Below are positions 1 through 32,839 of a stretch of DNA of 32,839 nucleotides, piece after piece; position 1 is the first letter of the stretch, and every line of letters begins with the position of its first letter. The stretch lies in the IMG/VR virus record IMGVR_UViG_3300044628_000720, positions 1 to 32,839 of that record; one strand, written 5' to 3'. Below the pieces are notes generated by a model that was not told where the DNA came from, searched no databases, and saw only the letters and a list, made by a program, of their open reading frames with translations. The DNA is from a virus. The position numbers were made by a program, and so were the translations under genes.

Positions 1-115
1 CTGCGACTTCCATGCGTGCCTCGATCTCGGATTCCGCCTGCACCAACCAGTGCCGGTAAGGCCGGAAGTCGTGTGTCACTTTGTAGGTCAGTTTTGTTAT
101 TTCCGCTGTGGTCAT
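1..115 (-). CDS. Truncated left-end copy of the 53-aa phage protein
   Basis: This is the N-terminal part of the 53-aa gene that is complete at 32567-32728. The ATG lies at 113-115 and the reading frame runs off the left edge of the window. It is the same gene seen twice because of the terminal repeat, not a second gene. Confidence 0.8.
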   Translation of the reverse strand, partial: MTTAEITKLTYKVTHDFRPYRHWLVQAESEIEARMEVA

Positions 116-226
116 ATTGGTTCGCTGCAAAAACGATTTCTAGACGGCATTCTGTGCGTCGTGGAGGTGGTTGCGAATGTTTGCGCAAACCTTGGCGCAG
201 CATTCTTGAAATGCCTGCCAACGGTT
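1..226. repeat. Left copy of 226-bp terminal direct repeat
   Basis: Bases 1-226 match 32614-32839 except at one position (C at 128, T at 32741). The repeat cuts through a 53-aa gene and a 106-aa gene, both of which become complete when the ends are joined. This is the signature of a circular or terminally redundant phage genome assembled with overlapping ends. Whether it is a physical terminal repeat or an assembly overlap cannot be decided from sequence. Confidence 0.95.
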
Positions 227-460
227 TAGCTGCATCATGGATGCAGTTGCGTCAGTCTCGCTGGCAGCCAAATAATGCCGGGGAAATGCCTGGATAATGT
301 TGTGCGCCTGCCCCAACAGTTCGCGGAGGGTGGCAATGCGCACCGGGGTCACGGTGTCGCACTCCAAGCACGCGCGCAGTGCAAGTTCCATGTTCTGTGC
401 GCGCAGGCTGTTTACCTGGTTGCGGAGTCGGTCCAGTTCGGCTTGTCGGTCTGTTGTCAT
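140..460 (-). CDS. Unknown 106-aa early protein with N-terminal coiled coil
   Basis: The ATG is at 460 and the TAG stop at 140-142. Residues 5-30 form a heptad-like stretch (RQAELDRLRNQVNSLRAQN) suggesting a short coiled coil and perhaps an oligomer. The rest has five cysteines without a clear zinc pattern. The leader is A/C-rich and lacks a Shine-Dalgarno site. The gene follows the primase-helicase across a 283-nt gap, and the 53-aa gene follows it across the circle junction. The 3' end is repeated at the right end of the window. I do not recognise the family. Confidence 0.7.
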   Translation of the reverse strand: MTTDRQAELDRLRNQVNSLRAQNMELALRACLECDTVTPVRIATLRELLGQAHNIIQAFPRHYLAASETDATASMMQLNRWQAFQECCAKVCANIRNHLHDAQNAV

Positions 461-554
461 TTTTTGGGTATCGGTTGGTTGTGTACGTCGGTTTAGGCGT
501 TTTCAGAGTGGTTCTGCGGTGATCCGTGCATATTTGCGGCGTTTTGCGGAGTGA

Positions 555-581
555 GGGGGGTTAGGGGTGTCGGAACCCCCC
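555..581 (+). terminator. GC-rich hairpin followed by TTTT, plus-strand orientation
   Basis: Bases 555-562 (GGGGGGTT) pair perfectly with 574-581 (AACCCCCC) around an 11-nt loop, and TTTT follows at 582-585. On the plus strand this has the layout of an intrinsic terminator. All genes run on the minus strand, so it would stop antisense transcription. On the minus strand the same hairpin lacks a trailing T-run, so a structural role near a possible origin is an alternative. Confidence 0.4.
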
Positions 582-743
582 TTTTGTAAGTGCCACTGCT
601 GCGCTTGGTTGCAAGGCAAGAGGGAGGTAAGAGGGTTTTTTTATTAAAAAGGTAAAAAGATAAGAGAGTATATATATGTATATATAGGGGAACTGCGATT
701 CACTCTTACATCCCTCCCACCTCCCGCGGCTTTTGTAGGTGCC
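581..743. other. AT-rich repeat-bearing non-coding gap, candidate replication origin
   Basis: No credible gene fits between the stop at 744 and the start at 460. The gap contains a long AT-rich run (about 634-690, including alternating TA around 666-688) in an otherwise GC-rich genome. Two near-identical 14-mers, CTTTTGTA(A/G)GTGCC, lie at 581-594 and 730-743 and flank the AT-rich core. A short purine repeat (AAGAGGG, TAAGAGGG) lies at about 617-632. Flanking repeats, an easily melted core and the adjacent primase-helicase gene fit a phage origin. This is inference only, and a promoter region is the main alternative. Confidence 0.35.
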
Positions 744-3173
744 TTATTCACTGGCAGTTAAAGGGTGGGGAGTGCCGAGGGAGTAAACCCCCCGCTTTTT
801 GACCTCACCCCCCTTGAATGCGGTCAATCCCGCGGCCAACGCCCGGTTTGGGTCCGAAATAATGCGCCCGAGGTAGCGTCCAAGCAGTGCTACGTCGTCG
901 TGCAGAAGGTTCCGAAGCTGTCCGCGGATGGCTTCAATACTGTTGAGTTCCTCGAGGATTTCCTGCGCCGCTTTGTTGTGAATCGGGCGGAGTTGCCCAG
1001 ACTCGAACAAATGCACCAAGAGCGTGGTCAATTGGTGCTCTGGCGTCTGGTCCGCCAGCAATCCCACGATGTGCGGGTCTTGCCAACACTTCATACCATT
1101 GCGTGGGTCGCGGTGTTGAATCGGGATCGTGAGAGCGTCGAGGTAGCCAGCGAACGCAGGCAACTCTGCGCGGAGTGCGTCGCCATAGGCGTCCCAATCC
1201 TCGGTGGTTTCCGTTTGGAACCTCCGCCAAGAGTAGCAGCGCCAGAAATGTATTTTGTCGGCGATGTCGTCGGTGAGAACTGGTAGCACGCGGATCGCTT
1301 CATCTTGGTCGTTGCAGAGGATGAAAAGCCGCGCCCACGGGCGGATTGAGATCTGCTCCTTGAACTTAGCGTGAAACCCAGTCAGGCCAGAGTACAGGAA
1401 CGATTTGATACTGGCGGCAAACTGGCGACGGCTTTTGATGTCACAGGCATGGACCTTGTCGTCCACCGTCCACACTTCTGAGCCCAGCAATTCACCGTTG
1501 AATCCCTCTGCCCCCGAGGTAAACGCTTTGTGCGCGTCTGCCACTCGCCCGCCAAGCAGTGGGGTGATGATGGCGTTAACCAACAGGCTTTTGCCGCATC
1601 CTTTGCTGCCGCAAAACACGGATGCCGGCCCTGGGCGGACGTTGCGAGGCACACCAGCCACCGGCGGACGCAGTGAGTGGCGCAACGCTTCCCGAGAGAG
1701 CTTGAGGCTCCAACAAAGGCGCTGCATCGGTGCGCGTGTCTGCATTGTGTCGTCGGGACAAAGCAATCCAACCAAGAATGCGTGAATTGTCGGCCAGCTC
1801 GCGCCGACTTCATCATCTTTGCACGCCGCCCCCTCCAACCACTCCGCTTGTCCTTCGACGAAGTAGCGCCTGCCGCCGTCGATGTGCAGCCCGCGGCAGT
1901 ACCCCGAAAGGCTTCCGTGGTAATCAACGCCGTGGTTCCGCGTGATGTCCCAAATCCGGGCCTTTTGCTCGTCTGAGTCGACGATCCCAGCCTCAAACTC
2001 AAGGGCGAGCTTCAGCTTGTCTTTGTCAAGCGGGCCAATTACCTCATCGTCTTTCACTAGGATGTAATCCTTTTTCTCTTTGCGGTAGTAAAACTTCCCT
2101 TCGTCCGCTGCGAGTAACGGTTCGGGCTCATCAGGCACGGTTTCAGCCTCTGGTTGTTTGCGGCTTGCGAGATAATCGTCCCAGCACGCTGCGCCCAGGC
2201 CATAGGCCAAAAGCTCTTGCATCTGATCGCCGCGGCGTTTGCCTGCCAACCGTGCCAGCCGGGAGGGGTTGAGACTTTGGCGATCTACCACAATCCCCTC
2301 AAACTCGTCCATGGCGTCAGCCGCCATGCGTGCCCGTTCGCGAAACTCCTCTGCGGTGCTCGCGTCAACTCGCACCCAGGCATGGACGCTGCGACCACCT
2401 GAATGGACCGCAACAGACACTGGCAAGTTGCTTGCGAGGATGGCGGCGTATTGCAATTCCACAGCGGCCTTGTCGCATTCAATCAAGCAATGCCGCCATG
2501 CGGTCACGTCGGCATCGCCAGCCCCGTTTTGCCGCATCGGATTAACCCGGACAAAAGTCCCCATTCCAGGGTCAGCGGCAAACCATTCAACCGGCATCGT
2601 CTCGCCGCGGCCAACAATTCTGCGGGTTTCAGGGTGTGCAAAAACAACGCTCATTAGTTCACCTGACTGGAACACAGCGGCCAGTTGTTTCGCTTGCCCG
2701 TCAGGGATTGGCTCGGGAAGCTCCATCGGCTGAATCATGCGTTTTGCTGCTACCGTTACTGGTGCCAGTGTCGCCATTTGTGCCCGAGGTGCGGGTTTGC
2801 CTATTGTTGGAGCTTTTACCACTCCGCGCCGCGTGTGGTTGCCGGTGGCTGTTTTCATGCGCCCAATAGCTGAACGCATTTCGTAGTTTGAGGACTCCAC
2901 CACGGTCCGACAAGAGTTGTGGCAGCAATAGATCGTCGGCGGAAGCCCGTCATTCAGCGTCAACCGGCAGTCCTTCCTTCCGTTGCTTGTAGTGTGCAGG
3001 CCAATGCCAGGGCAAGGAATGTAGGCGAGCGTTTCAGTTTCCCAATCTGCGCGGGGAAACAGGGCGTATGCGATGCCGCGGGCGGCTTGTTCTTCGTTCA
3101 TCGTCAGGGTCAAGTTCGTGTTCAAGTTTTGCCTCAAAAATTTGTAAGGCCCGTAGAAGGACTGCGTTTTCAC
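744..3173 (-). CDS. Primase-helicase (zinc-binding/AEP-like primase plus SF3-like helicase)
   Basis: This large replication protein should lay primers and unwind phage DNA. Residues 54-88 carry a Cys/His cluster (C54, H60, C69, C83, C84, H85, C88) suggesting a zinc-binding primase domain. Residues 207-311 look like an archaeo-eukaryotic primase core, with IECD (231-234), HSGGRSVHAW (257-266) and D297 followed by LNPSRLARLAG. A Walker A motif GSKGCGKS (522-529) and acidic WTVDD (568-572) mark the C-terminal helicase. The listed start is a GTG at 3173 with GAGGAGG just upstream but only about 3 nt away. The ATG at 3101 (MNEEQAARG) is a good alternative that shortens the overlap with the preceding 76-aa gene. 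Function is well supported; the start is uncertain. Confidence 0.88.
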   Translation of the reverse strand: MKTQSFYGPYKFLRQNLNTNLTLTMNEEQAARGIAYALFPRADWETETLAYIPCPGIGLHTTSNGRKDCRLTLNDGLPPTIYCCHNSCRTVVESSNYEMRSAIGRMKTATGNHTRRGVVKAPTIGKPAPRAQMATLAPVTVAAKRMIQPMELPEPIPDGQAKQLAAVFQSGELMSVVFAHPETRRIVGRGETMPVEWFAADPGMGTFVRVNPMRQNGAGDADVTAWRHCLIECDKAAVELQYAAILASNLPVSVAVHSGGRSVHAWVRVDASTAEEFRERARMAADAMDEFEGIVVDRQSLNPSRLARLAGKRRGDQMQELLAYGLGAACWDDYLASRKQPEAETVPDEPEPLLAADEGKFYYRKEKKDYILVKDDEVIGPLDKDKLKLALEFEAGIVDSDEQKARIWDITRNHGVDYHGSLSGYCRGLHIDGGRRYFVEGQAEWLEGAACKDDEVGASWPTIHAFLVGLLCPDDTMQTRAPMQRLCWSLKLSREALRHSLRPPVAGVPRNVRPGPASVFCGSKGCGKSLLVNAIITPLLGGRVADAHKAFTSGAEGFNGELLGSEVWTVDDKVHACDIKSRRQFAASIKSFLYSGLTGFHAKFKEQISIRPWARLFILCNDQDEAIRVLPVLTDDIADKIHFWRCYSWRRFQTETTEDWDAYGDALRAELPAFAGYLDALTIPIQHRDPRNGMKCWQDPHIVGLLADQTPEHQLTTLLVHLFESGQLRPIHNKAAQEILEELNSIEAIRGQLRNLLHDDVALLGRYLGRIISDPNRALAAGLTAFKGGEVKKRGVYSLGTPHPLTASE

Positions 3174-3264
3174 GGTCCTCCTCGGGCCTCACAAGTCCCT
3201 CGGCTGCTGCCGCAGCCAGCCTTTCGGCCAACTGGACAGCCTCCCAGAGTTGGTCAGGATGCAT
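3034..3264 (-). CDS. Unknown 76-aa protein overlapping the primase-helicase start
   Basis: The ATG at 3264 overlaps the TAA of the SSB-like gene by one base (TAATG), which suggests re-initiation. The N-terminal half is helical and acidic (LWEAVQLAERLAAAAAEGLVRPEED) and the C-terminal tail is arginine-rich. The tail overlaps the 5' part of the primase-helicase gene in another frame, by 68 nt if that gene starts at 3101 or by 140 nt from 3173. The long overlap makes this less certain than its neighbours. Confidence 0.5.
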   Translation of the reverse strand: MHPDQLWEAVQLAERLAAAAAEGLVRPEEDRENAVLLRALQIFEAKLEHELDPDDERRTSRPRHRIRPVSPRRLGN

Positions 3265-3800
3265 TAAAACGGGATCTCGTCGGAATCCTGTTCAATGGCG
3301 GCACGAACTGGCGCAGCCACCGCCGCCGCGGCTCGCGGCTCAAGGCAACCGTTGAAAAACGGGACGGGAACAATCTTGCTTTCGAGCCCTTCCATCACTG
3401 GCGCGATTGCGCCAATGTTGGCAAACACTTTGCCCTTTGCGCTCACCCCATGCTCAATGGTGATCTGCGCCCCGGCTCCAATCATGGTTTCCGTGTCGAA
3501 CCCCGAGATCGGAGGTTCACCACGCCACGCTTTCAGAAACTGAAAGAGCGCCGATTTTTCGTGAAGGCTCAATTTGAACGGCTTTGAACGGACGATGAAA
3601 GGAACGCCCTGTTTGTCTTTCCAGCCAAAGTAGAACCAGCTGAGGTCAACTGTTTCCGTTGTGGTCGGATCGTCAAACCGCGGACGCTGAACGCCGAAGG
3701 CATCTTCAACTTCGATGCAAGTGGCGATGACGGTGCCTTTCGGAGGGAGTCCCTCGAGTTTGATGCGGCTCTGTGATTTTGGTTGCTGTAGGATTGCCAT
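3264..3800 (-). CDS. Single-stranded DNA-binding-like protein with SSB-type acidic tail
   Basis: This 178-aa protein ends in DSDEIPF (172-178), closely matching the acidic tip with terminal I-P-F by which bacterial SSBs recruit partner proteins. An Ala/Pro-rich linker (about 156-168) precedes the tip, also SSB-like. The body (residues 10-150) is beta-rich and could be an OB-type fold, but I do not see a canonical SSB signature. Its position between recombination genes and the primase-helicase fits a role at the replication fork. The leader is A- and CA-rich without a Shine-Dalgarno site. The tail is seen directly; ssDNA binding is inferred. Confidence 0.65.
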   Translation of the reverse strand: MAILQQPKSQSRIKLEGLPPKGTVIATCIEVEDAFGVQRPRFDDPTTTETVDLSWFYFGWKDKQGVPFIVRSKPFKLSLHEKSALFQFLKAWRGEPPISGFDTETMIGAGAQITIEHGVSAKGKVFANIGAIAPVMEGLESKIVPVPFFNGCLEPRAAAAVAAPVRAAIEQDSDEIPF

Positions 3801-3836
3801 ATTGTGTCTGTGTATATGTGTTTTTATTTGTGAGCG

Positions 3837-4103
3837 TTAAAACGGACGCTCACTAGCCGTTTCTGCCTTGTTGGCAAAAGTCATTTCGGGGTGGTTGGCG
3901 ATGTCATACTCTGCGTAGAGCGCCGCTTGCCGGGCATCTGCTCGCGCCCAGCATCGTTCCTTTGCCTCACGCCAGTAATCGGCGGCAACACCCGCGGGCG
4001 GTTCGGTGAGGTCGCCAATTTCAAAGCCCTCCTCGAGCCATGCTTCCCAAAAAGTGCGTTCAACCCGCGGGCGGATAACGTCGAAGATTTCGGAGAGGGT
4101 CAT
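3837..4103 (-). CDS. Unknown 88-aa protein
   Basis: I chose the ATG at 4103 (MTLSEIFDVIRPRVERTFWEAW) because it lies one base after the stop of the preceding gene; the frame is open upstream but would overlap that gene. The protein is acidic, helical and Trp/Ala-rich, with no cysteine-pair or nucleotide-binding motif. It ends ASERPF. Its place between the RuvC-like and SSB-like genes suggests an accessory role in replication or recombination. I do not recognise it. Confidence 0.65.
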   Translation of the reverse strand: MTLSEIFDVIRPRVERTFWEAWLEEGFEIGDLTEPPAGVAADYWREAKERCWARADARQAALYAEYDIANHPEMTFANKAETASERPF

Positions 4104-4104
4104 T

Positions 4105-4410
4105 CTACGACAGATAAGGTTGCACAAACCAAGTGCCCTGGGACTTGAAGATTTCAAGTTTGTAAAGCCCCCCCATTTCTTGGCAATCCCCATCGAGCGC
4201 CATCGAATAGAGAGCCTTGGTTAGTTTTTTAAACAAGAAAAGATCTGGAACAATCCAAACTTGAGGTTGCCCGGCACACTCAAAACTTGCGTACAATGTG
4301 TTTTCACGGTTGAAAATATCATGCCTGTGCCGCTGTACGCCTAAGCCTGTGAGGTAGCCGTAACATTGTTCTTCTTCTCCAATTATTGGGATCGGTGTAG
4401 CTGTGCTCAT
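4105..4410 (-). CDS. Unknown 101-aa protein
   Basis: The ATG at 4410 overlaps the stop of the RuvC-like gene (ATGA). The sequence mixes beta and helix elements (QVWIVPDLFLFKKLTKALYSM) and contains no recognisable catalytic motif. It lies inside the tightly packed early block. No function can be assigned. Confidence 0.65.
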   Translation of the reverse strand: MSTATPIPIIGEEEQCYGYLTGLGVQRHRHDIFNRENTLYASFECAGQPQVWIVPDLFLFKKLTKALYSMALDGDCQEMGGLYKLEIFKSQGTWFVQPYLS

Positions 4411-4883
4411 TTGTTTTTCAGTTTCATTCCCGCCTCGAGGATGAGTAACGCATCGGCGGTTTTCAGCGTTACGGACAGTTGCGGATATAGCGCCTGTGCG
4501 CGTCCTTTAAGGTGCGCCTTCCAGCGCGCGCCGTGGGTTTTCTTATCACCGAGCCCGAGCGCCTGCTGCCATCTCTTTGGCGGCAAATACTCAATCCGAG
4601 CACCGTAGGCGGCAAGGATGCCCTCGATGCGCCCGTAGTTGCGGAACATCGTTGCCATGCTTGAGCCGCTCATTTTCCCGGCGAACTTCGGGAGTTCTTC
4701 CAGAAAAACGATAGACGTTGGGAAAACCGGCCCAACCGCTCGCGTAACGAGGATTTGAAACTGCGTGTCGAGGTCATGCAAGGTGCTCGGCATTGGCAAA
4801 GCGTGGATGCTGCCGTCTGTGTCGGTGTAGGCGATGCCGCCGGACACTCCGGGGTCGATTGCGATGAAGTGTTGTTGGCTCAT
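4407..4883 (-). CDS. RuvC-like Holliday junction resolvase
   Basis: This 158-aa protein should cut branched DNA formed during phage replication or recombination, clearing it before packaging. The RNase H-like fold shows FIAIDPGVSGG (D10), a second acidic motif VFLEEL (E62/E63) and TADALLILEAG with D144. E. coli RuvC has two C-terminal aspartates three residues apart; here the first position appears to be K141. The ATG at 4883 overlaps the TGA of the 55-aa gene, so I prefer it over the upstream ATG at 4898. Family assignment is strong; retention of catalytic activity is likely but not certain. Confidence 0.85.
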   Translation of the reverse strand: MSQQHFIAIDPGVSGGIAYTDTDGSIHALPMPSTLHDLDTQFQILVTRAVGPVFPTSIVFLEELPKFAGKMSGSSMATMFRNYGRIEGILAAYGARIEYLPPKRWQQALGLGDKKTHGARWKAHLKGRAQALYPQLSVTLKTADALLILEAGMKLKNK

Positions 4884-5047
4884 GCTTTTGGAGTACACCG
4901 TTCACGCAGAGCCCGCGCTTTTGCTGTTCGTTCCGCTCGTTGCGCTAGTTTTTCTTCACGCGTGCAAAATTTGTCTACAACTCGCGTGCCGCTGCAAGTG
5001 CGTTTCCGGTATTTTCCACCGCCGACTGTGTATGTTCCTTGGCTCAT
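4880..5047 (-). CDS. Unknown small basic 55-aa protein
   Basis: The ATG is at 5047, two bases after the stop of the preceding gene, and the TGA overlaps the RuvC-like start (ATGA). The product begins MSQGTYTVGGGKYRKR and is rich in Arg/Lys with cysteines at 18, 28 and 51. The perfect fit into the chain of coupled genes is the main evidence that it is real. The basic charge could mean nucleic-acid binding, but this is a guess. Confidence 0.6.
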   Translation of the reverse strand: MSQGTYTVGGGKYRKRTCSGTRVVDKFCTREEKLAQRAERTAKARALRERCTPKA

Positions 5048-5049
5048 AA

Positions 5050-5253
5050 TTATTTAATTAATCTTGCCCAAATACGGGCAAGCACGCTGTGGTTTTCAAG
5101 GTGGTTGAGCGACTCTCGAAGCAGTCGCACGGACTCGCCTTGCCACGCAATGATCTGCCGGGCGTCTGTCAGTTTTGCGGATGTTTCTTTGAACTTTGCG
5201 CGTTCGTTGCGAAGTTTGCGACGCAGGTGCCAGATTTGTTTTTGCGTGCTCAT
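5050..5253 (-). CDS. Unknown 67-aa coiled-coil protein
   Basis: The start at 5253 overlaps the preceding stop (ATGA). Residues 8-55 are strongly helical with many charged residues (HLRRKLRNERAKFKETSAKL), predicting one long coiled-coil helix. No enzymatic motif is visible. The TAA stop lies two bases before the 55-aa gene. Confidence 0.6.
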   Translation of the reverse strand: MSTQKQIWHLRRKLRNERAKFKETSAKLTDARQIIAWQGESVRLLRESLNHLENHSVLARIWARLIK

Positions 5254-5690
5254 TTCGTCACCTCCTTCGCTGCCGCGATGAGTGCGTCAGCTTGAGCCAA
5301 GGCTGCTTTTGCAAGGCTGTCAAACTCGCAGTCAGATTGAAAAGCACCACTCAACATCATCGCCGCAATCTCAAGGCGGGAAGGTTCTAGTCTAATTTGC
5401 ACTCTGCTTTTCTCAAAAGCTAACTGTTCCTGAAGCTCTTCTATTTGCGATTCAATTTTGCCAGATGCCTCATCCACCTCTGTGAGTAAATCCAACCTCT
5501 CCTCTGCCAATTTAAGAGCCTCGTCACGCTCAACTTGGAGCTTCATCATTTTCCTGTTCATCTCCATGAACTTGTCAGCAATGAGTTTTGTAAACGTCTC
5601 GTGCTTCTCTTTTAGCTCATCGTAATCTTGCTTCAATTTTTCTGGGTTCACTGTCCACTTATTTGCAAGTTCTTGAATGTCCATAATCAT
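5250..5690 (-). CDS. Unknown 146-aa coiled-coil protein
   Basis: The ATG at 5690 overlaps the nuclease-gene stop (ATGA). Residues 15-95 form a long Lys/Glu-rich coiled coil (for example KLKQDYDELKEKHETFTKL). The C-terminal 40 residues are Ala-rich and helical (FDSLAKAALAQADALIAAAKEV), a pattern frequent in small phage proteins. It sits directly after the PD-(D/E)XK nuclease, so it could be a structural partner, but no function can be assigned. Confidence 0.65.
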   Translation of the reverse strand: MIMDIQELANKWTVNPEKLKQDYDELKEKHETFTKLIADKFMEMNRKMMKLQVERDEALKLAEERLDLLTEVDEASGKIESQIEELQEQLAFEKSRVQIRLEPSRLEIAAMMLSGAFQSDCEFDSLAKAALAQADALIAAAKEVTK

Positions 5691-6676
5691 TTGCTTGCAA
5701 CAAGTGGAGCCTGCCCAACCTTCCGTTGTACCAACTCTTCAGGGAACACTGCACCCGCAGTACTCCACAACGCCTGAGCCTTTTTGAGGCTCATTGAGCC
5801 TTGGGCCCGGATCACGTCCCCGGCACCCAGCACGCCGTTAATGACAGCCTGCGCGACGTGTTCGGCCTCGATGTACTCGCTGGCCCGAGGCTTTTGCAGC
5901 CTCCAGCCTGGCACCTTTTGTCCCGCTTCAAGCAACTCGCGAGCCTTCGCCTTTGCCGCGTCGCGGAAATCATCCAGCGTTTGGCACGCTGCCAGAAACT
6001 GCCCGAGTCGGTCAGGGTCGTTAAGCAGCGCGAGGAATCCCTCATCCTGCACGGTTGGCGCGAGCCCAGCAACGGCCACCAAAGCCTTGTCTTTGGTCGC
6101 AACTCTTGCGGGACACGTCAGGCTTTTCGCACACCAGCCGCAATAGTCGTTTTCGACGGGCGCGGTGCCGACGTTCGCGAGCACTTTGCGCACCAGCTCG
6201 TCCGCCGTTGTGTACGTCCAGCGATGAGTGACAACCTGGCGTTGGTCGCAAAACAGAAGATGCGTCGTCCATTCGCCAATAAAGTGCTCCTGCATCAGGC
6301 CCAGCGCGTAGGCCGCCATCTGAGCTTGGTAGTCGTAAACCTGCCCGCTTTTAAGGTCGATGAGAAACCGGCCTTTGATAGCAACACCGTCAGCGGTGCC
6401 TCTGTGCTCGAGCCCGCCGGTATGGATGCGGCAACGGTCCTCGTCTGTAACGAGGTCATGCGCTCCGCCCAGTTTGATGCACTGGTTAATTGCCCAGCGT
6501 ACGGCCTCGGCGTCCTCGTCGGCCAGCTCCCAGTCAGGAAACTCTCCTGTGGTCCATGCGTGGCGGAATGCTGCGTCGAGCTTGGTTCCGCGCTCTGCTG
6601 CTGGACTAAAGCCAGGCGCGCCCTCGTATTGCCCGCACAATGCGAGCTTGGGAAGACTGCTGTGTCGTATTTTCAT
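5687..6676 (-). CDS. PD-(D/E)XK nuclease with Cas4/AddB-like cysteine pattern
   Basis: This 329-aa protein carries the RecB-type nuclease core: GTAD (93-96), IDLKSG with D107 and K109, then QMAAYAL (119-125) as the following helix. One cysteine lies near the N-terminus (C14) and three follow the core as C179-X2-C182-X5-C188, the arrangement that holds a 4Fe-4S cluster in Cas4 and AddB proteins. It probably processes DNA ends for recombination or replication, perhaps with the RuvC-like and SSB-like proteins nearby. It starts one base after the stop codon of the DGQHR-motif gene. Nuclease fold is well supported; the cluster is inferred from spacing. Confidence 0.8.
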   Translation of the reverse strand: MKIRHSSLPKLALCGQYEGAPGFSPAAERGTKLDAAFRHAWTTGEFPDWELADEDAEAVRWAINQCIKLGGAHDLVTDEDRCRIHTGGLEHRGTADGVAIKGRFLIDLKSGQVYDYQAQMAAYALGLMQEHFIGEWTTHLLFCDQRQVVTHRWTYTTADELVRKVLANVGTAPVENDYCGWCAKSLTCPARVATKDKALVAVAGLAPTVQDEGFLALLNDPDRLGQFLAACQTLDDFRDAAKAKARELLEAGQKVPGWRLQKPRASEYIEAEHVAQAVINGVLGAGDVIRAQGSMSLKKAQALWSTAGAVFPEELVQRKVGQAPLVASK

Positions 6677-7438
6677 TTAGAGAACTGGGTAAGATTCTTC
6701 TTCGGTGAATTTCAAAAACCGCAAATTGAGATTGTCGTGACTGGCTCTGATCGCCTTGAGCCCTACGCCGCAAACCCATCGTGTGTTTGTCACACGAGCC
6801 CCGGCACTTCTTGCGTTTTGCAACGCTCGCGCAAGCAATCTTTGCGGCTCGTCAAATTTCAAAAGGTTTAGATCTCGAATCCATTGAGTTGCAAACGGTT
6901 CACCGTATTTTTTTGCCGCCAAATAATGCACGGCGGCCGCGATAGATCGCGGAACGAAATTTCCGCACTGACTAACATCAATGCTGTGCCGCAAATCTGG
7001 GTGTTTTTCTAAAAATGCCTGCCGTTGCAAAAATGTAAGTTGTTCCCGCCGTGGTCGGTTGTTCAAGATCATTTCCAGCGTCGTGATGGCGCTTGATAAG
7101 TCGTGGGAATGCCCTTCACCTGAGATTGCAAGCAAATCGGACGATGAACGCTGTTTTCCTAAATCAATAGTTGCAAAAGCCGAAGAACAGACACCTTCGA
7201 CAAACAAAGTGGAAATGGCCTGATTCGCAATAATCACAGCCATGCAACGGTGCTGACCATCAAGCAGATTGCCGTCAGTGTCTAAAATTATTGATTCGCC
7301 GTTTGCAGCCCATTCTCCGCGTGTAATCGCCGCTGCCAACACTTTAGCGCGTTTGACGCTCAGGGTGCGGTTGTTTGGGTTTTTGTCTAACAGCATCTGT
7401 GCAAGTGCTGGAGTAAGTGTGATTTGTGTTGCTTTCAT
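6677..7438 (-). CDS. ParB-like DGQHR-motif protein
   Basis: Residues 41-64 show GEWAANG followed by LLDGQHR (58-64), a signature of phage and bacterial proteins related in fold to ParB/DndB-type domains. Residues 90-94 read IDLGK, a conserved continuation in such proteins. The C-terminal half is helical and of unknown role. Members of this group bind or modify nucleic acids in some cases, but the function of this phage type is not established. The gene heads a run of recombination genes and is directly followed by the nuclease. The leader lacks a Shine-Dalgarno site. Confidence 0.7.
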   Translation of the reverse strand: MKATQITLTPALAQMLLDKNPNNRTLSVKRAKVLAAAITRGEWAANGESIILDTDGNLLDGQHRCMAVIIANQAISTLFVEGVCSSAFATIDLGKQRSSSDLLAISGEGHSHDLSSAITTLEMILNNRPRREQLTFLQRQAFLEKHPDLRHSIDVSQCGNFVPRSIAAAVHYLAAKKYGEPFATQWIRDLNLLKFDEPQRLLARALQNARSAGARVTNTRWVCGVGLKAIRASHDNLNLRFLKFTEEESYPVL

Positions 7439-7443
7439 GGTTT

Positions 7444-8046
7444 TTAGGGTTTGTTGGTTTTGCTGATTTTGTTCTGCTGATTTGCTTCCCGCTGTGCCCG
7501 CTTGGCCGCAGCGTTTCTCATAAAAAACTCGGTGCCGCAGGCTTTGCCGCAGGTCTTGCTAAGTTTGCCGCTCGTAAATTTCATCCCAAATTCAACGCCG
7601 CAGATAGGGCAAATCACTTGCGGTCTGCGTGCCTTATACTCGGCGGATCTGGCGTCAGCGTACGCTCGCCTGATCCCCATTGCGCACTCTGGCGAGCATG
7701 TTTTGTATTTTGCTTGCGTTGGCTGAAACTGTTTTCCGCAGCGCGAGCAATCTTTGCGGGAAATTCGGCACGGAATACAGCGCCGGTTTGATTTGTTTGG
7801 CGCAATCCAAAACCGCTCCTTGCATTTTTTGCAGGTGCGTTGAATGTGCCCCTCGCGCCAACCAAACGGCTGCAACTCGTCGCTGGCGACCTTAATCAAC
7901 CCCGCCTTAATCGCAGCGGCAACCAGGCGTGGAGCGTCGGCCAGTGACACACCTTCCAGCGGCTCGTCCTCCGCGTCCCAGATTGCGCCAGTGCGAGTCG
8001 GTGCGGGACGGCACCAGATCGGGTTTCCGTTCATCGTGCAGCTCAT
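7444..8046 (-). CDS. Triple zinc-ribbon protein
   Basis: The 200-aa product contains three four-cysteine zinc modules in a row: C72/C75/C90/C93, C100/C103/C117/C121 and C146/C149/C166/C170. The last two are CX2C...CX3C, so the modules may be repeats of one unit. The C-terminus is basic (KRAQREANQQNKISKTNK). Such proteins usually bind nucleic acids or other proteins. The ATG at 8046 overlaps the preceding stop. Zinc binding is strongly suggested by spacing; any regulatory role is inference. Confidence 0.7.
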   Translation of the reverse strand: MSCTMNGNPIWCRPAPTRTGAIWDAEDEPLEGVSLADAPRLVAAAIKAGLIKVASDELQPFGWREGHIQRTCKKCKERFWIAPNKSNRRCIPCRISRKDCSRCGKQFQPTQAKYKTCSPECAMGIRRAYADARSAEYKARRPQVICPICGVEFGMKFTSGKLSKTCGKACGTEFFMRNAAAKRAQREANQQNKISKTNKP

Positions 8047-8252
8047 GCCCGTGTCCAGTTCAAAGCCCAGAGGTTGACGATGACGAGAGCGGCAAAGGCG
8101 CAGCTTTCGACGATGTTTTGCGAGCCGATCAGAGCCAGAATGTCGATTACCAACAATGCTCCGATGGTTGCCAGCTTTGCCCCAGTATGCTTGCGCGTAT
8201 TGGGCGCGACTGACTGGGGACGATACGGCCTGCTGTAGTGTGATGTGCTCAT
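8043..8252 (-). CDS. Small membrane protein, two predicted TM helices
   Basis: I chose the ATG at 8252 (MSTSHYSRPYRPQ), one base after the preceding stop codon, giving 69 aa. Residues 26-43 (KLATIGALLVIDILALIG) and 50-64 (SCAFAALVIVNLWAL) are hydrophobic and could span the inner membrane as a hairpin, with a basic N-terminus in the cytoplasm. It lies in the early block, far from the endolysin, so an early membrane role is more likely than lysis, but a holin cannot be excluded. Confidence 0.6.
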   Translation of the reverse strand: MSTSHYSRPYRPQSVAPNTRKHTGAKLATIGALLVIDILALIGSQNIVESCAFAALVIVNLWALNWTRA

Positions 8253-8253
8253 G

Positions 8254-8427
8254 TTAGCGGCAAATGGCAGTTTCAATGCGCACCACGGTGCAGTCGGCCG
8301 ACATTCCAGAGCGGCGGAGGATGCGCTCGGCACCGATATAGGTGAGCCGCCGCGAGCGGATAATGTGACGGAGCGATTGCTCGCCGGTCGCCGTGTTGGA
8401 AACGGTAATAAGGTGCAGGATGTTCAT
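8254..8427 (-). CDS. Unknown 57-aa protein
   Basis: The frame is open further upstream, but the ATG at 8427 (MNILHLITVSNTATGEQS) follows the previous stop by four bases and fits the compact gene chain. The product is basic and short with no recognised motif. The stop lies just before the start of the two-TM protein. Confidence 0.55.
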   Translation of the reverse strand: MNILHLITVSNTATGEQSLRHIIRSRRLTYIGAERILRRSGMSADCTVVRIETAICR

Positions 8428-8431
8428 CGGA

Positions 8432-8659
8432 TTAACGGGGCAGAGCGTTTGACATTGCGGCCCGGCGATCAGTTCCGAGCGCGCTAAACGATGCTGGTTT
8501 GCGAGTGCCATCGGGCAGAATGACGCTGCACTCAAAGCCCAGTTGCCAGCCGTAGGCATGGCGCTCGTTGCGGTAGTACCGAATGCTGCGCGGGTCAACG
8601 GTGCAGGTTCCGTGCGCGTAATGGTTGATGATCCAACGCGGTTTAATTGTCGTGTTCAT
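8432..8659 (-). CDS. Unknown 75-aa protein downstream of the hammerhead ribozyme
   Basis: I prefer the ATG at 8659 (MNTTIKPRWIINHYAHGTC) over an in-frame GTG at 8683. The protein is basic and beta-rich (YGWQLGFECSVILPDGTRKP). It is the first gene after the ribozyme; a cleaved transcript would start at 8726 and place this start about 67 nt from the new 5' end. No Shine-Dalgarno site is visible. I do not recognise the family. Confidence 0.6.
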   Translation of the reverse strand: MNTTIKPRWIINHYAHGTCTVDPRSIRYYRNERHAYGWQLGFECSVILPDGTRKPASFSALGTDRRAAMSNALPR

Positions 8660-8698
8660 GTCGTTTTTGGGTTTGTTGTTCACTCTCAGACGAAGGAC

Positions 8699-8748
8699 GG
8701 CCTCGTCAGCACCCGCCTTACGGGTGGACCCCCGGAGGGGTTTCGGCC
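8699..8748 (-). ncRNA. Type II hammerhead ribozyme
   Basis: Read on the minus strand, all hammerhead core elements are present in type II order. Stem II 3' strand GGCC (8748-8745) is followed by GAA (8744-8742). Stem III is A-CCCC/GGGG-T (8741-8737 with 8732-8728) closed by a UCCG tetraloop. The cleavage nucleotide C17 is at 8727. Stem I CACCCG/CGGGTG (8726-8721 with 8715-8710) has loop TAAGG. The conserved CTGACGA is at 8709-8703, then stem II 5' strand GGCC (8702-8699). Required A15.1-U16.1, C1.1-G2.1 and G10.1-C11.1 pairs are intact. Predicted cut is between 8727 and 8726. The element starts inside the TAG stop (8750-8748) of the upstream gene. The match is very strong; activity is untested. 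Confidence 0.9.
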
Positions 8749-9002
8749 TAATAAGTAGTCATTCCCAAGCTAACTCTCTGCCATGCTTTTTCGGGAGTGA
8801 ACCATTTGGCAAAGTGATTCAGCGTTTCTGTCACGCCCGGCAGTTTGACTGTCTCTTTGATGATGGCCGCTTTTGGCACCCAAACTGGAAAAGTCTTGTT
8901 TGCAGTGGAAATGCAACGCAGTTGAATCGCTTTTGCGGTTTCTTTGACGACTTCGTAGGACTCAGGGCTTGCACCGGCGGGGAAAATAATGATCGTTTCC
9001 AT
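8748..9002 (-). CDS. Unknown 84-aa protein upstream of the ribozyme
   Basis: I chose the ATG at 9002 (METIIIFPAGASPESYEVV) over a weak TTG at 9023. The body contains KAIQLRC and TFPVWVPKAAI, a pattern seen in small phage proteins of unknown role with a beta-rich fold. Its last stop base pairs in stem II of the hammerhead ribozyme, so ribosomes finishing this gene would cover part of the ribozyme. No function can be assigned. Confidence 0.6.
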   Translation of the reverse strand: METIIIFPAGASPESYEVVKETAKAIQLRCISTANKTFPVWVPKAAIIKETVKLPGVTETLNHFAKWFTPEKAWQRVSLGMTTY

Positions 9003-9034
9003 GGGACCAACTCTAGCCAGCAAACCGCGCTTTG

Positions 9035-9208
9035 CTAGCTATTTGTTGCACTTTTTTTTGCCCGCTTCAAAGCGTTCAGCTCGCGCGCTTTAGGTCTAGG
9101 CTTACTGGCATTTCGCCGCACTGCTTCTGTTTTTTTCTCCGATTTCGCAGCGCCGCCCAGTGCGCCAATCTCGCGGCAGTGCTCGCGGAGGGTCTTTTCA
9201 GTGCTCAT
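9035..9208 (-). CDS. Unknown small basic 57-aa protein
   Basis: The ATG at 9208 (MSTEKTLREHCREIGALGGAA) overlaps the end of the previous gene by 11 nt. The C-terminal half is strongly basic (KKTEAVRRNASKPRPKAREL), compatible with nucleic-acid binding. The ALGGAAKSEKKTEAVRRNASK stretch resembles a short motif found in many small bacterial and phage proteins of unknown function. Confidence 0.55.
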   Translation of the reverse strand: MSTEKTLREHCREIGALGGAAKSEKKTEAVRRNASKPRPKARELNALKRAKKSATNS

Positions 9209-9419
9209 CTTGCTTAGGTTTAACGATTTCCAGCACCTGCTCCGCTGCTTTTGCTGCAAGGTTGAAGATGAGCGGCAGCGACTGCGGCGAGCCGGTGCAG
9301 AAAAAGTGCCCCTGCACCTGGGCGACCACTAAGAGATTGTCGGCTTTGACGTTGTCAGCGGTCAGGTCGGCAGCGGTTTTGAGCACCGCCGCGATGCGGT
9401 CAGCTTCTGTTTGTTCCAT
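9198..9419 (-). CDS. Unknown 73-aa protein, first gene of the early block
   Basis: This is the first gene after the 9420-9572 control region. The sequence is helical and acidic (ADRIAAVLKTAADLTADNVKADN). Its ATG at 9419 lies only 6 nt after a putative -10 box, which suggests a leaderless transcript. No motif gives a function. Confidence 0.6.
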   Translation of the reverse strand: MEQTEADRIAAVLKTAADLTADNVKADNLLVVAQVQGHFFCTGSPQSLPLIFNLAAKAAEQVLEIVKPKQDEH

Positions 9420-9425
9420 CCAAGC

Positions 9426-9453
9426 AGCCTAGCAAAGCACGCTCCGCTGTCAA
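9426..9453 (-). promoter_or_regulatory. Putative early promoter next to a start codon
   Basis: On the minus strand a perfect -35 box TTGACA (9453-9448) is followed after 16 nt by TAGGCT (9431-9426), preceded by TGC as an extended -10. The -10 box matches the sigma-70 consensus in three of six bases. The ATG of the first early gene lies 6 nt further on, so transcription would begin at or near the start codon. Confidence 0.45.
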
Positions 9454-9454
9454 A

Positions 9455-9466
9455 TTGCGCGCCTAA
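9455..9466. promoter_or_regulatory. Operator-like degenerate palindrome next to the early -35 box
   Basis: TTGCGCGCCTAA is a near-match to the perfect palindrome TTAGCGCGCTAA at 9533-9544 and lies one base upstream of the putative early -35 box. A protein bound here could block or recruit RNA polymerase. Confidence 0.3.
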
Positions 9467-9501
9467 GTGCCTTTGTTTCATGGGGCAACATACAAACCCG
9501 T

Positions 9502-9518
9502 TGCAGGCTCTCCCTGCA
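9502..9518. repeat. CTCTC-loop hairpin, third relative of the 31.9-kb pair
   Basis: TGCAGG (9502-9507) pairs perfectly with CCTGCA (9513-9518) around the loop CTCTC. The loop and the CACACC-type 3' flank resemble the two hairpins at 31867-31882 and 31956-31971. It lies between the late and early blocks. Confidence 0.4.
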
Positions 9519-9532
9519 CACCATTCGGCAAA

Positions 9533-9544
9533 TTAGCGCGCTAA
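9533..9544. promoter_or_regulatory. Perfect 12-bp palindrome, possible operator
   Basis: TTAGCGCGCTAA is a perfect inverted repeat in the non-coding gap between the endolysin and the early block. A related site lies next to the early -35 box. Symmetry suggests binding of a dimeric regulator, but none can be identified. Confidence 0.35.
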
Positions 9545-9550
9545 CATCAA

Positions 9551-9568
9551 TTCGGTGATCTCACCGAA
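9551..9568 (-). terminator. 8-bp inverted repeat after the endolysin: terminator or operator
   Basis: TTCGGTGA and TCACCGAA form perfect arms around a 2-nt centre, 5 nt past the endolysin stop. As RNA this gives a hairpin at the end of the late block, but no T-run follows on the minus strand, so an intrinsic terminator is weak. As DNA it looks like a dimer-binding operator. Confidence 0.4.
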
Positions 9569-9572
9569 ATGG

Positions 9573-10175
9573 TCACTCTCCCCTCGGCACCAAACCAGAC
9601 TCAAACAACTGCGCTTCTTCGTCCCGCCTGCGTCTCAGCCCTTTAGAGTCAGGCCATAGCCGTTTCATTGCACGGATCTGCTCGGGAATGTGCTGCGGCT
9701 CATTCACTCGGAGCAATTCCTGAATCCTGAGCATCTCGCGCCGGCGGTCGCCGGTCAGGCTCGGGCCTCGGTTGAAAACTAGCGAAACGAGCGCCGCAGC
9801 GCAGTCGCCCGGCAGGTCCACCAGTTGCGGGTAGATCCTGAGCGTGCGCAGATACCACGTCGGCAACGTGACGTCCTCAAACACGGACAGTGCAGCCGCC
9901 CAAGGAATGGTGATGTGGCGCACGTACGGCAGCCGCGTCTGCGCCGCTTCTCCTTTGTGCCCAGAAACTCCGACCAGCGCGGCCATGGTCGAGCCGTCGA
10001 GGTACTGCCGCCATGCCCTGGTTGTCTCCGTTGCTGGTGTGTGCCCCAAATCCCACCCAACGCCAATAGTGATCCCAGACTTCTCGCCCGGCCATTCTGG
10101 CTGCGGTTCGTAAAAATGCTCGCCGCCGGTTTCCCAGCCGATGATGGCTTTTATGCCGCGTGGACTAAGATTCAT
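9573..10175 (-). CDS. Endolysin, phage lysozyme-like
   Basis: This 200-aa enzyme should cut peptidoglycan glycan strands at the end of infection. The N-terminus has the phage lysozyme layout: a glutamate in IIGWETGG (E15), then SGITIGVGWDLGH (33-45) with T36 and D42, matching the G-x-T-I-G-x-G motif of GH24/pesticin-type lysozymes. A later FNRGPSL motif (138-144) also fits such enzymes. There is no signal peptide, so it should need a holin. It is the last gene of the late block and overlaps the preceding gene by 11 nt. Confidence 0.85.
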   Translation of the reverse strand: MNLSPRGIKAIIGWETGGEHFYEPQPEWPGEKSGITIGVGWDLGHTPATETTRAWRQYLDGSTMAALVGVSGHKGEAAQTRLPYVRHITIPWAAALSVFEDVTLPTWYLRTLRIYPQLVDLPGDCAAALVSLVFNRGPSLTGDRRREMLRIQELLRVNEPQHIPEQIRAMKRLWPDSKGLRRRRDEEAQLFESGLVPRGE

Positions 10176-10386
10176 CGTCGTCCTCCTCTGTCACGATTTC
10201 CGATGGTGCGCCTTCGCTCCATCTCATTGCTTGGTACATCCTCGCGAACAGGCTGCCTGAACCGGCCTCAAACGTCTCGTAGGAGTCCGTGTCTGAATCG
10301 TGCGCCAGTATCTGCACGCAGTCAAAATGCTCTCCAATGCAGGCAACGATATTTTCAAGGTAGGCTTGTTTTTCCTCAGAAGTCAT
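10165..10386 (-). CDS. Unknown acidic 73-aa protein
   Basis: The ATG at 10386 overlaps the previous stop (ATGA) and the 3' end overlaps the endolysin start by 11 nt. The protein ends in a very acidic tail (EEDDDES) and contains a small folded core (VQILAHDSDTDSYETFEAG). It sits in the lysis region, but no membrane segment is present. The family is not recognised. Confidence 0.6.
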   Translation of the reverse strand: MTSEEKQAYLENIVACIGEHFDCVQILAHDSDTDSYETFEAGSGSLFARMYQAMRWSEGAPSEIVTEEDDDES

Positions 10387-10607
10387 AGTTTTCCAACCTT
10401 GTAGTGGTTCATCTTCATCGTTTTTCCGTCCTTGGACACAGCGTTAAACCTGCGCACCTCATACCCTTTGCGCTCCACAAAATTCTCAACCGCCGTGCGT
10501 TTGGCACCCAAAAGTTCCATCAGTTGGTGGAGGTTGTACCAACCCTCAGGCGCAGGCTCGCCAAGCAATTCCGATTTCAATTCTTCGAGCAGTGTCCGTT
10601 TTTTCAT
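10383..10607 (-). CDS. Small putative helix-turn-helix protein, 74 aa
   Basis: The ATG at 10607 overlaps the metallophosphoesterase stop (ATGA), so I prefer it to longer versions. Residues 24-48 (YNLHQLMELLGAKRTAVENF) fit a helix-turn-helix, and a basic beta-rich tail follows (KTMKMNHYKVGKL), like a small winged helix. It may bind DNA. It is one of two small HTH candidates in the genome; the link to any operator is unproven. Confidence 0.55.
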   Translation of the reverse strand: MKKRTLLEELKSELLGEPAPEGWYNLHQLMELLGAKRTAVENFVERKGYEVRRFNAVSKDGKTMKMNHYKVGKL

Positions 10608-11350
10608 ATCGGAAGTCGAAAGTCTCCCGCTTTTGTCTCTTTGGCAAGCCACACAACGGTTTCGGAGTCGCAGTACTCTCCCCATGCGAAGCCCCTGCTC
10701 CATGACGCAGTTGCGCGACGGTTTGCTGCGTAGCCCATCGCGTTAACGTCTCCCAGCCATCCCACGCAATAGCCGGTCGGATGCGCCCTGTTGCGGCCCT
10801 CGGCCTGTTGGACTCGGTGAAGATGTGCGATAACGACCTTGTTTGCTGCGCCCTCGCATATGGCTTCAGCGTGATCTCTCACGCTGTTTTCATTCACCAT
10901 GTACCCGTGCCCGAAAAGCGCATCTCCGTAGAGCCTCCAGCCTTGCTGGAAATTGTAGTCAACCACTGCGCACCGCATAGCCTTAGCCCGGTCGGTGATC
11001 TGCGCCATCACACGGGCTGCCAGTGCGGCCACAATGGCCCGTGGTGACTCCATGAGAGTGTTTAGTCGAGCTTCGTGGTTGCCTAAAAAATACACCTGCG
11101 GCTCAAGTCGGCTGAGAAACGCAAGCCCGTCGTTGAGGTCCGACTCTGGGTCCACGGCATCGTCCGCTGTACCGGCTGCACCAGCGCGCAGGCAGGCGAG
11201 GTCGATTGCGTCGCCCAGATGCAGCGTCGTGTGCGGTTTCCAGCGTGCCTTAAACGCCAGCACCTTTTTGAGTAACTCCTGGTCGGCGTGGTGCCCGTGG
11301 CTGCACCCGACGGCCAAGAATCGCTTCCAGCTTCGGGTGATGTTAGCCAT
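10604..11350 (-). CDS. Calcineurin-like metallophosphoesterase
   Basis: This 248-aa protein has the ordered metal-binding motifs of the family: GCSHGH (15-20), GDAID (46-50), GNHE (90-93), GH (147-148) and HLH (176-178). The usual first motif is GD-x-H; here the aspartate position is C16. It should hydrolyse a phosphoester, possibly a nucleic acid or nucleotide substrate, using a two-metal centre. Its placement among late genes near lysis is not explained by known biology. Family confidence is high; substrate is unknown. Confidence 0.85.
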   Translation of the reverse strand: MANITRSWKRFLAVGCSHGHHADQELLKKVLAFKARWKPHTTLHLGDAIDLACLRAGAAGTADDAVDPESDLNDGLAFLSRLEPQVYFLGNHEARLNTLMESPRAIVAALAARVMAQITDRAKAMRCAVVDYNFQQGWRLYGDALFGHGYMVNENSVRDHAEAICEGAANKVVIAHLHRVQQAEGRNRAHPTGYCVGWLGDVNAMGYAANRRATASWSRGFAWGEYCDSETVVWLAKETKAGDFRLPI

Positions 11351-11353
11351 GCG

Positions 11354-11587
11354 TTACACGCGGGCCAGAAACGTAATGCCAGCACCCGGCACGCGCGGAA
11401 GTCGCCCCTGCGAGTCATAGATGCCGCTATACGGGCTGATTTTGTCAGGTGGCAGCCCGACGCCGTCCATGCTGGCGGGTGGCAGGTTGCGCTTAATTGC
11501 CGCGAGGATTTGCAGCCCAGCGGGCGGGGTCGCGCCGAGGTAGCGCGCTTGCATCGCCGGGATCACCGGCACGGGTAGAACGGTCAT
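11354..11587 (-). CDS. Unknown 77-aa late protein
   Basis: The ATG at 11587 overlaps the holin-like gene's stop. The sequence is Pro/Gly-rich (ATPPAGLQILAAIKRNLPPASMDGVGLPP), and ends PGAGITFLARV. It could be a small virion or tail-associated protein. No motif gives a function. Confidence 0.6.
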   Translation of the reverse strand: MTVLPVPVIPAMQARYLGATPPAGLQILAAIKRNLPPASMDGVGLPPDKISPYSGIYDSQGRLPRVPGAGITFLARV

Positions 11588-11766
11588 AGAAGTGGCTTCT
11601 GGCCGCGCTCGTTGCGGATCACGTCGATGACGCCAAAGATGCCCAGGATGGCGTCCACTGTCGTGTTACCGACGCCCGTCGAGTAAAAGCCCAGCGCAGC
11701 CCCGAGCTTTGCAAGCCCGAGCCACGTCGAAGGCTGCCGCACGTAGTGCTTAAATGTCTGTTTCAT
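11584..11766 (-). CDS. Holin-like small membrane protein, 60 aa
   Basis: Residues 14-29 (TWLGLAKLGAALGFYS) and 36-50 (TVDAILGIFGVIDVI) are hydrophobic with a short Gly/Thr turn, and the C-terminus is charged (RNERGQK). This layout is common in small phage holins and holin-like proteins. It is three genes upstream of the endolysin in transcription order apart from two small genes, and directly follows another small membrane protein. The holin role is a reasonable inference, not proven. Confidence 0.5.
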   Translation of the reverse strand: MKQTFKHYVRQPSTWLGLAKLGAALGFYSTGVGNTTVDAILGIFGVIDVIRNERGQKPLL

Positions 11767-11926
11767 GGTTCTCGTTGTGTTGCAAAAGCCGCTCCCAAAG
11801 CGCCTTTCGGTCAGCCTCGCACTCGCGGATCTTGCCGTGCAGGTGCCACACTGCGGCCAGCGTGAGAGCCATGGAGAGCCCCTGCGCGGCTGCCTGTTGA
11901 GCTATTAGGTCGAGCAGTTGGGTCAT
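11750..11926 (-). CDS. Small single-TM protein, 58 aa, spanin- or holin-like
   Basis: The ATG at 11926 overlaps the tail fibre stop (ATGA), and the 3' end overlaps the holin-like gene by 17 nt. Residues about 8-27 are hydrophobic or small (AAAQGLSMALTLAAVW) and a charged helical tail follows (KIRECEADRKALWERLLQH). One membrane anchor plus a charged helix is typical of accessory lysis proteins. It makes a pair with the next gene. The exact role is open. Confidence 0.55.
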   Translation of the reverse strand: MTQLLDLIAQQAAAQGLSMALTLAAVWHLHGKIRECEADRKALWERLLQHNENHETDI

Positions 11927-13404
11927 GCGAAATAAGGCGTGTTTGGCGTAATGCGCGAATACACGAAGTCGATGTTTGCAACCACCGCCGTTCCGACTGC
12001 CGCCGTGCGATTTATGTGAGCGAAGAAAAAGATTCGAGCCGTCGGGATGTTGGTTGTATGCGTGGCAACCGTGTTGCCGTCGATTTTGGCAACCACTTGT
12101 GTCCCGGCTGCGTTGATGAGAATTTCTAACGCGCGAAACGTGTTTGCAGCAAAGGAAACACCCGTTGATGTCAAAGTTTCCGAGTTGCCTGCGCGCGTCA
12201 CAAAGTCAATCGCTTGTCCGTTTTGGACACGGAAATAAATTCCGTTTGCCGATTCGCCGGTGATTGAATCTCCCCAGCCGCAGCGGAAAGCGCCCGTCAG
12301 CGTAGCGTCAAACCATGTAGTCCCGCTCTGACCGACTCGAAAGATTACACGCGCCGCAGAATTGCCGACCAAAATAGCGTTTGCAGCCTGATTAAGTCGG
12401 CTTTGCGAGTTTGCACTGATGTTTGTCCCAGTGGACATCGCCACGATCCCAAAACCAGAATTGGCTTGCGAGTTTGTTGCGCCAGTGCTGACGCCAAATG
12501 CAAGGTTTCCAGTCAATGAGGTCGTCCCCATAAACTGCTCGAAGAACTCCACGTAAGCCCCCGGCGTCGGCACGTTTGCCAGTGCTGTGGTCAGCCCGTC
12601 AATCTTGCTTTGCGCAATAGCCGCATTGGCGTCCACGTCGGCGTCCACCAGCAGGCTTGCAGGTGATTGCAGCACGCCAGCCACGTTTTTCCAAAGCCCC
12701 GTCCCGCCAACGAGCGGGAGGCTGGTGTGGACGTGCGACGGTGTGTCGTCGCCAAACTCGCCAGTCACGCTGTGATTATTGCCGGTCGCGTAGGCCTCGA
12801 GTGTGACGTAAATCCGATCCGTCAACGTCATCGTGGTTTCAGGCACCAAAACCGTGAGGCTGACAAGCGCAGATGTCTCGCCAATCGTCACCGCTGCCGA
12901 GGTCGCGCGCAGTGTTGGCGCGTCGGTGCCGTTGTAGGTGTAAACCTTAGCCCGCACGCTGTTGCTGTGGTTGTTGTCAGCGGTGCCGTACATCCACACA
13001 TTGAAATCCCACAAACCTGCTGGGATGTCGGACACGCTTGGATCCTGCGGCGTGGACTCGGTGACAAAGCCAGCAAACTGCGTCCACGTCGTCGGCGTCA
13101 GACTGCCGGTTGTTGCGGTTGTCTGCGCTGCGTCTGCACTGCGACCGAGCTGCTTGGGAGTGCCGGGCAGATTGGTGGTCGGTGCGTCGGCGTCGGTGCC
13201 TTGGTTTAGGTAATAGGTCAGCCCGTTTGCACCACCGCCACCGCCGCCAGTTGAGGCTGGCGTCCACGCCGTGCCTGACCATACCAGCGTCTGTCCGTTG
13301 GTCGGTGCCGTTGCTGCCACTGGCTGGCCTTTGAGTTTGTCCACACTCGTCGTGTGCAGCCCGCCGGACACGTCGCCGGTCAAAATTGGAGAGTTGAGCG
13401 GCAT
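11923..13404 (-). CDS. Tail fibre or receptor-binding protein, 493 aa
   Basis: The N-terminus (SPILTGDVSGGLHTTSVDKLKGQPV) with NGQTLVWSGTAWTP and a glycine-rich linker (about 53-59) is typical of modular phage fibres. The centre is Thr/Ser-rich beta sequence, and the C-terminal third (about 290-490) looks like a lectin-type beta sandwich (FRALEILINAAGTQVVAKIDGNTVATH). It is the last of a run of fibre genes and probably binds the host surface. A GG-rich linker also occurs in two other tail proteins upstream. Confidence 0.7.
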   Translation of the reverse strand: MPLNSPILTGDVSGGLHTTSVDKLKGQPVAATAPTNGQTLVWSGTAWTPASTGGGGGGANGLTYYLNQGTDADAPTTNLPGTPKQLGRSADAAQTTATTGSLTPTTWTQFAGFVTESTPQDPSVSDIPAGLWDFNVWMYGTADNNHSNSVRAKVYTYNGTDAPTLRATSAAVTIGETSALVSLTVLVPETTMTLTDRIYVTLEAYATGNNHSVTGEFGDDTPSHVHTSLPLVGGTGLWKNVAGVLQSPASLLVDADVDANAAIAQSKIDGLTTALANVPTPGAYVEFFEQFMGTTSLTGNLAFGVSTGATNSQANSGFGIVAMSTGTNISANSQSRLNQAANAILVGNSAARVIFRVGQSGTTWFDATLTGAFRCGWGDSITGESANGIYFRVQNGQAIDFVTRAGNSETLTSTGVSFAANTFRALEILINAAGTQVVAKIDGNTVATHTTNIPTARIFFFAHINRTAAVGTAVVANIDFVYSRITPNTPYFA

Positions 13405-13407
13405 AAA

Positions 13408-14364
13408 TTATTGGTAAAGAGGAAGAAAATATCCAGTGCCATTGATTGTAATCGTCAACCAATCTACAACAGTGGTTGCGTCTGTAGGCGCATTTGTTGT
13501 TGCATTAGCGCAAGAAATGGATAGTTCGCCAATAGATTCAGCCCCGCTACCTATTGCTATCCCGCCGTAATTAGCCTTTGCAAAAGGTCCAATGGATATG
13601 GATGCCAAACCTCCAATGTCATTTGGAGATGCTTCCGCAGTTTGACCAATAGCAACACCGTTGTTGTAAGATTTTGAACTGTAACCAATACTGACGGATT
13701 TTATGTCTGTTGCAACGCCTGCCCCTATAGCAACGCTGTCAATTGTCCCGCTTGGATTTCGCCCAAACAATGTGTTGTTATTTGGCCTCCACACCTCAGC
13801 ATTGGCGTCCCATTGCAACAATTCGTTATTTGTTGGCTCAAAAGGATGAGCCAATGAAAAGCCTCCAATTTCACTCGTGAAACTTGGCATCCATTGGTCA
13901 TTTAACCAAGTGAGGCTCATTCGGTCATCTGGAGGGGAATCCAAAATTGGACGTCCTTGCAGCGATGTCGCATTTGCACCCTCGCCACCAGAGCCTGCAA
14001 CGATTGCGCGGATGGAGATCAACTCACCGTCCACGGGAGCCTCCACAAACGTGATGGTCCCGCCTGCGGTGGACGAGATCGAATACTTGCTGGGCGGCTG
14101 GTCGATGCCGCCAACGCTCACGATGTACCCGCCGTCTGCCGTTCCGTTGTATCCCGAAAACGTGAACGCTACGGTAGTCCCGTCGCCCGTATGCTCGGTC
14201 ACCGTCGTGCCTGCGGCCACGGGTCCGTTGAGCAGCATGACGCCGCCGTCGCCGCCTAGGTAAAGCTCGCCGTCTGCTGTGTTGACGGCGAGTTCGCCAA
14301 GTTGAAGCGACGCCGGATTGCCCGGCGCGCCGCTCCTGCGTTTTGGGATAATCGGGAAGGCCAT
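13408..14364 (-). CDS. Tail fibre with YadA-head-like repeats, 318 aa
   Basis: The N-terminus MAFPIIPKRRS...LQLGELAVNT is shared with the next fibre and marks the virion-attachment part. Residues 205-275 carry five short repeats of the form V/I-A/S-I-G (211, 224, 237, 256, 269), mostly 13 residues apart, like the left-handed head repeats of YadA-type trimeric adhesins. The repeat-bearing half is markedly A+T-richer than neighbours (24 of 60 bases G+C at 13621-13680 against 34 of 60 at 14401-14460), suggesting exchange. It likely forms a trimeric fibre for host binding. Confidence 0.7.
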   Translation of the reverse strand: MAFPIIPKRRSGAPGNPASLQLGELAVNTADGELYLGGDGGVMLLNGPVAAGTTVTEHTGDGTTVAFTFSGYNGTADGGYIVSVGGIDQPPSKYSISSTAGGTITFVEAPVDGELISIRAIVAGSGGEGANATSLQGRPILDSPPDDRMSLTWLNDQWMPSFTSEIGGFSLAHPFEPTNNELLQWDANAEVWRPNNNTLFGRNPSGTIDSVAIGAGVATDIKSVSIGYSSKSYNNGVAIGQTAEASPNDIGGLASISIGPFAKANYGGIAIGSGAESIGELSISCANATTNAPTDATTVVDWLTITINGTGYFLPLYQ

Positions 14365-14366
14365 GC

Positions 14367-15317
14367 TTAGTAAGTGCCTGCGGAAGCTACGGTAGCGGTG
14401 CCGTCAGATGCGATGTTGATGGAGTCAGACGATTTGACGCCACCCACGATCGTGGACGTGCCAGGGATGACTTTTGCAGCGCCTGCGGAGGAAACGTAGA
14501 GCCCGTTGGACGTGTCAGCGTCCACGCTGATGACACCAAGCTGCGTCGTGCTCGCCACGTTGAGCTGTGCGTCGGACACTTTGCCGTTTGAGTCGAGCTT
14601 AACGACCTTGCCCGGCGTCGCGGTCAACACAGCGTCAGCGGTCGCGACTGCGGAAACGTCGGCTGCGGTCAGCGTGACATCTCCGTTGGTGGGAGTCTTG
14701 CTGTTAACGGTGATGATCTCGTTCCGCGCACCGTGGATTAGATCCCACTTCGGATTTGTCGTCGCCCCGTTCCACGCGATGATGTCTCCAGCGAGCACCT
14801 GCGTGATGTTGTTGCCAAGCCCGCCAACGGTCCCAGAGTTTGCGGCCACATAATAATCGCCCTTCGCTGGCGCAACCCCGTCCACAGTTGTAGCGGTGAT
14901 GACCGGCGAGCTGTTGACCGTCCAGGCTCCTTTGTAAGTCAAGGCACCAACCGAAGCGGCAGGAAGAAACCCCGACGGGATTTTGCCATCCGAGCCGGTC
15001 AGCGGGATCTTGTTTTCCGCGCCCGCTGTCTGCGTCGCGTCCACAATCTGGCTGTATTTCAGCCCGGAGATTTGCGCCTCTGCGATGATCCCCCCGCTTG
15101 TAAGTTTTACGACCTTGCCAGCGGTCGCAGTCTCAACCGCGTCGGTGGACAGGATGCGATCCCAGCCGACTTCAACCACCTCGTCGCCGTTAGCCTTGAG
15201 GAAGGTTTTCTTGGACTGCGTGTTGACGGCCAACTCACCGAGGAGCAAATCGCTTGCTCCGGGAGGAGTTGCACTGCCTGCGGTGGAATTGCGTTTTGGT
15301 TGGATTGGAAATGCCAT
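14367..15317 (-). CDS. Tail fibre protein, 316 aa
   Basis: The N-terminus (MAFPIQPKRNS...LLLGELAVNT) matches that of the following fibre, so the two are paralogous at the attachment end. The body has repeated beta motifs such as GKVVKLTSGG (67-76) and GKVVKLDSNG, plus AYKGAW-like LTYKGAW segments often seen in phage fibres. It ends TVASAGTY, close to the TFTAGTY end of the collagen-like protein. A fibre or baseplate-fibre role is likely. Confidence 0.7.
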   Translation of the reverse strand: MAFPIQPKRNSTAGSATPPGASDLLLGELAVNTQSKKTFLKANGDEVVEVGWDRILSTDAVETATAGKVVKLTSGGIIAEAQISGLKYSQIVDATQTAGAENKIPLTGSDGKIPSGFLPAASVGALTYKGAWTVNSSPVITATTVDGVAPAKGDYYVAANSGTVGGLGNNITQVLAGDIIAWNGATTNPKWDLIHGARNEIITVNSKTPTNGDVTLTAADVSAVATADAVLTATPGKVVKLDSNGKVSDAQLNVASTTQLGVISVDADTSNGLYVSSAGAAKVIPGTSTIVGGVKSSDSINIASDGTATVASAGTY

Positions 15318-15326
15318 GGTCGTGAA

Positions 15327-15608
15327 TTAGTAGGTGCCTGCGGTAAAAGTGACTGGCACCCAACTGGTGCCGTTGAATTGAAAAATTTGGTTGGCGGTCG
15401 GATCGGTGCCGGAAACCGGCTGGCCTTGAATGCCGACGACGGTCGCCACTGTCTCAGTCTCGCCAGCCGCCAGCGAGAGATCGCCGCTAATGCTGGTAAA
15501 GTCCCCAGGCGGGCCTTGCGGGCCTTGTGGCCCTGGCTGACCCTGCACCCCGGGAGCGCCTGTCAAAAGGGTGACCACCAGCGGGCCACATGAAGAGTTG
15601 CAGCTCAT
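15327..15608 (-). CDS. Small collagen-like tail protein, 93 aa
   Basis: Seven Gly-X-Y triplets run from G17 to G35 (GAPGVQGQPGPQGPQGPPG), flanked by a Cys-containing N-terminus (C3, C7) and a beta-rich C-terminal half. Collagen-like stretches in phage proteins usually trimerise fibres. The C-terminus TFTAGTY resembles the end of the neighbouring fibre. It probably forms a short trimeric spacer or fibre part. Confidence 0.7.
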   Translation of the reverse strand: MSCNSSCGPLVVTLLTGAPGVQGQPGPQGPQGPPGDFTSISGDLSLAAGETETVATVVGIQGQPVSGTDPTANQIFQFNGTSWVPVTFTAGTY

Positions 15609-15610
15609 GG

Positions 15611-15931
15611 TTAAGAGATTGTCACGCGGGCCTCAATGAGTCGCTCGTCCCAGTTATCGGGACGCTGCACGTTGACGACCAACTGCGCACCAAACTGCAC
15701 GGCCAGCGCGGCGGTTTGCGTCTGAGTCAGCCGCAGGGAAACTGTTTCCGCGTCAGGACGCACAACGGTCGGCGTTGTCAGCGATGCGCCTGCCGAGGTT
15801 TTGAAAGTCGGTGTCACCGTCCAGTCGGTTAAGTCAGCGTAGGGACTGCAAAGCCCGTTTTCCTGAAGCTGAAACGAAAAATCCCAGTCAGCGCCACGCT
15901 GTATCGTCGAGGATGTCTGGATGGCGACCAT
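15611..15931 (-). CDS. Unknown 106-aa tail-associated protein
   Basis: I chose the ATG at 15931 (MVAIQTSSTIQRGADWDFSF), five bases after the preceding stop. The pattern of an N-terminal RGADWDFSFQL followed by YADLTDWTVTPTFK resembles small beta-sandwich proteins found beside phage fibre genes. It lies between the Cys-rich protein and the collagen-like fibre. A structural role at the tail tip is likely but unproven. Confidence 0.6.
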   Translation of the reverse strand: MVAIQTSSTIQRGADWDFSFQLQENGLCSPYADLTDWTVTPTFKTSAGASLTTPTVVRPDAETVSLRLTQTQTAALAVQFGAQLVVNVQRPDNWDERLIEARVTIS

Positions 15932-15936
15932 TATAT

Positions 15937-16164
15937 CTAAGAGCGGCGGGACAAGTAATTCGCGGCCGAGTCGCAGCATCCGCTCACCTGTTGCGCGCCC
16001 TCTGGCCACGCTTTGGCTGCTACCTCATCGGATTTGCTTTGGAGCTTGCCTAGCGGGCACCGTGGAGCCTCCGCGAGTATCTCAAAGCGAGCCGTGCAGG
16101 TCGCTTGTTGCTCGCAAGCTAAGCAGGTTTTGAGCCGCTTGTCCAGAATCCAGCGCGGAATCAT
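15937..16164 (-). CDS. Small cysteine-rich protein, 75 aa
   Basis: Cysteines lie at 14, 17, 23 and 36 (CX2CX5CX12C) and a CC pair at 63-64. The first four could bind a metal ion such as zinc or an Fe-S cluster. The ATG overlaps the stop of the 431-aa tail protein (ATGA). Similar small Cys-rich proteins with CPLGK occur next to tail genes of other phages, with no established function. Confidence 0.6.
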   Translation of the reverse strand: MIPRWILDKRLKTCLACEQQATCTARFEILAEAPRCPLGKLQSKSDEVAAKAWPEGAQQVSGCCDSAANYLSRRS

Positions 16165-17456
16165 GCCATGGACACGGTTGCAGACAGCGTGATTGTAAAG
16201 CTGTTTGTTAGCGTGTTGCCCTCGGGGTCCGTGTACGTGTCCTCAATCACGGTTTGGTTACCGTCCACAAAATTGTCAACGCCAAGCACGATGGTTTTGA
16301 CGTCCTGCCCAGCCTCGCCGGTCGTGGAAAGGCTAAAAGATGCCCCATTAACTCCTGAAAATCGCTGCGTTAGCCAATCGCGAGTGTTGCGGTGGAATCT
16401 GCTGTAAGCGTCGCCAAAATCGTAAAGCAACGGCCTTGCCACGATGTTGTTAGCAACGCCATTTAGAGGACTGCCCCACCGAAATATGAGAGCTTCACTT
16501 TCTGTTTCTTGCCCTTCGGGGGTGTAGTCGTAAGTTGGCGTTGATGAATCGTCTACGGGAATGTTGCCGTAAACAAACGGCTTTTGATTATGTTGAGCCT
16601 CAAGCAATGTGTCGTAACGACCAGTTCCGCCATAGCCAATGTTGTACCAAAGCTCTCGAGGGTCGTTTTCAGGCTCGTAAACGTAGGGGGCAGTTACCAA
16701 AGAGCTCCACGTCTGGCCGTTAAACATCAAGCCGCTGCCCGCGATGAAAGCAAAAATACCGTCGATGTAGTCCGCTGCATCTTCGATGAAATAGTCAGCG
16801 GTTGGAATCATTACCGTACCCGCCAAAACAAGTTCGCCATCGGCAAGCCCCCCAGACTCTAAATATGGGGCAGAATTTGGCGTCCAAAAGTACGTGCGGT
16901 CAGGTTTTGGAAAGCGTTGTTGTGAAACCACCCGCCACTGCGTATTTGCGCCAGTGCCCACGGTAGTGACTTGGTCGCCTGGGTAAACTCTGCTCAGCCC
17001 ATCAATAGGCGGATCAATGTTGATCGGGTCATCAATCCCAGCGTCTTCCGGCTGCGCGACGGTGTAATAACCACGCTGGACCAAGGTTTCGCCCGCGTAC
17101 CCGCCAGAAGCTAAAATTGGCAACGTGTTGACGATCCACGGGCCGCGATTTTCAAAGTTTAGCAACGACGGAGCAATAACTGGCAACTGGCCTGTCGGAA
17201 TGTTTCCAGACGTGCCGCCGGTGCTGCCGGGAAAAATGCCGAACTCTTGGAACATTTTTTCGAAACCATATGGCACTCCGCACGTTTCCTCTTTAACCGT
17301 TAGCTCATCAACAAAATCGCCCTGCAATACTCTGCCCTCAATCGTCCAATTTACAGGCACGCCAAATTCGCCGCTAAATGGCGAAAACTGCCCAGATCCG
17401 CTGATAAGCACGCTAATGTTGATTCGCGCGCGTTTGTTAAACGTGTTAAGCGACAT
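16161..17456 (-). CDS. Tail structural protein, 431 aa
   Basis: The ATG at 17456 (MSLNTFNKRARINISVLISG) lies one base after the preceding stop; an extension upstream would overlap that gene. The protein is rich in Gly, Thr, Tyr and Pro and ends in beta-rich sequence (EGNTLTNSFTITLSATVSMA). Its place after the tape measure and before the fibres suggests a minor tail or baseplate protein. It has no motif I can name. It looks somewhat A+T-richer than the head genes. Confidence 0.6.
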   Translation of the reverse strand: MSLNTFNKRARINISVLISGSGQFSPFSGEFGVPVNWTIEGRVLQGDFVDELTVKEETCGVPYGFEKMFQEFGIFPGSTGGTSGNIPTGQLPVIAPSLLNFENRGPWIVNTLPILASGGYAGETLVQRGYYTVAQPEDAGIDDPINIDPPIDGLSRVYPGDQVTTVGTGANTQWRVVSQQRFPKPDRTYFWTPNSAPYLESGGLADGELVLAGTVMIPTADYFIEDAADYIDGIFAFIAGSGLMFNGQTWSSLVTAPYVYEPENDPRELWYNIGYGGTGRYDTLLEAQHNQKPFVYGNIPVDDSSTPTYDYTPEGQETESEALIFRWGSPLNGVANNIVARPLLYDFGDAYSRFHRNTRDWLTQRFSGVNGASFSLSTTGEAGQDVKTIVLGVDNFVDGNQTVIEDTYTDPEGNTLTNSFTITLSATVSMA

Positions 17457-17457
17457 A

Positions 17458-18000
17458 TTACGCCAACGAGCACGGACTTGGGAATGGCTGCTGGCACACG
17501 TTTCTGATCTCCGTAATTGCTTCGGCTTCAGTGTCCACAATCACCGTGGCGATGAGGTTATACTGAGTGGTGTCCGTATTTTCCATCAGGTTGCTTTCGA
17601 CCGAAAAACTGATTCCCGTTGGTAGCAGCGTCTCAGTGTCAAAAATGATTTTGCTATAGACGAAGCAGTTTGCGCTCACCTCCATGACTAACGGCGGGTC
17701 GTTGTCTGGAAACATGCCAGTCGGGAGCCTTTGCCAAATCAGCCCCCAAGCAACCTGCACCTTTAAGCCCTGCTCATCGGATGCGTCTGTCACCTCAAAC
17801 GGACACGGAATTGTTGAGCCTCCACCGCCGCCGGTTGATGCGCGCTGAGGCGGAGTGATAACGATGGATGTGCCGCCCGAGGACTCTTTGAGCAAGTACC
17901 CAACGCCTGGGCGAAGGCGCACCTGTTTGATGGCAGCGTTCAGCCGCTGAATGTGCTCGGCGAGGATCGCCATGCCTGCTTTGACGTCGGGAAGATCCAT
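17458..18000 (-). CDS. Unknown 180-aa tail-region protein
   Basis: Residues 1-30 are helical (DVKAGMAILAEHIQRLNAAIKQV), followed by beta sequence and a glycine-rich linker at about residues 57-61 (ASTGGGGGS). The C-terminal half is beta-rich. The same N-helix plus Gly-linker plan occurs in phage tail-tip proteins. The gene is tightly packed between two other tail genes. Confidence 0.6.
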   Translation of the reverse strand: MDLPDVKAGMAILAEHIQRLNAAIKQVRLRPGVGYLLKESSGGTSIVITPPQRASTGGGGGSTIPCPFEVTDASDEQGLKVQVAWGLIWQRLPTGMFPDNDPPLVMEVSANCFVYSKIIFDTETLLPTGISFSVESNLMENTDTTQYNLIATVIVDTEAEAITEIRNVCQQPFPSPCSLA

Positions 18001-18003
18001 TTT

Positions 18004-18666
18004 TTAGGGTCCGTAAATGTAGCTATCCCATTTGCCTGGCTTCGATGTCAGCCATTCCCTGCTCACTCGAAAGGTGCTGCCCTCCTGCACACAGGTTGCG
18101 CCGGTGAACAAAAAGTTGACTTGGTTGGAAAACGTAAACGGACAACCTGAGATGTCGTTTGAAGCGTAGCCCACCCCTCCCAAATTTGGAGGAACAACAA
18201 ACACTTTTTGATGTCTCACGACTATTCTGGGAGTCAAATAATCCACCTCGCCGCGATTAAACCGCAGCAAAAGCTGCTGGACGTAGTTGTTTGAAGAGTT
18301 GGCTGGAAACCCACTTGGATAAGTGTCTGTGCCGGGTTCTTTTCCAGCTTTCCATGCTGTCCACTGACCCATTTCTTGAGCACTTATTCCTGCACGGAAA
18401 AGAAGAAAAGTCTCGATTGGCTCAGTGATGGTTGAAATATCCAAACTCCAAATGTCTGGGTAAACCTGCCCACCGCCACCGCCGCCGGGATCAGGAACCT
18501 CTTCGGTAAAAGTCTCCGTGAGCGTATACACCCCGTCCTCCTGCGTGAGCGTGTAGCTTGTTGCGCCAGTGTCTGGCGTCATGCTGGCAAAGTCCTGATA
18601 CACATTGGTCAGGTATTTGTTCCCACGGGCATCCTTGCCCGTTTCCGTGCGAATTAGAGTGCTCAT
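18004..18666 (-). CDS. Unknown 220-aa tail-region protein
   Basis: The ATG at 18666 overlaps the tape measure stop (ATGA). A Pro/Gly linker (PDPGGGGGGQ, about 58-67) separates a beta-rich N-terminus from a larger C-terminal domain. As the first gene after the tape measure it may be a distal tail or minor tail protein, but no distal-tail motif is clear. Confidence 0.6.
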   Translation of the reverse strand: MSTLIRTETGKDARGNKYLTNVYQDFASMTPDTGATSYTLTQEDGVYTLTETFTEEVPDPGGGGGGQVYPDIWSLDISTITEPIETFLLFRAGISAQEMGQWTAWKAGKEPGTDTYPSGFPANSSNNYVQQLLLRFNRGEVDYLTPRIVVRHQKVFVVPPNLGGVGYASNDISGCPFTFSNQVNFLFTGATCVQEGSTFRVSREWLTSKPGKWDSYIYGP

Positions 18667-20339
18667 TGGTAAATTGCGCCAGTCGTTGAAGATGCGGGTT
18701 GCAGCTTGTTTAGTTTTTCAACCATTCGAGCGGTGTTATCTGCCGTGCGTTGCTGCGCCTGTAGCTGTTGACGCGCGACATCAACTCCGCTGATTCGTGA
18801 GCCTGTAATGTCTCCGCCGATCTTTGCCATGCTGGAAACGATTGCGCCGATTGGCTGGGCGACTGTATTTGTCGGCTTTGTCAGTTCCTGTTTTGTTACC
18901 TCAGGTGTTGCAAATTTCTTGCGAATCTCGTCAGCGGTTTGCGTTGCGGTTTTGCGAGAGCGCGCCTCGATCTCCTCGTTACGCTTGCGGGCCTCGTCTG
19001 CCGCAACCTGCTCAGCTTGAGAAATGCCAAGCGTTGCGCCTAGGTCTATGCCGCCACCGCCAGTAAACATCCCTTTGAGCGCCGCAGCCGCCTCCTTGCT
19101 GGCCTTTGCGCCTTGGTTGGCAAGCGCCAGTACCGTTTCGGGAGAGATGGCGCGTTGCAAAAAGTCTGAGCTATTCCGCAAAGATTGCAGCATTGACGCT
19201 GCGCCCTTTTGCAGGATGCCAACAAACGATGTCGCAGCCGCCTCCATCCCGGTGCGCATCTGCGCGATAATTGATGGGATGTCCAAATACTCTTTGAATT
19301 TTGTAAATGCCGCAGAAATTGATGCCGTAGCGCCAGTCAATAACGCGCGGAAATCTGCGGCTGCAATCGTCAGTCCGTTTTTAATGTAGGCGATGGCGTC
19401 GCCTGACATGATCGCCTCAGCAATGGCGGCAGCACCTGCGCCAAGCTGCATTCCCACACCAGCGAGGTCCATGTTTACGAGCGACTCCACCAGCTTTGCC
19501 AACGGTTCCAGCGCGGGAGAAAACTGCCGAATGGCTGCGGCCAGATTCATGCCGCCGGTCGAACTGGCCTCCATGATTTTAAGGACAGTGGGAGCCACGC
19601 CTGCAGCAATCCCCGTAAACAGCCCTTGCAGCTTGCCTTTCACGGCAACGGCCAAGCTGTTGAGCGACGAGCCTTGCGCGCCCATCACTTGCATGATCCG
19701 CGCAAACACTCCCGCGTTTGCCTGCATGATCTGCGCCTGTGAACCCATCGCAGCGGCTGCGCTGTTGAGATTCTTGGGATTCAGCGCCGCGATCATTTTT
19801 ACCCCTTCCTCGCCAAACGCAGCCACGGCAGCGTGCGCTTGCTTTGTAGGGTGTTCAATTTTGCGGATAGCCTCAGCAACCAAAACCATGCGTTGAGCCA
19901 CGCTAAGCTTGGCAAGGTTGTCCATTTTGAGCCCAGCATCCTTAAGAATGCCAACGAGCGGGCCAGTGTTGTTTGCAGCGTCTCTTAGTCCCTGGTTAAA
20001 CTTTTGCGTGCTCGGAGCAACTTCGTCAGCTTTTCCTCCAACCTCTTCCAGGCTGCGCCCAAGGATGCCGATACTTTTGACGGCCAATCCCACGTAATGG
20101 CTGGTGTCCACCATCACAGCGCCAATTTCAATCGTTGACTGCACTCCCTTGTACACACTTACGGCCAACGCACCCAACGTCGCAGCAAGCCCCACAGCGG
20201 CCACTTGTAGCCGTGCCATGCCGTTGCCCTCGTCCACCTTGCCGGACTCATTGCGGAGGCTATTGAGTCCCTGCTTGGCAAGGTCCATGCCCGCGAGGAA
20301 CCCGCGAACGTCCAGTGCTAGTTGTGCGGTTGCGCTCAT
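18663..20339 (-). CDS. Tail tape measure protein, 558 aa
   Basis: This protein sets tail length and is ejected during infection. The ATG at 20339 (MSATAQLALDVRGFLAGMD) overlaps the preceding stop; the upstream extension in the same frame is a shadow. The sequence is Ala-rich and helical throughout, with hydrophobic stretches (for example 60-80, AVGLAATLGALAVSVYKGVQ) and a coiled-coil end, as in other tape measures. It is preceded by a frameshifting chaperone pair, as in lambda, with one 267-aa gene in between. At 558 residues the tail would be shorter than lambda's, whose tape measure is 853 aa. Confidence 0.8.
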   Translation of the reverse strand: MSATAQLALDVRGFLAGMDLAKQGLNSLRNESGKVDEGNGMARLQVAAVGLAATLGALAVSVYKGVQSTIEIGAVMVDTSHYVGLAVKSIGILGRSLEEVGGKADEVAPSTQKFNQGLRDAANNTGPLVGILKDAGLKMDNLAKLSVAQRMVLVAEAIRKIEHPTKQAHAAVAAFGEEGVKMIAALNPKNLNSAAAAMGSQAQIMQANAGVFARIMQVMGAQGSSLNSLAVAVKGKLQGLFTGIAAGVAPTVLKIMEASSTGGMNLAAAIRQFSPALEPLAKLVESLVNMDLAGVGMQLGAGAAAIAEAIMSGDAIAYIKNGLTIAAADFRALLTGATASISAAFTKFKEYLDIPSIIAQMRTGMEAAATSFVGILQKGAASMLQSLRNSSDFLQRAISPETVLALANQGAKASKEAAAALKGMFTGGGGIDLGATLGISQAEQVAADEARKRNEEIEARSRKTATQTADEIRKKFATPEVTKQELTKPTNTVAQPIGAIVSSMAKIGGDITGSRISGVDVARQQLQAQQRTADNTARMVEKLNKLQPASSTTGAIYQ

Positions 20340-21139
20340 TTGTCGATAACCTCCTGCATTGCTTTCTCTGCGGCTTTGGCAGCGCGGCGCTCCATGCGTT
20401 TTGCCACGATCTCGCCCGCCGCGTTGATGCGCCGCTGCATCCCAGGAATGCCGCCGGCGTAGTTGACCTGGTTGGCTGCGCGGATGTCTAGGCGCGACGA
20501 CGTGCGCTCGACGGCCACGGTGCCGCGTCCACCTTTGCCGGATACCCAACTCGGTGATGGCACCTTAAAGCGAGCCGCTGCCGCGTTCCAACCGCTCAAA
20601 AGATAGCCAACGCGCGCGTGTAACTGCTTGTGGATGTTTTCCAGTCCCGTCGTGTCGATCTCCATTTTGACGCGGCCTACGAACCGCCCGTTGCGACGTT
20701 GCCGCTCGTACCAACTCATGGGGTCGTTGTCGGCTGCACTTAGGATCTCCTTTTTTGCCCGCTGCACCGCAGCACGGCCAAGCGTGCGAGCGGTTGCGCC
20801 GCTTGTCACACGGGCAATCTGACGAGCGACTTTGCGACTGGCGCGGGCAGTCAGCTTGCCTCCTACAACCGTGGACGCTACGCCTTTTGCTGCGACAACA
20901 AACGCGCGCCCGAGGTCCACATTGATTGCGGCTTTGCCTCGGCTCAAATCCACCGATCCGACAACCCGCGCACCTTTGGCTGGCGGGGTCAGCCCCTGCA
21001 CCGTGGTCAGGTACTCTGCGAATGAAAGCGCCATGAGTTCGGGCAACGCAAGCCCGCCGGTTGCTACGCCCTCGGCAATTCGTGCCAAGGTAGCCGCACC
21101 CCATTCAGCCTGCGCTTCATTCAGTTTCAGGGAGATCAT
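20336..21139 (-). CDS. Unknown basic 267-aa protein before the tape measure
   Basis: I chose the ATG at 21139 (MISLKLNEAQAEWG), which overlaps the frameshifted chaperone ORF by 23 nt. The middle is strongly basic and Ala-rich (LTARASRKVARQIARVTSG), and the C-terminus is a basic helix (KRMERRAAKAAEKAMQEVI). A central part (NIHKQLHARVGYLLSGW, then AAARFKVPSPSWV) looks like a small folded domain. The location between chaperone and tape measure suggests a tail assembly or minor tail role. Confidence 0.6.
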   Translation of the reverse strand: MISLKLNEAQAEWGAATLARIAEGVATGGLALPELMALSFAEYLTTVQGLTPPAKGARVVGSVDLSRGKAAINVDLGRAFVVAAKGVASTVVGGKLTARASRKVARQIARVTSGATARTLGRAAVQRAKKEILSAADNDPMSWYERQRRNGRFVGRVKMEIDTTGLENIHKQLHARVGYLLSGWNAAAARFKVPSPSWVSGKGGRGTVAVERTSSRLDIRAANQVNYAGGIPGMQRRINAAGEIVAKRMERRAAKAAEKAMQEVIDK

Positions 21140-21715
21140 TTTCGCAAAATGCCAACAGCCTAGAGAGCTGCTCGGTCGGTGCCGGTCCTTGTCGCACGGT
21201 CCACGCACCGGCTGCCCAGAGTGCCGCGTGGTAATACGCCAGCGCGCGATGCATGGGAAGGTCTAGGATTGCGTCTTCGGTCCATCCTGTTTTATCGGCC
21301 AACGTGAGTATCAAAGCGGCTTCCCACGTCGGCCCTACGAGTTTCCCGGCGCGTCTTTATCCTCTCCTCCTGGGCGCGGGACAACCTCCACGGCCTGCGA
21401 TTTGATTTCGGCGGCCACGCGGTTGATCTCGGCCACCAACTGCGGCAGTGCGGCCAGCGGCAAAGAGTCGGCAAAGTCGTGGATTGCGTCCCACGCAGTG
21501 CCTGCGTCAATGGCCTTGCGCACCACCGGCACCGGCTGCGACCGCTCCCACGCGAGCGCGAGGATTTGCTCCTCGATTTGCAGCGGCGTCAGTTCCGCGC
21601 CTTCCGTTTCCGTGAAAAGCGTCAACCCAAGTGCCATGCAGTTCAACCTGCTGCGCAGCGAAAACGGACGCAGCTTGATGCCCTCAATTTCAATCTGTCC
21701 GGCAAGGAAGCTCAT
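21117..21715 (-). CDS. Frameshifted tail assembly chaperone (gpGT-like fusion, about 199 aa)
   Basis: A -1 slip at GGGAAAC (21347-21341) moves ribosomes from the 126-aa frame into the open frame that ends at 21117. The fusion reads about 125 residues of the first frame, then LVGPTWEAALILTLADKTGW and onward for 74 codons. The downstream frame has no strong start of its own (TTG at 21314), which supports the fusion. This mirrors the G/GT pair of lambda and many siphoviruses, where both forms bind the tape measure during tail assembly. Slip efficiency is unknown. Confidence 0.75.
21335..21715 (-). CDS. Tail assembly chaperone (gpG-like, unshifted form)
   Basis: This 126-aa protein overlaps the preceding gene by 4 nt and ends at TAG 21335-21337. 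It is a compact helical/beta protein beginning FLAGQIEIEGIKLRPFSLRSRL, a style shared by small tail chaperones. Its final codons contain the slippery site used to make the longer fusion. Its position upstream of the tape measure supports the role. Confidence 0.7.
   Translation of the reverse strand: MSFLAGQIEIEGIKLRPFSLRSRLNCMALGLTLFTETEGAELTPLQIEEQILALAWERSQPVPVVRKAIDAGTAWDAIHDFADSLPLAALPQLVAEINRVAAEIKSQAVEVVPRPGGEDKDAPGNS
21341..21347 (-). promoter_or_regulatory. -1 programmed frameshift slippery site G-GGA-AAC
   Basis: The heptamer GGGAAAC is in the correct zero frame (G GGA AAC), three codons before the stop, counting the stop. It differs from the lambda site GGGAAAG only in the last base. 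A purine-rich GGAGGAGAGG lies 13 nt upstream, at a distance where an internal Shine-Dalgarno-like sequence can stimulate -1 slipping. Confidence 0.75.
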
Positions 21716-22164
21716 AGCGCGGCAAGCAGTTTGGCTTTTTTGTCCTCAGGAAGATCCGGGTGGATGACAGCAACACGCTTGCCCTTGCGGATAAGCGCGC
21801 ACGGCTTTTGCGTCTGCAACCAGGTCTTGAGCTGGACCGTGTAATCGCGCTGCGCCCGTTGAATCGTGATCCAGTGTAGCGGATTGGCTGCGCGCCATTC
21901 TTCGGATAGCCAGCGACGCCGGAACTCCTCAAACGTGACTTGCTCGTCGCCGATTGTGGCGAGGACGTCGCCTTTCACGCTCCAAACCACCTGGCGTTTA
22001 ATGCCGTCGGCGGTTTCCTCCACGGTGTCGTGAAAGTTCTCCTCGTCGAGCAGTTGCCCCCCGACCGCAAGCCACGCGCCGATGAGATCGGTGTTCGGTG
22101 ACTTGAGCGGAGGCAAATTGTCGCGGATGTAGTCAATCCGCATTCCAGATTTTAGGTGTGACAT
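21712..22164 (-). CDS. Unknown 150-aa tail-module protein
   Basis: The ATG at 22164 (MSHLKSGMRIDYIRDNLP) lies just after the 17-mer GCGCATCCGATTATGTC, which also precedes another gene at 23714. The protein has an acidic centre and a basic C-terminal segment (LIRKGKRVAVIHPDLPEDKK). It sits between the tail-tube-like pair and the chaperone. No family is recognised. Confidence 0.65.
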   Translation of the reverse strand: MSHLKSGMRIDYIRDNLPPLKSPNTDLIGAWLAVGGQLLDEENFHDTVEETADGIKRQVVWSVKGDVLATIGDEQVTFEEFRRRWLSEEWRAANPLHWITIQRAQRDYTVQLKTWLQTQKPCALIRKGKRVAVIHPDLPEDKKAKLLAAL

Positions 22165-22185
22165 AATCGGATGCGCCGTGGCGCG

Positions 22186-22494
22186 TTAGGTTGCCGCAGG
22201 ATACGCGACGCCGTCGTAACTGAAAGCGTTCCAGTCCTCGTTAGTCTGGCTTTCGGTGATCTTGGTGATGATGACTTTGCCGGTGACGCCATCAGGCTCG
22301 CCCGCACTGCCGCCAATCGTGACGGTTGGCAAATCGCCTTTGCCTTTAACGGAAAACGAAAACTGGGTGTCAACGATGCGCGCAGCGGAATGCGTGCCGT
22401 CAGCTTTAATGAGTTCCTTGGTTTCGCCCGCAAGCGTAACGTCCACGGCTTCGACCAAAGTCCCAGTGATTGAGGAAATTCCAAAAGTAGCCAT
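22186..22494 (-). CDS. Tail-tube-like protein A, 102 aa
   Basis: The start MATFGISSITGT at 22494 matches the start of the next upstream gene (MATFGVTSTYG), and the two share a beta-rich plan and start-codon context (AAGCATATGGCTAC). Small repeated beta proteins at this position, between tail completion and chaperone genes, are candidates for the tail tube subunit. With only about 100 residues it is shorter than most known tube proteins. Tube function is inferred from position. Confidence 0.55.
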   Translation of the reverse strand: MATFGISSITGTLVEAVDVTLAGETKELIKADGTHSAARIVDTQFSFSVKGKGDLPTVTIGGSAGEPDGVTGKVIITKITESQTNEDWNAFSYDGVAYPAAT

Positions 22495-22498
22495 ATGC

Positions 22499-22801
22499 TT
22501 ATTCAAAGAGAGTTCCAACGGTTTCCTGCGTCGCGAAATCGTCGTTGGTTTCGCTGTATTTGGACGACGTAATGGTCAGGCTCGAAAAGTCGGCGACCGA
22601 AATAGACGAGAGCCCGGTTTCGCCTTTTGACCGCACCGTGACCGTGGTTTTGGTGCGTGGTTTAGCCTGCGCGACTACCACGCGGCCCGTGGTTCCTTTG
22701 ATAGTTGCAGTCTCCACTTCCACAGTCCTTTCAGAGCTTTGGGTAAAACTGCCGGTGGGTGGCGTGATGCCGTAGGTTGAGGTAACTCCAAACGTAGCCA
22801 T
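22499..22801 (-). CDS. Tail-tube-like protein B, 100 aa
   Basis: This protein is a paralogue of the following gene by its N-terminus and overall beta-rich Thr/Ser/Val composition (KPRTKTTVTVRSKGETGLSS). The two genes are in tandem with 4 nt between them, suggesting a duplication. One may be the tube protein and the other a variant or decoration. Evidence is position and similarity only. Confidence 0.55.
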   Translation of the reverse strand: MATFGVTSTYGITPPTGSFTQSSERTVEVETATIKGTTGRVVVAQAKPRTKTTVTVRSKGETGLSSISVADFSSLTITSSKYSETNDDFATQETVGTLFE

Positions 22802-22806
22802 ATGCT

Positions 22807-23187
22807 TTAAGGTTGCGGGCCGTAGCCCAGGGTAAACTGAAGGTTGGTGATCCAGTGCCGCTCCGTGTTTTGCGCCTCCGAGGAAGTCGCAACCACGCCG
22901 TAAATCTGAATGGCAGAGCCGCTGCCGGTGACGCCCTTAATGGCGTTTGTCACCTCCTGCACAAGCTCGATATGCTCGGCCACCGTGGAGTCGTCAGCCT
23001 GGCTCATAACGGCAACGGTCAGCGCGCCACGTTGCAGCGGTCCTCCCACCAGTGCGTCGCCTCGAATGTCGAGCAGGATGCACGGCATCGTGATTGACTC
23101 ACCGTCGTGCGGAAGCCCGATGTACGTCCCCGGGAAGTCCGGCGCGATCTCATCGCGGATCACTTCGCAGGTGAGCAGGTCGATCAT
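22807..23187 (-). CDS. Tail completion or terminator-like protein, 126 aa
   Basis: The ATG at 23187 (MIDLLTCEVIRDEIAPDFPG) overlaps the preceding stop (ATGA). The length, the N-terminal helix followed by beta strands, and the position directly before the tube-like genes fit a tail terminator similar in role to lambda gpU. I do not see a decisive motif. Confidence 0.55.
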   Translation of the reverse strand: MIDLLTCEVIRDEIAPDFPGTYIGLPHDGESITMPCILLDIRGDALVGGPLQRGALTVAVMSQADDSTVAEHIELVQEVTNAIKGVTGSGSAIQIYGVVATSSEAQNTERHWITNLQFTLGYGPQP

Positions 23188-23486
23188 CGCGAGACATCCT
23201 CCAAGTACAGCGTCCACGAAATCGGATCTTCCGCAATGTCGCCAATCCTGCGCTCTGTGCCGTTCACACTGATTTTGGTGCCTTTGACCGGCTGCGGGAA
23301 ACCGGCCTTTGCCATGCGCACGGATCCCGCGAAATGCGACTCAAAGCCACCGATTGCAAGTGTCTGGCTTTCGCGCTCACTCGCGACGGAAAACACGGTC
23401 ACGCCCTGGTACGTGACACTGTCGGCCTGCATGTAGCCGAGTGCGTCGTCCATTGCGGTTGCGGTTATGTCGCGCCAGTCTGACAT
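23184..23486 (-). CDS. Head-tail joining protein-like, 100 aa
   Basis: The sequence is beta-rich (VTYQGVTVFSVASERESQTL, then VKGTKISVNGTERRIGDIAED) with a helical N-terminus (MSDWRDITATAMDDALGYM). Size, fold impression and position after the capsid gene fit a neck protein like lambda gpFII. The start directly abuts the previous stop codon. Confidence 0.55.
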   Translation of the reverse strand: MSDWRDITATAMDDALGYMQADSVTYQGVTVFSVASERESQTLAIGGFESHFAGSVRMAKAGFPQPVKGTKISVNGTERRIGDIAEDPISWTLYLEDVSR

Positions 23487-23714
23487 TTAGATGAGGCTTT
23501 CCTTGTTGCGCTTAGGCGCTGGACGCGGAGCTGGCTGCACGTTTTGAACGACAAGTGGACGCCCTTTTTTGCGGTCTGGGCGGTTGAGGACATGAAGCGA
23601 AATCTCTCCTTTGTCGGGACTTAGTGCGCGAAACTCGCGGACGGCGGAATCGTAATCGGTGAAACTGGCAAGAATCTCCTGCCCTTGAAGGATAATCGTG
23701 ATTGGCTTGGACAT
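23487..23714 (-). CDS. Unknown 75-aa protein after the capsid gene
   Basis: The ATG at 23714 follows the repeated leader 17-mer GCGCATCCGATTATGTC and a strong hairpin after the capsid gene. The C-terminus is Pro/Lys/Arg-rich (QPAPRPAPKRNK). Position resembles lambda gpFI, but similarity is not evident. Confidence 0.6.
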   Translation of the reverse strand: MSKPITIILQGQEILASFTDYDSAVREFRALSPDKGEISLHVLNRPDRKKGRPLVVQNVQPAPRPAPKRNKESLI

Positions 23715-23727
23715 AATCGGATGCGCA

Positions 23728-23761
23728 AAGGGGCGGGCAGGGATTAGCCCACCCGCCCCTT
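23728..23761 (-). terminator. Strong hairpin after the major capsid gene
   Basis: AAGGGGCGGG (23728-23737) pairs perfectly over 10 bp with CCCGCCCCTT (23752-23761), with a small inner stem. On the minus strand only TTT follows, so it may be a partial terminator or an RNA-stabilising hairpin for the capsid mRNA 3' end. Confidence 0.6.
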
Positions 23762-23773
23762 AATTTGGGAGGA

Positions 23774-24652
23774 CTACTCGGCAACGATGCGAATGCCCAT
23801 CTCGGTACGACCAGCCTGCACGCCGTACAGCACGCCCATCACGTAGTTCAAAGAACCACCGAGGTTGTCGTAAAAACGGCGGAATTGGATCGGCAGGTTT
23901 AACCCAGGCACAACCACGTCAGCCACTTCGGTGCCCATCTGCTGAGCGCCAGAAGCGTCAACGCGGCGAGCAGCCATAAGCAGCGCGGATTTGTGAAACG
24001 CGAAGCCACCCAAGCCCTGACCGTTTGCGTCAGCAAGGTCAGACTCGTAAACGTCAAACCCAGCAACGCGGGGAATGAAGCCTTCGGTCTTTTCGCGGAT
24101 GAAACCGGGAAACTCCGCAGTGTTAAGGCTCTTCACCAAGCTCGCAAAGTAGGTTGGGTTGAGCACAACAGCTCGGCCCATCTGAGGAGCACCAGCAGCG
24201 TTCAGCGTGGCGCGGAGATCAGCAAGATCGTCGCGGTTGAAGTTTCCGGCGTTGATGCCGACACTGTTGAAATTGCTGGAGGTAACCAGATTCCACAGGT
24301 CAGAAAACACCTTTGCGCCGGTCGCTTGCATGGCGGGTTCAACGAAAAGCTGATTGAGGTCAATCGCGGATTTGGAACGCTCTAAATCGGTGAACCCGTA
24401 GGGGAACCCGTAGAAGTTGGAAAGCGTGATCGTTTTGGCAACCGTTTCAACGCCCTGGGGGCTGTACCCGCTGGACAAATCCACCGCAGTCGGGCGGACA
24501 GGGTAGCGGGTTGTTACGGAAGCGCCTGCGGCAGAGATGTCGGAAGAGAAATCTACCGTTATGCCGTTCAGCGGAGCAAATAGATGCTGAAGCGCGGGGA
24601 GGCTTTCCTGAGCGATGGCAGCGAGGTTCACCCCCGCGATGGTATTGGACAT
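23774..24652 (-). CDS. Major capsid protein, 292 aa
   Basis: This should be the HK97-fold shell protein. It shows typical capsid features: an N-terminal helical arm, a segment with TRYPVRP (48-54), YGFPYGFTDLERSK (80-93) and a C-terminal VMGVLYGVQAGRTEMGIRIVAE end. Its position after a scaffold-like gene and an S49 protease, and its isolation between two hairpins, fit the most highly expressed virion gene. The leader is CA-rich without a Shine-Dalgarno site. No exact capsid subfamily can be named from sequence alone. Confidence 0.8.
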   Translation of the reverse strand: MSNTIAGVNLAAIAQESLPALQHLFAPLNGITVDFSSDISAAGASVTTRYPVRPTAVDLSSGYSPQGVETVAKTITLSNFYGFPYGFTDLERSKSAIDLNQLFVEPAMQATGAKVFSDLWNLVTSSNFNSVGINAGNFNRDDLADLRATLNAAGAPQMGRAVVLNPTYFASLVKSLNTAEFPGFIREKTEGFIPRVAGFDVYESDLADANGQGLGGFAFHKSALLMAARRVDASGAQQMGTEVADVVVPGLNLPIQFRRFYDNLGGSLNYVMGVLYGVQAGRTEMGIRIVAE

Positions 24653-24677
24653 AATGTTATGTGTGTGTGGGGTTTAA

Positions 24678-25082
24678 CTAGCTGAGTTTTAAGACAGCTT
24701 TGTGCTGTGCGTAAAATGCGTTGCGAGCCTCGATTGGCAGGCTGTTGTATTCAGCCCAAAGCTCGGAAACCGTTTTAGTGGCGGTGATTTGCTCGGAGAC
24801 GATGGCAACGGGAGCCACGCCCAGATTCGCCACGATGGCGTTCGCTTTTGCCGCAGCGTCAGCCTCGGAGGCTTTCATTGCGTCCAGCGCCGCAGCGAGG
24901 TCGCGGTTGTTTGCGTTGGCGAGGTCCAGTGCAGCGGATAGTTCTGCGCTGCGGGCCTTCAATGCTTCAAAGTTGGCGACAACTGCCGAGTGCTCGGCGG
25001 TCAGCGCGTTAAGCGCGGCGAGATCTGCCTGTGCGGCAGACAACGCGGCCAGCGCGTCGGTCAGGGTCGATGGATGATCCAT
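24678..25082 (-). CDS. Scaffold-like coiled-coil protein, 134 aa
   Basis: Residues 10-90 are almost entirely Ala/Leu/Asp/Glu helix (LTDALAALSAAQADLAALNA and onward), predicting a long coiled coil as in internal scaffolds. The C-terminus (LWAEYNSLPIEARNAFYAQH) is a separate helical motif. It lies between the protease and the capsid gene, like lambda Nu3. Some phages have a similar protein that stays in the virion, so scaffold is the likeliest but not the only reading. Confidence 0.65.
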   Translation of the reverse strand: MDHPSTLTDALAALSAAQADLAALNALTAEHSAVVANFEALKARSAELSAALDLANANNRDLAAALDAMKASEADAAAKANAIVANLGVAPVAIVSEQITATKTVSELWAEYNSLPIEARNAFYAQHKAVLKLS

Positions 25083-25102
25083 ATACCACTACTTACCGGG
25101 AC

Positions 25103-25139
25103 AAGAAAAACCCCTCCAAGGAACAACACTCGGAGGGGT
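25103..25139 (-). terminator. Intrinsic terminator between protease and scaffold genes
   Basis: On the minus strand ACCCCTCC (25139-25132) pairs with GGAGGGGT (25117-25110) and a T-rich run TTTTTCTTG follows. The 10-mer CTTGTCCCGG (25105-25096) that comes next is also found after the terminator at 27.76 kb. It would reduce or reset transcription before the scaffold-capsid pair. Confidence 0.75.
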
Positions 25140-25164
25140 AAAACCAAACCCAAAAACGATGAAA

Positions 25165-25974
25165 CTACGCGCCAACCATACCAAGCAGCGCAGAATACGC
25201 AAGCTCTTGATTTCCTATCCCGTCAATCAAATTCGCGGCTTTTGCCCGAGGTGCCAAGTACGCGGCCCCCGTCATGTACTCGTCGGCCACCAGCCGGTTC
25301 CGCAGGACGTTGTCCCTGAACTGCGCGAAGCTGTCGTCAACGAGCTGCTGGAGACTGGCGCGCTGCGCGGGCGTGAGTGACGGACCCATGCCTGCGCCTT
25401 TGAGCGGTCCCGATGTGATCGGCTCCCAACGCAAACCCTCTTCCTCGTACATGGCGGATTGATCCACCCACGGAATGATCGTGCCGATGGAGCCCCAGGT
25501 GGAGCCTACGGAGCCAAACACCTTGTCGCAGCTCACGGCGATGTTGTACGCGGCACTGCAAGCGGTGTCGTCGGAGTAGGCGATGATGGGCACCTTCAAA
25601 AATTGGATCAGGTCCGTGATCTCCGAGCACCCCGAGCAACTGCCACCGGGAGAGTTGATCTCCAACAGCACACCGCGCACGTTCGCTTCCATCGCGGATT
25701 CGAGATCCTCGGCAACCCATTCGTAATCCCACACACCGCAGCACGCCTCGATTGCGCTAATCCCTTTGGCAAGCGTGCCCTCAATGCAAATATGGGCGAT
25801 GCCTTGGCCGTCAATCTCCATCGGCTCGCGTTGGGACTTCATCATGCCCTCGTATTCGTCCCCGTTTGCGCGCACCAACCGCGCCTCAACGAGCTTGCGC
25901 ACCGCTGCGTAGCCGCCCGGAGTAATGAGCCATGGACGGTAGAAAACCTGTTCGATGACGCGCTGAAATTTCAT
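25165..25974 (-). CDS. Prohead protease, S49/SppA-like
   Basis: This 269-aa protein belongs to the S49 peptidase family (lambda gpC-type), which matures the prohead. Key features are INSPGG (106-111), DTACSAAYNIA with the likely nucleophile S140, GSIGTI (161-166) and the SGPLKGAG segment with K192 as the likely general base. Its start overlaps the portal stop (ATGA). No scaffold domain is fused to it, since the next gene seems to provide one. It should act inside the prohead. Confidence 0.85.
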   Translation of the reverse strand: MKFQRVIEQVFYRPWLITPGGYAAVRKLVEARLVRANGDEYEGMMKSQREPMEIDGQGIAHICIEGTLAKGISAIEACCGVWDYEWVAEDLESAMEANVRGVLLEINSPGGSCSGCSEITDLIQFLKVPIIAYSDDTACSAAYNIAVSCDKVFGSVGSTWGSIGTIIPWVDQSAMYEEEGLRWEPITSGPLKGAGMGPSLTPAQRASLQQLVDDSFAQFRDNVLRNRLVADEYMTGAAYLAPRAKAANLIDGIGNQELAYSALLGMVGA

Positions 25975-27467
25975 TCCGTAAAAGTGGTTGGCGGATTGCC
26001 GTTGGGGGTCAAAAGCCCAAACACGTCGCGAGTCAATCCGCTGCGTTCGACGCGCTTCTTGATTTCAAGTTCCTCCCGCTCCACCTCGTCTAGGTGCTCT
26101 TCGAGAGTCTTGGAGCCCGAAGCAAGAATGTCGGTCATGCTGCGCATCCCGGCGCGGTAAGCCTCGATTGCGTCACGGGAAGCGTAGCCGCTGTCGGCAG
26201 TCAGGCGGGCGGGTTCGGTGAACCTAAATTGATACGCACCGCCCCGATCCCGATCGGTTCCCCGATACTCCGGCAACATCCCGAGTTCGACAAATTTGGC
26301 GACCGCGAACGCGCACCGGCGTTTACAGAATGCAGCGAGGTAAGCGTGACGCTCGGAAGTAATGCGGTTGACCTGCTCCAGCACGATGCGGGCGGAGGCG
26401 CCGCCCAGCTTGCTCATGTCCCAGCCAAACTCCGGCGGCCATTGCGCCGCGAGCAGAGCGTTGCGGATGAGTCGCTCCTGCAAGCGGTCCTGAGCTTCCG
26501 TCGGTATCTTGGCGTCGATCTGTTCGATGGCTTCCCCGGCGTTGGCTTGCAAATACTCAATCCGCCCTCCAGCCATTGGCGTGATCCGTAGCCCAGGCGC
26601 ACAATTTGGAATGACGTTGTCAGACAACGCTTGGTAAGCATCGCTGGCGTCAGCCATGCCTTGCTGATTGGTCACCAGCAGTCCGATTTTCGCGGCCATG
26701 CGGGACGCAGACTGAATGTCGTCGCCGAGGTCTTTGAGGCTTAACAAATCCCGAATCGCCGGTGCGAATGCCGAAATACCGCGTACCTGGTCCACCTCGC
26801 GCGGGTCCATTGTCAACATGCAGGATTGCACCGGAATGTCTCTGTCTTCTGATCCATCCAGAGCTTCTCCGAGCACGCGGTAGGCCACAGCGCGGTTGGT
26901 GCGCGAGAGAATGACGCCGTTGTAAATTCGCAGGCCACGGTAACGGCCAGACTGAAGGATGCCGTCATCAATTCGGCTGCCGATTTGGTGCCACGGAACC
27001 TGTTGGAGTTGCGGGTAGCCGCTCGCGGCAGTCGTTAGGATCGTGAGTAAGTCACCTTCGCGGTCAATCGCTGTGGACTCAAGCCGCAGTCCTTCCCACC
27101 AACTTTTGCCGTCGAGGTACGCAATCTGGAACCAGTCCAGAAGCATCGCCTCGGCCTGTTTGCCCCATTCCTTGTCTGCGCCTGTAAATATGGGACGCAT
27201 CGCCATCCCAACGGATAGCATAGATTTTTGATCTATCGCGCTGTTGACGAGCCCGTTGTTCCAGTAAAGTTTGCGCGCCGCAGAATTAAGCGTTCGCCAC
27301 TCTGAAACATTCAACTCTTTGGAGATGCTTTGAGTGTGCGTCCTCCAATACGGTTCACCCCAAACGCCGCCTTCAATGAGTCGTTGCCGACGGTAAGAGT
27401 CGTAAGCAGCTTGAGGTTTGGGAGTTCCAAACCCGGCCAGCTTTTTTAGTCGATCAAAAAGGCTCAT
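25971..27467 (-). CDS. Portal protein, lambda-type
   Basis: This 498-aa protein forms the dodecameric ring through which DNA enters and leaves the head. The N-terminus (SLFDRLKKLAGFG, then AYDSYRRQRLIEGG and WRTHTQSISKELN) and the central TRTNRAVAYRVLGE-like and RGISAFAPAIRDLLSL stretches fit lambda-family portals. The conserved neighbours gpW-like, S49 protease and GpA terminase confirm the assignment. It overlaps the gpW-like gene by ATGA. Confidence 0.85.
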   Translation of the reverse strand: MSLFDRLKKLAGFGTPKPQAAYDSYRRQRLIEGGVWGEPYWRTHTQSISKELNVSEWRTLNSAARKLYWNNGLVNSAIDQKSMLSVGMAMRPIFTGADKEWGKQAEAMLLDWFQIAYLDGKSWWEGLRLESTAIDREGDLLTILTTAASGYPQLQQVPWHQIGSRIDDGILQSGRYRGLRIYNGVILSRTNRAVAYRVLGEALDGSEDRDIPVQSCMLTMDPREVDQVRGISAFAPAIRDLLSLKDLGDDIQSASRMAAKIGLLVTNQQGMADASDAYQALSDNVIPNCAPGLRITPMAGGRIEYLQANAGEAIEQIDAKIPTEAQDRLQERLIRNALLAAQWPPEFGWDMSKLGGASARIVLEQVNRITSERHAYLAAFCKRRCAFAVAKFVELGMLPEYRGTDRDRGGAYQFRFTEPARLTADSGYASRDAIEAYRAGMRSMTDILASGSKTLEEHLDEVEREELEIKKRVERSGLTRDVFGLLTPNGNPPTTFTE

Positions 27468-27730
27468 ACAAAAAACGCCTGTGTACGCCGCACCGGCGCG
27501 GAAATGCCTGCGGCTTTGTAGTTTAACGCCATCTGCGCCAGCATCATTACGTCGAGCGGGCTAAGGGTGCCGTTCACGTTGAACTGGAACGAGGCTCCGT
27601 CAATGGACGATGAAACAAGCGAGCTTTTGCCAGCGGCGACGAGGTCGAATTTCTGCGACACGATGGCGCGGAGTTCCGCAACATCCCGAGTCAGGAAAAC
27701 TTGGAGGAGGAGCTTTTGGTCGGGAGCCAT
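27464..27730 (-). CDS. Head-tail joining protein, gpW-like
   Basis: The 88-aa product sits between large terminase and portal, as lambda gpW does. It starts with a helix (QKLLLQVFLTRDVAELRAIV), has a central beta pair and ends in a helix (DVMMLAQMALNYKAA). One of the few clear Shine-Dalgarno sites of the genome, GGAGG, lies 10 nt before the ATG. Assignment rests on position, size and pattern. Confidence 0.65.
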   Translation of the reverse strand: MAPDQKLLLQVFLTRDVAELRAIVSQKFDLVAAGKSSLVSSSIDGASFQFNVNGTLSPLDVMMLAQMALNYKAAGISAPVRRTQAFFV

Positions 27731-27753
27731 CTATTTACAGCCTCCGGGACAAG

Positions 27754-27785
27754 GAAAAACCCGCCCCACACTCATGGGACGGGTT
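27754..27785 (-). terminator. Intrinsic terminator between terminase and gpW-like gene
   Basis: On the minus strand an 11-bp stem with one G-U pair (27785-27775 with 27768-27758) and a 6-nt loop is followed by TTTTT. The sequence CTTGTCCCGG (27753-27744) follows directly, as at 25.1 kb, and then the ATG of the gpW-like gene 14 nt later. Confidence 0.8.
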
Positions 27786-27840
27786 CCTTTCCGGGCTCCA
27801 CCATCGCACATTCGTCTGTGTTAATGGTTGAGCCGCCACG

Positions 27841-29643
27841 TTACTCTGTCGCTGTCGGCTCGTCAACCTCTGGCGCTGCGGAAACCATATCCGGCAAAAT
27901 GCCAAGGATCTGCGCCGCGAGCACGTTCATCGCTTCTGCGTCCCACATGTGGTTGGGCCTGCCGGTTGCCGTCCACCGCAGCCGCGTTTTCTTGGTGCGC
28001 TTGTCGACCGTTGCCCGCTTGCGCTCGGAGTTGAGGTGCCGCACGTACTCCGGCGGAGCGTCCTGCGGAAACTCCCACACTGGAGAGCCAGTGTTCCGCA
28101 AATTGGCGAGGATGTCTTTGATAGGGTCCGACGACCAATAGAAGAACGTGACGAAGATGCGCTTACCTAAGGCATCCCGAGTGGTCGGCGCAACCACGCG
28201 ATCTGGCGCGGAGTAGTAGCGGCGAATCGGTTTCCCGTCCGGGCCTTTAACGGTGAAATGGTCCTCGGCGCGGCCCACCAATGCAGTCCACCCAAATTTC
28301 GCGCACACGTCGTAAATGCGTCCATGAAACGAGTTCCCGGCATCAAGCAGCGTGCGCTTGTCGGGCACCTTGAGCCTCGTCTGAATCTCGCGAAGCTGGT
28401 CCACCGTTAGGATTTTCCCCGCCCAGAGAAGCCGCGAGTGCCCGTTCTTGAGCCACACCCGCACGATGCCCCAGTAGTGGTCCTGCTGGCAGTCCACGGT
28501 CATTACCCGTGCCGCCTCGTCGGGCATCGGCCGGCCGTCTTGCCACTCGTTCACCCAGTATTCGCTCGCTTCCAGTTCGAGCGCCGGCATTTCCTCCTCC
28601 TGCTTCCACGGCTCGGCGAGTCGCTGCATTCGGAAATCCTTGGTCGGCTGCAACACTCCGAGGTGTCGAGCGTCGGAGGCTTGGCACCACTGAATCACTA
28701 AATCCGCCCACCTGATCCAATAAACGGACTGAGCCGATACACGCCGCGAGCGGTAGCCTTCGACGTGGTCATTGCCCTCTGATCTCCACTCACTGCGCTG
28801 AGTCAGCCCCCGGCGTGCTGCGGTTGTGTCAGGAGTGACGTGCCCGCAATGCGGACATTCGTGCCGAACGGTCTTTACCAGCGCGCCCCAGTTCCACTCC
28901 CCGTTTTCGTTTTTGCACTCGTCGTATTTGATGTCAACCCACGCCGGTTTCACCCACTCGCTGCATCCGGGGCAGGAGTGGCACCACTGAAACTCTTCGC
29001 CCGATCTCCATTCCTCTGTCAGTTGGTGAGGCTCCTCGAAGCTTTGGCTGGTCAAAAGCGCGTAGCCGTTCCAACGGTCGTGGAGCCGCTTCTTAAACTG
29101 CGTGATTAGGTCGGAATACTGCCAGCACTCATCCAAAAACAGAACCTGCACGGACTTTTCTTGCGCGTTTGACGTGTTGGCACCGCCCAGCATTAACGGC
29201 ATGTGAGGAAAGTAGATCCCATCCTTTTTGACATGGTGCCGGTTGCTTGGCATGAGCCCCCGCAGCGGTTCACACGCCCCAAGCACCGGCTTGAGCCGCG
29301 TTTCCATCCATTCGGCACTGGTCGCGTCGGTCTGCGTGATGGAAAGCATCGGGCCCGGCTGTTGAGCAACTGCCCAGCACACCAGCGCCTCCAGTGCGGT
29401 TGACTTGCCTGCGCCCGTGCACGCCTGGACGAAGGTCTGGCGACACGTCGGGTCGGCAAAATCGTGAATCACCGCGTTCCACCACGGCGCCGTGTGCCGG
29501 TCAAAGTGCGTCGAGCGGGAGCTGTGCGGGAAACGGACGTTGGCCTCGAGCCAGTCCAAAGGGTCTCCCGTATAAGCTAACCGCACTGCTCTTGCCGCTG
29601 CACTAAGTCGATGACGTGTGATGTTCAAAGCTGGCGCGTGCAT
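27841..29643 (-). CDS. Terminase large subunit, GpA-type
   Basis: This 600-aa packaging motor cuts and translocates DNA. The ATPase has Walker A ACTGAGKS (74-81) and Walker B VLFLDE (167-172). Two zinc-type cysteine groups follow (C221/C224/C227 and C263/C266, inside CHSCPGC and CPHCGH). The nuclease domain has acidic residues D384 (VMTVDCQQD), D434 (LLDAGNS) and D568 (MWDAEAMN). These fit the lambda gpA family, whose members normally cut at cos sites. The start at 29643 overlaps the small terminase gene by 41 nt. Confidence 0.92.
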   Translation of the reverse strand: MHAPALNITRHRLSAAARAVRLAYTGDPLDWLEANVRFPHSSRSTHFDRHTAPWWNAVIHDFADPTCRQTFVQACTGAGKSTALEALVCWAVAQQPGPMLSITQTDATSAEWMETRLKPVLGACEPLRGLMPSNRHHVKKDGIYFPHMPLMLGGANTSNAQEKSVQVLFLDECWQYSDLITQFKKRLHDRWNGYALLTSQSFEEPHQLTEEWRSGEEFQWCHSCPGCSEWVKPAWVDIKYDECKNENGEWNWGALVKTVRHECPHCGHVTPDTTAARRGLTQRSEWRSEGNDHVEGYRSRRVSAQSVYWIRWADLVIQWCQASDARHLGVLQPTKDFRMQRLAEPWKQEEEMPALELEASEYWVNEWQDGRPMPDEAARVMTVDCQQDHYWGIVRVWLKNGHSRLLWAGKILTVDQLREIQTRLKVPDKRTLLDAGNSFHGRIYDVCAKFGWTALVGRAEDHFTVKGPDGKPIRRYYSAPDRVVAPTTRDALGKRIFVTFFYWSSDPIKDILANLRNTGSPVWEFPQDAPPEYVRHLNSERKRATVDKRTKKTRLRWTATGRPNHMWDAEAMNVLAAQILGILPDMVSAAPEVDEPTATE

Positions 29644-30169
29644 TAAGTTTGAGGATCTCCAGTCGACTGCGAAGTTTCGGTTGGATTTCCGTTTCGGTCA
29701 GTCCTGCCAACTGCCCCGGAAGATCATTTACCAGTGCGTCGAGTTCCGCGCACCAAGTTGCAACCACGCGGATTGTCTCCTCAACCACCTGTTCAACAGG
29801 TACCAGTCGCTTTTCGTCCTCAGCAATTTTGATGTCTAGTCGGCGGACCTCGCGTTCCAGCTTTTGCTTTTTGACGCCGTTAATGTCACCGGGCGTTGCC
29901 TGCTGTTCTTTTGAGTCGCGCCACTTTTGGATTCCTTCAATGGTTGTCCACGGCAAACCCGCTTTTGCCATCGCACGTTTCCACCGCAGTGCACCTGGGC
30001 GGCTGACACCAAAATGCGCGGCCACTTGCTCGAGCGTCAAATCCGGCAGTGTTCCAGCCTCATATGCGGCCACCATTGCCTGCTCTGCGCGGCTAATAGT
30101 TTTGCCTGCCTTTAGCTTGGCTAGGATGTTTTTAACCTGAGCCTTTGAGACTTGTTCGGTGAGGCTCAT
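29603..30169 (-). CDS. Terminase small subunit, Nu1-like
   Basis: The 188-aa protein has a helix-turn-helix (residues 45-66, LEQVAAHFGVSRPGALRW) followed by a charged coiled region (KKQKLEREVRRLDIKIAED) and a helical end, the plan of Nu1-type small terminases that bind the packaging site. It directly precedes the large subunit and starts within the methyltransferase stop (ATGA at 30169). An N-terminal extension in frame is not needed. Confidence 0.8.
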   Translation of the reverse strand: MSLTEQVSKAQVKNILAKLKAGKTISRAEQAMVAAYEAGTLPDLTLEQVAAHFGVSRPGALRWKRAMAKAGLPWTTIEGIQKWRDSKEQQATPGDINGVKKQKLEREVRRLDIKIAEDEKRLVPVEQVVEETIRVVATWCAELDALVNDLPGQLAGLTETEIQPKLRSRLEILKLNARASFEHHTSST

Positions 30170-31389
30170 TTTGCAGCGGCCATTTCGTTGAAGGTCTTTC
30201 CCGTTTCCGCGTGCGTCGCAGTCTTGCCGGTGAAGTCCTGCCAGCGCTTGACAATTACATCGCAGTATTTCGGGTCGAGTTCCATCAGCCGAGCTAAGCG
30301 GCTGGTTTTCTCGCAAGCAATTAGCGTCGAACCTGAGCCACCAAAGAGGTCTAAGGTCAAATTAACCTTGTGATTCCCCATTGCGCGTTCTGCTAGGGCG
30401 GTCGGCTTTTGCGTTGGGTGATGTGAGTTTTTGTGATCCCTGCTTACATCCCAAACTGTTACTTCATTGGTGGGGCCGTTCCAGTTTGGAGCGTTGCCTT
30501 TCTTGAACGCGTAAATGCACGGCTCATGCTTTGATTTGTACTGTGCTCCAATGGCTCCAAACTGAGCGACGTTCTTGTTCCAAATGATCCAGCACCGAGT
30601 TTGATACCCCGCTTCAGCAAGACCTTCCATCACATCAAGAGCAAAACGGTCAGCAAACCAGATGTAAATTGGCGCTTCATCTTTTGAAACCATGTACGCG
30701 TTCTTTACAGGAAGGTCGTACATATTGACGTCGTCGTCGTTCTTCAGCTTGTCCCGCCGCTTCTCTGTTGCATGACCTCCGTCGTAATCGACCCCGTAAG
30801 GCGGGTCAGTGAAAACCATGTCTGCCTTTTCACCGTCCATCAGCTTCTCTACGGCGTCAATGCTTGTGCTGTCCCCGCACATCAGCCGGTGATTGCCCAG
30901 CGTCCAAATGTCCCCAACAACCGTTACTGGGTCTTCTGGCACTTCTGGCACATCGTCAGGGTCGGTATTTCCTTCAATCACTTCTACAGACATCAGTGCT
31001 TTGAGTTCCTCTTCACTAAACCCCGTCAGTTCCAAATCAAAGCCAGCCTCGTCTAGTTCCTGTAGTTCCAACTTTAGAAACTCATCATCCCATCCGGCGT
31101 TTAGTGCCAGTTTGTTGTCTGCAATAACATAAGCCCGCTTTTGCGCATCAGTTAAGTGCCCGAGTCGAATACACGGCACTTCCTCAATTCCAAGTTTGCG
31201 AGCTGCCAACACGCGGCCATGCCCTGCGATAATGTCGTTGTCAGTTCCAATGAGCACCGGGTTAGTGAATCCAAACTCCCTGATGCTGGCGGCAATCTGC
31301 GCAACCTGCTCGTCTGAGTGCGTGCGAGAATTGCGAGCGTAGGGAATTAACAAGCCAAGGCTGACTTGCTCTAGTTTTGGTCCTGCCAT
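30166..31389 (-). CDS. ParB-domain fused DNA methyltransferase, beta class
   Basis: Residues 4-110 form a ParB/sulfiredoxin-like domain (IIAGHGRVLAARKLG, 53-67). The methyltransferase part has TDPPYG (194-199) as catalytic motif, HPTQKP (324-329) and DLFGGSGST (347-355) as the SAM-binding motif, in the beta-class order, so it should make N6-adenine or N4-cytosine. No restriction partner is nearby, so it is an orphan enzyme, probably protecting phage DNA or marking it for packaging. It opens the late block and lies next to the small terminase. Its ATG is 6 nt from a putative -10 box. Confidence 0.9.
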   Translation of the reverse strand: MAGPKLEQVSLGLLIPYARNSRTHSDEQVAQIAASIREFGFTNPVLIGTDNDIIAGHGRVLAARKLGIEEVPCIRLGHLTDAQKRAYVIADNKLALNAGWDDEFLKLELQELDEAGFDLELTGFSEEELKALMSVEVIEGNTDPDDVPEVPEDPVTVVGDIWTLGNHRLMCGDSTSIDAVEKLMDGEKADMVFTDPPYGVDYDGGHATEKRRDKLKNDDDVNMYDLPVKNAYMVSKDEAPIYIWFADRFALDVMEGLAEAGYQTRCWIIWNKNVAQFGAIGAQYKSKHEPCIYAFKKGNAPNWNGPTNEVTVWDVSRDHKNSHHPTQKPTALAERAMGNHKVNLTLDLFGGSGSTLIACEKTSRLARLMELDPKYCDVIVKRWQDFTGKTATHAETGKTFNEMAAAK

Positions 31390-31395
31390 GCAGGC

Positions 31396-31423
31396 AAAAT
31401 ATGACTGTTGACGCTGTTAACAA
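31396..31423 (-). promoter_or_regulatory. Putative late promoter next to the methyltransferase start
   Basis: On the minus strand TTGTTA (31423-31418), 16 nt spacer and TATTTT (31401-31396) lie 6 nt before the ATG at 31389. Each box matches consensus in four of six bases. The geometry (16-nt spacer, 6 nt to ATGG) is identical to that of the putative early promoter at 9426-9453. Confidence 0.4.
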
Positions 31424-31484
31424 GGAACTTTTTGCCGATTGCACAAAAAATGTGCACGCGTCCATGACCTCACTCCGACCAAAA

Positions 31485-31510
31485 CCCCTTCTAGGAGACT
31501 CCTTATGGGG
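31485..31510 (-). terminator. Weak terminator-like hairpin at the end of the early block
   Basis: On the minus strand CCCC (31510-31507) and GGGG (31488-31485) enclose an inner AGGA/TCCT stem, and TTTTGG follows. It lies between the HTH gene and the late promoter, where an end to the early transcript would be expected. The stem is short and interrupted. Confidence 0.35.
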
Positions 31511-31523
31511 GGTAGGGGGCACC

Positions 31524-31859
31524 CTAAGCGCCCTCAATAGCATTCCTCGCAGCCTTAACAGCCTCGCCTATAGCCTGGCGACTTACTCCCAGCACGTGAG
31601 CGTTGTCCGCCACACTATCGTACCCTGTCAGGTGTCCCAGCCCATAAGCCCAAGCCAAGCCAGCCAAGCGCACCGAGATCTTGCCGTCGTTGTGTCCACC
31701 GAGCAGGTGCGACAAGATGCGCACTAGTGCGACTCCCCCGGCAGTCTGCACCAACTGCCTGCACCGGCCAGCGTGCCAAGCCCACACAATTTCGACCTGG
31801 TCGTCGGTCAGACCGAGGTCGAGAAGCTCGTCAGTGATTTGCTGGCTGCAATCAAACAT
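31524..31859 (-). CDS. Small HTH protein, candidate late-gene regulator, 111 aa
   Basis: I chose the ATG at 31859 (MFDCSQQITDELLDLG), since the upstream extension covers the hairpin repeats. Residues 82-105 (SVADNAHVLGVSRQAIGEAV) form a good helix-turn-helix similar to sigma-region-4-like phage regulators. It is the last gene of the early block and faces the late promoter, the place of late activators in many phages (for example Q of lambda by position, not by sequence). Function is inferred from the HTH and position. Confidence 0.6.
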   Translation of the reverse strand: MFDCSQQITDELLDLGLTDDQVEIVWAWHAGRCRQLVQTAGGVALVRILSHLLGGHNDGKISVRLAGLAWAYGLGHLTGYDSVADNAHVLGVSRQAIGEAVKAARNAIEGA

Positions 31860-31866
31860 AGAGTGT

Positions 31867-31882
31867 GCCCGTCTCTCCGGGC
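31867..31882. repeat. TCTCTC-loop hairpin, copy 1
   Basis: GCCCG (31867-31871) pairs with CGGGC (31878-31882) around TCTCTC; on the minus strand the loop reads GAGAGA. It lies 7 nt upstream of the HTH gene's ATG and the loop side holds GGAGAG, the only Shine-Dalgarno-like sequence there (13 nt from the ATG). Copy 2 lies 89 nt away. Confidence 0.6.
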
Positions 31883-31955
31883 TGTCACGCCTGACTGTTC
31901 GTGGCGTCCTCCATTGGTGCCACTCTTTTACGACGCGCACCAAAGCGTCAAAACG

Positions 31956-31971
31956 TGCCGTCTCTCCGGCA
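31956..31971. repeat. TCTCTC-loop hairpin, copy 2
   Basis: TGCCG (31956-31960) pairs with CGGCA (31967-31971) around the same TCTCTC loop, followed by GGTCACACC (copy 1: TGTCACGCC). The two outermost base pairs differ from copy 1 but pairing is kept. It sits in the 211-nt non-coding gap 31860-32070, where I see no gene. Confidence 0.6.
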
Positions 31972-32070
31972 GGTCACACCACTTTTAGCCGATTAGGTCG
32001 AACCACGCAGGTGTCGCGGAAGTAATGGCTCGCCGGGTTGAGGCTCTAGCCTTGGCAAGCTCTGTCGCGG

Positions 32071-32259
32071 TTACTCATGCACATTTGGCTCCACCTCGTC
32101 AAGATCCTCCTGCGTCCAGCCCTCCCTGCGCATCTGGGTTTCGAGAGCTTCAACCCGTCGCAGTGCGACTCGGAGTCTGCGTTGAGCATCGGCCAACTGC
32201 GCGGTCAGCGTGTCGAGTGCGACGCTTCGTTCAAAGCGTTCGGACGGTTTGATGCTCAT
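32071..32259 (-). CDS. Unknown 62-aa coiled-coil protein
   Basis: The ATG at 32259 (MSIKPSERFERSVALDTLT) overlaps the preceding stop (ATGA). Residues 12-50 are a charged helix with heptad spacing (LTAQLADAQRRLRVALRRVE), predicting a coiled coil. The C-terminus is acidic. No function can be assigned. Confidence 0.6.
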   Translation of the reverse strand: MSIKPSERFERSVALDTLTAQLADAQRRLRVALRRVEALETQMRREGWTQEDLDEVEPNVHE

Positions 32260-32570
32260 TCCCCCTCCTTCCATTTGCCCAGCGTTTTCAGGAAAGCCTC
32301 TGCGCGTTGGCGGGCTGTGGCGTGGATGGTTTTGTGGACATCGCCATCCAGCAGATGATGGTAATAATCCCACCACTTTTCAGAGAAACGGTCCCAGTTT
32401 TTAGGAGCAAGCACCATTTCGGCTTCATGCATGGCGTTAAGGCACCCGCAGTAATCCAGTGTTTCCCAGCTGGTGAAGTCAATGCCGTCGTGCGTCCAAA
32501 ACCACACGTCGTCCTCTTTGCGCCACCCACACGCCTCAGCAATCGCCGCGTTGATTTGTTCGTCAGTCAT
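32256..32570 (-). CDS. Phage ABA-sandwich-like protein, 104 aa
   Basis: The ATG at 32570 (MTDEQINAAIAEACGW) overlaps the 53-aa gene's stop. The start, the DYCGCLNAMHEAE segment (39-51) and the end ATARQRAEAFLKTLGKW are the typical landmarks of the small Phage ABA sandwich domain found widely in phages. Its biochemical role is not known. The longer in-frame version reading into the terminal repeat is not supported. Confidence 0.7.
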   Translation of the reverse strand: MTDEQINAAIAEACGWRKEDDVWFWTHDGIDFTSWETLDYCGCLNAMHEAEMVLAPKNWDRFSEKWWDYYHHLLDGDVHKTIHATARQRAEAFLKTLGKWKEGE

Positions 32571-32728
32571 CTCAGTCTCGCCTCCAGTTCGCTCAAATCG
32601 CAGCCAAGTTCCGCTGCGACTTCCATGCGTGCCTCGATCTCGGATTCCGCCTGCACCAACCAGTGCCGGTAAGGCCGGAAGTCGTGTGTCACTTTGTAGG
32701 TCAGTTTTGTTATTTCCGCTGTGGTCAT
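32567..32728 (-). CDS. Unknown 53-aa phage protein
   Basis: The ATG at 32728 (MTTAEITKLTYKVTHDFRPY) leads to a TGA that overlaps the next ATG (ATGA). The sequence has a beta N-terminus and a helical, acidic C-terminus (IEARMEVAAELGCDLSELEA), resembling small proteins that sense or bind partners, but no family is certain. A truncated copy lies at 1-115 because of the terminal repeat. Confidence 0.65.
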   Translation of the reverse strand: MTTAEITKLTYKVTHDFRPYRHWLVQAESEIEARMEVAAELGCDLSELEARLR

Positions 32729-32839
32729 ATTGGTTCGCTGTAAAAACGATTTCTAGACGGCATTCTGTGCGTCGTGGAGGTGGTTGCGAATGTTTGCGCA
32801 AACCTTGGCGCAGCATTCTTGAAATGCCTGCCAACGGTT
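32614..32839. repeat. Right copy of 226-bp terminal direct repeat
   Basis: This segment repeats 1-226 with a single difference, T at 32741 for C at 128. The difference falls in the short gap between the 53-aa and 106-aa genes, so no protein is affected. It may be a real population variant or a sequencing error. Confidence 0.95.
32753..32839 (-). CDS. Truncated right-end copy of the 106-aa early protein
   Basis: This is the C-terminal part of the gene complete at 140-460, cut by the right end of the window. The stop is at 32753-32755. It is the terminal repeat copy and not a separate gene. Confidence 0.8.
   Translation of the reverse strand, partial: NRWQAFQECCAKVCANIRNHLHDAQNAV

Follow-up and report, generated by a model that had tools for sequence, protein, structure and literature searches.

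Type II hammerhead ribozymes were published from phages and prophages in 2011 by Perreault et al. (PMC3088659), who reported that the prophage copies cluster around single genes and proposed a part for them in transcript processing. Type II relatives were active both in vitro and in E. coli, and for HHphage, the hammerhead variant of the haloviruses HF1 and HF2, a 5' end was mapped no more than 3 nt from the cleavage site (PMC3088659). A later review (2017, PMC6155905) described the association of hammerheads with small non-conserved ORFs and listed their role in phages as open. The preliminary description of the element considered here was right that type II hammerheads are already known from phages, and it missed the processing role proposed for them in 2011 (PMC3088659). 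Beyond that report, we describe three properties: the seating of the ribozyme on a stop codon as a rule, an alternative pairing of the catalytic strand (hereafter the anti-core) that covaries with it, and, in this phage family, an upstream gene that is replaced by unrelated ones while the junction of TAG and ribozyme stays. In the accessible parts of the open-access literature alone we found neither the seating on stop codons nor a covarying anti-core mentioned, which is weak evidence of novelty.

The window (the whole stretch of DNA analysed, 32,839 nt) is a 32.8-kb virus record in which nearly all genes lie on the minus strand. Its structural genes (terminase, portal, head, tape measure and fibre-like proteins) are followed in order by a metallophosphoesterase, a lysozyme-like protein and a block of small genes, after which come junction-endonuclease-like, ParB-like (6677-7438; our reading, as its own PHROG has no function), exonuclease, resolvase and primase genes. 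The ribozyme is placed within the small-gene block, between the lysozyme-like lysis gene (9573-10175) and the recombination/replication genes. There it nearly fills the 64-nt gap between an 84-aa gene upstream (U1, minus strand, 8748..9002, by gene call), which occupies a variable slot, and a 75-aa gene downstream (D1, minus strand, 8432..8659), for which no known family was matched and whose likely start, ATG 8659, is conserved in the relatives L031 and L010. Just upstream of U1 runs a promoter-like sequence, AAAGCGCGGTTTGCTGGCTAGAGT (minus strand, 9010..9033), that is conserved in relatives regardless of the U1 they carry, and a motif search located a second one, TTGACA-16-TAGGCT, upstream of the small-gene block (minus strand, 9426..9453). 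The early operon that had been proposed for this region is thus plausible, if unproven: the small genes do stand behind two promoter-like sequences, but a generic sigma-70 promoter scan around the site gave zero matches. No tRNA was found in the window, annotated phages yielded no DNA relative of it, and a host search through similarity to ribozyme-bearing bacterial genome loci gave no match. A CC0196 match at 25602-25549 fell below the cut-off and was considered chance. Close to the terminase gene, 30166-31389 encodes a protein whose first third matches ParB-like families and whose remainder matches DNA methyltransferase families.

Read on the minus strand, 8749-8699 is A GGCC GAA ACCCCUCCGGGGGU C CACCCGUAAGGCGGGUG CUGACGA GGCC. 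A conserved 5' flanking A (8749) is followed by the first strand of stem II (GGCC, 8748-8745), the GAA core segment (8744-8742), the stem III hairpin (ACCCC-UCCG-GGGGU, 8741-8728), the cleavage base C17 (8727), the stem I hairpin (CACCCG-UAAGG-CGGGUG, 8726-8710), the catalytic strand (CUGACGA, 8709-8703) and the second strand of stem II (GGCC, 8702-8699). The core is that of a hammerhead (CUGANGA and GAA, with H17 after the U of stem III), and the order of elements, in which stems I and III are closed and stem II is open, is that of type II. Judged by its sequence, 8748-8699 is a type II hammerhead, and the predicted cut, after C17 in the hammerhead fold, lies between 8727 and 8726 (minus strand). 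Both the completeness of the ribozyme and this cut had been proposed beforehand, and both agree with our results, since every core element is in place on the minus strand, the relatives covary, and the predicted site is the one expected from the fold. The interval first assigned to the element (8699-8748) ends too early, as the element also takes in the A at 8749 and, on its 3' side, the sequence down to about 8689 (8699..8749 being the ribozyme with its flanking A).

A covariance-model search, which the preliminary description had suggested, recovered the type II family (RF02276) over model positions 1-66 of 66, with 29.3 bits and E-values of 0.037 (all Rfam) and 8.5e-6 (single family). The family was found, yet under its gathering score of 37, which is a curator's threshold and no feature of the molecule; a model of our own, built from 46 sequences, scored the window at 67.1 bits, a partly circular value given that the window was included. 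The score below the gathering threshold is what could be held in favour of a chance resemblance with no active ribozyme behind it. Scanning viral contigs and bacterial genomes by pattern, with the stem II sequence fixed, returned at least 364 distinct type II hammerheads in at least 237 loci. A strict descriptor matched 401 times in the 2.7 Mb of fetched loci versus once in the identical sequences reversed, which served as its chance level (the 401 is not a density, because the loci were fetched by similar patterns). Chance resemblance is excluded by this contrast (401 versus 1), and together with the covariation and the conserved position it leaves the idea of an inactive look-alike very improbable.

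Covariation was assessed in a 46-member alignment. Pairing holds in 99.9% of cells, as against 31-42% in slid controls; 156 cells are compensatory (doubly changed), 13 of the 16 pairs have changed on both sides, and the covariation score reaches 0.597, versus 0.12 in shuffled and <0.1 in slid alignments. Three helices around the core, maintained by compensatory change, are a hallmark of a hammerhead, and they are found here. Stem III is capped by a GNRA or UNCG tetraloop in 136/200 cases (among the matches listed), and the base preceding stem II is A in 90% of the 364 listed. Together with the loop I consensus GUNANGC, this A at -1 hints at a tertiary contact that is conserved and differs from the published pseudoknot.

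The genomic surroundings of the class are likewise regular. With genes called by a simple script of our own around 254 intergenic ribozymes (among the matches listed), 209 lie between two genes of the same direction, and the start codon follows at a median of 26 nt past stem II. All copies share one strand in 60 of the 61 multi-copy loci listed, spaced at a median of 620 nt, most often with a single called gene in between. Of the 48 whole records that gave a match, 33 are single-copy and the richest has eleven copies within 5 kb. A constant neighbour gene was considered and rejected, as 1436 neighbour proteins (among the matches listed) fell into 840 clusters, none of them dominant. Two accumulations stand out. 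Locus L012 (889-5156; 2576-7559 in the whole record G005) packs eleven same-strand type II hammerheads into 5 kb, with about one small gene between neighbours and an anti-core in none of the eleven tails. Locus L160, on the chromosome of the cultured planctomycete Singulisphaera sp. GP187, has at least five in 8 kb and may offer a laboratory test bed.

Stop codons were located independently of any gene caller (as ends, near the ribozyme, of ORFs of at least 150 nt). In the window the final G (8748) of the U1 stop codon TAG (minus strand, 8748..8750) doubles as the opening base of stem II, and the A before it (8749) is the conserved A; the overlap had been noticed earlier, and it proves to be the modal form in phages. 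Among the 346 listed ribozymes the stop overlaps stem II by one base in 82 (72 of them TAG), it abuts stem II in 49, and it ends 1-4 nt before stem II in another 109. Given these positions the arrangement in the window is the commonest one, and the conserved A is commonly provided by the stop codon itself. Expressed per upstream-gene family, 175.8 of 258 (68%, among the matches listed) end within -4 to +1 of stem II, whereas a shifted-position control gives 6.6%. No stop occurs at +3 to +15 in the 346 listed, a range in which the ribozyme sequence itself restricts the possible stops. A TAA in loop I of the window (8720-8718, minus strand) is the next in-frame stop after read-through of the TAG, 30 nt on, and is probably coincidence.

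Ribosomes are of such a size that one terminating in the window's arrangement must cover stem II. In an extension of the idea put forward in the preliminary description, translation could gate the ribozyme: ribosomes terminating U1 at the TAG would hold it off by covering stem II, and on a poorly translated U1 it would fold and cut, with the anti-core as an off state preceding cleavage. We consider such a switch rather unlikely. Its appeal lies in a stop that in most of the type II phage ribozymes lies flush with the element or overlaps it, and that is maintained while U1 changes, but the dense gene packing of phages and the required A before stem II would give the same stops, the offsets range from +1 to -4, and the ribozyme may fold immediately upon transcription, ahead of the first ribosome. 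As packing alone could yield the geometry, ribosome coverage is at most a possible means of control.

The anti-core was missed in the earlier account of the element, as was the variable gene slot. Directly after stem II, 84 of the 364 listed ribozymes carry a stretch of 6 nt or more that is perfectly complementary to the catalytic strand CUGANG (e.g., CUGACGA GGCC GUCAG and CUGAUGA GGCC AUCAG), compared with about 2 when the tails are shuffled. Position N7 of the catalytic strand pairs with the base before UCAG in 92 of 99 cases (among the matches listed, which were not selected for a match at N7), and the two covary (C:G in 60, U:A in 31, and 7 mismatches among the 99). Double changes separate flank-homologous relatives (L032/L103, L070/L099, L262/L269) and also two copies within the phage L210; 40 flank-homology clusters contain zero mismatches, but their members had been preselected for the complement. 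A second recurrent tail, AGTNGYCTC or AGTNGCC, follows stem II directly without an anti-core (e.g., in L080, L018, L088 and L036).

The window has its own version of this pairing. Comparison with L093 and L031 reveals nine extra bases, CTTCGTCTG (minus strand, 8687..8695), that interrupt the usual tail (GTC|AGAGTGA) and give rise to a shifted 7-bp anti-core over the same catalytic strand; this alternative hairpin (GACGAGG-CCGUC-CUUCGUC, minus strand, 8689..8707) takes in half of stem II together with GACGA in the catalytic strand. L076, L328, L336, L346 and L360 have this tail as well, and we read the case as a pairing apparently retained despite the change in sequence. A pseudoknot between loop I and the tail of the window (AAGG:CCUU) was rejected, as it is broken in L328 and L360, which have the same tail.

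Fold predictions, which ignore tertiary contacts in both energies and pairing probabilities, place the two states close together: the window's anti-core is given -28.5 versus -28.1 kcal/mol for the ribozyme fold, and in anti-core-bearing ribozymes the quartiles of the difference between active and anti-core folds run from +0.3 to +1.9 kcal/mol, while tail-less ribozymes prefer the active fold. This near-equality is the further point in support of a translation-gated switch. In the predicted downstream product of cleavage, which consists of two adjoining hairpins, the core is paired at 0.85 in tail-bearing and at 0.44 in tail-less ribozymes.

A plainer account would have the ribozyme only split or process the messenger, with a stop position devoid of regulatory meaning and an anti-core that merely adds a stabilising 5' hairpin to the product. 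The flush positions match a minimal-spacing distribution and most ribozymes (among the matches listed) have no anti-core, as this account would have it. We nonetheless hold it to be unlikely, for the covariation at N7 links the tail to the catalytic strand, and a plain hairpin need not involve the core.

The upstream side of the ribozyme was studied in relatives of the window family that had been found through their exonuclease, independently of the ribozyme, and 49 of which reach far enough upstream. The ribozyme sits at the same junction in 38 of these 49, and the TAG is at +1 in 28 of 33 distinct junctions. The gene that ends there belongs to 20 unrelated families in 32 relatives; these unrelated slot genes have a common upstream flank and often common first codons (ATGACAACGAAC). 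Within the family, U1 is common to 1 of 33 comparable pairs and D1 to 13 of 29. Turnover of the upstream gene as a general rule was rejected, as the contrast is absent outside the window family. In the natural core mutant L309 (5129-5184, at the same junction) GGCC AAAA replaces GGCC GAAA in an otherwise intact ribozyme; in L303, L337, L314 and L335 a slot gene is present but the ribozyme is not; and L320, L321, L352 and L359 have neither, so that D1 stands directly behind the promoter-like element. No other Rfam RNA was found in the ribozyme-less relatives. A strict cassette, in which slot gene and ribozyme always travel together, was likewise rejected in view of L303, L337, L314 and L335, and is a tendency at most. 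As some relatives have the slot gene without the ribozyme and the core of L309 is mutated, the function of the ribozyme appears dispensable.

Such losses would suit a selfish or neutral relic, be it the marker of a recombination border or a passenger of accessory genes, whose cleavage is functionless for the phage. The mutated L309, the several relatives without the element, the prevalence of single-copy records (33/48) and the recombination of U1 genes with common flanks at the junction would all fit. A complete ribozyme at the junction in 38 of 49 relatives, an intact core and strong compensatory changes in the stems are hard to reconcile with it, and we deem a relic improbable.

The reading we prefer, at a probability of roughly 0.55, is that of a natural insulator which splits the transcript downstream of a slot for accessory genes. 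Acting after the U1 stop codon and ahead of the D1 start, the ribozyme would divide the phage messenger in two, and because type II hammerheads are open at stem II, the cut would fall between two closed hairpins, leaving that of stem III at the end of the U1 messenger and that of stem I, with a 5'-OH, at the beginning of the D1 messenger (a downstream product already envisaged in the preliminary description, and supported by the predicted cut position). Bacterial mRNA decay that depends on the 5' end is disfavoured where this end is base-paired and bears a 5'-OH. D1 would thereby get an identical short structured 5' leader whatever gene precedes it. Before the cut the anti-core pairing would compete with the active fold, and after it the anti-core would close a second hairpin beside stem I, holding the products apart. 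We put the anti-core as a product lock, rather than an off-switch, at slightly better than even.

The sequences establish the core, the fold with its covariation, the position, the variable neighbour gene and the complementarity with its covarying N7, whereas cleavage in the phage, insulation of D1 and locking of the product are inferred. The complete core with its Rfam match, the placement between genes of the same direction, the flush stop, the copies kept on one strand, the retention at the junction (38/49), the compensatory stems, the two-hairpin product, the relatives in which D1 directly follows the promoter-like element when slot gene and ribozyme are absent, the published activity of type II relatives and the engineered analogue RiboJ all speak for the insulator. 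To its detriment, some relatives lack the ribozyme or, like L309, have a mutated core, an anti-core about as stable as the active fold could, on the predicted energies, hinder rather than help cleavage, the Rfam score lies below the gathering score, and the variable slot is no rule outside the window family. More tentatively (we find it possible but doubtful), there would be a widespread class of phage hammerheads in which a covarying anti-core flips the catalytic strand from active ribozyme to closed hairpin and back, and in which this anti-core and the built-in stop would join translation, cleavage and product refolding into one switch that insulates interchangeable accessory genes. Given the stop seating, the covarying alternative pairing and a junction at which nature supplies intact, mutated and missing copies, the open question of what phage hammerheads do can be turned into concrete tests. 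If the insulator reading is true, the anti-core would also be a simple route to irreversible or switchable self-cleavage.

Measured against the known systems, the element is closest to the published type II family (RF02276, PMC3088659), with which it shares the permuted fold, the core, the (pro)phage location and the occurrence of multiple copies that may flank single genes. It differs from the published form in a stem II that is usually of 4 bp, in the conserved A before it and in the loop I GUNANGC; and while the published consensus has a pseudoknot between loop I and the tail in the majority of members (PMC3088659), complementarity of the two is here at chance level among the matches listed. 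HHphage of HF1 and HF2 is similar in being a hammerhead variant 13 nt before the start of a phage gene in an early-gene region, and unlike the window ribozyme in its variant core and archaeal host (PMC3088659). The theta ribozymes of gut phages (PMC10879173) are also small self-cleaving phage RNAs with a precisely placed cut; they have an HDV-like fold and cut at tRNA ends, not behind the stops of messengers (PMC10879173). The nearest functional counterpart is RiboJ (PMC6206723), an engineered sTRSV-derived hammerhead with an added hairpin, of satellite RNA origin and set behind a promoter, whose self-cleavage leaves a fixed hairpin 5' leader that isolates the gene. By its position ahead of a start codon and its predicted product fold the phage ribozyme may work in a similar way; it is of type II, stands behind a stop codon and employs the catalytic strand for its second hairpin, and we claim no common descent. 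Should the phage ribozyme indeed act as an insulator, phages would have evolved what synthetic biology built as RiboJ.
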